Below, piece after piece: positions 1-64,000 of a stretch of 64,000 bases of DNA. This DNA comes from Cycloclasticus sp. symbiont of Bathymodiolus heckerae (GTDB lineage Bacteria; Pseudomonadota; Gammaproteobacteria; Methylococcales; Cycloclasticaceae). The notes below the pieces were generated by a model. That model was not told the DNA's origin. It saw only the letters and a list, made by a program, of their open reading frames with translations, and did not search any database. The position numbers and the translations under genes were made by a program. The stretch spans positions 18,559 through 82,558 of the forward strand of contig LWTL01000115.1 in assembly GCA_002101235.1 (NCBI GenBank), given 5' to 3'. The first letter of the stretch is position 1, and the number at the start of each line of letters is the position of its first letter.

Positions 1-10
1 CTTATATATA

Positions 11-820
11 ATGAAAATAAGAACTATATTTTTTGTCTCGGATAGGACGGCGATTACGGCTGAAACATTGGGTAATAGCCTGATGACTCAATTTAATGGT
101 GTAGAACGCGATAGGCATGTTATTCCGTTTGTGGATACGGAAGCGCGAGCATTAGCGTTGAAGAAAAGAATCAACGATTCTTATACCGTTAATGAAGGTC
201 GGCCATTGGTTTTTAGTACATTTACAGATGATAGTTTACGTGAGATAGTCGCTGAAAGTGGTTGTATATTCTATGATTTATTTAACGATTACATCTCAAG
301 AATGGAACGAGACTTACGACAAGAGTCGTCCCATGAAATGGGGAAAAGCCATGGTGTGGTTGATAAAAACTCTTATGAGTCTCGTATGCGAGCGGTTAAC
401 TACGCTCTAGTAAATGACGATGGTGCATGCTTGGAACATTACCAGCAAGCCGATGTTATTTTGGTTGGCGTGTCACGTACCGGTAAAACGCCTACATCAT
501 TATTTCTTGCGCTTCAGTACGGTGTGTTTGTAGCAAACTTCCCCATAACGGACAGCGATTTAGATAATTGCAGTTTACCGCGCGCTATTAAACCTTATAA
601 AAAGAAGCTGTTTGGTTTAACGATTGGTGCTGAACAGTTAAGCCGCATTCGTGAGGAACGTCGACCGGGCAGTCCTTACGCATCGCTAAGAACGTGTCAG
701 CGAGAAGTGTCGCAAGTAGAAGAATTATTTCAATTAGAAAACATTCCGTTCCTTAACGTAACGGCTATTTCTATTGAGGAGATAGCGGCGCAGATTCGCT
801 TAACGCTTGGTTTTGATTGA
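11..820 (+). CDS. ppsR: Pyruvate, water dikinase (PEP synthase) regulatory protein, DUF299 family
   Basis: Full ORF; VGVSRTGKTPTSLFLALQYG and FVSDRTAITAETLG motifs of the DUF299 kinase/phosphorylase family. Confidence 0.93.
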   Translation: MKIRTIFFVSDRTAITAETLGNSLMTQFNGVERDRHVIPFVDTEARALALKKRINDSYTVNEGRPLVFSTFTDDSLREIVAESGCIFYDLFNDYISRMERDLRQESSHEMGKSHGVVDKNSYESRMRAVNYALVNDDGACLEHYQQADVILVGVSRTGKTPTSLFLALQYGVFVANFPITDSDLDNCSLPRAIKPYKKKLFGLTIGAEQLSRIREERRPGSPYASLRTCQREVSQVEELFQLENIPFLNVTAISIEEIAAQIRLTLGFD

Positions 821-987
821 GTTCAGCACTAAATAGCGTTTACATAACGCAGTGATGAGAAGAGTTTTTTCATTTAAGCGAACTATACTGACTAAGTAGT
901 CATTTTATTTTTAACTTAAAGATTGCGAGTGGTGGTAATACCTCTTATCATCCGCGCCTCTTAAATCGTACGGTAGGTAGTAAGTCT

Positions 988-3834
988 ATGAGTCAGCAAA
1001 ATTTTCACCCTGGGCAACGTTGGGTTAGTCATTCAGAAACAGAGTTAGGCTTAGGCATGGTGGAGTCCATTGAAGGACGGCATGTTACGGTTTTCTTTCC
1101 GGCGGTTGAAGAACAGCGCGTTTATGCGTTAGATAATGCGCCGTTAAGTCGCGTTGTATATAGCGTAGGGGATAGTATTCGCCATGTTGACGGTAACACC
1201 TTAACGGTAAACCAAGTTCAAGAGCACAATGCCTGCATGATGTACCTTTGCAATAACGAACAGGGCGAAGAAGTAGTCATGCACGAGGTAGACCTCGATA
1301 GCGTTGGCGCTTTTAATAAGCCGCAAAGCCGCTTATTTACAGGGCAGTTGGATAAAAACAAGTTATTTGATTTTCGCCTAAAAACATTAGAATTTCAGCG
1401 CAAGCTAGATCAGTTCTCAAGCTATGGTTTAACAGGTCCACGTGTTCAGCTGCTACCGCACCAATTTTATATTGCCAAAAAAGTAACTGAACGTAATGCT
1501 GCGCGTGTTTTATTGGCCGATGAAGTAGGTCTGGGTAAAACAATTGAAGCAGGTTTAATCTTGCATCAACAGTTATTAACCGGCTCTATTGAACGTGTGC
1601 TGATTGTTGTTCCCGATGCGTTGATTCACCAATGGTTAGTGGAGTTGCTTAGGCGCTTTAACTTGTCGTTCACTATTCTTGACCATGATCGTTGTGACGC
1701 TATTCGAGAAGAGGGTGATATTAACCCGTTTGAAACAGCGCAACTTGTGCTGTGCCAGCTTTCTTTCCTATCTGAACATGCTAATTACCACGCGCTTTCT
1801 GTAGCAGCCGACTGGGATTTAATGATCGTTGATGAAGCGCATCACCTGTTTTGGAATGAAGACAATGTAAGTAAAGAATACCAGTGTATTGAAACCCTGG
1901 CGAACAAAGTGCCGGGCTTGTTGTTATTAACCGCAACGCCAGAGCAATTAGGCGTTACAAGCCACTTTGCGCGTTTGCGTTTATTAGACCCCGATCGCTA
2001 TTACGATTTAGCAGCCTTTCGTGACGAGCAAGCGGGCTATCAGCACATTAACGACTTAATTAAGCAGTTGTTAGAGGCGGCTTCCATAGAAGATGTTTTG
2101 GCGAATAAAACGCTGTATAAAGCCTTAACTGAATTGCTGGGGGGGGATATGCTCGGTTCAACGGATGTGACCTTGCAAACATTGATTGATGCCTTGTTAG
2201 ATCGCCATGGAACAGGGCGTGTATTGTTTAGAAACACGCGTGAAAACATAGACGTTTTCTCATCACGTCAACTGCATCCGCATCTTTTGCCTGCATTAGA
2301 TATTGAAGAAGAGTTCGAACTAGATAACGACATCGCCTTAATGAATGCCTTATTGCCAGAAATGAAATTGGGTGAAGACTGGCTAGATGACGATCCAAGA
2401 ATTGAATGGCTTGAAGCGTGGTTAGAAGAACACAAGACTGAAAAAGTCTTATTGATTTGCGCTCAGCAACAAACGGCGGAAGAGCTTCAAGAATATTTAA
2501 AAATGTGTACCTCCTTTTCATCGGCAGTGTTCCACGAAGGAATGAGCTTAATTGCTCGTGATAGAGCCGCGGCTTACTTTGCCGATATGGAAGAGGGCGC
2601 ACAAATCCTTATCTGTTCAGAAATTGGCAGTGAAGGCCGTAACTTCCAATTCGCCCATCACTTAGTATTGTTCGATTTACCGCTAAACCCCGATTTATTA
2701 GAACAGCGCATTGGTCGATTAGACCGTATTGGGCAAACAGGTACAGTACACATTCATGTGCCCTGTACAGAAAATTCCGCACAGCAACGCCTTATGAACT
2801 GGTATGACGAAGGCCTTAACGCCTTTAGTCAGGTTTGTTCAACCGGCCACCATGTGTACGCCGCTGTAAAAGCAGACCTAAAAGATGCGTTATTGGATGA
2901 CGAATCGGGTGAAGCCTTTAGTGCAGTGCTTGAAAAAACGCGCGAGCTGATGGAAAAAAGCATTGCAGATATGCACGCAGGGCGTGACTTAATGCTAGAA
3001 CTAAACTCTTGCCGTAAGGTAGAAGCACAAGCGATTGTTGATGAAATAAGCCTTTCATCCAGTCAGCTAGAGCTATCCAATTATATGGAAGAAGTTTTCG
3101 AAAACTTTGGCGTTGAACAGCAATACCACAGTGAAGACAGCATTGTCATAAAGCCAACAGGCCATATGCAGGGCGATAGCTTTCCGGGTTTAACAGAAGA
3201 CGGTTTAACAGCCACCTTTAACCGAAAAATCGCCTTATCGCGTGAAGATTTCCACTTTTTAACATGGGAACACCCTATGGTAACGGCGGCGATGGAGCAG
3301 ATTATAAATACCGAGTTCGGTAACTCCACATTTTGTACCATTGCATTACCGCCAGTTCCCGCAGGCACACTCGTGTTAGAAGCTATCTTTACAACACATT
3401 GCCCAGCACCTAAACGTTTACAATTACACCGTTACCTACCCAAAACGATGAAGCGTATCGTTGTTGGCTCAAACGGTTTAGATATGACCAATATTTTAAA
3501 GCCAGAGCATATAGCATCAAGGTTAACGTTCGTTAAAAAGCCAGTAGCATTAAACATTATTGAACATGGCAAAGAAACGATTAAGAAACTGGTTGCAAAA
3601 TCAGAAGCGCTCGTTGCTCCGCATCAAAAAAGTTTAGTGACAGAAAGCATTACCGAAATGGAATTGCACGAATTAGCTAATTTAGACAGGTTACAGGCAT
3701 TGGCGCAGGTAAACCCCAATATTCGCGACAGTGAAATAGCGCAGCAAGAAAGCAGAATAGCCGATTTACGTTCGCATATTGAGCGCACTTCGTTTAAGTT
3801 GGATGCTATACGGGTTATTTTAATTACGGATTAA
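988..3834 (+). CDS. rapA: RNA polymerase-associated ATP-dependent helicase RapA (SNF2 family)
   Basis: 948 aa; N-terminal GQRWVSHSETELGLG, Walker A LADEVGLGKTIEAG, DEAH box, LLTATPEQLG. Confidence 0.96.
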   Translation: MSQQNFHPGQRWVSHSETELGLGMVESIEGRHVTVFFPAVEEQRVYALDNAPLSRVVYSVGDSIRHVDGNTLTVNQVQEHNACMMYLCNNEQGEEVVMHEVDLDSVGAFNKPQSRLFTGQLDKNKLFDFRLKTLEFQRKLDQFSSYGLTGPRVQLLPHQFYIAKKVTERNAARVLLADEVGLGKTIEAGLILHQQLLTGSIERVLIVVPDALIHQWLVELLRRFNLSFTILDHDRCDAIREEGDINPFETAQLVLCQLSFLSEHANYHALSVAADWDLMIVDEAHHLFWNEDNVSKEYQCIETLANKVPGLLLLTATPEQLGVTSHFARLRLLDPDRYYDLAAFRDEQAGYQHINDLIKQLLEAASIEDVLANKTLYKALTELLGGDMLGSTDVTLQTLIDALLDRHGTGRVLFRNTRENIDVFSSRQLHPHLLPALDIEEEFELDNDIALMNALLPEMKLGEDWLDDDPRIEWLEAWLEEHKTEKVLLICAQQQTAEELQEYLKMCTSFSSAVFHEGMSLIARDRAAAYFADMEEGAQILICSEIGSEGRNFQFAHHLVLFDLPLNPDLLEQRIGRLDRIGQTGTVHIHVPCTENSAQQRLMNWYDEGLNAFSQVCSTGHHVYAAVKADLKDALLDDESGEAFSAVLEKTRELMEKSIADMHAGRDLMLELNSCRKVEAQAIVDEISLSSSQLELSNYMEEVFENFGVEQQYHSEDSIVIKPTGHMQGDSFPGLTEDGLTATFNRKIALSREDFHFLTWEHPMVTAAMEQIINTEFGNSTFCTIALPPVPAGTLVLEAIFTTHCPAPKRLQLHRYLPKTMKRIVVGSNGLDMTNILKPEHIASRLTFVKKPVALNIIEHGKETIKKLVAKSEALVAPHQKSLVTESITEMELHELANLDRLQALAQVNPNIRDSEIAQQESRIADLRSHIERTSFKLDAIRVILITD

Positions 3835-4020
3835 TTAGGCGGCATCTTACTAAAGACGAATTGCCCGCGTTTATAGTGCTAGCATTAAAATACATGGAAA
3901 GGATATCCATCTATATGTAACTAAATGCGTGGATAATCGCTTTCGCTTATTAATACTGTTAAACGGACCGCTCGCTATCGCGACCTGTCCGTTAGGCGTG
4001 CAAAATAACACATAGGAATT

Positions 4021-4983
4021 TTGATGAAAAATCTGATACTGAAAATCCTTCCGTTGGCGGACATAATACTCATGCCCTTTGTCTATCCTGCCGCATGGTT
4101 ACTGAAAAATATTCGTAAAGCCGGGGTACACAATTTGCCGCTATGCAAGAATGCTCTTATGAATGTAGGTGTATTTCCAATTCGCAATCATTACTACGAG
4201 CCACAGTTTGATAATAGGACTCCTGATCCAGATTTATCTCTAGACAGAAACCTACCAGGAATAAACTGGAATATTTCCGGCCAATTAGAAATGCTTAAAA
4301 CCTTTGCCTTTTCTCAAGAACTTGTGGATATTCCACAAAAAAAGCCAGAATCCCTTAAGTTTTATTTGAATAATGGCGCATTTGAATCGGGGGATGCTGA
4401 ATATTGGTATCAGATAATTCGTAAAATAAAACCTAAAAGAATATTTGAAGTTGGTAGTGGAAACTCTACTTTAATGGCAATTAATGCCATTAGAAAAAAT
4501 CTTAATGAAGACCCAAAATATAAATGTGAACATATATGCATTGAACCATACGAGATGCCTTGGCTTGAAGAGGTCGGTGTATCCGTGGTCAGAAGGAAAG
4601 TCGAAGAGGTAGAATTATCGTTTTTCTCTCAGCTTCAAGAAAATGACATTTTATTCATTGATTCGTCGCACATTATCCGCCCTCAAGGCGATGTCCTTTT
4701 TGAATATCTTGAGTTATTACCGTCTCTCAACAAAGGTGTCATTGTTCATGTTCATGATATTTTTTCACCCAAGAATTATCTAAAACAGTGGTTGCAAGAT
4801 GAGGTTAGGTTCTGGAATGAACAATACTTGTTAGAGGCATTCCTTTCACACAATAGTAGCTGGAAAATCATTGGCGCTCTTAACTACTTACATCATAATC
4901 ATTATAAAGAATTTAAGTCAGTAGCACCGTTCTTAGCACCTGATCGAGAGCCAGGTTCATTCTATATTCAAAAGATCGCCTAA
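4021..4983 (+). CDS. Class I SAM-dependent methyltransferase-like protein
   Basis: 320 aa ORF; IFEVGSGNSTLMAINAI (SAM motif I-like), DILFIDSSHIIRPQGDV; likely start ATG 4024. Confidence 0.65.
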   Translation: MMKNLILKILPLADIILMPFVYPAAWLLKNIRKAGVHNLPLCKNALMNVGVFPIRNHYYEPQFDNRTPDPDLSLDRNLPGINWNISGQLEMLKTFAFSQELVDIPQKKPESLKFYLNNGAFESGDAEYWYQIIRKIKPKRIFEVGSGNSTLMAINAIRKNLNEDPKYKCEHICIEPYEMPWLEEVGVSVVRRKVEEVELSFFSQLQENDILFIDSSHIIRPQGDVLFEYLELLPSLNKGVIVHVHDIFSPKNYLKQWLQDEVRFWNEQYLLEAFLSHNSSWKIIGALNYLHHNHYKEFKSVAPFLAPDREPGSFYIQKIA

Positions 4984-5042
4984 CAAGGCAAGTGCACTCG
5001 GCAATTTATTAAATGGGACGCTACCCTTTAATTCTGTTTTTT

Positions 5043-6677
5043 TTACTGAGGCGTATCAGTTGCGTTGATAGCAATGAGTTTTTCTTTTAAAAGGCTTTCA
5101 ATATCATTTTTTGAAAAACCAACATAATTAGCAACAATATTGGCATGACTGGTAACAGAAATACCGTCTATAAAACGGTGGGTTGTTTTCTGCCCATCAA
5201 ATTCAACTTGCCTACATAACGCCTGATTTCCTTCAAGGTAATGTTCTGCTAATTCGTGATTATGGGTCACTAAAATGGTTAATGAGCCTAAGCGTTTAAA
5301 TGCTTCCAAAATCATTAGCGATGTTTCTATTTTCTCTTTGTGGGTGGTGCCTTCTGCTAATTCATCAAGAATAACCATGGTGTGTGGCGTTGCCGCTGTA
5401 AAAATATTACGTGTGCGCTTTAGTTCTGTACCAAAACGCCCAACATCTTGGTCTAAGGAGTTAATTTCTGGTGTCTGGTAATACACTCGGTCTGCGACGG
5501 TTAAGGTTGCAGAATCGGCTGGTATGTAACAACCTATTTGGGACAGTAATTGTATTTGTGCTAATGTTTTGCAGAAGGCTGTTTTGCCGCCACTGTTAGG
5601 TCCAGTAAAGAACGATAAGTTGTGCTGACTGCTGTCAAAGTTATTCGGTACATAAGTCTCATCGCTAAGGCCTAACACGGGGTTAACCGCGCCTTCAACT
5701 TGAATGCAGTGCCTATTAGCTACTTTTATTGTTGGTAAAATGACGTTATGTACATTTTTTTCAGCATAACGGTGATAGGACATTAATTCATCTAACTGGC
5801 CAATTACTTGAACGACTCGTTCGACGTCGGCTGAGCCTGCATAGATTTGTTTCAACGGAACAATAAACGAGCTGTTATCGAATTCGCACACAATCGGTAT
5901 ATAAAACAGCATGAGCATAACCGGCAGCGCTGATAGCACCGTGAATTGCCCTAGCGTAGTCGTCAATACATAGGGTATCGCAATAGTGGGGAGGAGAAGA
6001 AGCGGTAACAACAGAGGCTTAAACAGCGTCAACCTGAACTTAATGGCGGGCTGTATTGTCTTTTTTTCACTCGCTAATAGGAACTTGTCAAAAAATTTGT
6101 ACACTGGGCCATTCATTAATTTGCATTCCCTTTTAGTTGCAAATTCAGCCAAGTCACTCAACAAGTTTTTTAAATAGATGCTTTTGGGCGGTTTTATTTT
6201 TTCAGCATGAGTAACCACGCCCGGCAAGAAGCGCATTGCTTCTTTATACACACGGTACCCATAACCCGGTTGTTCTAATTTTTTTCTATTAGGCGAGAAA
6301 AAGAACCCTACGAACTCAGAAAACAGCAACCGGTAAAACGAATCTTCGTGGGTTGCAGCTGTCTTTAATAACGCTTCAATGCCTTGCCTCAATTCGTCAT
6401 CATCAACGAGTTCTTGAAGTGCGTGTTGTTTCGCTTTAATTTCATCAGGCGTTAACATTTGTTGTGAAAACGCTTTATGCATAACATCTTTACCAACCAA
6501 GGTCTGAGTATGATCGACTACCTCTAATAAGTTATCTACTTCAATAACATCATAAGAAGCTTGGTCTATTAGCCCCTTAGCATCTGGCGTGTCACTTTTG
6601 CCCCTCAACGAACGATTACCCAGCATCACCTCACGGAGCTGCCAAAATAATTTACGCATTTCTAATGTTTCACTCAC
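5043..6677 (-). CDS. MutS-related protein (MutS C-terminal ATPase domain, membrane-type)
   Basis: FFTGPNSGGKTAFCKTLAQ Walker A, MVILDELAEGT, ILVTHNHELA; two hydrophobic segments mid-protein. Confidence 0.8.
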   Translation of the reverse strand: MSETLEMRKLFWQLREVMLGNRSLRGKSDTPDAKGLIDQASYDVIEVDNLLEVVDHTQTLVGKDVMHKAFSQQMLTPDEIKAKQHALQELVDDDELRQGIEALLKTAATHEDSFYRLLFSEFVGFFFSPNRKKLEQPGYGYRVYKEAMRFLPGVVTHAEKIKPPKSIYLKNLLSDLAEFATKRECKLMNGPVYKFFDKFLLASEKKTIQPAIKFRLTLFKPLLLPLLLLPTIAIPYVLTTTLGQFTVLSALPVMLMLFYIPIVCEFDNSSFIVPLKQIYAGSADVERVVQVIGQLDELMSYHRYAEKNVHNVILPTIKVANRHCIQVEGAVNPVLGLSDETYVPNNFDSSQHNLSFFTGPNSGGKTAFCKTLAQIQLLSQIGCYIPADSATLTVADRVYYQTPEINSLDQDVGRFGTELKRTRNIFTAATPHTMVILDELAEGTTHKEKIETSLMILEAFKRLGSLTILVTHNHELAEHYLEGNQALCRQVEFDGQKTTHRFIDGISVTSHANIVANYVGFSKNDIESLLKEKLIAINATDTPQ

Positions 6678-6911
6678 AACCAGCTCCGCCCTTTGATTTT
6701 AATGACTATAAGCGTCCTACATAAAAATAAAAACAGTGAGTTTGCTTCATGGGCAGTGAAACTGTTCCAGATCATCAATGATATTTAAAAGCCTTGAGTA
6801 ACCAAAATATGACTCTAATGACAAAAGGTTTATTTGTTTCGAAAGTCCCAGCCTCAAGCGGGTTTACATTAGGGGGTATAACAAGCGACTGTGGTTATAA
6901 GTTAAGCATTA

Positions 6912-7910
6912 GTGGTACACTTTTTATTGAAAACACGCGCGTTAGATAAACAGGAGAGCACCATCAAAACCTTTTTAATACTGTGGTTGTTTATGTTGAA
7001 TACTGCATTTGCGACGACTGAATATGCGGACAGTGGTGTTGAAATGACACCGATACAGGTTTCTGAACATGTTTGGTACGTTCAAGGAATGTCGGGGGCT
7101 GCTACGCAAAACGAGGGGTTTATCTCCAATGCGGGTTTTGTTATTACCTCGGAAGGCGTTGTTGTTTACGATGCATTAGGCTCGCCATCGTTAGCTCAAC
7201 AGCTTGTGGGTGAGATCCGTAAGATCACACAACAACCGATCGTTAAACTTATTATTGGGCATTACCATGCCGACCATATTTACGGTGCGCAAGTATTTAA
7301 AGAGCTAGGTGCGGAGATTATTGCGCCGAGCGGCTCTTATCAATATATAGATTCATTAATTGCTCAAGAACGCTTAGAGGAGCGTCGTATCTCATTGTTC
7401 CCGTGGGTGGATGATGAAACGTATATTGTTAAGCCAGATCGGATATTAAAAAAATCAGAACGATTTATGTTGGGTAATGTTGGTTTTCTAATTAATGTGG
7501 TTGGTGCGGCGCATTCAGACGGTGATATGAGTTTGTATGTTGAGAACGATCGCGTGCTGTTTTCAGGCGATATTATTTTTGAAGGGCGTGTGCCATATCT
7601 CGGTGATGCGGATACCAAGTTTTGGCTAAAGACCTTGGAGCAAATGGAAATGCAATCGTTGCAAGGGCTTGTTCCCGGACACGGCGCGGCGGCAAAAGAC
7701 CCTGCAAAAACGGTGCAACTTACACGGCGCTATTTAGCGTTTATACGAGAAAAAATGGCGGCGGCTGTTGATGAGCTTGAGCCTTTTGACGAAGCGTATC
7801 AACAAATAAACTGGTCGGCGTTTGAAAACTTACCAGCCTTTAACGAAGCTAACCGCAAAAATGCATATCAAGTTTACTTGTCGTTAGAAGCAGAAGCGTT
7901 AGAGGACTAA
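6912..7910 (+). CDS. MBL-fold metallo-hydrolase, putative signal peptide; start codon uncertain
   Basis: HYHADHIYG metal-binding motif, [17 protein letters not shown] Shine-Dalgarno sits before an in-frame ATC at 6963. Confidence 0.8.
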
Positions 7911-8692
7911 GCGGCTTCTTTTCTTAAAAAGACCCACTCGCTTTCAGTTGATTGCTCTGCGCAATAGACGTAACCCGCGGTATCAAAATGTTTAATGTCG
8001 CTAGGGCTTTCAAGCCTGTTCTTAATAATATAGGCGCTCATCATGCCGCGTGCTTTTTTGGCATAAAAGCTAATGATTTTATACTTGTCGTTTTTCCAGT
8101 CTTTAAATACAGGAGTAATAACGGCTGCATTTAAAAGCTTTGGTTTGACCGATTTAAAATACTCATTAGACGCAAGGTTAATCAATACAGGGCTTTTTTG
8201 CTCTGCAAGTTCTTGGTTTATTTTATCGGTTATTTTTTGACCCCAAAATTCATATAAGTTTTTACCACGCTGGTTGTTAAAGCGCGTACCCATTTCTAAG
8301 CGGTAAGGTTGCATCAAGTCTAACGGTTTAAGTAAGCCGTATAAACCAGAGAGAATACGTAAGTGTTGATTGGCCCAATTTAAATCGTCTTCATTAAATG
8401 TTTTAACATCCATGCCTTCGTAGACATCGCCTTTAAAAGCCAGTAAGGCTTGTTTGCTGTTGTCGGGCGTGAAGGGTACGGCCCAGTCAATAAACCGGTT
8501 GCTATTAAGGTTCCCCAGTTTTTCGCTGATGCTCATGAGTTCTGACACGTCTGATGGCGATAGTTCGCGTAACTGATCAATGAGTTCAGCAGAGTCATCT
8601 ATAAAGTCAGGTAACGAAAACGTGGTGGTTTGAGCGGGTGTTTCGTAGTCCAACGTTTTTGCCGGGGAGATAACTAGTAGCATGGTCTTCAC
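7907..8692 (-). CDS. yaaA: Peroxide stress protein YaaA (DUF328/UPF0246)
   Basis: [14 protein letters not shown] start, [19 protein letters not shown] motif. Confidence 0.93.
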
Positions 8693-8858
8693 TCGTTATG
8701 ATTGTTTGGTCTCTATTGTACAGAGAACAGGTAGGAATGAAATTTTAGCCATTAATGGTTATGGTTTTTTATGCACAAATTGACGTGCGGTGCAACATTT
8801 GATATATTGCGTTGCAATAATTTTTTCAAGTATGAATAACGATTAAGGAGTTCTAGAT

Positions 8859-9605
8859 ATGGGTAATAAAGTTGCTTTAGTAACAGGTGGTTTAGGTGGT
8901 ATTGGCTCTGAAATATCAAGAAAACTCTCTTCAAATGGTTATACCGTTGTGGCTACGACATTTAATAAAGAAATTGAAAAGTCAGACGAATGGATTGTTG
9001 CACAGAAAAAAGCGGGTTATGACTTTCTTGTAGAAGAAGCAGACGTAACAAGCTTTGAAGCATGTGGTGAAATGGTTAAACGTGTTGAAGACACGGTTGG
9101 CCCTGTTGAAATTTTAGTTAATTGCGCTGGAATTACACGTGATGGCTTTTTGAAAAACATGGACGAGTCTAATTGGGATGCCGTGTTATCAACTAACTTG
9201 GACGGTGTTTTCAACATGACTAAAAGCGTATTAGACTTCATGTTGTCTAGACAGTCTGGCCGTATCATTAATATTTCATCAGTGAATGGTCAACGTGGAC
9301 AGTTTGGTCAAACAAACTACTCAGCTGCAAAAGCGGGTATGCACGGTTTCACTATGGCGTTAGCACAAGAAGTGGCACGTAAAGGAATTACCGTTAATTC
9401 AGTAAGTCCAGGCTATATCGCTACTAATATGGTGATGGCTATTGACGAAGAAATTCGAAATGACTTGGTTTCTCAAATCCCGATGCAACGGATGGGTAAA
9501 CCGACTGAAATTGCTAACACTGTTGGCTTTTTAGCATCTGACCAAGCGGACTATATAACGGGCGCGAATATTCCTGTAAATGGTGGTTTGTTCACCAGTT
9601 TCTAA
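8859..9605 (+). CDS. phaB: Acetoacetyl-CoA reductase
   Basis: SDR fold: TGGLGGIGSEI, NCAGITRDG, YSAAKAG, C-terminal GLFTSF; next to PHA genes; RBS aaggag. Confidence 0.93.
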   Translation: MGNKVALVTGGLGGIGSEISRKLSSNGYTVVATTFNKEIEKSDEWIVAQKKAGYDFLVEEADVTSFEACGEMVKRVEDTVGPVEILVNCAGITRDGFLKNMDESNWDAVLSTNLDGVFNMTKSVLDFMLSRQSGRIINISSVNGQRGQFGQTNYSAAKAGMHGFTMALAQEVARKGITVNSVSPGYIATNMVMAIDEEIRNDLVSQIPMQRMGKPTEIANTVGFLASDQADYITGANIPVNGGLFTSF

Positions 9606-9625
9606 ATAAGTAGCAGTATTTTGTT

Positions 9626-9653
9626 AAAAAGGCGATCTTTTGATCGCCTTTTT
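9626..9653 (+). terminator. Rho-independent terminator after phaB
   Basis: aaaaaggcgatc tttt gatcgcctttttatt hairpin with T-run. Confidence 0.85.
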
Positions 9654-9725
9654 ATTGACAGCTAGTTAACTAACAGATATTACTGAACTAGATTTTTATA
9701 TATAAATAACCCAGGAGTGGTGAAG

Positions 9726-10340
9726 ATGCAAAACGACCTAATTAAACAGTGGGCTCAGCTAAGTAAAAAAGCCAACGATTCATTAAAAAAAATTAATACA
9801 CTTAATACCGAATCCATTTGCAATTAACTAAATTGCAAATGGATATGGTGTCGAGCTGCTTAGAAGGAGGTATTAAAAAAGCCCAAAATGTAGGTGGTGT
9901 TAAATCGGTGGCTGATTTAATGAATTTACAGTCAGGTTTGTATAAAGAGCTATCCGAAAAAGTATTGAAAAGTGCACAGCAATCGGTACAAGTGGCAATG
10001 GAAACTAAGCAAGCCATGGCAGATTTAATTAAAGAAGGTTTGGCAGAAGCGCCAACGATGGTTGTTAAAACCAGCGCCAAAGCCAGTGGCTAAGAAAGCA
10101 GCGCCAAAGCCAGCAGCCAAGAAAGCAGCGCCAAAGCCAGTGGCTAAAAAAGCAGCTCCAAAGCCAGTGGCTAAGAAAGCAGCGCCAAAGCCAGCGGCCA
10201 AGAAAGCAGCGCCAAAGCCAGCAGCTAAGAAAGCAGCTCCAAAGCCAGCAGCCAAGAAAGCAGCACCAAAGCCAGCGGCTAAATTGCAAATGCCTAAGCC
10301 ATCAGGTCGACCAATGACTGAAGGCGATGCTAAAAAATAG
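9726..10340 (+). pseudogene. Phasin / PHA granule-associated protein with Lys-Ala-Pro repeat tail; reading frame broken twice
   Basis: MQNDLIKQWAQLSKKANDSLKK... in frame 9726 stops at 9827; phasin-like core in another frame (9818-10093); KPxAKKAAP tail back in the first frame (10062-10340). Confidence 0.75.
10068..10285 (+). repeat. About 8 tandem copies of a 27-nt unit encoding AAPKP(A/V)AKK
   Basis: Repeated gcagcgccaaagccagcagccaagaaa with third-position variants. Confidence 0.92.
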
Positions 10341-10354
10341 TTTTAGTTTATTAA

Positions 10355-10387
10355 ACTCTTTAGCTCAGCTTATCTGGGCTAAAGAGT
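10355..10387 (+). other. 14-bp stem, 5-nt loop hairpin upstream of the DUF6489-like gene
   Basis: ACTCTTTAGCTCAG cttat CTGGGCTAAAGAGT, one G-U pair, no T-run. Confidence 0.75.
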
Positions 10388-10405
10388 GTTAAGCGGAGAA
10401 TTACT

Positions 10406-10675
10406 ATGAAAGCGACGATTGAGATTGATGCAACACCTCAAGAAATGAGAGAGTTAATGGGCTTGCCAGAAGTACAGAGTTTGCAAAAAGAGGCCATGGA
10501 GAAAATCAGAGATAAAATGCTATCGGGTATTGAGTCGAATGATATGTCTGACCTCATGAAACTTTATATGCCCATGCCTGAGCAAATGTCAGTAGCCGAA
10601 GGTTTCCAAAAAACCATGTGGGACGCGATGACAAAAAGCATGACGATGTCGACTACACCCGATAAAGGCAAATAG
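10406..10675 (+). CDS. DUF6489-like small protein associated with PHA genes
   Basis: 89 aa, RBS gcggag; MKATIEIDATPQEMRELMGLPEVQ. Confidence 0.7.
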   Translation: MKATIEIDATPQEMRELMGLPEVQSLQKEAMEKIRDKMLSGIESNDMSDLMKLYMPMPEQMSVAEGFQKTMWDAMTKSMTMSTTPDKGK

Positions 10676-10678
10676 TGC

Positions 10679-11725
10679 TTAACCTAACCAGTTAACGAGT
10701 GAGCTGATTAGTAATTGCTGAGTTTTTAAGCTGGTAAATGCACCGATATGACCGCCATTTAGTGGTTGTTCTTGATACAGAGCGGGTTTGATATGCTGGC
10801 CTAGCGCGCGTGCTGAATTTGGTGGCACTATATGATCTTGTGTCGCATATAAATTCAAAAGGGGCGCGTTGATTTTTTCTAACAGAACGGGCCGATGGTT
10901 AATTTTTAGGGTTCTATTGTGTAAACGATTTTTTTGATAAAAATTGATCAAAAACTCTTTGGCAGCAAGACCGGCTAAGTCTGGACTATTGTTTAACCAG
11001 TTTTCCATGCGCAAGAATGTGTCGAAATTTTCTTTTTTACTGACGATATTTTTAAGCTGCCGGTATTTATCACGACTTAGTTGGAAAGGCTTCAATGCCT
11101 TAAATAGCTGACTAATTAATTGGCTTGATATATTGCCTGATTGGTTGTTAAAGATATTGGTGTTTATTCCGTTAGTCCAAAGGTTCAGTGTGTTTCCTTC
11201 CGCGTGAAAATCTACGGGGGTGACTAAGGTGACTAATTTTCGAATATCAGCAGGATGCAGCGCGCTATAACACAAGGAAAACACGCCACCTTGGCAAATA
11301 CCAAGCAAGTCAATTTTCTTCCTTTTAGAATCTTTTTTTACCTGTTGCACGCAACGGTATAAGTAGCCATTGATGTAGTCATCTAAACTAGTAAAGCAAT
11401 CGCTGCTGTCGGGGTAACCCCAGTCAATAATGTAAACAGGGTAACCATGTTCTAACAGACGAAGTACTAGTGATCGTTTAGGTTCTAAGTCGACAATAAA
11501 TGGGCGGTTGACGAGAGCGTAGGTGATTAGAATGGGTGTTTTCTTTTGCTTTACATCTAGTGGGCAATAACGAAAAAGCCGGAGCTTATTTTCGTTATAA
11601 ACAAGTTCTTTGGCTGTTGCTCCAACTTTTGGGGAGGAGCTTTCATTAGCACCATCAAAATGATCCATTAGCAAGATGAAGTCATCTTGCCAAACATCGT
11701 CAAATTGAGTGTTGCTAGAGGCCAT
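10679..11725 (-). CDS. phaC: Class III poly(R)-hydroxyalkanoate synthase subunit PhaC
   Basis: alpha/beta hydrolase; GICQGGVFS lipase-like box with Cys, YVIDWGYPD-type motif, GGHIGAF. Confidence 0.93.
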   Translation of the reverse strand: MASSNTQFDDVWQDDFILLMDHFDGANESSSPKVGATAKELVYNENKLRLFRYCPLDVKQKKTPILITYALVNRPFIVDLEPKRSLVLRLLEHGYPVYIIDWGYPDSSDCFTSLDDYINGYLYRCVQQVKKDSKRKKIDLLGICQGGVFSLCYSALHPADIRKLVTLVTPVDFHAEGNTLNLWTNGINTNIFNNQSGNISSQLISQLFKALKPFQLSRDKYRQLKNIVSKKENFDTFLRMENWLNNSPDLAGLAAKEFLINFYQKNRLHNRTLKINHRPVLLEKINAPLLNLYATQDHIVPPNSARALGQHIKPALYQEQPLNGGHIGAFTSLKTQQLLISSLVNWLG

Positions 11726-11735
11726 GTTTAGAATT

Positions 11736-12473
11736 TTACTTTAGCTTGCGAATAGTTGCTTTAAGCTCGTCGATAGTGGAGCCCGTTTGTTCTTTATATT
11801 CTGCAAATTCAATACGTAGTTGGTGCAGGCCTTTTTGCAAATCTTGTAACGATTGTTGGGTCGGCAAGCCCCAAGTGTTTGATAACTGTTCAGTTAAAGC
11901 ATGTTGAGTGCTTTTTAAGTCGCCGAGTGTTTCCAATAGCTTGTTTTGAGCTTGAACATAATCGTCTCTTTGACTGATCTCAGCGAATGCATCTTCACCC
12001 GCGGCTAACCAATGTGCGGAAAGTTGTTCATTTGACGTATCTTCTGATTCGTTGCGTAATGTTTGAAAGCGTTTCAGGGCTAATTCGCTTAATTCGCTAT
12101 GTAGAGTCCCCATGTTAACGATGTCAGCTTGAGCGTTTGAAATTTTGTCTTTTATTTGCTGTGACATAGGGGGTACAAACTGGCTGAAAAGCTCTTCTGG
12201 CGACGAACCTATGTCACCTTGTACGTTATTTATATCGAAAATTGATTTTATCCAGTCCGGCTGTTCATGGTTTGGCATGTTAAAGCCAAGAGTGTTGGGT
12301 AGATCCCAAAAGCTGGATAGGCCTTCGTCATTACTGTTGATGTTTTGAAAAAACTGATGGTAAAACTGCCCTTGTTGCTGAAAACTCTTCAAAATATTTT
12401 TATATTCTTCAGGTATGTTGCTACCGATTAAGGTATTGAACTGTTCAAAAGCATCGTGGTTTTTAGTCGTCAT
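11736..12473 (-). CDS. phaE: Class III PHA synthase subunit PhaE
   Basis: Directly upstream of phaC on the same strand; low-complexity helical protein typical of PhaE. Confidence 0.85.
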   Translation of the reverse strand: MTTKNHDAFEQFNTLIGSNIPEEYKNILKSFQQQGQFYHQFFQNINSNDEGLSSFWDLPNTLGFNMPNHEQPDWIKSIFDINNVQGDIGSSPEELFSQFVPPMSQQIKDKISNAQADIVNMGTLHSELSELALKRFQTLRNESEDTSNEQLSAHWLAAGEDAFAEISQRDDYVQAQNKLLETLGDLKSTQHALTEQLSNTWGLPTQQSLQDLQKGLHQLRIEFAEYKEQTGSTIDELKATIRKLK

Positions 12474-12545
12474 CTTGGTTACGCGTGGTGAATTACCTAT
12501 GATTTTATTGAAATAGTACGGAAACGTACAGATGAATTCAGTATG

Positions 12546-13445
12546 TTAGCGTTTAAACTGAATTGAGGTGAGGTCTTGGACTTTATCAAGAGACCAATTG
12601 TTGGTGCCCCATTCTAATATTGTTTGAAGGTCATGGCTGACAAGCTCACTGGGTGGGTTTAAGTTGAGATGTTTGAAAACGTTGATGAGCGTTTCTCTCG
12701 GTGGTGATATGGACACGTCTTCGGCAAAGGTTTGTTTACTCAGTTTCGCGCCATCAAGACCACTAATGACGGGAATGTGCGCATAATTGGGTGTTGGCAC
12801 GTTTAATAATTGTTGGAGATGTATTTGTCGGTAAGTACTATCTAGAAGGTCGTGTCCTCTTAATACTTCTGTAATATCCTGCGCTTGATCATCCAATATA
12901 ACGGCTAAGTGGTAGGCGTAAACTTGATCCTTACGAAACATGACAAAGTCCCCCACGCATTGTTTTAAATCTTGGATTGTTTGACCTTGAACGGCATCAA
13001 AAAAAGAGAGTTTTGTGTTGGGTAGCCTTATTCGGAGTGAACTTGCTGTATTTGGATTGGTATCATGCGTTAAACAATAACCATCATATACACCATCCTT
13101 TACGTGGCGAGCCGCTAAGCCCTTTCGAGAGCATTGACAAGGGTAAAGTAAATTGAGTTGTTGTAGACGGTTTAGAGCTTGCTGGTAGGCATTGCAGCGG
13201 GAGCTTTGATAGAAAACACTTTCATCCCACTCGAGTTTGTATTGCTCAAGTGTGTTGAGTATTTGAGTTGTATATTCGCTTTTGCAGCGAAAGGGGTCTA
13301 AGTCGTCAATTCGCAACAACCACTTGCCATTTTTAGAGCGAGCTTGCAGGTAACTTGCGACGGCTGTGTATAACGAGCCGAAGTGTAAAGGGCCAGTAGG
13401 AGAGGGGGCGAATCGCCCCCTATAACTTGAGTCTTTTAAAGGCAA
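12546..13445 (-). CDS. gluQ: Glutamyl-Q tRNA(Asp) synthetase
   Basis: YRGRFAPSPTGPLHFGSLYTAVASYLQAR HIGH-region; located next to dksA. Confidence 0.95.
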   Translation of the reverse strand: MPLKDSSYRGRFAPSPTGPLHFGSLYTAVASYLQARSKNGKWLLRIDDLDPFRCKSEYTTQILNTLEQYKLEWDESVFYQSSRCNAYQQALNRLQQLNLLYPCQCSRKGLAARHVKDGVYDGYCLTHDTNPNTASSLRIRLPNTKLSFFDAVQGQTIQDLKQCVGDFVMFRKDQVYAYHLAVILDDQAQDITEVLRGHDLLDSTYRQIHLQQLLNVPTPNYAHIPVISGLDGAKLSKQTFAEDVSISPPRETLINVFKHLNLNPPSELVSHDLQTILEWGTNNWSLDKVQDLTSIQFKR

Positions 13446-13481
13446 ATGATTGAAAAAACCTTGGGGGAGGTTTTTAGAAGA

Positions 13482-13922
13482 TTAACCTTTTTGCTTTTCT
13501 CTTATTTCATCAAGAGACTTGCAATCTATGCATTGTGAAGCCGTTGGGCGGGCCTCAAGGCGTTTAATCGCAATATCGACACCGCAGGCCTCGCAAAAGC
13601 CGTAATCGCCAACGTCGAGCATACTGAGTGATTCGTCGATTTTTTTAACCAATTTACGTTCACGGTCGCGTGTTCTGAGTTCCAAGCTAAAATCAGCTTC
13701 TTGAGACGCTCTGTCTGTTGGGTCCGGGAAGTTAGATGCTTCGTCTTGCATATGGTGAACAGTACGATCAACTTCGCCCATTAATTCGTCTTTCCATTGT
13801 AAAAGAATGGATTTGAAATGCTCTACTTGAGGAGGAGACATATGCTCCTCACCTTTTTTTGCTTTGTAAGGTGTGAACTCTAGGTGACTTCCGTCTAAGC
13901 TTTTGTTTTGTTTTGTAGCCAT
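13482..13922 (-). CDS. dksA: RNA polymerase-binding transcription factor DksA
   Basis: CEACGVDIAIKRLEARPTASQCIDCK zinc finger; likely start MATKQNKS within ORF 13482-13940. Confidence 0.94.
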   Translation of the reverse strand: MATKQNKSLDGSHLEFTPYKAKKGEEHMSPPQVEHFKSILLQWKDELMGEVDRTVHHMQDEASNFPDPTDRASQEADFSLELRTRDRERKLVKKIDESLSMLDVGDYGFCEACGVDIAIKRLEARPTASQCIDCKSLDEIREKQKG

Positions 13923-14078
13923 TTTTTCTCTATATACCAAAGGTTAAAAATTTCAGCGCGCATAAATATCAGATATTGACCCAATGTGCAATATTTTTCG
14001 TTCATAGATTACTCGTGCGCATCATTGTCTTGCTTTAAAATATAGACCTTATTGCTGCTTTCTACAAAGGTTTTTTTA

Positions 14079-15254
14079 ATGAATATTGGAAAAGTTTCTA
14101 AGCGTGTTGAACGCGTGTCGCCATTCTATGTAATGGATATTATGGGGAAAGCAAAAGCGTTGGAAGAAGGCGGGCGGCATATTGTTCATATGGAAGTGGG
14201 AGAACCTGATTTTCCAACCCCTTTGCCGATTATTGAAGCGGCTAAACGTTTCTTAGATACCGGCAATGTTCATTACACAAAAGCACAGGGTCTACCAGCA
14301 TTGCGTGAAAAAATTGCTGATTATTATGACCAAGAATATAACGTTTCCGTATCGTCTGAGCGCATATTTATTACACCGGGTGCGTCAGGCGCGTTAACGG
14401 TTGCGTTGGCTACGTTATTAGACGAAGGCGATGAAGTTTTAACTTGCGACCCAGGCTATCCATGCAACAGTAACTTAGTGTCTTTATTAAGCGCGAAAGC
14501 GACGGCGGTGAAAGTTGATGAAAATAATGGTTTTCAACTAACAGCGTCGGTTATTAATCAGTCGTGGGGGGTGTCAACTCGCGGGGTGATGATTGCTTCC
14601 CCTTCGAACCCAACAGGCACAATGATACCCCGTGAACAATTAGGTGAAGTTGTTAATGCGGTAAAGAAGCATGACGGTTTTTTAATTTCCGATGAAATTT
14701 ATCATGGCTTGGTTTATCAACAACGAGCAGTGTCTGCGTTAGAGTTTTCAGATGATGTATTTGTTATTAACAGCTTTTCAAAATTTTTTGGTATGACTGG
14801 TTGGCGAATAGGGTGGTTAATTGTTCCTGAGTATGCAATATAGGCTGCGAACCGTTTGATGCAAAACTTATATATTGCTGCGCCAACGCATTCACAATAT
14901 GCCGCGTTAGCTGCTTTTGATGAAAGCACCCGAGAAATATTGCATCAACGGCGAGATGATTTTAAGCGAAGACGTGATGTGCTTTATGAGGGTTTAAGGT
15001 CACTGGGCTTTGTTATGACGCATAAACCGCAAGGGGCTTTTTATATTTATGTTGACTGCAGTGCGTTTACGGATGACAGCTATACCTTCGCTTTGAGTCT
15101 GTTGGAAAAAGCTGGTGTTGCGGTGACCCCCGGAAAGGACTTCGGTGTTAGTGATCCAGAGCGCCATCTTCGATTTGCGTATACAACGTCGATGGAGTCT
15201 ATTGAACTGGGTTTAGTAAGGATTAAAGAGTTTTTAGGTACTAAAGACAGTTAG
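14079..15254 (+). pseudogene. Class I/II pyridoxal-phosphate aminotransferase interrupted by an in-frame TAG
   Basis: ORFs 14052-14843 and 14856-15254 share one frame; protein continuous across TAG at 14841: ...GWRIGWLIVPEYAI*AANRLMQNLYIAAPTHSQYAAL... Confidence 0.88.
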
Positions 15255-15315
15255 GTTAGGGAAAGAAAGATGTCTTGCACAAAACGCCCCGTTTTAATTA
15301 GGTATGCTTAGTCTT

Positions 15316-15477
15316 ATGAGTAAAGACAGTAAGAAATTAATATCACTACTGGCGGCGGGTATATTAAGTGGTTGTTCTATTATATCTGCTGTAGATACAG
15401 CTGTTGACGTGGCTTTATTACCGGTTAAAGCAGGTGTTGCCGTTGTAGACGCTGCGATACCAGACGGTGACGATTAG
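15316..15477 (+). CDS. Small (53 aa) putative lipoprotein
   Basis: MSKDSKKLISLLAAGILSGCSIISAVDTAVDVALLPVKAGVAVVDAAIPDGDD; lipobox LSGC; absent from the ORF track because of length. Confidence 0.65.
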   Translation: MSKDSKKLISLLAAGILSGCSIISAVDTAVDVALLPVKAGVAVVDAAIPDGDD

Positions 15478-16466
15478 CCGCCTTGCTTGGATAGTTTTTT
15501 CTCCCATGCAAGGGATGTTCTAACAATTAAATCTAAATCGTCAAACTGTGGTTCCCAACCAATCGTGCTGCGTATTTTTTCGGCAACAGAAATAAGCTCA
15601 GGTGGATCACCTGCACGGCGGGGCATTTCTTCAACGGTTAAGGGTGTGCCGTTTTCCTTATTAATCGCATTAATCACTTCTCTTACACTAAAGCCGTGGC
15701 CGTACCCGCAATTTAGCGTTGTTGATTCGCCATCGTTTCGCAGGTAATCCAACGCGTTAATATGTGCAGCGGCAAGGTCTGATACATGTATGTAGTCACG
15801 GATCCCTGTGCCATCTGGCGTAGGGTAATCCGTGCCGAAAACCAGTAGTTTTTCGCGCTTGCCGACTGCGACTTCAGCAGCCACTTTAATTAATAAGGTC
15901 GCATTTTTTGTTGATTGGCCTACTTGCCCGTCAGGGTCAGAACCGGCAACATTGAAATACCGCAAAATCACGTGATTCAAGTCAGTAGCTTGAGACAGGT
16001 CGCGAATCATTTGTTCGCTCATTAACTTAGAACTACCGTAAGGATTGATTGGTGCTTTAGGTGTGTCTTCTGATGCAAAGCCTGTTTCAAGCTCGCCATA
16101 AACAGCAGCAGTTGAGCTGAATATTAAATTCTTAACGCCTGCATCAGAGCAACATTCAAGAAGGTTACGCGTGTAACAAGTATTGTTTTGATAATACTTT
16201 AGCGGATTTTCAACAGACTCAGGAACGATGGTGTGGGCTGCAAAATGTAAAACTGACTCAACGTTATGTTCCTTCAAAATAGAGCGAACAAGCTCCTTAT
16301 TACCGGTATTTCCTTTAATAAAAGTGCCATGTAACACAGCGCTTTCAAACCCTGTGGATAAATCATCCAAAATAATGATGTTTTCATTGCGTTCACCCAG
16401 CAATTTAACAACATGGCTACCAATATAACCGGCGCCGCCAGTGACTAAAATTGACGCCTGTGTCAT
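15474..16466 (-). CDS. galE: UDP-glucose 4-epimerase
   Basis: VTGGAGYIGSHVVKLL, NPYGSSKLMSEQ, YIHVSDLAAAH. Confidence 0.95.
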   Translation of the reverse strand: MTQASILVTGGAGYIGSHVVKLLGERNENIIILDDLSTGFESAVLHGTFIKGNTGNKELVRSILKEHNVESVLHFAAHTIVPESVENPLKYYQNNTCYTRNLLECCSDAGVKNLIFSSTAAVYGELETGFASEDTPKAPINPYGSSKLMSEQMIRDLSQATDLNHVILRYFNVAGSDPDGQVGQSTKNATLLIKVAAEVAVGKREKLLVFGTDYPTPDGTGIRDYIHVSDLAAAHINALDYLRNDGESTTLNCGYGHGFSVREVINAINKENGTPLTVEEMPRRAGDPPELISVAEKIRSTIGWEPQFDDLDLIVRTSLAWEKKLSKQGG

Positions 16467-17692
16467 AAGCTATTCCCTAATAATTGAATGTTAACGGTTT
16501 GACCTTTTTCTATATCGCCGCTGCCTTGCTCAAGGATAATAAGGCAATTGGCTTTAGTCATAGAACTTAATACGTGAGAGCCTTGGTTGCCCGTTGAATT
16601 AACGACTAACGTGCCGTTGATGTTTTCAGCAATGCCACGTTGAAATTCAGTGCGCCCTGGTTGCTTGTAAATGGTTTGAGAAACAGTCGCCTGTAATGTA
16701 AGCGGTGAATGCTCTTTTTTGTGCCCCATTAGCTTCTTAAAAGCGGGTAATAATAGTTGCTGAAAAGAGATGGCGACAGAAACAGGGTTGCCCGGTAAAC
16801 CAAAGAAAAGTGCATTCCCAACCGAGCCAAAGACGAAGGGCTTGCCTGGTTTTATGGCTATTTTCCAGAAATTAATACGACCTATTTTACCAAGCACATC
16901 GGTAATGAAATCAGCTTCGCCAACTGACACACCGCCGCTGGTGATAATCGCGTCACAATGCTTGGATGCAGATAATAAGGCATTTTCAACATCTTCAGGG
17001 GTGTCGGGGATAACACCCATATCGATGGCTGTAATACCGGCTTCTGTTAACAGCGCATGTAATGTGTATCGATTGCTATCGTAAATTTGTCCAAGTTCTA
17101 ATTTTGAACCCATCGAAACGAGTTCATCGCCAGTAGAGAAGAAGCCCACTGTTAAGCGTTGAAACACGCTAACGTCGACAATGGCACATGAGGCTAAAAG
17201 ACCAATCTCAGCGGCTCCTAACAAAGTACCTTGCGCGAGTAGTTCTTGGCCTTCAGCTGTATCGTCAGCAGTATCTCTAATATTTTCGTGATGAACAGGC
17301 CAGGGGGTAATCTTAATGTAATCATTTTCTCGTTGTACATTCTCTTGCATAGCGACGCAATCACAACAATCGGGAACGTAGGCGCCTGTGAAAATTCGTA
17401 CGCATTCGCCGCGGGCAACTTTGCCCGTATAAGGTTTGCCAGCCCACGATGTGCCAATAAGCGTTAACGAAGCTTTATCTTGGTCATCAGAGTGGAGTGC
17501 GTAACCATCCATATATGAATTTCTAAAACTCGGAACATTGATAGCGGAGTGAATGTTTGTAGAAAGGACGCGGCCTAATGATTGCCGGAGTGACACCTGT
17601 TCATAACGCTCTGCGTCGGGTAGCGCATCAAGAATTTTTATTAAAGCGTCCTCAAGGGAGAGAAGCCCCGGTGTGGCACATGCGTCACGCAT
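16463..17692 (-). CDS. moeA: Molybdopterin molybdenumtransferase
   Basis: SYMDGYAL, ITSGGVSVGEADF, FGLPGNPVS. Confidence 0.95.
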   Translation of the reverse strand: MRDACATPGLLSLEDALIKILDALPDAERYEQVSLRQSLGRVLSTNIHSAINVPSFRNSYMDGYALHSDDQDKASLTLIGTSWAGKPYTGKVARGECVRIFTGAYVPDCCDCVAMQENVQRENDYIKITPWPVHHENIRDTADDTAEGQELLAQGTLLGAAEIGLLASCAIVDVSVFQRLTVGFFSTGDELVSMGSKLELGQIYDSNRYTLHALLTEAGITAIDMGVIPDTPEDVENALLSASKHCDAIITSGGVSVGEADFITDVLGKIGRINFWKIAIKPGKPFVFGSVGNALFFGLPGNPVSVAISFQQLLLPAFKKLMGHKKEHSPLTLQATVSQTIYKQPGRTEFQRGIAENINGTLVVNSTGNQGSHVLSSMTKANCLIILEQGSGDIEKGQTVNIQLLGNSL

Positions 17693-18197
17693 AAGTTTTT
17701 AAAAATTGGTTAGTAATAAAATCAGCAATTTGAGCTGGATTATTGAGGTCGAGCAATGGAAGAGGGGTAGAGAGTTTGTCGTCGCTTGCTATTGCGATAA
17801 TTGATTCATCATGTGAATGCAATAAAGGCCCATTAAGCGCTAAGCGATAAAGCTCTATTTTAGGAAAGGACTCTTGTTTGAACCCCTCAACAATTATCAA
17901 ATCAACAGAATTATCGGAAAAGCAATAAAGCTGCTCTTTTAGAGTAGGTTCGCCTGCTGATAGCTCGGTAATAACGGCACGACGATGCTTAGAAACCAAA
18001 ACGACGGGGGATGCGCCTGCTTTTCTTAAGCGATAGCTATCTTTGCCGGGTTGGTCAATGTCGAAATCGTGGTGACTGTGTTTGATTAGGCCAACCTTAA
18101 GACCGCGCTCATTCAAAATAGGAATGAGGCGGCTTAATAAAGTTGTTTTACCTGTACCGCTGTTTGCGGCAAAGCCAAGGACAGGTATGTTGCTCAC
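17685..18197 (-). CDS. mobB: Molybdopterin-guanine dinucleotide biosynthesis protein B
   Basis: GFAANSGTGKTTLL P-loop, LIKHSHHDFDIDQPGKDSYRLRKAGA, VEGFKQ. Confidence 0.94.
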   Translation of the reverse strand: MSNIPVLGFAANSGTGKTTLLSRLIPILNERGLKVGLIKHSHHDFDIDQPGKDSYRLRKAGASPVVLVSKHRRAVITELSAGEPTLKEQLYCFSDNSVDLIIVEGFKQESFPKIELYRLALNGPLLHSHDESIIAIASDDKLSTPLPLLDLNNPAQIADFITNQFLKTYA

Positions 18198-18216
18198 TGA
18201 TATTAGTGTTTAATTT

Positions 18217-19662
18217 TTAGAAATGCTCAGCGTTAACCCATAAATGCACATAAATACTGGCAACATAGCCTAAAGCAATAACCGGCGTCCATTTAAGGTG
18301 TGAAGCAAACGTGTAAATACCACGAGCTTGACCCATTAGCGCAACACCAGCAGCAGAACCAACAGATAGTAAACTACCGCCAACACCGGCCGTTAGTGTT
18401 ACTAGAAGCCATTGACCATGAGACATTTCAGGCTGCATTGTTAACACAGCGAACATAACCGGAATGTTATCAACAATCGCAGATAGTACACCAACAATAA
18501 CATTGGCTGTTGTTGGGCCTAATTGGCCGTACATTGCTTCAGATACCATGCCTAAATAGCCCATAAACCCAAGACCACCTACAGCCATAATAACGCCGTA
18601 GAAGAAGAATAAGGTATCCCACTCAGCGCCAGCTACCTTCTTGAATACGTCAAACCCTTCAGGTGGGGTATGACGATCTGAACTTTCAAGGTCCATTCCT
18701 TCTTGGAAGCTGTCTTCGAGATGGTGAGTCTCTTTAGACACGGTTTTTTTCAAGTAATAACCAAAGAATTTCAAATAGGCTAAACCAAGCATCATGCCCA
18801 TAGCAGGAGGTAAGTGAAGGAAGTTATGGAAGCTAACAGCAGTAACGATAGTTAGTAAGAATAAAACAACGATAGTGATACCACCGCGTTTCATTTTTAG
18901 CTCTTCGCCTTCAACCATGTCTGGCGAGCCAGCAGGAATGAAGAAATGCATAATAGCTGCAGGAACAACATAGTTCACAACAGACGGTAAGAATAACGCG
19001 AAGAATTCAGTGAATTGAATAATACCTTTTTGCCATACCATCAACGTTGTAATGTCGCCAAATGGGCTGAATGCGCCGCCGGCATTAGCACCAACAACAA
19101 TAGCAACACATGATATTGCAACAAACTTAGGCTCTTTTTTGCCAACAGTTAATGCAACAGTACACATGATTAACGCCGTTGTTAAGTTATCTGCAACAGG
19201 TGAGATAAAGAAGGCTAAGATGCCTAATAACCAGAATAAAGCTTTATAACTAAAGCCTTTTTCAACTAACCAGCCGCGTAGAGCATCAAATACGCCACGT
19301 TCAATCATTGCGTTGATGTAAGTCATCGCAACCAGTAAGAAGAAGAATAACTCTGAATATTCAAGGAAGTTATGCCTTATTGCTATTTCAGCAGCATGAT
19401 CAAAACCGTGTTGTTGATAAACAATGGCAATTAAAATCCAAATAAGGCCGGCTGCTAAAAGAACAGGCTTGGATTTTCGTAAATGTAATTGTTCCTCAAA
19501 AATAACCAAGGTATAGGCTAAAACAAATATAACCAAAGCGATGTAACCAACAGTGTGGTCTGTTAAATCAAGTTGAGTATGCTCACCTGTACTTTGGGCG
19601 AAGGCCAAACTTGGCAAGAAAACAAGGAATAAAAGCCCTGTGAAGCGCGTTATAAAGTTCAT
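18217..19662 (-). CDS. nhaD: Sodium:proton antiporter NhaD
   Basis: Ion-transporter superfamily; multi-TM, SPVADNLTTALIM, GANAGGAFSPFGDITTLMVW. Confidence 0.92.
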   Translation of the reverse strand: MNFITRFTGLLFLVFLPSLAFAQSTGEHTQLDLTDHTVGYIALVIFVLAYTLVIFEEQLHLRKSKPVLLAAGLIWILIAIVYQQHGFDHAAEIAIRHNFLEYSELFFFLLVAMTYINAMIERGVFDALRGWLVEKGFSYKALFWLLGILAFFISPVADNLTTALIMCTVALTVGKKEPKFVAISCVAIVVGANAGGAFSPFGDITTLMVWQKGIIQFTEFFALFLPSVVNYVVPAAIMHFFIPAGSPDMVEGEELKMKRGGITIVVLFLLTIVTAVSFHNFLHLPPAMGMMLGLAYLKFFGYYLKKTVSKETHHLEDSFQEGMDLESSDRHTPPEGFDVFKKVAGAEWDTLFFFYGVIMAVGGLGFMGYLGMVSEAMYGQLGPTTANVIVGVLSAIVDNIPVMFAVLTMQPEMSHGQWLLVTLTAGVGGSLLSVGSAAGVALMGQARGIYTFASHLKWTPVIALGYVASIYVHLWVNAEHF

Positions 19663-19871
19663 GAACGTCCTTAAAATTGTGTAAAAAAGTCATCAATACG
19701 ATGCTAGTCAAATGAGTTTTGACTGACGTATTAAACGATACATTATATAAGACTAGCAGAGGCTCAACAAATTTAAAGTTAAAAAATTTAAATATTGGTA
19801 AAGAAATCAATATAAAATTTGAACTTATAGCTTTTAAAATACACTACGTAAAAAATATTGGAAATTTTAGA

Positions 19872-20438
19872 ATGATAATAAAAATAATATTAACCATGCT
19901 TCTATTTGTAAGTAACTATGCATTTTCACATGGCAATATTGATAATAAAGATGGTGCCTGTACGTTAAACATTGGTCATGAAAGAAGTATTCATTTGAGT
20001 GCTTATCAGCCTTCAACGCACGAAGGTGAGGTTTTTTGTCAAGGCGTGCCGGATGTAGTTGATACCACGATTGTATTGGACTTTATGGAAGAAGATTCTA
20101 AAGGTTTTGCATTTGCTTTTTCTATTGGCTATATGAATAACGAAGTGCTTGAGCCATTAAGTTCTTTGCCGTTTCAGTTGTATCCACAGGGCTCAATTTT
20201 ATTAAACTTCACACCTCAAGCTGAAGGAAAGTATCGTGCTAAGGTTATGTACTTAGATAAAGAGGGACATGACACATCAAAAGAATTTGATTTTTATATT
20301 GGAGAGTTAGGCCCCAATAGCCGAGAACCGTCTAGCACGCAACAAATTGTTAAATGGATATTTATATTCATGTTGGTTTTTGGCGGAATATATTTGGTTT
20401 ACACCAAAAGGGTTAATCGAGAAAAGGGCGAGCTTTAA
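19872..20438 (+). CDS. Hypothetical membrane-anchored protein with signal peptide and C-terminal TM
   Basis: MIIKIILTMLLFVSNYAFSHG signal peptide; IVKWIFIFMLVFGGIYLVYTKR; shorter start chosen inside ORF 19719-20438. Confidence 0.6.
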   Translation: MIIKIILTMLLFVSNYAFSHGNIDNKDGACTLNIGHERSIHLSAYQPSTHEGEVFCQGVPDVVDTTIVLDFMEEDSKGFAFAFSIGYMNNEVLEPLSSLPFQLYPQGSILLNFTPQAEGKYRAKVMYLDKEGHDTSKEFDFYIGELGPNSREPSSTQQIVKWIFIFMLVFGGIYLVYTKRVNREKGEL

Positions 20439-20575
20439 GGGTAATGTAGTTCATGTGACTAACTGGGTTATCTAAAGTAGCTAAACTATTGAATTATTAA
20501 TATTAATTTTCTGCTCAGGATTGATTAATTTAAAATCTCAACCATACTAATGAAAAATATTGAGATTGTTAAGTC

Positions 20576-21416
20576 ATGAGTGTTGCTGAAATTAAGTTTT
20601 ATGATGAAAAAAAAGCAGTCGTTACCAATATCCTTGACGCAGCAGTTAAAACGCTTGATTTTGATCAAAAAAGCTACATAGAAGCTAAAGCAAAGCTCAT
20701 GCAAATTATTGAGAAGCCAGGTTATGAAGGGCTTGGTTTAGGTGAGATTGTATCTATTACTAATAAAGTGATTGCTAAAGTAGCGGAGCATTCTGGCTAT
20801 GTGATTGTTGAATCACCAGAAAATAATGCTGGCAATACGGGTAATGTTGCAAATGCAGAGTTAGAGGCTGATGATGCTCAAGGGGGGGAAGCGGCGACTT
20901 CTGCAATAAGAGCTAAGGTTATCCCCAGTAGCGTGAGCCGAAGTAGTGGAGTGGTTGATGAGAAGCCTAAAAAACAGAGCCTTCGAGGCAAAGAAAAGCT
21001 ACTTCAATTGATGAGGCTATTGCCACCCTTAATTTCTAGGGATGATATAGAAGTTTATTCGGCGCAAATTAGAAATGCACGTTTAGCACCTTCAACAGGT
21101 GCAAGCCCTCCTAGAACAACGGGTGACTTTGAAAAAATAGTCGTTAATGAAGTGCTAGAAACGTATACCTTTGAGTTTGATCGATTAGTGAGGGAGCAAC
21201 CTAAAGCCTTTGTTGAGTCAGTGGAAATGTCGAGTGGTCGAATTAGAAAGGTTGATATTTCAGACAAACTGCGTAAGCAGTTGGCAAGAACAGGGTCGGT
21301 GGCAGAGTTTTTTAAGCCTTAAAGACCTAGTTGACCGTCACATTAAAGAATATGAAAATCCAGAAGGTGAAGAGAGTAGTAAGGTAAGTAGCCTATTTTT
21401 TTGGAGAAAAAAGTAA
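20576..21416 (+). pseudogene. Hypothetical protein with probable frameshift at a T6 run near the C-terminus
   Basis: ORF 20576-21322 ends shortly after GAG TTTTTT AAG; dropping one T fuses it to ...FLSLKDLVDRHIKEYENPEGEESSKVSSLFFWRKK (to 21416). Confidence 0.5.
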
Positions 21417-21420
21417 ACGG

Positions 21421-22341
21421 CTAGCGTTTCTTTTTCCAATTCTTTTTTCGTGCGGCCTTTAATGCTGCTTTTTCCGCAATAATACGCTCAGTTTTTACAA
21501 TCTCAGCTTCAATTATTTCGGGTGTTTCTAGTGTAACACTACCTAATGCGCCACTTCTAAAGTCATGTATGAAGAGGGCTGATGCTTTATTCAAGTTTAC
21601 ATGCCCACCACTGACTAGTGCGCCACGCTTTCGTCCAATCGCTTCAAGTAGCTCCGTCTCATCGCGAGGAGGTTCTTCTAATGAATACCGTTCAAATAAC
21701 GCGCTGGGGTGGTTATTTAAGAAGTATTCAGCAGCGTAATAAGCAATATCATCATATTCTATAGCGGTGTCTTTTATAGCGCCTGTAATAGCTAGGCGAT
21801 AGCCGCTGTCTAGATTTTCAACCTTTGGCCACAGTAACCCGGGCGTATCGTACAAAATAATATTGTTACCTAAATCAATACGTTGCTGGGTTTGAGTGAC
21901 AGCGGGTTCATTGCCTGTTTTAGCAATGGTTCTGTCGGCAAGGGTGTTAATGAGTGTCGATTTCCCCACGTTGGGAATACCTGTGATGAGGCAAGTAATA
22001 GGGGATATTTTTGTACCTTTATTAGGGAAAAACTTTCGGCATAAAGCGAAAATTTGCTCACTCTTATTAGGCTGTTGCAAGTTCAGAGCAAGTGTTTTTG
22101 TGTTCTTTTTTTGTTCTAAGTATTCTTGCCACTCTTTGGTCAAGGCATCGTCAGCCAGATCAGTTTTATTAAGAATTTTAATACATGGTTTGTTGCCGCG
22201 AATTTCAGCCAGCATCGGGTTTTCACTGCTGAAAGGAATCCTCGCGTCCAACACTTCAATAAACATATCAACTTCAGGGAGACGTTTTTTGATCTCTTTT
22301 TGGGCTTTGTGCATATGCCCGGGGTACCAGTTAATACTCAT
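21421..22341 (-). CDS. rbgA: Ribosome biogenesis GTPase YlqF/RbgA
   Basis: INWYPGHMHKAQKEI; circularly permuted GTPase: NKTDL before GIPNVGKSTLIN. Confidence 0.94.
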   Translation of the reverse strand: MSINWYPGHMHKAQKEIKKRLPEVDMFIEVLDARIPFSSENPMLAEIRGNKPCIKILNKTDLADDALTKEWQEYLEQKKNTKTLALNLQQPNKSEQIFALCRKFFPNKGTKISPITCLITGIPNVGKSTLINTLADRTIAKTGNEPAVTQTQQRIDLGNNIILYDTPGLLWPKVENLDSGYRLAITGAIKDTAIEYDDIAYYAAEYFLNNHPSALFERYSLEEPPRDETELLEAIGRKRGALVSGGHVNLNKASALFIHDFRSGALGSVTLETPEIIEAEIVKTERIIAEKAALKAARKKNWKKKR

Positions 22342-22353
22342 CGTTTTTTCTTA

Positions 22354-22563
22354 TTAGTAGTGTGGCGGCACATCATCAAGCGCGTTAAAAAGAGACTGCT
22401 CGCCATTGCTAGGGTCTTGAGCGCCTTCTTTTAACTGCTTGAGCTGCTTTTGTAATGAATCAAGTTGGTCTTGCTGACGGCAAATGACACGATCCAATTG
22501 CTGGATCGTGTCTTCTTGGTAAGCCGCTTTAATTTCAAGCTCAGTTATTCGCTCGTCAACCAT
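22354..22563 (-). CDS. slyX: SlyX family protein
   Basis: 69 aa coiled coil, ERITELEIKAAYQEDTIQQL-type sequence, C-terminal DVPPHY. Confidence 0.9.
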   Translation of the reverse strand: MVDERITELEIKAAYQEDTIQQLDRVICRQQDQLDSLQKQLKQLKEGAQDPSNGEQSLFNALDDVPPHY

Positions 22564-22566
22564 GCG

Positions 22567-24366
22567 TTAAGAAACCTTCTTTGCTTTTTTCTTTTTAGGT
22601 TTTTTAGTGTACGTTTTTTTCTTGCCATTAGCCGGTTTAGCAGATGTGGCAGCTGGTTGAGCAACGTGGTCTGTTGTTTCAATGTCCAACGGTTGGTTAC
22701 GCACACGCAGTTTTTTAAGGCTTTTAAATACAATGTCAGGCATGCCTTTAGGTAGCTCAATATAGCTGTGGTCATCGCGTAGTTCAATGTGGCCAATGTT
22801 TCTTGGTTCAACATCCGCTTCATTAGCAATAGCGCCAACAATATCGCCAGGTGTGGCATTGTGGTTTTTACCCACAGCAATGCGGAAGTTATCCATAGGG
22901 ACTTTTACATTACCGCGTTTGCTTTTAGGTGCATCGCCTCTTTCAGGTCTGAACGATTTGCTCTCACGTATTCTAGGTGAGCGTTCGCCACGGGCAGGGC
23001 GGTCATCACTGCTGTTATGCGTTTTAACTTTTTTGCCCTTTTTACCTTCTTCTAATTCTAGAGGTTTGCTTTTTTGCGCCATAAACGCCAAAGCACTTGA
23101 TAATTGCACTGGGTCCGTATCGTGTTCTTCCAAATAAGATTGAATGATTTGCTGGAAAAACGCCAAATCTTTATGGCCAAGCGCCTCAGTAATGCTTTCT
23201 TTAAACTGGCTAACGCGTTTTTCGTTAACTTGCTGACGTGTTGGTAGTTCCATTGGTTTAATGGCTTGCTTAGTCGCGTTTTCAATTGCGCGTAATAAAC
23301 GACGTTCGCGTGGTGCAACAAACAAAATCGCTTTACCGGTTCTACCGGCACGGCCAGTACGACCAATACGGTGAACATACGCTTCAGTATCGTAAGGAAT
23401 ATCGTAGTTAATTACGTGACTAATACGTTTAACATCAATACCGCGAGCGGCAACATCGGTTGCAACTAGGATATCAATTTGGCCTTTTTTCAATTGCGCA
23501 ATCGTACGTTCGCGTAAAGACTGTGTCATATCACCATTAATGGCTGACGCAGAGTAACCTCGCGCTTCAAGCTTGTCAGCCAGTTCAACCGTTAATGCTT
23601 TTGTACGCACAAACATAATAATACCGTCAAAGTCTTCCACTTCAAGAATACGTGTTAACGCATCCAATTTATGAAGGCCACTCACCATCCAAAAACGCTG
23701 TTCAATACTATCAACAGTAGAGGTTTTAGAGGCAATCTTAACGCTTTTAGGATTGTTCAAATACTTGTCAGCAACGCGGCGAATAGGCGCAGGCATGGTG
23801 GCTGAGAATAGAGCTGTTTGGCGGTCTTTTGGTGCTTGCTCTAAAATCCACTCAATATCATCAATAAAACCCATACGAAGCATTTCATCGCCTTCGTCTA
23901 ACACGATGGTTTTAAGATTATGTAGCTTTAATGTCTTACGGCGTAAATGATCCATCACACGACCAGGCGTGCCCACAACAACATGCACACCACGCTTTAA
24001 TTGGCGTAACTGAGTGTCCATCGCTTGGCCACCGTAAATAGGTAGTACGTTAAAGCCTTTCATAGCGCCGGCATATGTTTTGAATGCCTCGGCTACTTGA
24101 ATAGCCAGTTCGCGTGTTGGTGCTAAAACTAGTACTTGTGGTTCAGCCTTACTTAAATCTATTTTAGATAAAAGAGGTAACGCGAATGCGGCAGTTTTAC
24201 CTGTACCTGTTTGTGCTGTGCCAATAATATCGTCACCCTGTAATAAAAGGGGAATAGCTTCCGCTTGAATAGGGGACGGTTGTTCGTAGCCTATGCGTTT
24301 CAGAGCGTCGAGTACAGGTGTAGACAGCGCTAAATCAGCGAAGCCTATTGAGGATTGGGATGTCAT
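22567..24366 (-). CDS. deaD: DEAD-box ATP-dependent RNA helicase (DeaD/CsdA type) with C-terminal RNA-binding domain
   Basis: GTAQTGTGKTAAFALP, VLDEGDEML, SATMP, HRIGRTGRAGRTG; Lys-rich tail. Confidence 0.94.
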   Translation of the reverse strand: MTSQSSIGFADLALSTPVLDALKRIGYEQPSPIQAEAIPLLLQGDDIIGTAQTGTGKTAAFALPLLSKIDLSKAEPQVLVLAPTRELAIQVAEAFKTYAGAMKGFNVLPIYGGQAMDTQLRQLKRGVHVVVGTPGRVMDHLRRKTLKLHNLKTIVLDEGDEMLRMGFIDDIEWILEQAPKDRQTALFSATMPAPIRRVADKYLNNPKSVKIASKTSTVDSIEQRFWMVSGLHKLDALTRILEVEDFDGIIMFVRTKALTVELADKLEARGYSASAINGDMTQSLRERTIAQLKKGQIDILVATDVAARGIDVKRISHVINYDIPYDTEAYVHRIGRTGRAGRTGKAILFVAPRERRLLRAIENATKQAIKPMELPTRQQVNEKRVSQFKESITEALGHKDLAFFQQIIQSYLEEHDTDPVQLSSALAFMAQKSKPLELEEGKKGKKVKTHNSSDDRPARGERSPRIRESKSFRPERGDAPKSKRGNVKVPMDNFRIAVGKNHNATPGDIVGAIANEADVEPRNIGHIELRDDHSYIELPKGMPDIVFKSLKKLRVRNQPLDIETTDHVAQPAATSAKPANGKKKTYTKKPKKKKAKKVS

Positions 24367-24640
24367 TTATAAAGCCTTAATATAGGGGACAGAGAAGGCG
24401 TTAACTGAGAATCAATTATGCGTCTGTCAGAGATAAAGTCGGCATTATACGCTATTTAGGCTTGTAACTGTTGAAATACTCTATTTAAAACAGTGAGATA
24501 GAAAGAAAATAAAGAACATGAAAATAAACAGAGTGATGGCTTCAGAGGAAAGAAACAGTATTAAACATTCAGAATGGGTAAATTTAGTCTATTATTTTAG
24601 TATTAAGCGTTGATGTTGCCCAAGGGATGGGGCGCAAGGT

Positions 24641-25240
24641 ATGAAGGAGAAGAAATTGATACATAATGTAAAGCTGGTTTTCATATTGGCAACTATTGTC
24701 GTGTTTTTGTCGGCTTGTAGCAGCGCTTTGCCTAAAGCAGAAAATAAAACAAAGTCACCGTGGCGTACATTTTCGGAAGCTATGGCTGCTTACGATGGCA
24801 TTGTCGTTAACCAATCAAATAAGGCTGACTTACGTAAACTCGGGTTCGATCCGTACTCTACGCCAAATGTAAAGATTCTCTCTTACTTGGATATCATCCG
24901 TAAATTTGTACCCAATAATTCAGTAAAGCATGAGCAAATTCCTTTGAACGTTCGGAAGTGCTTAGCAAAGCAGGAGCTCTGCATTGCATATGAAGCAAGT
25001 CCCGGAACGCTTAAAAGAAAACGTGTGGGCAGTACATTCCTTGATTTATTGAAATTCAAGCGTAAAACGATTGAAACAGGTTGGCGCTTTAATGCGTTGA
25101 TCGTGCTTGATGACGGTGTTGCTGTGTATAAAATATGGAACGGCGTTCCTATTATTGACTCTGAGAAAACACGAAAGAATCCGTTGGGACCTCTACAAGG
25201 ATCGGGTGGTTCTTTGGCCAGGGATGCGGCAGGGATATGA
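24641..25240 (+). CDS. Hypothetical lipoprotein
   Basis: Signal peptide with lipobox FLSACSS; RBS aaggag. Confidence 0.7.
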   Translation: MKEKKLIHNVKLVFILATIVVFLSACSSALPKAENKTKSPWRTFSEAMAAYDGIVVNQSNKADLRKLGFDPYSTPNVKILSYLDIIRKFVPNNSVKHEQIPLNVRKCLAKQELCIAYEASPGTLKRKRVGSTFLDLLKFKRKTIETGWRFNALIVLDDGVAVYKIWNGVPIIDSEKTRKNPLGPLQGSGGSLARDAAGI

Positions 25241-25335
25241 TGACCTCCAATAACTAAAGTACATGGAAACCATTTCGGTTAAATGATCTACACTTACAAT
25301 TATTCATAATAAAAAAGTAATGCAGGGGCGCTAAC

Positions 25336-28167
25336 TTGAGGGTTGCAAAACAAGATAAAAACATTGAGTTGTTTCAGCAACTCTTTGAGAGAGTAGATGA
25401 AGCATCTTTATTGATGAAAGATGGTGTATTTATTGATTGCAATGCTGCTGCGGTCAAAATGGTTGGCTATCCAAGCAGAGAGGCGTTAGTCAGATGCTGC
25501 CCAGAAGAACTGTCGCCCCCTAACCAGCCTAATGGTGAATTATCAGCAGAAGCAATTAAAAAACATGGGGCTTTAACGAGGCAAAAAGGAACGCAGTGGT
25601 TTGATTGGGTCCGTTTACGGTACGATGGTTCGGCCATATATCTAAATGTTTCATTAACCTTGCTGATGTTGGGTGGGGAAGAATATATTCATGTTTTGTG
25701 GCGCGAGCATTCTAAAGATGACTCGAAACGTCAAATTGATTCGATGACTCAGTTCATTGAAAAAATGGGTGATGCCCACCTTGTTCTTAAAAACGGTGTT
25801 TATATGGAATGTAACCAAGCAGCGGCTGATATGCTTGGTTATCCCGATAAACAAAGCGTACTTAATTTGGGGCGTGAGAGTTTTTACCCCGAGTTTCAGC
25901 CCGATGGTAGTAATTCATTAGAGAAAGCCAAAAAGGTTATTGAAAAGACGCGTAAAGAAGGCTCCCTCAGTTTCGAGTGGACGTATAAAAAGCGTGATGG
26001 TTCGCTTTTGCATGCTATGTTGATGATGACATTTGCCTTTATTGATGGCGAAGAAATTCTTCATATTGTTTGGCGGGATATGTCTCCACAACTTAAGGCA
26101 CAATCTGATTCGATTAAAGAATTACTCGGCCGGATGGGCGATGCCTCTTTGCTCATTAAAGACAATAAGTATATTGATTGTAACCAAGCGGCGGCAGACT
26201 TGCTTGGTTACCCAACTAAACAGGCGCTATTAGGTATTCATCCCATCAAAATTTCTCCAGAGACTCAACCAGATGGCCGTGATTCTGTTGAAAAAGCAAA
26301 TGAACTCATGGCAAGGGGTTATGAAGAAAGTTCAAGCTATTTTGAATGGATGCACCTTAAGCGTGATGGCTCGCAAATTCTTGTTGAGGCTCTACTAACC
26401 CCCGTTAAAATCAATAATGAAGAAATGATTCATGTGATTTGGCGTGATATTACAAATATTAAGCGTCAACAACATGAGTTAATAGAAAGCGAGCAAAAAT
26501 ATAAGGCATTATTTGAAGATTCAGCTGATGCAATGCTCATCATTGATGGCGAAAAGTTCGTAGATTGCAATGAGGCAGCCATTGAAATGCTTGGTTATGA
26601 CGATAGGGGGGAGATGTTAGAGAAGCATCCATCTGAATTATCGCCGCCTAAACAAGAAGACGGTCAACATTCTTTTGAAAAAGCTAATGAGATGATGAAA
26701 ATTGCTTTTGATAAAGGCTCCCACCGTTTTGAATGGGATCACGTGCGTAAGAATGGTGAGGTTTTCCCCGTCGAGGTGTTAGTAACCGTTATAGACTTCG
26801 ATGACAGGCAACTTTTGCATATTGTTTGGCGAGATATTACAGAGAAGAAGAAAGCGCAAGAACAAATCAAAAAGTTAGCCTACGAAGACGATTTAACAGG
26901 GCTGGCCAATAGGCGCACGCTTGTTGAACGGTTAGAGCATGTTTTAGCTATTTATAAGCGAACACACTATAAAGGTGCGCTGCTGTTTATCGATTTAGAC
27001 TACTTTAAGAATATTAACGATACCTTAGGGCATATCGCAGGTGATAGCCTCTTGAAACAAGTATCCAAGCGGCTTAGTTCAACAGTAAGGTTGGGTGACA
27101 CAGTCTCACGTTTTGGTGGAGATGAGTTTGTCATTATGCTTGAAGATCTAGATAAAGATGCAATTTATGCTGCCAGCAAAGCAGAAATGGCATGCGAAAA
27201 TTTATTGAGCGATTTGAACCTCCCGTATGAGCTCAATGGTAAAGAAGTGTTTGTTTCTGCCAGCATTGGCGTAACCATGTTCAGCGAAAAAAGTTTAACA
27301 AGGGTATTGCTGCAACAGTCAGACATTGCTATGTACCAAGCTAAAGCTTCAGGGCGTAATGCCATCCGCTTTTTCGACCCTGTTATGCAGCAAGCAATTG
27401 ATGAGAGAGCTAAAACAGAGCAACTCATTAAAGATGGCTTATCTAATAACCAATTTGAATTGCATTACCAATTACAAGTTAACGAACATGGTAATGCACT
27501 CGGCGTAGAAGCCTTGCTTCGTTTGAAGCACTCAGAGCAAGGCTATATTCCGCCTATGGAGTACATTCCTATTGCTGAAGAAACAGGGTTGATAGTCCAT
27601 GTTGGTCAATGGGTGTTAGATACCGCATGTCAGCAATTAAAACAGTGGGAAAATAAGCCTAGTACAGCCAATATCACCATTGCTGTTAACGTTAGCCCAT
27701 TAGAATTCAAAGAAGAAAGTTTTGTACTTAATGTATTAGGAGCTATTAGGCGAAGCGACATTAATCCAAAACGGCTAAAGTTGGAGCTTACTGAGACAAT
27801 GTTAGTGGATGATGTTGATGACATTATTCTAAAAATGAACCTCTTAAAAGAAAATGGTGTGCAGTTCTCAATGGATGACTTTGGAACGGGCTATTCATCG
27901 CTGCAATACCTCAGACAGTTGCCGTTAGACCAGCTCAAGATTGACCAATCATTTGTGCGCGATTTAGAGCACGATGAACAAGATAGATCTATTGTGAAAA
28001 CCATCATCGCAATGGGGCAAGGTTTAGGTCTTGATGTTATCGCCGAAGGTGTAGAGAACACTCAGCAGCAAGAGATGTTATTAGAATATGGGTGTAGTAA
28101 TTACCAAGGCTACCTGTTTGCAAGACCCTTACCCATCGGTGAGGTTGAGGAGCTGCTGAACGCTTAG
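25336..28167 (+). CDS. Diguanylate cyclase/phosphodiesterase with four tandem PAS domains (PAS4-GGDEF-EAL)
   Basis: Four homologous about 120-aa segments each with CN(A/Q/E)AA...G(Y) and ending H(I/V)xWR(D/E); RFGGDEF; GVEALLRLKH; DDFGTGYSSL. Confidence 0.95.
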   Translation: MRVAKQDKNIELFQQLFERVDEASLLMKDGVFIDCNAAAVKMVGYPSREALVRCCPEELSPPNQPNGELSAEAIKKHGALTRQKGTQWFDWVRLRYDGSAIYLNVSLTLLMLGGEEYIHVLWREHSKDDSKRQIDSMTQFIEKMGDAHLVLKNGVYMECNQAAADMLGYPDKQSVLNLGRESFYPEFQPDGSNSLEKAKKVIEKTRKEGSLSFEWTYKKRDGSLLHAMLMMTFAFIDGEEILHIVWRDMSPQLKAQSDSIKELLGRMGDASLLIKDNKYIDCNQAAADLLGYPTKQALLGIHPIKISPETQPDGRDSVEKANELMARGYEESSSYFEWMHLKRDGSQILVEALLTPVKINNEEMIHVIWRDITNIKRQQHELIESEQKYKALFEDSADAMLIIDGEKFVDCNEAAIEMLGYDDRGEMLEKHPSELSPPKQEDGQHSFEKANEMMKIAFDKGSHRFEWDHVRKNGEVFPVEVLVTVIDFDDRQLLHIVWRDITEKKKAQEQIKKLAYEDDLTGLANRRTLVERLEHVLAIYKRTHYKGALLFIDLDYFKNINDTLGHIAGDSLLKQVSKRLSSTVRLGDTVSRFGGDEFVIMLEDLDKDAIYAASKAEMACENLLSDLNLPYELNGKEVFVSASIGVTMFSEKSLTRVLLQQSDIAMYQAKASGRNAIRFFDPVMQQAIDERAKTEQLIKDGLSNNQFELHYQLQVNEHGNALGVEALLRLKHSEQGYIPPMEYIPIAEETGLIVHVGQWVLDTACQQLKQWENKPSTANITIAVNVSPLEFKEESFVLNVLGAIRRSDINPKRLKLELTETMLVDDVDDIILKMNLLKENGVQFSMDDFGTGYSSLQYLRQLPLDQLKIDQSFVRDLEHDEQDRSIVKTIIAMGQGLGLDVIAEGVENTQQQEMLLEYGCSNYQGYLFARPLPIGEVEELLNA

Positions 28168-28221
28168 GGCTGTTAGCGTTGAATTTAAACGATGTTGAAT
28201 GATTGATGCAGGTAAGAAAAA

Positions 28222-28257
28222 TAACTCCTTATAAATCTAGGGGTTATTTTATTTTCT
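28222..28257. terminator. Bidirectional terminator-like hairpin
   Basis: aataactcc ttataaatcta ggggttatt flanked by A/T runs on both sides. Confidence 0.6.
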
Positions 28258-28258
28258 T

Positions 28259-28280
28259 GGGGTGGCGGGGATTGAACTGA
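28259..28280 (-). repeat. Degenerate copy of the ssrA 3' end (att-like)
   Basis: ggggtggcggggattgaact versus gaggtggcgggaattgaacc at the ssrA 3' end: about 17/20 identical, same orientation. Confidence 0.5.
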
Positions 28281-28514
28281 ACTTCTAACTATTTGAAATT
28301 TAAGTTAATATTCGGTTTAAATTAAATCGATGTTACTATGAATATTACTTAAAACGCATGTCACCAAGTTGATTCCCAAACGCTCTAAAAATGCGCTAAT
28401 TGGTAGAGCAATTTATAATTTCTTAAATTCAAACTATACTCCAACTTGATGGTAATTTTAGCAAGTTGTTTTGCTTTTTTAGCTGTTTGAATACTTTATT
28501 TCGGAATAATTTAA

Positions 28515-29780
28515 ATGAAATTTAAAATTGTAGTCATAGGTCTCGGGTATGTGGGTTTACCCTTAGCCATAGAATTTGGGAAGAAATACCCTACGATTGG
28601 TTATGACCTTAATGAATCACGTATTTCAGAGTTAAATGCTCGATTTGATTCTACATTGGAGACCACATCGGAAGAGTTGTCATCAGCAAAGCTACTTAGC
28701 TGTACAGTAGACCCTTCTCAGTTAGCAGATTCTAATATTTATATTGTTACAGTACCTACACCCATAGATGCCAGTAAAAACCCTGATTTGACACCTGTGA
28801 GATCGGCGACCCACCTGATTGGAACGTATTTAAAACAAGGTGATATTGTCATTTACGAGTCAACCGTCTATCCAGGTGCAACAGAAGAAGTCTGCGTGCC
28901 CATACTTGAGGAAGTTTCAGGGCTTAAATTTAATATTGATTTTTACTGTGGCTATAGCCCAGAGCGTATTAACCCTGGCGATAAAGAGCGCCAATTAACG
29001 ACCATACTAAAAATCACATCAGGCTCTACGCCACAAATTGCCACCGTAGTCGATGAGTTGTACCAATCCATCATTACAGCGGGTACGCATAAAACAAGCT
29101 GCATCAAAGTGGCCGAGGCTGCCAAGGTGATTGAAAATACCCAACGGGATATTAATATCGCGTTAGTTAATGAGCTGGCGCTTATTTTTAATCGTGTGGG
29201 TATTGATACAGAAGAAGTGCTTGAAGCGGCAGGCACTAAATGGAACTTCTTACCCTTTCGCCCTGGATTAGTGGGCGGTCACTGTATAGGTGTTGATCCG
29301 TACTATCTTGTTCATAAGGCAGAAGCTCTGGGTTATCATCCGCAGCTTATTTCCGCAGGCCGACGAATCAACGACAATATGGGGCATTTTGTTGTTAGCG
29401 AAGTTGTAAAACTGATGGCGAATAAAAAAATCAGCGTTGTTGGCTCAAATATTTTGATGATGGGCATGACGTTTAAAGAAAACTGCCCAGACCTTAGAAA
29501 TACGCGGGTTGTTGAAATGGTTGATGAACTGAAAAACTATAATGCCAATGTTGATGTGTACGACCCGTGGGTTAAAAACGAAAATGTGCCTGAAGAATAC
29601 AATCTAACCTTAATTAATCAGCCAGAAGTTGGTTATTATGACGCGATTATTATTGCTGTCGCCCATCATCAGTTCCAAGATATGGGCCTGTCAGCGGTGA
29701 AAGCACTGGGTAAATCAACACATGTTCTATATGACATTAAATACTTGTTCCCTTCAGAAAGTGTGGATGGGCGATTGTAG
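28515..29780 (+). CDS. tviB: UDP-N-acetyl-hexosamine 6-dehydrogenase (TviB/WbpA-type nucleotide sugar dehydrogenase)
   Basis: [63 protein letters not shown]. Confidence 0.9.
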
Positions 29781-29906
29781 TGAGTTCTATTTAATGAAAT
29801 TAATTGATGAGTATGTTGCCCTGATGGCTAGGTATAAATAGATGTTCAACAGTTTGAAGTTAGGTGTTAGCGTAGTCTTGAGCCTGAATTAAATGGAGTT
29901 AGTTAA

Positions 29907-31334
29907 ATGATTTTACCAGTGATTATGGCTGGTGGTTCGGGGTCGCGTTTGTGGCCGCTTTCCCGCCAGTTATTTCCTAAACAGTTTTTGCCTTTGGTGG
30001 GTGACGAAACGATGTTGCAGTCAACGTGTAGTCGCCTTGAGGGATTGGCTCACCATGCGCCTTTGTTGATTTGCGGAGAAGACCATCGTTTTACCGTGGC
30101 GGAGCAGTTACGAACAAGTGGCCATGCTAATAGTCCAATAATATTGGAACCCGCTGGACGAAATACTGCACCTGCGGTTGCTTTAGCCGCATTACATGCA
30201 ATTAAAGAGGGTGATGATCCGGTGCTGTTGGTGTTGGCGGCAGACCATGTGATTGCGGATGTTAATGCGTTTCAAGCATCGGTTTCTACCGCGTTGCCTT
30301 TTGCTGAACAAGGAAAGTTGGTTACGTTTGGCATTGTGCCGACGGCTGCTGAAACAGGTTATGGTTATATACAGCGTGGAGCTGTGCGTGAAAGCGGCGC
30401 TTTTGATGTGGCGGAGTTTGTTGAGAAGCCTGATTTGGCTACAGCGGAACAGTACCTGTCGAGAGGCGAGTTTTATTGGAATAGTGGCATGTTTATGTTT
30501 AAAGCGAGCCGTTACCTTGAGGTTTTAAAAGAACAACAGCTCGATATATATAAGGCTTGTGAGCAGGCGATGACTAATGCCGCTGTTGATAGCGATTTTA
30601 TACGACCAGATAAAGAGATATTCCTATCGTGCCCTGATGATTCTATTGATTATGCAGTGATGGAGCCTTTATGCAGTACGGCAGCTTCAGGTGATGATGT
30701 GGTGGTTGTGCCGATGGAATGTGGTTGGAGTGATGTTGGTTCTTGGTCAGCGTTATGGGACGTGTCTGAGAAGGATGAGAACGGTAATACCTGTAAAGGG
30801 GATGTTCTGTCGCATGATACTCAAAATTGTTTTATTCAAAGTGACGGGAAATTAATTGCTACGGTTGGCCTTGATGGAATTGTCGTTGTTGAAAGTGATG
30901 ATGCGATAATGGTTGCCGCTAAAGACCGAGTTCAGGATGTTAAAAAAATTGTTGAAACATTAAAGGCGCAAGAGCGTAGTGAAGCAACTGTACATCGCAA
31001 AGTATATCGACCTTGGGGCTTTTATGACTCTATTGATCAAGGTGAACGATTTCAGGTTAAGCGAATTGTCGTTAGCCCAGGCGCTCAATTAAGCTTGCAA
31101 ATGCATCACCATCGGGCTGAACATTGGATAGTGGTGAGTGGTACAGCAAAAGTGACAAAAGGTGATGAGGTGTTTTTACTGGCTGAGAATGAGTCCACGT
31201 ACATCCCGTTAGGCGTTACTCACCGTTTGGAAAACTCAGGTTCAATTGAATTGGAAATGATTGAAGTTCAGTCGGGCAGTTATTTAGGTGAAGATGATAT
31301 TGTTCGTTTTGAGGATAACTATAACCGGGAATAA
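29907..31334 (+). CDS. manC: Mannose-1-phosphate guanylyltransferase / mannose-6-phosphate isomerase
   Basis: [30 protein letters not shown]-terminal cupin RPWGFYDSI...[23 protein letters not shown]. Confidence 0.96.
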
Positions 31335-31517
31335 TGTTGAATTGTGCCGGGCGCTTTTACTGCCATGATGCAAATAAGTTTTTTGGTCAGTGCTACCAAA
31401 AAAAGCAAGTTAAAGGTACTGATATTTCAAGGAGTAATCTTAGTTAAATAACACCTTAAGCTAAATTGGTCACTAAACCACAGATTGATAAAAAAACTGT
31501 TAACTTCGTAGGTACGT

Positions 31518-31655
31518 ATGAGTAATATCAAGGAAGAAATTTTTTACGAATTGAAAAAAAGTACGTATGTTTCAGTTTACTCAGTAGTTAAAAGTATCGC
31601 AGATAATACAAACACCTCAATAGAAGATGTTACTACTCCTTATCGGACGTTATAG
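31518..31655 (+). CDS. Possible 45-aa small ORF
   Basis: MSNIKEEIFYELKKSTYVSVYSVVKSIADNTNTSIEDVTTPYRTL; no clear RBS. Confidence 0.2.
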   Translation: MSNIKEEIFYELKKSTYVSVYSVVKSIADNTNTSIEDVTTPYRTL

Positions 31656-31658
31656 GCA

Positions 31659-31703
31659 TAAAAAAACCCATAAAACCTTGTTTTTATTGGCTTTATGGGT
31701 CTT
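31659..31703 (-). terminator. Terminator downstream of ssrA
   Basis: ACCCATAAA...TTTATGGGT stem followed by a T-run on the minus strand. Confidence 0.75.
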
Positions 31704-31728
31704 TCTAAGTCCTTGTGGGACTGTGTAA

Positions 31729-32102
31729 TGGTGGAGGTGGCGGGAATTGAACCCGCGTCCGCAAGCACTCCGCCCTTGGCTCTACATGTTTATCCTATAA
31801 CTTTTAGTTTAATCAGTGGCTACCCGATAGGCTAGGAAGACCAAAGACGATTCCGGTAAGTTTTAGTAGATCGGCCCCGAACAAGCTTCACTGCGATCTT
31901 ATGAGCTATGATGCCTGAATGACCCGAAGATCTCTGGACGCATAAGCACGGCTCCAGTCAGACAGCAATCTACTGGTTCTTAAGCAGCGATTGCGTAGTT
32001 GTCGTCGTTTGCAACTATAATTTTTCAGATGTTTTACGAGATTCCTGAAAGCTCGACATGCACCTTAGGTTTTGCTACCCACGTCGAAGCCAGGTCACCC
32101 CC
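31729..32102 (-). ncRNA. ssrA: Transfer-messenger RNA (tmRNA)
   Basis: 5' GGGGGTGACCTGGCTTCGACGTGGG..., tag ORF ANDDNYAIAA* at 31980-32012, 3' GGTTCAATTCCCGCCACCTCCACCA. Confidence 0.96.
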
Positions 32103-32179
32103 TTTAGGTCTAGGTTTGATACTATACAGGATGAAAGGTTCACAAAATAGCAATTAATAGCTGTGTTTATCGGAGAGAG

Positions 32180-32875
32180 TTGGTGGCATTCAATAAAAAA
32201 ATACCAGTAGTGTTTGCGGTTTTGGCGCTTGTGCTCGTTATGATTTGGGGGCCTATTTTTTCAAGTTTTGCGGACTTGTTTTCTTACGCGAAAACGGCGT
32301 TGTATAACGGTGTTACGTTGTTGGATATTTTCAAAGCTGAATTGTTGATTTTATGTATTGTTTGGCTTGTTTTAATGAGCTATTCCAAAAGCAACGATAC
32401 GGTTGATGGTGATGCTTATGTTAGGCGCCATGTGATTTTAATGATGTTTGTTATTGGACAGGTTTTTGTTGGATTTTTTGTGGGCGGGTTTTGGGCACAT
32501 CAGGATGCGTCGGAATATCAAATTGTACGTGGGGCTGATGCGGTAATGCCTGCGCAAGCGATTATTTTGTTGATTTGTTACCCGTTGTATTTGTTTTTTG
32601 GCGGCAGTGCTTTTATTTATGCGAAAACGCGGTTGGCTATTTTTTTAAAGGGTAAAGAATTGAGTTTTATGGTGTTAACATTTACACCATGGCTGTTGCT
32701 ACCTTTTAACGATGCTAGCTTGTTACAGGCAAGTAATGACCTTGTTGAGCTTTTTTACTTGGCGGTGTATTGGATATTAAGCACGGTTTGGGTTGTTTGG
32801 GGAGTGGGGTTTTTAATTCTTCGCTCAGCTAAAGAGGTTTTGCGAGGGTTAAAAGACCCCTATGGCGATATATGA
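32180..32875 (+). CDS. Hypothetical multi-TM membrane protein
   Basis: 231 aa with several hydrophobic helices. Confidence 0.6.
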   Translation: MVAFNKKIPVVFAVLALVLVMIWGPIFSSFADLFSYAKTALYNGVTLLDIFKAELLILCIVWLVLMSYSKSNDTVDGDAYVRRHVILMMFVIGQVFVGFFVGGFWAHQDASEYQIVRGADAVMPAQAIILLICYPLYLFFGGSAFIYAKTRLAIFLKGKELSFMVLTFTPWLLLPFNDASLLQASNDLVELFYLAVYWILSTVWVVWGVGFLILRSAKEVLRGLKDPYGDI

Positions 32876-32887
32876 GCAGTTTTTAAG

Positions 32888-33361
32888 TTAACCGTGTTTC
32901 ATGATGCGTTGTTTTTCACGCTGCCAATCTTTGTTTTTGGACGTGGCGCGTTTGTCGTGAAGTTGCTTACCTTTAGCGGAACCAATTTCAAGCTTCACGC
33001 GGCTTTTCACCCAGTACATAGAAAGTGGAACAATGGTGTAGCCTTTACGCTCAACAAGGGCGACAAGGTTAATAAGTTCACGGCGGTTAAGCAATAACTT
33101 ACGCAACCGTGTTTGCATTGGGTCTATATGTGTTGATGCTGATAGAAGTGGTGAAATGTGAGCGCCAGCGAGCCAAGCCTCGCCATTTTTTATAACGACG
33201 TAACTTTCTTTTAGTTGAACGCGCCCATCTCGAATACTTTTTACTTCCCAGCCTTCTAATGCCATGCCTGCTTCAAAGCGTTGTTCGATGAAGTAGTCGT
33301 GAGTCGCTTTCTTGTTGGATGCAATTGAGTTTGGGTGCGATTTTTTCTTTTTACCTGCCAT
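32888..33361 (-). CDS. smpB: SsrA-binding protein SmpB
   Basis: [49 protein letters not shown]. Confidence 0.97.
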
Positions 33362-33473
33362 GTTTGTATTCTAAGCGAGCGATTAAATTATCGCTATAAA
33401 AGTCGGTTAATAACTTGGTTAAATGTTGAAGTTGAGTTAGTTTACTAACGATAAGAATAATAGTTAGTACCGT

Positions 33474-34826
33474 ATGAAAAAAATATCACAACATGGGCAA
33501 TGGTCATCGCGCTTAGCGTTTATTTTAGCGGCGACGGGCTCGGCTGTAGGCCTTGGGAATATATGGAAGTTTCCTTATATCACGGGTGAGAATGGGGGCG
33601 GTGCGTTTGTTTTAGTGTATTTGCTGTGCATTTTTGCGATTGGTATTCCGATTATGATGGCCGAAATTATGATCGGCCGGCGTGGTAGGCAAAGTCCTAT
33701 CAACACGATGCGTGATTTGGCAAAAGAAGTGGGTGCTAGTGGTGCGTGGAAGTGGCTTGGTTGGTTAGGTGTTATTGCCGGTTTTTTGATTTTGTCTTAC
33801 TACAGCGTGATTGCTGGATGGGCGATGGCCTATGTCGTACGGGTTGGGTCAGGTGTTTTCGAAGGCGCAACGGCTGATGGTGTGAGCAATATTTTTGGTC
33901 AGTTTGTTGCCGACCCTGAAAAGTTATTGGCATGGCATAGTTTATTCATGGTTATAACGATGTTGGTAGTGGCTCGAGGCGTTAAAGGTTTGGAGCGCGC
34001 TGTTAAGTTTTTAATGCCTGCGTTATTAGTTCTTTTAGTCTTATTGGTTGGTTATGCCATCGATCAAGGCGCATTTAAAGAAGCGGTGAGTTTTTTGTTT
34101 AGTGCGGACTTTAGCAAGATAACCAGCGATGGAATTCTTATAGCAATGGGTCATGCCTTTTTCACCTTAAGCTTAGGTATGGGTGCGATTATGGTGTATG
34201 GCTCTTACTTACCGTCAAATGTTTCGATAGGCTCTACAGCAGTGATTATTGCGCTAGCTGATACGGCGGTTGCGTTACTTGCGGGGTTAGCTATTTTCCC
34301 TATCGTTTTTGCTAATGGGCTAGAGCCAGGCAGTGGCCCAGGGTTGATTTTTCAGACACTTCCCATTGCTTTTGGGCATATGGCATACGGTTCATTTTTT
34401 GGAACCTTGTTCTTTATTTTATTGGTTTTTGCAGCATGGTCTTCATCTATTTCATTGATTGAGCCTGCCGTTGCATGGTTAGTTGAAAACAAGAAAATGA
34501 GTAGAATGCGTGCCTGTATTTGGTCCGGCTTAGTGACATGGATTGTAGGTATTGGGACTGTTTTATCGTTCAATATTACGTCAAATATAAAAATATTTGA
34601 TAAAACATTTTTTGATGTTTTAGATTATTTAACAGCGAATATTATGTTGCCTTTAGCTGGGTTGTGTATTGCTTTGTTCGCAGGTTGGGTGATGACGAAA
34701 GAAAGTGCAGAAGAAGAACTAGATTTTAAACAATTGTATTTATTTAAGACTTGGTTGTTCTTAGTGAAATTTGTATCGCCTGTAGCAGTTGTTATAGTGT
34801 TTCTTAAAGCGATTAATGTAATTTAA
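33474..34826 (+). CDS. Sodium-dependent (neurotransmitter:sodium symporter family) transporter
   Basis: WSSRLAFILAATGSAVGLGNIWKFPYITGENGGGAFVLVY. Confidence 0.94.
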   Translation: MKKISQHGQWSSRLAFILAATGSAVGLGNIWKFPYITGENGGGAFVLVYLLCIFAIGIPIMMAEIMIGRRGRQSPINTMRDLAKEVGASGAWKWLGWLGVIAGFLILSYYSVIAGWAMAYVVRVGSGVFEGATADGVSNIFGQFVADPEKLLAWHSLFMVITMLVVARGVKGLERAVKFLMPALLVLLVLLVGYAIDQGAFKEAVSFLFSADFSKITSDGILIAMGHAFFTLSLGMGAIMVYGSYLPSNVSIGSTAVIIALADTAVALLAGLAIFPIVFANGLEPGSGPGLIFQTLPIAFGHMAYGSFFGTLFFILLVFAAWSSSISLIEPAVAWLVENKKMSRMRACIWSGLVTWIVGIGTVLSFNITSNIKIFDKTFFDVLDYLTANIMLPLAGLCIALFAGWVMTKESAEEELDFKQLYLFKTWLFLVKFVSPVAVVIVFLKAINVI

Positions 34827-34831
34827 CGGTT

Positions 34832-35263
34832 ATGCATAAAATTGAACGCAGTGCGTTAGTTAGACATTCAGCAGAAGAGATGTTTCATCTTGTGAATGAT
34901 GTTGCATCCTATCCTGAATTTTTAAAGTGGTGCAGAAGCAGTAAAGTATTGAGTTCGACAAAAGAAGGTATGACGGCAGAGCTTGAAATTGCATGGAAGG
35001 TTTTGCACAAAGTTTTTAGTACGCAAAATAAACTGGTAGAAGGTAAAAGTATCCGACTTGAACTGCTTGATGGGCCTTTTGAATCAATGGAGGGCGAGTG
35101 GCATTTTAAACATTTGCGTGACGATGCCTGTAAAATCACGATGGAAATTGATTTCACTTTTAAAAGCTCAGTGAGCAATTTTGTTTTTTCAGCTATTTTT
35201 AGTCAAATATGTGGTTCATTAATGGACTCTTTTATTAAACGAGCAGATGAGATTTATGGGTAA
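34832..35263 (+). CDS. ratA: RatA family protein (START/polyketide cyclase-like)
   Basis: HKIERSALVRHSAEEMFHLVNDVASYPEFLKWC. Confidence 0.93.
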   Translation: MHKIERSALVRHSAEEMFHLVNDVASYPEFLKWCRSSKVLSSTKEGMTAELEIAWKVLHKVFSTQNKLVEGKSIRLELLDGPFESMEGEWHFKHLRDDACKITMEIDFTFKSSVSNFVFSAIFSQICGSLMDSFIKRADEIYG

Positions 35264-35564
35264 TGTAGAAGTTGCATATGCAACGCCAGAAAAACAGTTA
35301 ATTTTAGTCATTCCTTATGAAGATGAGTTGACGGCCGAATTGGCGATTGAACGCTCAGGAATGTTGACGCGTTTTCCAGATATTGAATTAGAAAACAGTA
35401 CAGTGGGTATTTTTAGTAAACCGTGTAAGTTAGATACCCCATTGCGTGCAGGTGACCGCGTGGAAATTTACCGTCCTTTGATAGCAGATCCCAAAGAAGT
35501 TAGGCGTAAGCGAGCTGAGGCAGGGAAAGTCACCAAAAAAGGTGCACGTTCAGCTAATGGCTAA
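35247..35564 (+). CDS. ratB: RnfH family ubiquitin-like protein (RatB)
   Basis: VEVAYATPEKQLIL..., GDRVEIYRPLIADPKEVRRKRA; overlaps ratA. Confidence 0.93.
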   Translation: MRFMGNVEVAYATPEKQLILVIPYEDELTAELAIERSGMLTRFPDIELENSTVGIFSKPCKLDTPLRAGDRVEIYRPLIADPKEVRRKRAEAGKVTKKGARSANG

Positions 35565-35570
35565 TATGGC

Positions 35571-35598
35571 TTGAAATACCCAAAAAATAGCTTATATT
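35571..35598 (+). promoter_or_regulatory. sigma70-like promoter for the leuA leader
   Basis: TTGAAA, 16-bp spacer, TATATT. Confidence 0.5.
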
Positions 35599-35605
35599 AA
35601 TACGT

Positions 35606-35725
35606 ATGAATTTCAATGAAGACACTGCCATTTCTACTATCATGTTAAGTGATGTGTCTTTATGTTCATTGGTACCGCAAGATATTCTCCTGCTAAACCT
35701 TCCTCGACTGCCGCTGCGCGGCTAG
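35606..35725 (+). promoter_or_regulatory. Putative leu leader peptide (attenuator ORF); start may be 35642
   Basis: ORF ends ...DILLLNLPRLPLRG*: CTC CTG CTA AAC CTT CCT CGA CTG CCG CTG, upstream of leuA. Confidence 0.6.
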
Positions 35726-35775
35726 TGAAAATGCCTGGCGAGGTGAAACGTAATTACCTATTAAGAGTTAAGAAA

Positions 35776-35793
35776 TGTCATAAATTTATGACA
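35776..35793. promoter_or_regulatory. Perfect 18-bp palindrome upstream of leuA
   Basis: TGTCATAAATTTATGACA. Confidence 0.6.
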
Positions 35794-35807
35794 CGTGGAG
35801 TATAGAA

Positions 35808-37364
35808 ATGAGTAAAGAAAAATTAATAATTTTTGATACGACCTTACGCGATGGCGAGCAAAGCCCCGGCGCGTCAATGACGGCTGAAGAAAAGTTACGT
35901 ATTGCTAAAGCCTTAGAGAAAATGAAGGTTGATATTATTGAAGCGGGTTTTCCGATTTCAAGTGAAGGCGACTTTTTAGCTGTTCAAGGCATTGCGCGAG
36001 AAATAAAAGACAGCGTTGTGTGTGGTTTGGCACGTGCAGGTGCGTTAGATATTAATAGAGCGGGCGAAGCGCTTAAGGATGCCAATAATGCATCACGTAT
36101 TCATACGTTTATTGCTACATCGCCCTTACACATGCGCGATAAACTGCAGATGACGCCTGACCAAGTATTTGATCAAGCCGTTAGCGCTGTTAAATTGGCT
36201 AGAAACTTTACCGATAATGTTGAATTTTCACCCGAAGATGCAGGGCGTTCAGACCTAGATTTTTTATGCCGTGTCATTGAGGCGGTGATTAAAGCGGGTG
36301 CAACAACGATTAATATTCCTGATACGGTGGGCTATAACTTGCCGCAGCAATATGGTGAAACCATTCGCCAGTTGATCGAACGAATTCCTAATTCAGGGAA
36401 GGCTATATTTTCAACCCATTGCCATAACGATTTAGGCATGGCAGTTGCCAATTCGCTTGCTGGCGTGATGAACGGCGCAAGACAGGTGGAGTGCTCCATT
36501 AATGGTTTGGGCGAGCGAGCAGGTAATGCCGCGCTTGAAGAGATTGTGATGGCTGTACGCACGCGACAAGATATGTTGCCGTGTGATGTGCATGTGGACT
36601 CAACGCAAATTATGACTTGTTCACGTTTGGTGTCGGGTATTACGGGTTTTGCTGTACAGCCTAATAAAGCGATTGTGGGTGCGAATGCGTTTGCACATGA
36701 ATCTGGCATTCATCAAGACGGTGTTTTAAAGTCCCGTGAAACGTATGAAATTATGCGTGCTGAAGATGTAGGCTTAAGCTCCAACAAGTTAGTGCTTGGC
36801 AAGTTATCAGGTCGTAGTGCGTTTAAAGATCGCTTAGAAACGCTAAATATTAGTATTGATAGCGAAGAAGAGTTAAACAGTGCATTTAGACGTTTTAAAG
36901 ACTTAGCGGATAAAAAGTCTGAAATTTTTGATGAAGATATTCAAGCATTGGTTTCTAACTTTAAAATGGAAGCAAGCTTTGCAGAAGCGATAAAGCTGAT
37001 CTCTATTAAAGCGTGTTCTGAAACGGGCGAAACGCCGCAGGCTAGCATTACTTTATTGATTGATGATGAGGAAAAATCAGCATCATCAGAAGGTGGTGGT
37101 TTGGTGGATGCGACGTTCAAAGCGATTGAAAAGATTATATCGAGTGATGCTGACTTACAAATCTACTCGGTGAGTAATGTAACGAAGGGCACTGATTCAC
37201 TTGGTGAAGTGGCGGTTAGACTTGAAAAAGCAGGTCGTATTGTAAATGGCCAAGGCTCTGATACTGATATTGTTATTGCATCAGCAAAAGCCTATATCAA
37301 TGCGCTTAATCGTTTATTGAGCCCGAGTAAACGAATACATCCTCAAGCGTATGAGGGTGTTTGA
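35808..37364 (+). CDS. leuA: 2-isopropylmalate synthase
   Basis: [49 protein letters not shown]. Confidence 0.97.
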
Positions 37365-37383
37365 TTCTGATTTATAGAATGAT

Positions 37384-37416
37384 TAAAAAAGCCCCGTATT
37401 AGCGGGGCTTTTTTAT
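37384..37416 (+). terminator. Rho-independent terminator after leuA
   Basis: aaaaaagccccgtattagcggggctttttta. Confidence 0.92.
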
Positions 37417-37443
37417 GCAAGGCTGTTTTTTAATGCTTGTAAC

Positions 37444-37893
37444 TTAACCAATAGGTTCGTTAGCTGAAAGTAGGAAATGGCCCCTAGCAATAGCGATGGG
37501 CTTTTCTGAATCAGCCTGCCATGCTTTTATATTACATAAAGCAACACGGCGGCCTAAACGAATAACATCACAATGAGAGTAGGTTGTTTCTGTAAGTCCT
37601 GGGCGTAAATAATCAATTGAAAAATCAATGACTTTCGGAGTTTTCTTAAGTTCAAAACACCATAAAAGATGGAATAAAGCGGCATTTTCCATAAAGCCGG
37701 CAACTAAGCCTCCATGTAAAGCAGGTAAGGTAGGGTTGCCTATATTGCTTTCCATAAAGGGTAAGGTGGATACAATTTTATCGCCTACTAGGCTTGTTTC
37801 AATACCCATTGATTTAGCATAAGGAATAAGCTGAATCATTCCCTCGTAATCATTAGAGTCTTTAAGCTGCTGAATTGATTGGAGAAGGGTCAT
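37444..37893 (-). CDS. PaaI/hotdog family thioesterase
   Basis: ALHGGLVAGFMENAA...IDFSIDYLRPG; start inferred inside ORF 37444-37965. Confidence 0.8.
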   Translation of the reverse strand: MTLLQSIQQLKDSNDYEGMIQLIPYAKSMGIETSLVGDKIVSTLPFMESNIGNPTLPALHGGLVAGFMENAALFHLLWCFELKKTPKVIDFSIDYLRPGLTETTYSHCDVIRLGRRVALCNIKAWQADSEKPIAIARGHFLLSANEPIG

Positions 37894-37894
37894 G

Positions 37895-38323
37895 TTAATT
37901 AACGGGGAACTCTTCATTAGAGCGCATAAATGAACCTGTTGCTGTTGCAATAGGTTTGCTCGCATCGTCGGTGTATAAGTTCACGCGAACGAATGCAATG
38001 GTATGAGTAAGGTGATAACAATCAGCGTTAGCATATACGTCGCTTCCTGAACTGGCAGGCTGCATATGATCTATGCGCAAATCAAGGGTTGCCATGGCTC
38101 GATAGTTGTTCTGAGCTTGAAAGATAGCAACACCACATGCGGTGTCGGCTAAGGTTGTTATTGCGCCGCCATGAATATATCCATTAACAGGGTCGCCAAT
38201 AAGTTCTTCATTAAAAGGGAGTTTTAATATAACGGACGTTCTTTCAGAAGATAGAAGTTCTAAATTCAGCTTTTTCGCGTGAGGAGTTTGGTTTATTTTT
38301 TCAAGGTGAGCGTTTGTTACCAT
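37895..38323 (-). CDS. PaaI/hotdog family thioesterase
   Basis: GYIHGGAITTLADTACGVAIF; DLRIDHMQPA. Confidence 0.87.
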   Translation of the reverse strand: MVTNAHLEKINQTPHAKKLNLELLSSERTSVILKLPFNEELIGDPVNGYIHGGAITTLADTACGVAIFQAQNNYRAMATLDLRIDHMQPASSGSDVYANADCYHLTHTIAFVRVNLYTDDASKPIATATGSFMRSNEEFPVN

Positions 38324-38326
38324 GGG

Positions 38327-38821
38327 TTAATACTTTTCGTCGTACTCAATGCCGACAGCACGTAATGCTTCTTCAAGAATACCTTTTTCTTCTTCGACAT
38401 GTTTTGGTACGTCAACCACTTCAGTATTAATAGCCATAGGCTTAAATTCATTGCTCGGTCTGAAGTTGCCTTTTAAATTAACAAGCTCATTACCATCGAA
38501 AATAACCGTAACGCGTTCTTTCGTATCTTGTTTCCCGCCTTTTTTCAGGTCATAAAAATAGTCCCAACGGTCTTTATGGAACGGATCTATTAGTAGCGGT
38601 GTGCCGAGTATGAATTTCACTTGTCGTTTATCCATGCCGGGGCGAAGCTGATTAATCATTTCTTGGGTTACTAAATTACCTTGGCGAATGTCAATTTTAT
38701 ATACGCCGGGTAAATTGTCAGCGACATTCAACATTTTTTGGTTTAACTCTGCTGTTGTGGTGCAGGCAATAAAAAATTGGCTGCAAATGAGAGTGATTAG
38801 TAAAATGAGAAGCTTTCGCAT
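38327..38821 (-). CDS. bamE: Outer membrane protein assembly factor BamE
   Basis: Lipobox FIACTT, VYKIDIRQGNLVTQEMINQLRPGMDKRQVKFILGTPL. Confidence 0.94.
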   Translation of the reverse strand: MRKLLILLITLICSQFFIACTTTAELNQKMLNVADNLPGVYKIDIRQGNLVTQEMINQLRPGMDKRQVKFILGTPLLIDPFHKDRWDYFYDLKKGGKQDTKERVTVIFDGNELVNLKGNFRPSNEFKPMAINTEVVDVPKHVEEEKGILEEALRAVGIEYDEKY

Positions 38822-38901
38822 TTGGAGGTATCTGTGTATGATTAGTAGGCTGAGATGATACATTATCTTGTCTATTTATCCACCATAAATTTGAGGTCAA
38901 A

Positions 38902-39312
38902 ATGGAGTCAAAAGACATACGAGCAGCTGGGTTAAAGGTGACTTTGCCGCGTTTGAAAATCCTTGATATGTTGGAAAGTAGTGGCAATAGGCATCTATCT
39001 GCTGAAGACTTGTATAAGGCGCTGCTAGATGACGGAGAAGAAATTGGTTTGGCGACGGTGTATCGTGTATTAACTCAGTTTGAAGGCGCAGCTCTAGTCA
39101 ACCGACATCACTTTGAAGGAGGCAACTCAGTATTTGAACTCAGTCAAGGTGAACACCATGATCATATTTTATGCGTTAAATGTGGTCGGGTTGATGAGTT
39201 TTGTGATGAGATTATTGAACAGCGTCAGCGCCTCATTGCGGAAGAGAATGGTTATGAAATGACCGATCACAGTTTGTATATTTACGGCGTTTGTTCGGAG
39301 TGTTCTAAATAG
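38902..39312 (+). CDS. fur: Ferric uptake regulator
   Basis: AAGLKVTLPRLKILDMLE, GEHHDHILCVKCGRVDEF. Confidence 0.97.
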   Translation: MESKDIRAAGLKVTLPRLKILDMLESSGNRHLSAEDLYKALLDDGEEIGLATVYRVLTQFEGAALVNRHHFEGGNSVFELSQGEHHDHILCVKCGRVDEFCDEIIEQRQRLIAEENGYEMTDHSLYIYGVCSECSK

Positions 39313-40975
39313 CTTTTTCTACCATTTCTTTTGCGTGAGCAAGGGTTGTTTCTGAAATATCAATACCACCTAACATACGGGCTACTTCGTTAACACGGTC
39401 AGTTTTATTGAGCGTTGTTATTTGAGTTTTAGTTTGTTCGTCACTTTTATTTTTGCTAACGAATAAGTGCTGGTGGCCTTGTGAGGCGACCTGAGGTAAA
39501 TGGGTGACGCACAAGACTTGTCGGTTTAATGCAATACTCCGCAAGCACATACCAACTGTCTCAGCCACGCCACCACCAATACCTGCATCCACTTCATCAA
39601 AAACCAGGGTGGGTATGGTGTTGTTCTGACTGGTGACAACCTGTATTGCCAAACTAATTCGAGAGAGTTCACCACCGGAAGCAACTTTTCCAATAGGTAG
39701 AGCAGGCATACCAGGGTTTGTTGTTACTAGAAATGATACGTCATCGAGTCCATTCTTTTTAGGGTTCTCTTGTACTGAATAACCAACTTGAATTTCTAAG
39801 TAACCATCGGGTAAGCCGAGTGTTTTTAGTGTGCTAGTGATTTTGTTGCTAAGTTCTTTTGCGGTTTCTACACGTTGTGCATGTAGTTCTTTTGCCGCTT
39901 CTTCGTATTCATCGATGGCATTAGTTATTTCTTGCTGAATAGCGTTTAAACGCTCGTTACGGTTGTCGAGTAATTCGAGTCGTGATACGAGTTCGTTGTG
40001 CTTTTCAGTGAGTAGGTGTGGTTCGATATGGAGCTTACGGGCAAGCGAGTGCATGGTGCTTAATTGCCTATCGAGCTGAGCCATTTGCTCGGGGTCATCG
40101 TTTTGCTGATCGGTGATATGTCTTAAGTCGCGGCTTGCTTCTTGGATTTGAATAGCAGCTTCTTTGATTTGTTCGGAAACAGATGAAAATTTATCAGATA
40201 AATGGGTGAGTTCTTCTAATTCCTGCGAAACACTGCTTAGTTGACTGTGAATAGCGCGGTTTTCATCTTCGTAAAGTGCACAGATTTGTTTTTCAGCAAT
40301 TTCAATGATTTTACTCATATTGGCTGCTGTCGTATGTTCTTGCACTAACTCATCATAGTTAAGATGAAGAATGTCAGCTTGTTCTAGTTCGTTAATTTGA
40401 TATTTTAGAAGCTGTTTTTCGCTATCGTTATCGTCGTTTCCACCGGTCAGGCTTACGAGTTCGTGGTTCAACTTCTTCCAATCGTTATAACGCTCGTTGC
40501 AATCAACAATAGCAGTTTGGGAAGGTAATGAAGTATCCAGTAATTGGTATTGTTTTTCGGGTTGAAGCAGGTCTAAGTGTGCGTGTTGACCGTGGATGCT
40601 AATGAGGTGCTGAGATAGTTGCTGTAACGTTTTTAAATTAACAACGTGTCCGTTAATAAAAGCTTTTGAGCGACCGTCTGCATTAATGGTGCGACGGATT
40701 AAGCAATCAGAGTCTTCAGCCAGCTCATTTAGGGAGAGCCAACTTTTGGCGTCTGGTGTTTGGCTGATATCAAAATCAAGACTGATGTCCGCCTTATCTG
40801 CGCCGTGCCTTAATAAGTTCGCATCTGCACGTTCGCCCAAACATAGTTTCATTGCGGTGAGTAAAATTGACTTACCTGCGCCGGTTTCGCCGGTTAGGGT
40901 TGTCATGCCTTGCTCTAGTTCGAGGTTTAGTTGCTCAACAACAGCGAGCCCTTTGATATTAATAGATCTGAGCAT
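39305..40975 (-). CDS. recN: DNA repair protein RecN
   Basis: LTGETGAGKSILLTAMKLCLGERAD; LVFDEVDAGIGGGVAETVG. Confidence 0.97.
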   Translation of the reverse strand: MLRSINIKGLAVVEQLNLELEQGMTTLTGETGAGKSILLTAMKLCLGERADANLLRHGADKADISLDFDISQTPDAKSWLSLNELAEDSDCLIRRTINADGRSKAFINGHVVNLKTLQQLSQHLISIHGQHAHLDLLQPEKQYQLLDTSLPSQTAIVDCNERYNDWKKLNHELVSLTGGNDDNDSEKQLLKYQINELEQADILHLNYDELVQEHTTAANMSKIIEIAEKQICALYEDENRAIHSQLSSVSQELEELTHLSDKFSSVSEQIKEAAIQIQEASRDLRHITDQQNDDPEQMAQLDRQLSTMHSLARKLHIEPHLLTEKHNELVSRLELLDNRNERLNAIQQEITNAIDEYEEAAKELHAQRVETAKELSNKITSTLKTLGLPDGYLEIQVGYSVQENPKKNGLDDVSFLVTTNPGMPALPIGKVASGGELSRISLAIQVVTSQNNTIPTLVFDEVDAGIGGGVAETVGMCLRSIALNRQVLCVTHLPQVASQGHQHLFVSKNKSDEQTKTQITTLNKTDRVNEVARMLGGIDISETTLAHAKEMVEKAI

Positions 40976-40979
40976 TGTT

Positions 40980-41864
40980 TTAAGCTTGAGGAGCTCTACT
41001 CCAGCCCAGTTTAACGCGTAAGATATTGAAAAAGTCGTGGTCGGTAGGGTGCAGTAAGCGAATTTTGTTCTCGTAACGCTTAATGCTCACTAAATCGCCC
41101 TCGAGAACGTCAGGAAGAATAACGTTGTCACAAGTAAGTTGTGCTTTGTGCTTGTCCCGTTGACTGAATTTAATCCCCACTTCGCTTTTACCATCAATAA
41201 CAATGGGACGGTTGCTTAAAGTGTGTGGGTTAATAGGCACTAACACTATCGCGTCTAAAGACGGTGACATAAGGGGGCCTCCGCCGGAGAGGGCGTAAGC
41301 TGTTGATCCAGTTGGCGTGGCAATAATGAGCCCATCTGAACGTTGAGAGTTAACAAATTTTTCATCAACGTAGGTTTCAATATCAATTAAACCAGGGGAT
41401 TTTAGCCGATGAATAGCGACCTCGTTAAAGGCAGATTGTTCGTGGATGACAACGTTATTTCGAATAATACGGGTGTTTAAAATAATACGCTCTTCTTCGT
41501 GGTATTTACCTTCAAGAATTTGCTTTATTTTATCGCCCATTTCCTCTGGGGAGATATCAACCAGAAATCCAAGTGTTCCTAAGTTGATACCAATGAGCGG
41601 AACATTTGTGTTAACTAATGCGCGAGCTGCGGAAAGTAAAGTGCCGTCACCACCAATAGACATAATTAAGTCGCAGTGCTCAGCTAAAGATTCTAAGGGA
41701 GTGATTTGCTCGCTGCTTAAAGAGATATGTCGTGCTGTTTCAGGCTCAATATATACCTTAATACCAGCGTTCGTTAGTAGTTTGTATAGGGCTTGAAGAG
41801 GCGCAGAAATATCGTTTGCATCAGGTTTGGAGATAAGCCCTATTCGTTTGAATTGTGTGTTCAT
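40980..41864 (-). CDS. nadK: NAD(+) kinase
   Basis: SIGGDGTLLSAAR, TPTGSTAYALSGGGPL; start MNTQFKRIGLISKP inside ORF 40980-41939. Confidence 0.96.
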   Translation of the reverse strand: MNTQFKRIGLISKPDANDISAPLQALYKLLTNAGIKVYIEPETARHISLSSEQITPLESLAEHCDLIMSIGGDGTLLSAARALVNTNVPLIGINLGTLGFLVDISPEEMGDKIKQILEGKYHEEERIILNTRIIRNNVVIHEQSAFNEVAIHRLKSPGLIDIETYVDEKFVNSQRSDGLIIATPTGSTAYALSGGGPLMSPSLDAIVLVPINPHTLSNRPIVIDGKSEVGIKFSQRDKHKAQLTCDNVILPDVLEGDLVSIKRYENKIRLLHPTDHDFFNILRVKLGWSRAPQA

Positions 41865-42068
41865 TAATACCCTCAATTTAGACTTCAAAAGTGTACACGA
41901 ACTCAGCTTGCTTGCGCCTAAAATGTAAATATTTTTCATGGCGTATTTATTTGCAAATGATCTCTATTTTTGATGAGCAAATTAAATCATAATGAATCTT
42001 ATATAATTGCTTTCATCTGACAAAGTAATTCAATTAGTTAATGTGACAGCAAAAGTTTTAGGCGAGAC

Positions 42069-42098
42069 CTTGAAAACTTAAGATTTACCACCACTTAG
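42069..42098 (+). promoter_or_regulatory. Putative sigma32 (heat-shock) promoter upstream of grpE
   Basis: CTTGAAA, about 12-14 bp, CCACCACTTA resembling CCCCATnTA. Confidence 0.45.
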
Positions 42099-42173
42099 TA
42101 AAGATAATCGTTAGGCATGTGTTTTTGTGTGCCAGTGATAACCATTCAACATACAAAATAATGAGGAAATATT

Positions 42174-42797
42174 ATGGGGTCTGAAGAACAAACAGATCAA
42201 AGCGATGTGGTGCAATCAGCGGCAGATGTGGAAGAAAGTTTAATAGATGAAGTTGTAGATGATGTGTTAGCAGTTGATGAAACCGTTGGAACAGTAGATT
42301 TACAGTCTGCGCTTGATGTGGCAAATGCACGTGCAGATGAAAACTGGGAAAAGGTTTTATTAGCGAAGGCGGATGTTGAGAATATTCGTCGTCGTACGCA
42401 AAAAGACATTGAAAAAGCCCGTCGTTTTTCTGTAGAAAAATTTGCCAAAGATATGCTAGCTGTTGTGGACAGTTTAGAAATGGGGCTTGCAGCGGCCGAA
42501 AATATGTCGGGTGATGTAGCTTCTATTAAAGAAGGCATGGAGCTGACGTATAAGCAGTTGTTGTCGTCTTTAGCAAACTCAGGTGTTGTGCAAGTTAATC
42601 CAGAAGGTGAAAGCTTTAATCCTGATCTTCACCAAGCTATATCGATGGTGCCGAGTGATGAGCATGCCAATAACACGGTGATGCAGGTTTTTCAAAAAGG
42701 TTATACCTTGAACAGTCGCTTAATGCGCCCTGCAATGGTGATTGTGTCGCAATCTTCAGCGCCGGCAGATGCAAAAAAAATTGACGAGCAAGCTTGA
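42174..42797 (+). CDS. grpE: Nucleotide exchange factor GrpE
   Basis: KADVENIRRRTQKDIEKARRFSVEKFAKDML. Confidence 0.96.
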   Translation: MGSEEQTDQSDVVQSAADVEESLIDEVVDDVLAVDETVGTVDLQSALDVANARADENWEKVLLAKADVENIRRRTQKDIEKARRFSVEKFAKDMLAVVDSLEMGLAAAENMSGDVASIKEGMELTYKQLLSSLANSGVVQVNPEGESFNPDLHQAISMVPSDEHANNTVMQVFQKGYTLNSRLMRPAMVIVSQSSAPADAKKIDEQA

Positions 42798-42861
42798 AAA
42801 TAGAATTGGCATCCCCATATTCTAACTAACAGACAAAATATTAAATTTCGGAGATATTCAA

Positions 42862-44784
42862 ATGGCTAAAATTATAGGTATTGATTTAGGAACAACAAAC
42901 TCGTGTGTTGCCGTTTTAGATGGTGACACCGCTAAAGTTCTTGAAAACAGCGAAGGCGCAAGAACAACACCTTCTATTGTTGCTTTTACAGCAGACGATG
43001 AAGTGCTTGTTGGGCAATCAGCAAAGCGTCAAGCGGTAACTAATCCTACAAACACAGTGTTTGCGACAAAACGTTTAATCGGTCGTAAATTCAAAGATGA
43101 TGTGGTTCAAAAAGATGTGAGCATGGTGCCTTACAAAATCGTAGCAGCGGATAACGGCGATGCTTGGATTGAAGCGCAAGGCAAAAAAATGGCGCCACCA
43201 GAAATTGCTGCGCGTATTTTAATGAAGCTTAAAAAAGATGCAGAAGCATATCTAGGTGAGGAAGTAACAGAAGCGGTTATTACTGTACCTGCGTACTTTA
43301 ATGACTCACAGCGTCAAGCAACGAAAGATGCAGGTAAAATTGCAGGCTTAGAAGTTAAACGTATTATTAATGAGCCAACAGCGGCTGCATTAGCTTACGG
43401 CATGGACAAGAAAACCGGCGATCGTACGATTGCGGTTTACGACTTGGGCGGTGGTACATTCGATGTATCTATCATTGAAATTGCTGAAGTAGATGGCGAG
43501 CATCAGTTTGAAGTGTTATCAACAAACGGTGATACATTCTTAGGCGGTGAAGATTTCGATTTACGTATTATTGACTTCTTATCTGATGAATTTAAGAAAG
43601 AAAACTCCGTTGATTTACATAACGATCCTTTAGCGCTACAGCGTTTAAAAGAAGCGGCTGAAAAAGCAAAAATCGAGTTATCGTCTAACCAACAAACAGA
43701 TATTAACTTGCCTTACATCACAGCAGATGCATCAGGTCCTAAGCATTTAAACGTAAAGTTAACACGTGCTAAATTAGAATCTTTAGTTGATGACTTGGTT
43801 CAACGTACGATTTCTCCTTGTGCAACAGCACTTAAGGATGCAGGCTTAGAAGCATCAGAAATTGATGATGTTATTTTGGTGGGTGGTCAAACACGTATGC
43901 CGAAAGTTCAAGAAGTTGTTGCTGAATTCTTTGGTCAAGATCCTCGTAAAGATGTGAATCCAGACGAAGCCGTTGCCGTTGGTGCAGCTATTCAGGCGGG
44001 TGTGTTAGCGGGTGATGTAACAGACGTTCTTTTATTGGATGTTACGCCACTGTCTTTAGGTATTGAGACAATGGGCGGCGTTATGACGAAGCTTATTGAA
44101 AAGAACACAACGATTCCAAGTAAAGCAGGTCAAACATTCTCAACAGCAGAAGATAACCAAACAGCCGTAACAATTCACGTGTTACAGGGTGAGCGCGAAA
44201 TGGCTTCAGGTAATAAATCTTTAGGTCGTTTTGACCTTCAAGATATCCCGCCTTCACGCCGCGGCACACCACAAATTGAAGTGTCTTTCGATATTGATGC
44301 AAACGGCATCTTAAATGTATCGGCTAAAGATAAAGCAACAGGTAAAGAACAGTCAGTTGTGATTAAAGCATCAAGTGGTTTGTCTGATGAAGAAGTAGAA
44401 GCAATGATTAGCGATGCTGAAGCACATGCTGAAGAAGATAAAAAATTGCATGAGTTAGTAACAGCAAGAAACACGGCTGATGGCATGATTCACGCAACAG
44501 AAAAGTCTATTGAAGAAATGGGCGATAAAGTTGAAGAAGCTGAAAAAACTGAAATTGAAGCAGCGATTGTAGAGCTTCAAGAAGCGGTAAAAGGCGATGA
44601 TAAAGAAGCGATCGAAGCAAAAACAGAAGCGCTAACAGCGTTATCAGGTAAGTTGGCTGAGAAAATGTATGCTGATGCAGGTGCGGAAGGTGACGCTGGT
44701 TCAGCTGAGGCGCAATCTGGCGAAGCAGCAGATGACGTGGTTGATGCGGAATTTGAAGAAGTAAAAGACGACGATAAGAAGTAA
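42862..44784 (+). CDS. dnaK: Molecular chaperone DnaK
   Basis: [33 protein letters not shown]; full length. Confidence 0.99.
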
Positions 44785-44885
44785 GTCTTAAATGGGGTGA
44801 CTCCCTTTGAAACATAGCCCAGTATAGGGTTGCGCATAGCCGCCGATTTATCGGTGGCTTTGGCGTATTCAGGTGATAGAGAATA

Positions 44886-46022
44886 ATGGAAAAAGAAGAT
44901 TTTTATAAAGTACTAGAAGTTGCACGTGATGCGAGCAGCCGTGAGATAAAGAAAGCGTATAGACGTTTGGCGATGAAATATCACCCAGACAGAAATACCG
45001 ATAACCCTGAGGCAGAAGATAAGTTTAAGGTTATTCAAGAAGCGTATGCCATTTTGAGTGATGATAAAAAACGTGCCGCTTATGACCAGTTTGGCCATGC
45101 TGGTGTTGATCAGTCAATGGGTGGCGGGCGCGGTGGTTTCCAAGGTGGCGGTGGGGATTTCAGTGATGTATTTGGTGACGTGTTTGGTGATATTTTCGGT
45201 GGTGGCGGAGGTGGTCGTCGCAGTCAGGTGACACGTGGAGCTGACCTTCGTTACAACTTAGACCTCACTTTAGAAGATGCTGTTTCTGGTATGGAAACAA
45301 AAATTAAAGTACCAACCGCTATCAGTTGTACTGGTTGCAAAGGCACCGGTTCAAAAAGTGGTAAGTCAGGTGTGTGTACTTCGTGTGCAGGTCATGGTCA
45401 GGTGCGCATGCAGCAAGGCATGTTTTCTGTACAGCAAACCTGCCCAACGTGTCGAGGCTCGGGTTCGGTTATTAAAGACCCATGCGGAAAGTGCCGTGGT
45501 TCAGGTAAAACCAAAGAGCAAAAAACATTGGCTGTTAAAATACCGGCTGGTGTTGATACGGGTGATAGAATTCGTTTAGGCGGTGAAGGTGAGGCTGGCG
45601 AGCATGGTGGCCCTTCTGGCGATTTATATGTGCAAGTGAATGTGGCGGATCATGCAATTTTCACACGTGATGATGCTAATTTATATTGTGATATGCCCAT
45701 TAGTTTCGCTATCGCGGCATTGGGTGGTGAGCTTGAGGTGCCCACTTTAACGGGTAAAGTAAAGCTCAAAATTCCTGCGGAAACTCAAACAGGTAAATTG
45801 TTTAGGTTGCGTGGCAAAGGTGTAAAGCAAGTGCGAGGCGGCCCCGTTGGAGATTTAATGTGCCGTGTGAACGTGGAAACGCCTGTTAATTTAACAGCGG
45901 AACAAAAGAAACTGGTTGAGCAGTTAGAAAGTTCTTTCAAAACAGGTGGAACACGCCATAATCCACAAGAAAATTCGTGGTTAGATGGTGTTAAAAGCTT
46001 TTTTGATAAAGTGAAATCTTAA
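44886..46022 (+). CDS. dnaJ: Molecular chaperone DnaJ
   Basis: J-domain HPD, Gly-rich region, four CxxCxGxG repeats. Confidence 0.99.
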
Positions 46023-46082
46023 AAGTAATTACCATAACCTAGTGAAAGTATTTTTTGAGAAAAATGAGACAAGGGTGAATTG

Positions 46083-46889
46083 ATGGCCAATATTGCAATA
46101 TCAGGTGCTAGTGGACGAATGGGGCTTAATTTAATTAAGGCTTGTTTGCAAAACCCATCTTCAACATTAGGTGTGGCGATTGAACGAGAAGCTTCAGCTG
46201 CAATAGGTAAAGATGTAGGTGATATAGCAGGTGTTGAATCGCAGTCAGTCAAAGTGGTGTCAAATTATCAAAATGAGTCAGGTTCTTTTGATGTATTAGT
46301 TGATTTTACTCGCCCCGAAGCTTGCCTTGAAAAATTGGCGTTTTGCGAAGCCAATAATAAAGCCATCGTGATCGGTACAACGGGTTTTACAGATGAGCAA
46401 AAAGAACAAATAACGTCAGCATCTGAACGCATACCGGTTGTTTTTGCACCGAACATGGGTATTGGTGTGAATGTTACGCTGAAGTTATTAGAACTTGCCG
46501 CTAAAGCGATTGGCCAAACAGTCGATATTGAAGTGATTGAAGCGCATCACAAGCATAAAGTGGATGCTCCTTCAGGCACGGCACTTAAAATGGGTGAAGT
46601 GGTTGCTGAAGCAATGGGCCAAAAGCTTGACGATGTTGGCGTGTATGCACGTGAAGGCATTACGGGTGAACGTGACGAAGGCACGATTGGTTTTTCAACT
46701 ATTCGAGGTGGTGACATTGTTGGTGAGCATACTGTCATGTTTATTGATGAAGGCGAGCGTATTGAAATTAGCCACAAAGCTACTAGTAGAATGACCTTTG
46801 CAACCGGTGCAATACGGGCAGCTTGCTGGGTCTCTATGCAATCGGCTGGTTTGTACGATATGCAAGACGTGTTGGGCTTAAAAGATTAA
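46083..46889 (+). CDS. dapB: 4-hydroxy-tetrahydrodipicolinate reductase
   Basis: [35 protein letters not shown]. Confidence 0.97.
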
Positions 46890-47010
46890 ATTAAGTAACG
46901 GCTAAGTTTGTTATGCCGTATTGAATTTTCTGTTAGTATCTTGAGTAATAAGGTAGTCGTTAATATTGTTGTCAGTATAAAAAATAATTTAAAAGTAAGG
47001 GAGAATAACA

Positions 47011-48399
47011 ATGGGTTTATTGTGCAAAATAGCGGCCATGCTAGGTTTTGGGTCTTCTAAAAAAGAAGAGGAAACCCCTGTTGAAAAGCCAGTAGAGAAA
47101 ACAGCGGCTCAACCTCAAGTGGCTAAACCAACTGCGACACCAGTCGTCGATGGCGTAAAGAAATATGTGCTTATTGGTGCAGGTCCAGCGTCTGTAAGAG
47201 CAGCTGAAACATTACGTAAAGCAGACCCTGCATGTGTTATTACAATGATAGGCCTAGAAAAAGAATCGCCTTATTCACGTATGGCGCTGCCATACTATTT
47301 AAGTGGCATGATCGAGGACACTGGTACGCATCTTAGAAAAACAGAAGGTCACTTTGAAGGTTTGAATATTGATCATGTATTTGCAAAAGTAGAAAAAATT
47401 GATTCTGAAAAACAGACTGTTACGACAGGCAGCGGTGATGTGTATGACTATGATAAGTTAATGATTGCAACGGGTTCACGCCCTGCAAATTGTCCTTTCC
47501 CTGGATCTGATACAACGGGTGTTGTTAATTGCTGGACGTTGGAAGATGGCCGTGAAATTCTCGATACAATTAAGCCGGGCTCAAAAGTAGCTTTATTAGG
47601 CGCAGGTTTCGTCGCTTCAATTATTATTGAAGCGATGCTAAAAAGAGGTGTGGATCTCACTGTTATGATGGGGCGTACCGGAAAAATGGTGAGCCGTATG
47701 ATGGATGATACGGCTGGCGAGATGATTAAATCATGGTGTGAAGCCAAAGGTGTTACAACAATCATACCGTCTACTATTAAATCCATTGAGCCAGGCCCAG
47801 CTTTAAAACGTGACGATGACAGTTTGACAGAGTTCGATCTTATTATTGTTGCTACAGGTGTTTATTCAAACATAGAGTTTTTGGAAGGCAGTGGCATTGA
47901 AACAGACCAAGGCATTATCGTTGATGAAGGCTTGAAAACAAGCGTAGATAATATTTATGCGGCAGGTGATGTGGCTCAAGGTATAGACTTCTCTACCGGC
48001 GGGCTTTCAGTACATGCGATTCAACCAACGGCTGTTGACCATGGCCGAATTGCTGCAGTGAATATGATGGGTGGTTCTGCCGCTTATAAAGGCAGTTTGT
48101 GTATGAATGTATTGGATACAGCAGGCTTGGTGTCTACTTCATTTGGTAGTTGGGGTGGCGTAGAAGGCGGCGAAACAGCAACATTGGTTGATGTTGATAA
48201 CTATAAATATATCCGCTTAAACTTTAAGGATGATTTATTAGTCGGTGCTATTACCGTTGGCCGCACTGATTTTATTGGCGTTATGCGTGGTTTGATTCAA
48301 TCAGAAGTGCCGTTAGGCGATTGGAAAGAAAAGCTAACAGAAGATCCAACATTATTGATGAATGCATATTTAGCTCAGTCTCTCGATATTGCTCGATAA
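47011..48399 (+). CDS. FAD/NAD(P)-dependent pyridine nucleotide-disulfide oxidoreductase with Pro/Lys-rich N-terminal extension
   Basis: YVLIGAGPASVRAAETLR, IATGSRPA, VALLGAGFVA, NIYAAGDVAQ. Confidence 0.88.
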   Translation: MGLLCKIAAMLGFGSSKKEEETPVEKPVEKTAAQPQVAKPTATPVVDGVKKYVLIGAGPASVRAAETLRKADPACVITMIGLEKESPYSRMALPYYLSGMIEDTGTHLRKTEGHFEGLNIDHVFAKVEKIDSEKQTVTTGSGDVYDYDKLMIATGSRPANCPFPGSDTTGVVNCWTLEDGREILDTIKPGSKVALLGAGFVASIIIEAMLKRGVDLTVMMGRTGKMVSRMMDDTAGEMIKSWCEAKGVTTIIPSTIKSIEPGPALKRDDDSLTEFDLIIVATGVYSNIEFLEGSGIETDQGIIVDEGLKTSVDNIYAAGDVAQGIDFSTGGLSVHAIQPTAVDHGRIAAVNMMGGSAAYKGSLCMNVLDTAGLVSTSFGSWGGVEGGETATLVDVDNYKYIRLNFKDDLLVGAITVGRTDFIGVMRGLIQSEVPLGDWKEKLTEDPTLLMNAYLAQSLDIAR

Positions 48400-48544
48400 A
48401 GTAGAAAATCAATAAAATATGACGGCGTTAAATTGGACAATAAGGCACTAAATCCAGTAAAATCCGCGCTCATACATATTAACAATCAAAACGGGTAGAG
48501 CCAGAACGGTTCTTCCCGTTTTGCATATCTAAAGGTGGTGTAAT

Positions 48545-49681
48545 TTGTCTGACATAGCAATATTGGTTCTTGAAGACGGCAGTGTGTTCCGTGGACAATC
48601 TATAGGGGTTCAGGGGCTCACAACGGGCGAAGTCGTTTTCAATACATCGATGACCGGCTATCAGGAAATTCTTACCGATCCTTCATATTCTCATCAAATA
48701 GTCACGTTAACGTACCCACATATCGGTAATACTGGTGTGAATGCGGAAGATGAAGAATCAGCCGATATTCATGCGCGTGGTTTAGTCATCAGAGATTTGC
48801 CGTTAACACACAGTAATTGGCGCTCTGAAGAGTCATTATCTGATTATTTAATACGCAGTAATATTGTTGCTATTGCAGATATTGATACGCGTAAGTTAAC
48901 CCGAATACTTCGAGAAAAAGGTGCTCAACGCGGCTGTATTATTGCTGGTATTGATGCGGATGAAGCATTAGCGTTAGAGTCAGCAAAAGAAGCAGCTTCG
49001 TTGAAAGGGTTAGATTTAGCGCAGGTAGTAACCTGCGATGCCGCATACGATTGGACTGATTCAGTTTGGGCGTTAGACCCAGAAGAAAAGAAAGAACCAG
49101 CAAAGTCAGCGTTTAAAGTAGTGGCGTATGACTTTGGTGTTAAACGAAACATCCTTAGGTTATTAGTAGAATCAGGTTGTGAAGTGCATGTTGTACCGGC
49201 GAAAACACCGGCGAGCGAAGTACTTGCAATGTCGCCAGATGGTGTGTTTTTATCCAATGGCCCAGGCGACCCTGAGCCGTGCGATTATGCCATTGAAGCG
49301 ATTAAAACAATTTTAGAAAACAAAATACCTATGTTTGGTATTTGTTTGGGGCACCAGCTATTAGCCTTAGCCAGTGGCGCATCAACCGTTAAGATGAAGT
49401 TTGGTCATCACGGTGCAAACCATCCCGTTCAGGACTTGAAAACACAGCGTGTTATGATTACCAGTCAGAACCACGGTTTTGCTGTAGATGCTGATACATT
49501 GCCTGCTAATTTAACCGCTACGCACGTGTCACTGTTCGATAAAAGCTTGCAAGGTGTGGAGCGTACTGATTGCCCAGCTTTTAGCTTCCAAGGACATCCA
49601 GAAGCAAGCCCAGGACCTCAAGATATTGTTTATTTATTTGAGCGCTTTACAGCGATGATGGCTGCGAACAAAGCCTCGTAA
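48545..49681 (+). CDS. carA: Carbamoyl-phosphate synthase small subunit (TTG start)
   Basis: [40 protein letters not shown]. Confidence 0.97.
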
Positions 49682-49742
49682 AACAGTTCACGACGATTAA
49701 GAAACAGGTGGTCTCAGACCGCACACATTTATAAAGAGAATT

Positions 49743-52700
49743 ATGCCAAAAAGAACCGACATAAAATCAGTTTTACTTCTAGGTGCAGGCCCTATCGTTA
49801 TTGGGCAAGCTTGTGAGTTTGATTATTCAGGAACACAAGCGTGTAAAGCGTTAAGGGAAGAAGGCTACCGAGTTATTTTGGTGAACTCTAATCCTGCAAC
49901 GATTATGACGGATCCTGAAACAGCCGATGCTATCTATATCGAACCGATTGATTGGGAAACTGTTGAAAAGATCATTGAGAAAGAAAAACCGGATGCTTTG
50001 TTGCCAACAATGGGTGGGCAAACAGCACTTAATTGTGCGTTAGACCTCGATCGACACGGTGTGCTAGCAAAGCACAATGTAGAAATGATTGGTGCGTCGA
50101 AAGAAGCGATTGATAAAGCTGAAGATCGTGCTTTATTCAAAGAAGCGATGACTAAAATTGGCCTTTCAACCCCGCGTTCCTTTCTTGCCCATAATATGGA
50201 AGAAGCGTTTGAGGCGCTTGATGATATAGGCTTCCCAACGATTATTAGACCTTCTTTCACCATGGGTGGTAGCGGCGGCGGTATTTCATACAACCGTGAA
50301 GAATTTATAGAAATTTGTGAGCGTGGTTTAGATTTGTCGCCAACCAAAGAACTATTGATTGAAGAATCAGTGCTTGGTTGGAAAGAATACGAAATGGAAG
50401 TGGTTCGTGACCACAAAGACAACTGCATCATCATTTGTTCGATTGAAAACTTTGACCCAATGGGTGTGCATACGGGTGACTCGATTACAGTAGCGCCTGC
50501 GCAAACATTGACAGATAAAGAATATCAAATTCTTCGTAATGCATCGATTGATGTACTGCGTGAAATTGGTGTGGATACTGGCGGCTCAAACGTACAATTT
50601 GCCATTAACCCAGAAAATGGCGCGATGATTGTGATTGAAATGAATCCTCGCGTATCTCGTTCATCAGCATTGGCTTCTAAAGCAACCGGTTTCCCTATTG
50701 CAAAAGTAGCTGCGAAATTAGCGATTGGTTATACGCTGGATGAATTAAGTAATGAAATTACCGGTGGTGCAACACCCGCATCATTCGAGCCTTCCATTGA
50801 TTACGTGGTAACAAAAATACCACGTTTCACATTTGAGAAATTCCCAACAGCGGATGACCGTTTAACAACGCAAATGAAGTCAGTTGGTGAAGTGATGGCG
50901 GTGGGTCGTACATTCCAAGAATCTTTGCAAAAAGCATTACGTGGGCTTGAAACAGGCATGTCTGGTTTAGACCCTATTGTGGATTTAAACGAAGAAGGAG
51001 TGGATGCTGTTTTACGGCATGAGATACAACAGCCTGGCGCGGATAGAATTTGGTATTTAGCAGATGCGTTTAGAAAAGGCTTTGGTTTAGAAAGTATTTT
51101 TGAGCAAACTAAAATAGACCGTTGGTTCTTGGTTCAAATTGAAGATCTTTTAAATGATGAAGCTGCGCTATCTAATAAAGTATTAGCAGATATTGATAAA
51201 GACACTATGTTCCGCCTTAAACGCAAAGGCTTTGCTGATAGCCGCCTTGCAAGCTTGTTAAATGTAGATGAAGCAACGTTAAGAGATGCGCGACATGCGT
51301 TAGGCATTCGTCCTGTTTATAAACGTATTGATTCATGTGCGGGCGAGTTTGCATCGCCAACGGCTTATATGTACTCAACGTATGAAGAAGAGTGTGAGTC
51401 ACAGCCAACGAACCGTGAAAAAATCATGGTACTGGGTGGTGGACCTAACAGGATTGGTCAAGGTATTGAGTTTGATTACTGCTGTGTGCACGCCGCTTTA
51501 GCGATGCGTGAAGATGGTTATGAAACCATTATGGTTAACTGTAATCCTGAAACCGTTTCAACTGATTTTGACACCTCAGATCGCTTATATTTTGAACCAT
51601 TAACACTGGAAGATGTGCTTGAAGTGGTTAACATTGAACAGCCTAAAGGTGTGATTGTTCAATACGGTGGTCAAACACCTTTGAAATTAGCAGAAGCACT
51701 GGAAGCAGCAGGTGTGCCTATTATTGGTACATCCCCTGAGGCGATTGACTTAGCGGAAGATCGTGAACGTTTCCAACAGTTAGTTGAAAAACTTGGCTTG
51801 CTTCAGCCGCCTAATAGAACGGCACGTGAGCCAGAGCAAGCTGTGTTGTTGGCAGAAGAAATAGGTTACCCGTTAGTTGTTAGGCCGTCTTATGTTTTAG
51901 GTGGTCGTGCAATGGAAATTGTATACAACGAATCAGAGTTACGAACCTATATGCGTGAAGCAGTGAGTGTGTCAAATGACTCACCTGTCTTATTAGATCG
52001 CTTTTTAGATGATGCGGTAGAAGTTGACGTTGACGCTATTTTCGACGGTAAAGAACTGCTTATCGGCGGTATTATGGAGCATATTGAGCAAGCGGGTGTT
52101 CATTCGGGTGATTCAGCATGTTCATTGCCACCGTTTGATTTGAGCCAAGATGTACAAGACAGAATGCGCGTTCAAACAAAAGAATTAGCACGTGAATTGG
52201 GCGTGGTGGGCCTTATGAATATTCAGTTCGCTATTAAAGGCGATGATATTTATATTTTAGAAGTTAACCCTCGTGCATCACGTTCAGTTCCTTTTGTTTC
52301 AAAAGTAACCGGTTATCCATTAGCTAAAATTGCGGCGCGTTGCATGGCGGGTCAGTCATTAGCGGAGCAAGGTACAACCGAAGAAATTATTCCAGATTAC
52401 TTCTCAGTTAAAGAATCAGTTTTCCCGTTTGTTAAATTTCCAAATGTTGATCCGTTGCTTGGGCCAGAAATGAAATCAACCGGTGAAGTAATGGGTGTTG
52501 GTGAAACGTTTGGTGAGGCATTTGGTAAATCACAACGAGCTGCAGGCATTGAACTGTCAAACGAAGATAAAGTGTTGTTTAGCGTAAGAGAAGCCGATAA
52601 AGTTAAAATGATTGATTTAGCTAAAACACTTGTTTCGCGTGGTAAAGAAATTTTAGCAACACGTGGTACAGCTGCAGCACTTGAAGTAGCCGGTGTTGAA

Positions 52701-52967
52701 TGTACAGTGGTTAATAAAGTGAATGAAGGTCGCCCGCACATTGTGGATATTATTAAAAATGAAAGCATTCAATTAGTCGTTAACACAACGGAAGGTAAGC
52801 AAGCGATTACAGATTCGTTTTCAATCCGTCGTGAATCACTACAAAATAAAGCAACGTACTGCACAACCATCGCAGGTGCTAAAGCAACAATAGATGCGTT
52901 GGCTGATATTTCAGTTAAAGAAGTGCGGGAGCTTCACAGTTTGCAAGCCCGCCACAAAACGGCTTAA
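49743..52967 (+). CDS. carB: Carbamoyl-phosphate synthase large subunit
   Basis: [37 protein letters not shown]; duplicated ATP-grasp domains. Confidence 0.99.
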
Positions 52968-52981
52968 CATTAGGATTTATT

Positions 52982-53458
52982 ATGAGTAAAACACCGTTAA
53001 CAACAAAAGGCGCACAAAGCTTAAAAGATGAATTAAGTGAGCTTAAAAATGTAAAGCGTCCAAGAATCACTGAAGCTATTGCAGACGCGAGAGCGCACGG
53101 TGACTTAAAGGAAAATGCTGAATATCATGCAGCACGTGAAGAACAAGGGCTTGTTGAAGCGCGGGTAAGAGATATTGAAAGTAAGTTGGGTAATGCGCAA
53201 ATTATTGATGTTTCAACGCTAAATGCCAATGGAAAGGTTGTATTTGGTTGTACGGTTGACTTGGAAAACATTGAAACAGAAGAAGCAATCACTTATACAA
53301 TTGTTGGTGAAGATGAAGCGGATATAAAAAATAACCTTATTTCTTACGCATCACCGTTTGCTAAAGCATTGATTGGTAAAGAAGAAGGTGATGTTGCCGA
53401 AGTTAGAGCGCCAGCCGGAATTACTGAATACGAAATTATAGACGTACGCTACGAATAA
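52982..53458 (+). CDS. greA: Transcription elongation factor GreA
   Basis: [40 protein letters not shown]. Confidence 0.97.
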
Positions 53459-53736
53459 GCTTTTTTGTCTTTGTTTTCGCGGTAAAAAACAGCCGTAAAA
53501 CCAATTGTTTGAACAATTTCAGACTGTGTTTTTTTAGCTATTGATTGAATAATTGTTTTCTTGTCATCACGATCAGCAGCAGATATTTTTACTTTAATTA
53601 GTTCATGATATTCAATCGCTAACTCCACTTCATCAAGTACGGTATCTGTTAGTCCAGATTGCCCAACGCGTACAACAGGCTTTAATGCATGAGCGTGTGC
53701 TTTTAATTTTTTCTTTTGTTGATTACTTAATGGCAT
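53449..53736 (-). CDS. yhbY: YhbY family RNA-binding protein
   Basis: [29 protein letters not shown]. Confidence 0.94.
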
Positions 53737-53899
53737 AGTATTTAATTTGATCAATATTGGTTTTAAGCAACGCATTTTACACGTAAAGCTAAGTTAAGCG
53801 GTATAACCAAACTACATTTATAGAGTTAAGGGTGCAAAGCTAGTGAGCAAGACCTTTTCCCCTACCTTGAACCAGAAATAAATAGTCCATACAGTACGC

Positions 53900-54520
53900 A
53901 TGACAAAACATAAAAATAAACAAAAGTGGTTAGATGAGCATTTCAATGATGAATATGTGAAAAAAGCTCAGCAGATGGGTTTACGTTCGCGTGCTGTTTT
54001 CAAATTAGAAGAAATAGATAAAAAAGATAAGTTAATACGCCCGAATAATATTGTTGTGGATTTGGGTGCGGCGCCAGGTGGTTGGTCTGAATATGCTGTT
54101 AAAAAAGTAACAACGGGCGGTCGAGTTATTGCATTGGATTTATTGGATATAGAGCCTATTAAAGGCGTGGATTTTATTAAAGGTGACTTTAGTGATGACG
54201 CGATTTTTGAACAATTGCAAAATCTAATTGATAGCCAGTCAATTGATGTGGTGCTGTCTGATATCGCACCAAATATGAGCGGCAGCAAGGCCATTGACCA
54301 ACCAAAGTCCATGTATTTAGCAGAGCTGGCGCTAGACTTTGCGATCAATGCGCTCTCAAATAAGGGCATGTTTTTAATAAAATTATTTCAGGGTGAAGGT
54401 TTTGACGAATATGTGCAAGCAGCAAAAAAGTCATTCGTGAGCGTTGTTATTCGTAAGCCAAAAGCATCACGCGCACGCAGTAGAGAAGTGTACCTTTTGG
54501 CAAAGGGCTTGAAATTATAG
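53900..54520 (+). CDS. rlmE: 23S rRNA (uridine(2552)-2'-O)-methyltransferase
   Basis: [33 protein letters not shown]. Confidence 0.97.
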
Positions 54521-54661
54521 TACCCTAACCCCATATGAGTATTGAACGAAATATAAAAGTAGCAGTCTGACTATTACCATGTGCAGTTAGTTGCATTTTT
54601 TAGACGCTTGTATAACGAGCCTTAAGCCTCTGGCTTGAATATAACTTTAGGGAGTATCGCT

Positions 54662-56602
54662 TTGAACGAAATGGTTAAGAACATTATTATGTGGGTGGTT
54701 ATCGCCGGTGTCTTAATGTCTGTATTTAATAATTTTAGTGGGACTAAGCAGACGTCGAGTAATGCATTGAGCTATTCTCAGTTTATTAATTCAGTTAACG
54801 CTGGCCAAGTGAGCAAAGTCTCTATTGACGGCCCAAACATTGTTGGCCAAACAGCGTCAGGTGAACGTTTCACAACGCGTAGTCCAGGTGATGCGCACCT
54901 TATTGATGACTTGTTGAAAAACGGTGTTGAGATTGTTGCTAAACCACCTGAAGAGCAGTCAGCGATTATGTCTATTCTGATTTCTTGGTTTCCTATGTTG
55001 TTACTGATCGGTGTGTGGATTTTCTTCATGCGTCAGATGCAAGGTGGTGGTGGTGCAGGCGGCCGTGGTGCAATGTCATTTGGTAAAAGTAAGGCAAAAT
55101 TATTGAATGAAGACGAAATTAAAGTAACCTTCGCTGATGTTGCTGGTGTTCAAGAAGCTAAAGAAGAAGTTGCAGAAGTTGTCGATTTCCTTAAAGAGCC
55201 AGGTAAGTTCCAAAAGTTGGGCGGTGCAATACCTCGTGGTATTTTGATGTCTGGTGCGCCAGGAACAGGTAAAACATTACTTGCAAAAGCGATTGCCGGT
55301 GAAGCGAAAGTACCTTTCTTTAGCATTTCGGGTTCTGACTTCGTTGAAATGTTTGTTGGTGTGGGTGCATCACGTGTTCGAGATATGTTCGAACAAGCGA
55401 AAAAAAGTGCGCCATGTATCATCTTTATTGATGAAATAGATGCAGTAGGCCGTGCCCGCGGTATTGGCATGGGTGGTGGTAATGATGAACGTGAGCAAAC
55501 ATTAAATCAATTATTGGTTGAAATGGATGGTTTTTCAGGTAATGAAGGGGTTATTGTTATTGCGGCAACCAACAGGCCAGATGTGCTGGATCCTGCGTTA
55601 CTTCGTCCAGGTCGTTTTGATCGCCAAGTTGAAGTGCCGTTACCAGATATTCGTGGCCGTGAACAAATTCTAAAAGTACACCTCAAAAAAGTACCTCTGA
55701 GTGATAGCGTTAATCCAAACGTGATAGCGCGTGGCACACCGGGCATGTCTGGTGCTGATTTAGCCAACCTAGTAAACGAAGCGGCTTTATTTGCAGCAAG
55801 AGCAGATAAAAAAGTTGTCGATATGAACGACATGGAAAACGCCAAAGACAAAGTGCTTATGGGTGCTGAGCGTCGTTCAATGGTGATGAGTGATGAAGAA
55901 AAAAGGTGCACCGCTTACCATGAGTCTGGACACGCAATTGTTGGCCGATTAGTTCCTGAACATGACCCTGTTTATAAAATAACCATTATTCCTCGTGGTC
56001 GTGCTCTTGGCGTGACGATGTTCTTGCCAGAAAAAGATGCCATTAGTATCAGTAAACGTAAGTTAGAAAGTCAATTGTCTAGCTTGTACGGTGGGCGCTT
56101 AGCTGAAGAAATTATCTTTGGTGAAGAAGCGGTGACAACCGGCGCTTCTAATGATATTGAACGTGCTTCAGCTATTGCTAGAAACATGGTTACACTATGG
56201 GGCTTTTCAGAAAAGTTGGGCGCATTAAATTACGGCGAAGATGAAAATGCAATGGGTCACTCAGGTGGTGGCGCAAAAATGATTTCTGATGAAACTGCTG
56301 AGTTGATTAATAAAGAAGTCCGTGTATTCATTGACCGTAACTACAAGCGTGCTGAAAAGATATTAAATGACAATATAGATATATTGCATGCAATGACCGA
56401 TGCCTTAATGAAATACGAAACACTGAACAGTGATCAGTTAGATGAGTTAATGGCTCGTACAACAGTGAGTCCTCCAGATGACTGGGAAGATAATGATGAG
56501 TCTGGTTCAGGCACTGTTGCCGCAGCGACAAAAGAAAAAGCGAGTGAGGACACAACTAAGGACAGTGGACCAACAGTAGGTGGGCCGGCTGAGCAGCCTT
56601 AA
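54662..56602 (+). CDS. ftsH: ATP-dependent zinc metalloprotease FtsH
   Basis: [27 protein letters not shown]; likely TTG start at 54662 (or ATG 54671) after gggag. Confidence 0.97.
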
Positions 56603-57434
56603 GCCTACGCTGGATTTAACCAGCCAACTGTTAAAACAAAAGAACCCCCTGATTATGGGGGTTCTTAACGTTACGCCAGACTCTTTTTCAGATGGCGGGC
56701 AATACGCTTTACTTGATGCAGCAGTAAAACAAGCGTGCATTATGGTTTCGGCTGGCGCTGACATTATTGATATTGGCGGAGAGTCTACACGCCCTAACGC
56801 TACGCCTGTTTCTGTCGAAGAAGAACTTGCAAGGGTTATTCCAGTTATACGTGCCATCCGTTCAAACTCTGATGCCGTCATTTCAATTGACACCAGTAAA
56901 GCAGAAGTGATGAAACGTGCCGTTGAGGCGGGTGCCAATATGATCAATGATGTATATGCACTGAGACAGCTTGGAGCCATTGATATAGCTGCTAGTCTTA
57001 ATGTTCCAGTCTGCTTGATGCATATGCAGGCGACGCCAGAGAGTATGCAAGAGGCGCCGAGTTATACGAATATAGTAGAACAGGTGAATGAGTTCTTTGT
57101 TGAACGATTGGGTGCTTGTATAAGTGCGGGTATAAAAAAAGAAAATATCATTCTAGATCCGGGTTTTGGTTTTGGTAAAACGTTACAACATAATTTAAGC
57201 CTGCTTGCTAACCTTAATTCATTTAAGGTCCACGGCTGTCCCATACTGGCAGGTTTGTCAAGAAAATCGATGTTAGGTGAGCTGTTAGGTAAACAAGTTA
57301 ATGAACGGGTGATTGGCAGTGTGTCAGCGGCGTTAATGGCGGTTGTTAACGGTGCCTCTATTGTTCGTGTCCATGATGTGGCGCAAACATCCGATGCGTT
57401 AAAAATATATAATGCACTCCACAGTGTGAATTGA
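56580..57434 (+). CDS. folP: Dihydropteroate synthase (start overlaps ftsH; exact start uncertain)
   Basis: [33 protein letters not shown]. Confidence 0.96.
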
Positions 57435-57441
57435 GAGCAGG

Positions 57442-58782
57442 ATGACAAAAAAATATTTTGGTACGGATGGCATTAGAGGGCCTGTTGGTCAGGGTTCAAT
57501 TACTCCTGAGTTTATTCTGAAGCTGGGGTGGGCAACCGGCAAAGTATTTGAAGAGCTTGGGCACTGTAAGATAGTTATTGGCAAGGATACGCGTATATCG
57601 GGCTATATGTTTGAATCAGCTTTAGAAGCAGGTTTGGTGGCTGCGGGTGCAGATGTTCAACTATTAGGGCCAATGCCAACGCCAGGCATTGCTTATTTGA
57701 CGAGAACACTTCGAGCCAATGCAGGTATTGTTATTAGCGCATCTCATAATCCTCATTATGATAACGGTATTAAGTTTTTTTCCAGTGAAGGAAAGAAGCT
57801 AGCAGATGATATTGAATACGCCATTGAGAAAAAAATGGATGAACCGTTAGTTGTGGTTGAGTCCTCAAGTTTAGGTAAGGCGAGTCGAGTTGAAGACGCT
57901 GCTGGCCGATATATAGAGTTTTGTAAGAGTACTATCCCGCCGATGATGGATTTGTCAGGATTAAAAATGGTGGTCGATTGTGCTCACGGCTCTACCTATC
58001 ACATTGCTCCATTTGTATTTGAAGAGCTGGGCGCAGAGGTCATAAAAATTGGCGTTGAGCCTAACGGTATTAACATTAATGAGGCCTGTGGTGCGACAAG
58101 CCCTGCAGCATTAACAGAAGCGGTACTATCCAATGCCGCTGATTTCGGTGTTGCGTTAGATGGTGATGGCGATAGACTCATTATGGTCGACCACTTAGGT
58201 GAAGTGCTGGATGGTGATGAAATTCTGTATATTTTGGCGAAAACAAGATTGGATAAAGGTTATTTAGGTACGTCAGTTGTTGGTACGCAAATGACTAACT
58301 TGGGCGTTGAGCACGCTTTAAATAGGCTAGGTGTTAATTTGTTACGCTCGGCGGTAGGTGATAGGCATGTTATTAAGCTGATGAGCGAGTCAAATTCTAT
58401 TTTGGGCGGTGAAGGCTCTGGTCATATAATTTGTGCTGATAGGACAACCACCGGTGATGGAATTATATCGGCCTTGCAAGTATTGGAAACGATGGCGCGT
58501 GAATCGAAATCGTTGCATGAATTAAAAGAGGATATCCAGAAGTATCCTCAATGCATGATCAATGTGAAGTTAAGTGGCGGTATGAAGTTTGTTGTGACTG
58601 ATGAAATAACCGCAGCGGTTACAAAAATTGAAGCTACGTTAGGTGAAAGCGGTCGAGTATTGTTGAGACCATCTGGTACAGAGCCATTAGTACGGGTAAT
58701 GGTAGAAGGCGAAGATTTAGCAATAGTTGAAGCATTAGCGTTAGATTTGAGTCAAACGGTTGAATCTATTTTGAACGCTTAA
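57442..58782 (+). CDS. glmM: Phosphoglucosamine mutase
   Basis: [33 protein letters not shown]. Confidence 0.98.
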
Positions 58783-58851
58783 AGCATTAATCTGATTGAT
58801 TTATGAACGAATACTCGCTAACCTTGCTCGTTTTTTAGTTCAGGAAACATA

Positions 58852-59601
58852 ATGCGTCAGCCATTGGTTGTTGGAAACTGGAAAATGAATGGTTCGCTAG
58901 CGAAAACGGGCGATCTTTTACATACATTATCAGTAGGTATTAATGATAAAATAGCGTGCGAAGTTGGTGTGTGTGTACCGTTTGTTTACCTTAATGTTGC
59001 TAAATTTGCTGTCAGTGATGATTCATTACTGACAATTGGTGCGCAAACTGTTTCAGAGTATGACGCTGGGGCTTATACAGGTGAAGTGTCTGCTAGGATG
59101 TTGGCTGACTTTGGTTGCTCTTGGGTTTTGGTTGGGCATTCAGAAAGAAGAACCATTTTTAATGAAAAGAACAAAGAACTCGTTAAAAAAACATTAGCCG
59201 CTCAAAAAAATGGTTTAACTCCTATTTATTGTGTTGGCGAAACTGAAGCCGACTATAAGTCGGGTGAAACGTTTAGTGTTATAGCTGAACAAATAAATGC
59301 ACTACTGAATTGTGATGAGGTCGATTTAACACAATTAGTTTTAGCTTACGAACCTGTTTGGGCTATAGGAACAGGCTTAACTGCATCGCCAGAGGAAGCT
59401 CAGAAGGTGCATGTGTTTATTCGTGATTTAGTTAAAGTAAAAAATGTAGAAGCAGCAGTAAAAGTTAGAATTTTATACGGTGGCAGTGTCAAGCCAGATA
59501 ATGCTTTAGCATTGTTTGGGCAAGAAGATATTGACGGTGGTTTGATCGGCGGTGCATCGTTAGATGCTAAAGCCTTTATTTCAATTTGCCAAAAGGCATA
59601 A
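58852..59601 (+). CDS. tpiA: Triosephosphate isomerase
   Basis: RQPLVVGNWKMNGS; LVGHSERR; AYEPVWAIGTG. Confidence 0.98.
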   Translation: MRQPLVVGNWKMNGSLAKTGDLLHTLSVGINDKIACEVGVCVPFVYLNVAKFAVSDDSLLTIGAQTVSEYDAGAYTGEVSARMLADFGCSWVLVGHSERRTIFNEKNKELVKKTLAAQKNGLTPIYCVGETEADYKSGETFSVIAEQINALLNCDEVDLTQLVLAYEPVWAIGTGLTASPEEAQKVHVFIRDLVKVKNVEAAVKVRILYGGSVKPDNALALFGQEDIDGGLIGGASLDAKAFISICQKA

Positions 59602-59613
59602 AAGGATTACATT

Positions 59614-60015
59614 ATGAGTTTGTTTGGAATGGTTTTAGCGGGGCATGTTGTTATAGCAGCCTTGATGATAGGGTTGATTTTAATTCAGCACGGTAAAGGT
59701 GCTGATGCTGGTGCGGCTTTTGGTAGTGGCGCATCTGGTACTGTATTCGGTGCAAAAGGCTCGGGTTCATTTATGAGCCGTTCGACGGCTATTTTGGCTG
59801 CGATGTTTTTTTCAACTAGTTTAACGTTGGCGTATTTAGGCGGTAATAGAAGTGCGCCAGAAAATATTATCGATAATATCTCTTCTCAGCCTGTTCAGTC
59901 GATAAGCGACAATCCAGCTGATTTAATTAACAGCCTTGGTGGTGATCAGCCGAAAAATGCGGCGAAATCAATATCAGAAGGCATGAAACCTACGGATGTC
60001 ATTATCCCTGAATAA
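59614..60015 (+). CDS. secG: Preprotein translocase subunit SecG
   Basis: VLIQHGKGADAGAAFGSGASGTVFGAKGSGSF-type motif. Confidence 0.96.
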   Translation: MSLFGMVLAGHVVIAALMIGLILIQHGKGADAGAAFGSGASGTVFGAKGSGSFMSRSTAILAAMFFSTSLTLAYLGGNRSAPENIIDNISSQPVQSISDNPADLINSLGGDQPKNAAKSISEGMKPTDVIIPE

Positions 60016-60022
60016 CATGTTT

Positions 60023-60108
60023 GCCGAGGTGGTGGAATTGGTAGACACGCTATCTTGAGGGGGTAGTGTCCTATGGACGTGCGGGTTCAAGTCCCGCTCT
60101 CGGCACCA
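60023..60108 (+). tRNA. tRNA-Leu (anticodon GAG)
   Basis: GCCGAGGTGGTGGAATTGGTAGACACGCTATCTTGAGGGGGTAGT...GCGGGTTCAAGTCCCGCTCTCGGCACCA cloverleaf with variable arm. Confidence 0.96.
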
Positions 60109-60117
60109 AAAATATAG

Positions 60118-60429
60118 ATGATTAATCAATACTCTATTTTCATATTTCTTATTTTATCCATTATTGCGGCTAACTTGCCGTGGTTAAGCGATAAGCTTTT
60201 CTGTGTTAAACAGATAACCCGAAAATCAGGCTGGCTCCGTTGGTTTGAGTGGATGTCTTGGTACGCGGTTGTTTTTATATCAGGCTTTGCGCTTGAATTT
60301 CAAACAATGGGTACGAGCGCAGCCCAGGATTGGGAGTTTTATGTCGTAACCTTATGCTTATTTGTCGTGTTTGCGTTGCCTGGCTTTATTTATCATTACG
60401 ATTTAAAGAAAATATTAAAGTTTCGTTAG
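60118..60429 (+). CDS. DUF2818-like small membrane protein
   Basis: ANLPWLSDKLF..., ALEFQTMGTSAAQDWEFYVVTLCLFVVFALPGFIYHYDLKK. Confidence 0.75.
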   Translation: MINQYSIFIFLILSIIAANLPWLSDKLFCVKQITRKSGWLRWFEWMSWYAVVFISGFALEFQTMGTSAAQDWEFYVVTLCLFVVFALPGFIYHYDLKKILKFR

Positions 60430-60538
60430 GCTCTAATTCGCGAATGCTTTTCTGTTTTCTTATTTACAGTTACATATAAGTTATAAAAGCTAATTATTCG
60501 GCTATAATTCTATTTTTTACTAAAGGAGATTGTTAGAA

Positions 60539-61516
60539 ATGAAAGCACCTGTTCATGTAGCCGTTACTGGCGCCGCTGGCCAAATTTCGTATTCACTATT
60601 ATTTCGCATTGCATCAGGCGACTTTTTAGGTCCTGATCAACCTGTTTGTTTACACCTTTTAGAAATCACACCTGCTATGGGTGCGCTTGAAGGTGCTGTA
60701 ATGGAATTGAATGATTGTGCGTTTCCTTTATTACAAGAAGTGATTATGTCTGATGATGCAGAAGTTGCATTTAAAGATATTGATTTCGCATTCCTAGTTG
60801 GTGCCCGTCCTCGTGGCCCAGGCATGGAACGTAAAGATTTATTAGAAGCCAATGCAGCGATTTTCTCTGTACAAGGCAAAGCACTTAATAAAGTAGCTAA
60901 GCGTGATGTACGTGTATTGGTTGTAGGTAACCCTGCAAACACAAATGCATTAATTGCGATGAACAATGCGCCGGATTTAGACGCACGTAACTTCACAGCG
61001 ATGACACGTTTAGATCATAATCGTGCAATGAGCTTGTTGGCTGAAAAAACGGGTACTCACAATACAGACATTACTAAAATGACTATTTGGGGCAACCACT
61101 CAGCAACTCAATACCCAGATTTACATAACACATTAATTAATGGTGAAGACGCGTTATCTAAAATTGATGCAAGCTGGTATTCAGATGATTACATTCCTGC
61201 TGTTCAACAACGTGGTGCAGCTATTATTAAAGCACGTGGCTTATCAAGCGCAGCGTCTGCAGCTAGTTCAGCTTTAGATCACATGAGAACATGGGTTCAA
61301 GGTACTGCTGATGGCGATTGGGTTAGCATGGGTATTCCAAGTGACGGCAGCTACGGTATTGAAAAAGGTTTGATTTATTCTTTCCCTGTTACTGTGAAAG
61401 ATGGCGATTATTCAATTGTTCAAGGTCTAGAAATCAATGATTTTAGCCGTGAAAGAATGACGGCAACTGAAAATGAACTGAAAGAAGAGCGTGATGGTGT
61501 TAAGCATCTGCTATAA
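60539..61516 (+). CDS. mdh: Malate dehydrogenase
   Basis: [52 protein letters not shown]. Confidence 0.97.
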
Positions 61517-61534
61517 GGTTTATTAAGAAAGTTT

Positions 61535-61568
61535 AAAAAAAGCCATGCACTTGCATGGCTTTTTTTTT
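61535..61568 (+). terminator. Rho-independent terminator after mdh
   Basis: aaaaaaagccatgcacttgcatggctttttttt. Confidence 0.92.
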
Positions 61569-61612
61569 GCGTGCTATAAAGGTTTCATTAATAAAAGGTA
61601 AAGGTTGTTTAA

Positions 61613-62419
61613 ATGGTTGATTTAACAGAGTCAAAAATAGAGGTTCTTTCGACGGTTTCCGTTGTAAATGAAAAAAATGAGAGTGTTGATGTTGCTCTTG
61701 TTGAAGAGCGGCCGTTAACAATATATGTTGATAAAAAAGAAGTTCTGACGCTCATGACGATGGGGTGCTTTCCTGAGTTATTAATATTGGGCTATTTAAA
61801 AAACCAAACTTTTTTTAAAGAATTAGACGATATTCAATCGCTACAAGTGGATTGGCAAACGAATGCCGTGGCGGTTATCTCTAGTAGAAATGCACCTAAT
61901 ATAGAAAAGTTAAAAGAGCGGGTGACGGTCACTTCTGGTTGTGGGCAAGGCACGATGTTTGGCAATGTGTTGGACAGCTTGAAAGGTACTCGCTTGACTC
62001 AAACCACTATCAAGCAATCACGGATTTATTTCTTATTGCAGTTTTTAGGAAAATACAACACGGTGTATAAAAGTGCTGGTGCTGTCCATAGCTGTGCGTT
62101 ATGTAAAGATAACGAGGTTTTGTTTTTTGTTGAAGATGTTGGGCGGCACAACGCAGTGGACACCATTGCAGGTTTTATGTGGTTGAATGATGTTAAGGCA
62201 GATGGTTGTATTTTTTACACAACAGGGTGGCTGACATCAGAGATGGTGATTAAAGTGGCGCAGATGGGCGTATCTATTTTATTGTCCCGGTCGGGCGCAA
62301 CAAAGATGGGTTTGGATGTTGCGCAGCAAGTGGGCGTTACGTTAATTGCCAGAGCAAAAGGGCGCCACTTTCAGGTGCTTAGTGGTGTTGAAAATATTTT
62401 ATTTGATGAGCTGCCTTGA
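61613..62419 (+). CDS. fdhD: Formate dehydrogenase accessory sulfurtransferase FdhD
   Basis: SAGAVHSCALC, VEDVGRHNAVDTIAG, FYTTGWLTSEMVIK. Confidence 0.95.
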   Translation: MVDLTESKIEVLSTVSVVNEKNESVDVALVEERPLTIYVDKKEVLTLMTMGCFPELLILGYLKNQTFFKELDDIQSLQVDWQTNAVAVISSRNAPNIEKLKERVTVTSGCGQGTMFGNVLDSLKGTRLTQTTIKQSRIYFLLQFLGKYNTVYKSAGAVHSCALCKDNEVLFFVEDVGRHNAVDTIAGFMWLNDVKADGCIFYTTGWLTSEMVIKVAQMGVSILLSRSGATKMGLDVAQQVGVTLIARAKGRHFQVLSGVENILFDELP

Positions 62420-62422
62420 AAC

Positions 62423-63049
62423 TTAAACAAACTTATTAAGTAGTTTCTCTGCTTCTACTAGATCATCATCACAGTTAATATTAAAGAAAGGGTCGATATT
62501 CTCGTAGTTAAAAATTTGTTGGGAAATATTGTAACGAGCAGTCCATTTATCTATTTTTCTAAGCCCTTCATCTTTCAAAGCGGTTCGTAAATCATCAATT
62601 AATGCGATTGACCATAAGCCTATAACTGGGTGTGTGCGCCCGTTTGAGACGGGGCAGGCTAATAGTGATTTGTTTTCTTGAGTGGACTGATAAAGCTGGC
62701 TAACGAGGTTATTAGGTAAAAAAGGCGTGTCTACAGGAACAGAAACTATCCATAGTGTCTGAGGACTGTTTTCTTTAACCCATTCCATTGCCGTTAATAT
62801 GCCTGCTAAAGGACCAAGGAAGCCATCTAAAGAGTCCTTAATAATGGGCAACTGATAGTGCTCAAATAGATTGTCTTCTCGATTACTATTGATGATGACT
62901 GTTTCACATTGCGATGTGATGTTATCTAACACATATTCAAATAAAGGCTTGCTGTTTAGTTGTAATAAGGCCTTATCTTGGTTAGCCATACGTCGGGATA
63001 AACCACCGGAAAGAATAACAGCGATAATTTCATTAGTTTTATACAGCAT
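62423..63049 (-). CDS. mobA: Molybdenum cofactor guanylyltransferase
   Basis: AVILSGGLSRRMANQDKALLQLNSKPL. Confidence 0.94.
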   Translation of the reverse strand: MLYKTNEIIAVILSGGLSRRMANQDKALLQLNSKPLFEYVLDNITSQCETVIINSNREDNLFEHYQLPIIKDSLDGFLGPLAGILTAMEWVKENSPQTLWIVSVPVDTPFLPNNLVSQLYQSTQENKSLLACPVSNGRTHPVIGLWSIALIDDLRTALKDEGLRKIDKWTARYNISQQIFNYENIDPFFNINCDDDLVEAEKLLNKFV

Positions 63050-63890
63050 TTGTTACAGGCTCTATTTTCACAGCGGAGTATTTGAACTCCGGTATTTTAC
63101 CAAAAGGATCCAGCTCTTGGCTGGTTAATATGTTTGCTGCAGATTCTACAAAAGCAAAGGGGATGAAGACGAGGCCATTTTGGACTTTATTATCAATGCG
63201 TACCTGAATATTGATTTGGCCGCGACGGCTTGACACACAAACGCTATCGCCGGCTTTAATATTAAGTTTTAGGCAATCGGCATGACTCATTTGTATGAAA
63301 GCTTCTGGTTCCAATTCATTAAGTATTTCGCTTCGCCGCGTCATTGCGCCAGTGTGCCAATGCTCCAGCTGCCTACCGGTTGTTAAAATGAAGGGGAAGT
63401 CTTTATCCAGCGGGTCGTTGGGTGGTAAAAGGTTTGCAGGAACAAATTTTCCGCGTCCATCAGGCGTAGGGAAGCCGTCAGAGAAAACGATACCTTGGCC
63501 AGCTTCATTAGGATTGGCGCAAGGGTAGGTCACTGAGTTTTCATTACATAGCCTTTCCCAGCTGATATGGGTTAAGGATGGCATTGCTTGCTGCATTTCT
63601 TGGTAAATATCTTCAGGCGACTCGTAAGACCAATCAAGTCCCATGCGTAAGGCGATTTGTTGGGTAATCCACCAATCGGCTTTTGCGATGCCTGGCGGCT
63701 CAACAGCTTTTTGTCCCATTTGTACCTGTCTGTTTGTGTTACTGACAGTGCCTGTCTTTTCTGGCCATGCTGCGGCAGGGAAAACCACATCAGCAAACAT
63801 AGCTGTTTCTGTAAGGAAAATATCTTGAACAACAAGGTGTGAAAGCTTCGCCAGTGCGCCGCGAGCATGCGTGTGTAGTGGCATAGTTAA
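63039..63890 (-). pseudogene. fdhA: C-terminal fragment of molybdopterin formate dehydrogenase alpha subunit, truncated by IS
   Basis: HARGALAKLSHLVVQDIFLTETAMFADVVFPAAAWPEKTGTVSNTNRQVQ; molydopterin-binding C-domain; N-terminal half absent. Confidence 0.85.
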
Positions 63891-63892
63891 GT

Positions 63893-64000
63893 TGGCCACC
63901 TAATTAGAGGTGATATTATTCATCTCAAGATAAAAAGGTGAGCGCATGATGAGAAGAAGCAGACCAACATTTACCCCTGAATTTAGGCTTGAAGCAGCAC
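63893..64000 (+). mobile_element. Left end of an IS3-family-like insertion sequence (continues past the window)
   Basis: Homology to FdhA ends abruptly next to TGGCCACCTAATTAGAGGTG, followed by a transposase OrfA-like start. Confidence 0.75.
63946..64000 (+). CDS. IS3-family OrfA transposase, N-terminus only
   Basis: MMRRSRPTFTPEFRLEAA..., resembling the IS3 OrfA N-terminus; RBS aaggtg. Confidence 0.75.
   Translation, partial: MMRRSRPTFTPEFRLEAA

Follow-up and report, generated by a model that had tools for sequence, protein, structure and literature searches.

What controls leuA when its gene is preceded by a short, leucine-rich reading frame and no terminator can be made out between the two? 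Leucine attenuation in Proteobacteria has its textbook case in E. coli, where the leader carries a terminator. A sequence-only reading of the window, by which we mean the whole 64,000-nucleotide stretch analysed, had proposed a leader peptide before leuA and suggested that its mechanism might be non-standard. The features on which the question turns are as follows.

35571–35598, forward strand: promoter TTGAAA-16-TATATT, sigma70-type, matching the consensus at 10 of 12 positions; its -10 box ends 7 nt 5' of the ORF's ATG
35606–35725, forward strand: leader-peptide ORF of 39 codons, ATG to TAG, probably leaderless, recognised by congener homology and a codon-position test
35687–35716, forward strand: putative leucine sensor, in which six of ten codons are Leu (CUC CUG CUA, CUU, CUG, CUG), all rare codons in the genus
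35710–35722, forward strand: H1, a hairpin GCCGC-UGC-GCGGC over the last ORF codons, directly 5' of the stop, with a compensatory change in congeners
35733–35751, forward strand: H2, an element with stem GCCU/AGGU and loop GGCG followed by GAAACGU; possible pseudoknot GCG (35738–35740) with CGU (35749–35751)
35776–35793, forward strand: H3, a hairpin UGUCAUAAAUUUAUGACA just 5' of the leuA Shine–Dalgarno (SD), recognised by two-sided changes in congeners and by local folding energy
35797–35800, forward strand: leuA SD, GGAG
35808–37364, forward strand: leuA, 2-isopropylmalate synthase (NCBIfam equivalog, 877.7 bits)

The promoter and the order of ORF and leuA are thus as the earlier reading had placed them; its six Leu codons are also at the coordinates given, though they occupy ten positions and not eleven (in order, CUC CUG CUA AAC CUU CCU CGA CUG CCG CUG). 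The ORF encodes MNFNEDTAISTIMLSDVSLCSLVPQDILLLNLPRLPLRG*. The gene after leuA is on the opposite strand and leuA stands alone, unlike the enterobacterial leuABCD operon. The neighbourhood (window positions 32888–39312) has what we take to be a typical smpB, ratA, rnfH, bamE and fur order, and two hotdog thioesterases follow leuA on the opposite strand. A search for ring-hydroxylating dioxygenases, made on the guess that the genus is Cycloclasticus, was negative.

An ORF of 39 codons is weak evidence on its own, and we therefore compared relatives. Among 18 genomes of the genus searched, 16 have a leuA match (the window included), and in all 16 the corresponding place before leuA is taken by a homologue of the ORF. 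Its tail follows the pattern LLL.LPRLPLRG, with variation; across these congeners frequent Leu is limited to the final 12 residues, one position further up excepted, and it reaches a fraction of 0.88 at single tail positions. Leu enrichment is confined to one frame, the other frames giving 0.08–0.14, and outside H1 the third codon position is the most variable and the second the least (0.592 vs 0.455; permutation p 0.0008). A second upstream ORF, at 35662–35805, was rejected as its frame is not kept in congeners. The proposal of a Leu-rich leader peptide is strongly supported by the conserved frame, the Leu-rich tail, the biased use of rare Leu codons and the constant position; the expectation that the peptide would be conserved in relatives holds for its Leu richness, but not for LLLNLPRLPLRG itself, the peptide differing between genera.

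The choice of Leu codons is unusual, too. CUC and CUG together account for 62% of the tail's Leu codons, compared with 6% for leuA and 13% for the window's long ORFs, and in the front of the ORF the usual Leu codon is UUA; the excess of CUG in the tail is partly bound up with H1. Among the class II tRNAs of the genome we found tRNA-Leu genes with anticodons GAG, UAA, CAA and UAG and none with CAG; with this set, the CUC/CUG tail would rely on two minor-codon tRNAs, as would be expected of a starvation sensor. The gene for tRNA-Leu(GAG), the reader of the tail-enriched CUC and CUU, lies in the same window (60023–60108, forward strand). The codon pair CGA-CUG stands before the final Leu/Pro codons (35705–35710 in the window) and is frequent in the tails of many relatives; its slow Arg codon could set the timing of the ribosome. 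Taken as sequence evidence, the case for leucine sensing by the leader looks well supported.

The start of the ORF adds a feature that the earlier reading overlooked, as it did the conserved RNA element and the wide spread described below. The distance from the end of the -10 box to the ATG is 6–7 nt in 15 of the 16 congeners, the exception reflecting a differing automatic choice of box, and mostly 6–8 nt in many other families. From a sigma70 promoter, transcription is expected to start about the ATG, so the ORF probably opens the 5' end of the RNA and is, on promoter spacing, probably leaderless. Beta- and Gammaproteobacteria show similar arrangements more widely: of 93 further leuA loci in these groups, 35 have a Leu ORF of leaderless type, defined as one that starts with ATG, has a -10 box 6–9 nt upstream and carries at least four Leu among its last 14 residues; shuffles lead one to expect 0.2.

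On the RNA side, RNAalifold applied to the genus alignment gave three hairpins, H1 in the last codons, H2 with the core CCU-GGCG-AGG, and H3 directly 5' of the SD. H1 shows the compensatory pair GCUGC/GCAGC in two congeners (G013 and G005). H3 has changes on both sides of its stem in congeners, and the local folding energy just 5' of the SD has a mean z of -1.85 in the genus and -1.08 elsewhere, with values of about 0 fifteen nt further up. A search for mutually exclusive folds gave no clear pair; the alignment yielded compatible hairpins only, and H1 and H2 can coexist. Two candidates were discarded: the SD-like GAGGUGA within H2 as a functional site, the corresponding sequence being GAGGCGA or GAGACGA in other copies, and a CCUCG:CGAGG pairing of the ORF tail with H2 seen in the window, which is lost in many relatives (e.g., L003, L006 and L009).

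The consensus of H2, NCCU-GGCG-AGGN followed by nnAWACGC, is sufficiently distinct to be searched for. As a pattern, H2 gave 30 matches in 274 genomes of the class and 7 with the reversed control, many of the former directly before leuA. A covariance model covering both H1 and H2, built from 13 rows (one of which, L016, was entered minus one A of the H2 spacer), found 87 genomes at E 0.1 among 369 genomes of the class. Fifty of the model's matches were fetched, and 45 of them stand immediately upstream of leuA; of 68 aligned, 63 have leuA 37–145 nt downstream, and 62 of these 63 come with an ORF having 3–9 Leu in its last 14 residues. In the congeners searched, H2 is single-copy and tied to leuA. 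Four weak model matches away from leuA (L181, L189, L190 and L192) look like false positives. One genome (G145), besides a normal leuA-linked copy (L140), has a second copy of the leader with Leu ORF, H1 and H2 (L151:1501–1556, contig C96), with no leuA detected downstream and a formate/nitrite-type transporter among its neighbours. Judging by these genomes, the same leader arrangement without the textbook terminator is common to many gammaproteobacterial families.

In the alignment of H1 and H2, 95.5% of the cells are paired, and the covariation score is 0.181 vs 0.076, with none of 500 shuffles as high and slid controls at or below 0.046, although the alignment had been fitted to the model, which favours the score. 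The outer pair of H2 is the clean case, occurring as GC, CG, AU, UA, GU and UG and being paired in 49 of 63 copies where 28.5 are expected. The GGCG loop and the ACGC or ACGU are kept in nearly all of the 63 leuA-linked copies, even as the spacer grows from 4 to 8 nt, and their persistence suggests a GCG:CGC pseudoknot within H2; the pairing of GCG with CGC or CGU is possible in the copies of H2 but, being invariant except for C/U, can give no covariation signal. The conservation of H2 exceeds what either a translational or a Rho-based model needs; the element may have a direct role in the control of leuA. A search for tRNA genes gave none at the leader. H2 (35733–35751) does share UGGCG...ACGC with the D-arm of the genome's tRNA-Leu(CAA) and tRNA-Leu(UAG) (L225 and L228), a short likeness that may be due to chance; it could also indicate mimicry of a tRNA or a synthetase.

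Two other arrangements were seen on the way. Just before leuA at three gammaproteobacterial loci (L021, L040 and L048), the SD GGAG lies in a short hairpin CUCC....GGAG, and this predicted structure fits translational control more directly than does the leader of the window. At eight betaproteobacterial leuA loci (L065, L072, L075, L077, L085, L091, L096 and L104), a probably leaderless ORF ends in LLLRxAR* or similar, and a C-rich stretch after the ORF, often CCCCACAA-like, replaces H2, giving a second type of leader.

How might such a leader work? We infer from the sequence that it attenuates leuA, and we consider it rather likely that it is a ribosome-mediated leucine sensor whose output lies mainly at translation initiation and not at an intrinsic terminator. 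The parts established by comparison, namely the conserved ORF with its signs of translation, its rare Leu codons, H1, H2, H3 and the lack of a terminator, would then act together in the following way. With transcription starting at or next to the ATG, as the -10 spacing implies, a ribosome would load on the 5' end of the RNA and translate the ORF at once. When charged tRNA-Leu is ample, it would pass the minor Leu codons, reach the stop and depart, and the freed leader would fold, through H1, H2 and pairing between the Leu codons and the SD, leaving the leuA SD mostly paired. When leucine is short, the ribosome would stall on the tail codons and cover them and H1, by which the SD region would be released and leuA made. 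The output would most likely be translation initiation, with Rho acting on the untranslated leader possibly assisting.

Folding predictions agree with this scheme to a degree. For the free leader, prediction has the SD of leuA mostly paired, its main partner being the ORF. In other families the pairing exceeds that of synonymously recoded ORFs (0.69 vs 0.55; p 0.011), while within the genus the same comparison is not significant (p 0.25). Against dinucleotide shuffles of the ORF the values are 0.68 vs 0.56; shuffled ORFs still pair with the SD well, and most of the pairing is therefore accounted for by the C/U-richness of Leu codons. When the window's leader is folded with a ribosome masking successive tail positions, the SD opens furthest when the A-site holds codons -8 to -7 (counting back from the stop), where there is a Leu codon: the predicted openness of the SD is 0.47 there, 0.16 in the free leader and 0.13 with the ribosome at the stop. 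Over the genus the effect is small, the mean rising with masking from 0.26 to 0.33. The scheme that fits these predictions best, though it is weakly tested, is a translational attenuator with the SD masked by Leu codons and released by ribosome stalling.

Other explanations have to be weighed against a translational output. One is a classical leu attenuator whose intrinsic terminator our folding rules missed; in its favour is the well-known leader of E. coli (RF00512), which likewise has a Leu-rich peptide ahead of leuA. A simple scan did miss the E. coli terminator, probably as the stem absorbed the T-tract, and we used a separate energy-based search, which recovered the terminator of the E. 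coli K-12 leu leader at -16.3 kcal/mol. Strict rules gave terminators in 3 of 62 leaders, where 1.8 are expected; the laxer energy-based search gave 8 of 62 against 2.2, weak and scattered, of which only two reach -10 kcal/mol, these being located at H1 or within the ORF, and there is no common site. Both searches agree with the earlier remark that no T-rich terminator is obvious after the ORF, and with the suspicion of a non-standard mechanism, the absence being conserved throughout the group. Nor did the window, its leader or 20 relatives match any Rfam family, the leader finding none at the gathering score or even at E 10, whereas the E. coli leu leader scores 145.8 bits with RF00512 and does not match our H1+H2 model. 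The reading is largely refuted already and very improbable. Even less weight, practically none, goes to a chance ORF inside a conserved RNA: H1 does constrain the last codons, but the substitutions outside H1 are of the coding type, Leu is enriched in a single frame, the position of the ATG is fixed relative to the -10 box, and Leu-rich tails occur also in families without H2.

The main rival to a translational output is Rho-dependent transcription attenuation, in which the position of the leader ribosome governs the loading of Rho on the stretch after the ORF and thereby termination before leuA; tna and some Mycobacterium uORFs are examples of such control. It would suit leaders without an intrinsic terminator, and the conserved structures flanking the stop could gate access. 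In leaders from beyond the genus, C does exceed G in the stretch 3' of H2 (0.27 vs 0.19; true of 37 of 47), but within the window's genus this stretch is not C-rich (0.15 vs 0.14), and an upstream stall that leaves the downstream RNA free would act in the wrong direction if neither H2 nor H3 came into play. We regard this mechanism as unlikely. It is more doubtful still that the true sensor is H2, as a small structured RNA, possibly pseudoknotted, to which a protein or ligand binds while the peptide supplies a second input. The invariance of its GGCG and ACGC/ACGU and its single-copy tie to leuA are what such a sensor would show, yet H2 is very small for an aptamer, we know of no partner for it, and many leuA loci have a like peptide without H2 (e.g., L020–L031), making the peptide the common denominator.

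Among known systems, the enterobacterial leuL (RF00512 Leu_leader) shares with the window leader a Leu-rich peptide before leuA and uncommon Leu codons, but the latter has no Rfam match, no intrinsic terminator and probably no 5' UTR, and has the conserved H2. Shewanella likewise has a gammaproteobacterial leuA leader peptide, in an attenuator with terminator and anti-terminator stems (PMC2659441); leaders of gammaproteobacterial leuA described so far, in E. coli and Shewanella (PMC2659441), have terminators and the window type does not. The nearest logic appears, by analogy, to be that of two actinobacterial systems. The LEU element has a uORF in which Leu codons form a run; it lacks a terminator, and for it a pseudoknot and base-pairing between the Leu codons and the SD have been proposed (Seliverstov et al. 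2005, PMC1262725), and its leucine-codon mutants misfit classical attenuation (PMC1262725). The window group resembles it in the Leu-codon run and the lack of a terminator but belongs to another phylum and has in H2 an invariant GGCG loop and ACGC, while no conserved unpaired nucleotides are reported for the LEU element (PMC1262725). The leuL1 of Streptomyces lividans, a leaderless, 15-residue, Leu-rich peptide before leuA with no typical terminator (PMC8079986), is alike in layout, also in another phylum. Mycobacterial polycysteine uORFs, as far as the citing papers describe them, are leaderless attenuators with translational-attenuation logic (Canestrari et al. 2020, cited in PMC9031893 and PMC13236596); they too are short ORFs rich in the regulated amino acid, though cysteine is sensed and the phylum differs.

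We found no report of this leader in the open literature, and a blastn search of plasmids gave no match; an earlier partial description is possible, for example in comparative work on proteobacterial attenuators, for which Vitreschak et al. 2004 is said to be the key paper. A less likely reading is that such leuA leaders form a class of their own in Beta- and Gammaproteobacteria, in which a leaderless Leu peptide would be combined with a compact H2, perhaps a pseudoknot, that reads the position of the ribosome or binds a partner, and no terminator would be involved.

Overall, the leucine leader at this locus is real, widespread and of a general kind already known; this variant of it, which is probably leaderless, lacks a terminator and has a conserved RNA element, seems not to have been described. 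It would be a common alternative to the E. coli scheme, found in many gammaproteobacterial families and, in another form, in Betaproteobacteria. It also provides a defined RNA motif, absent from Rfam, with which annotation can be extended, and allows leaderless leader peptides to be tested in bacteria other than Actinobacteria.
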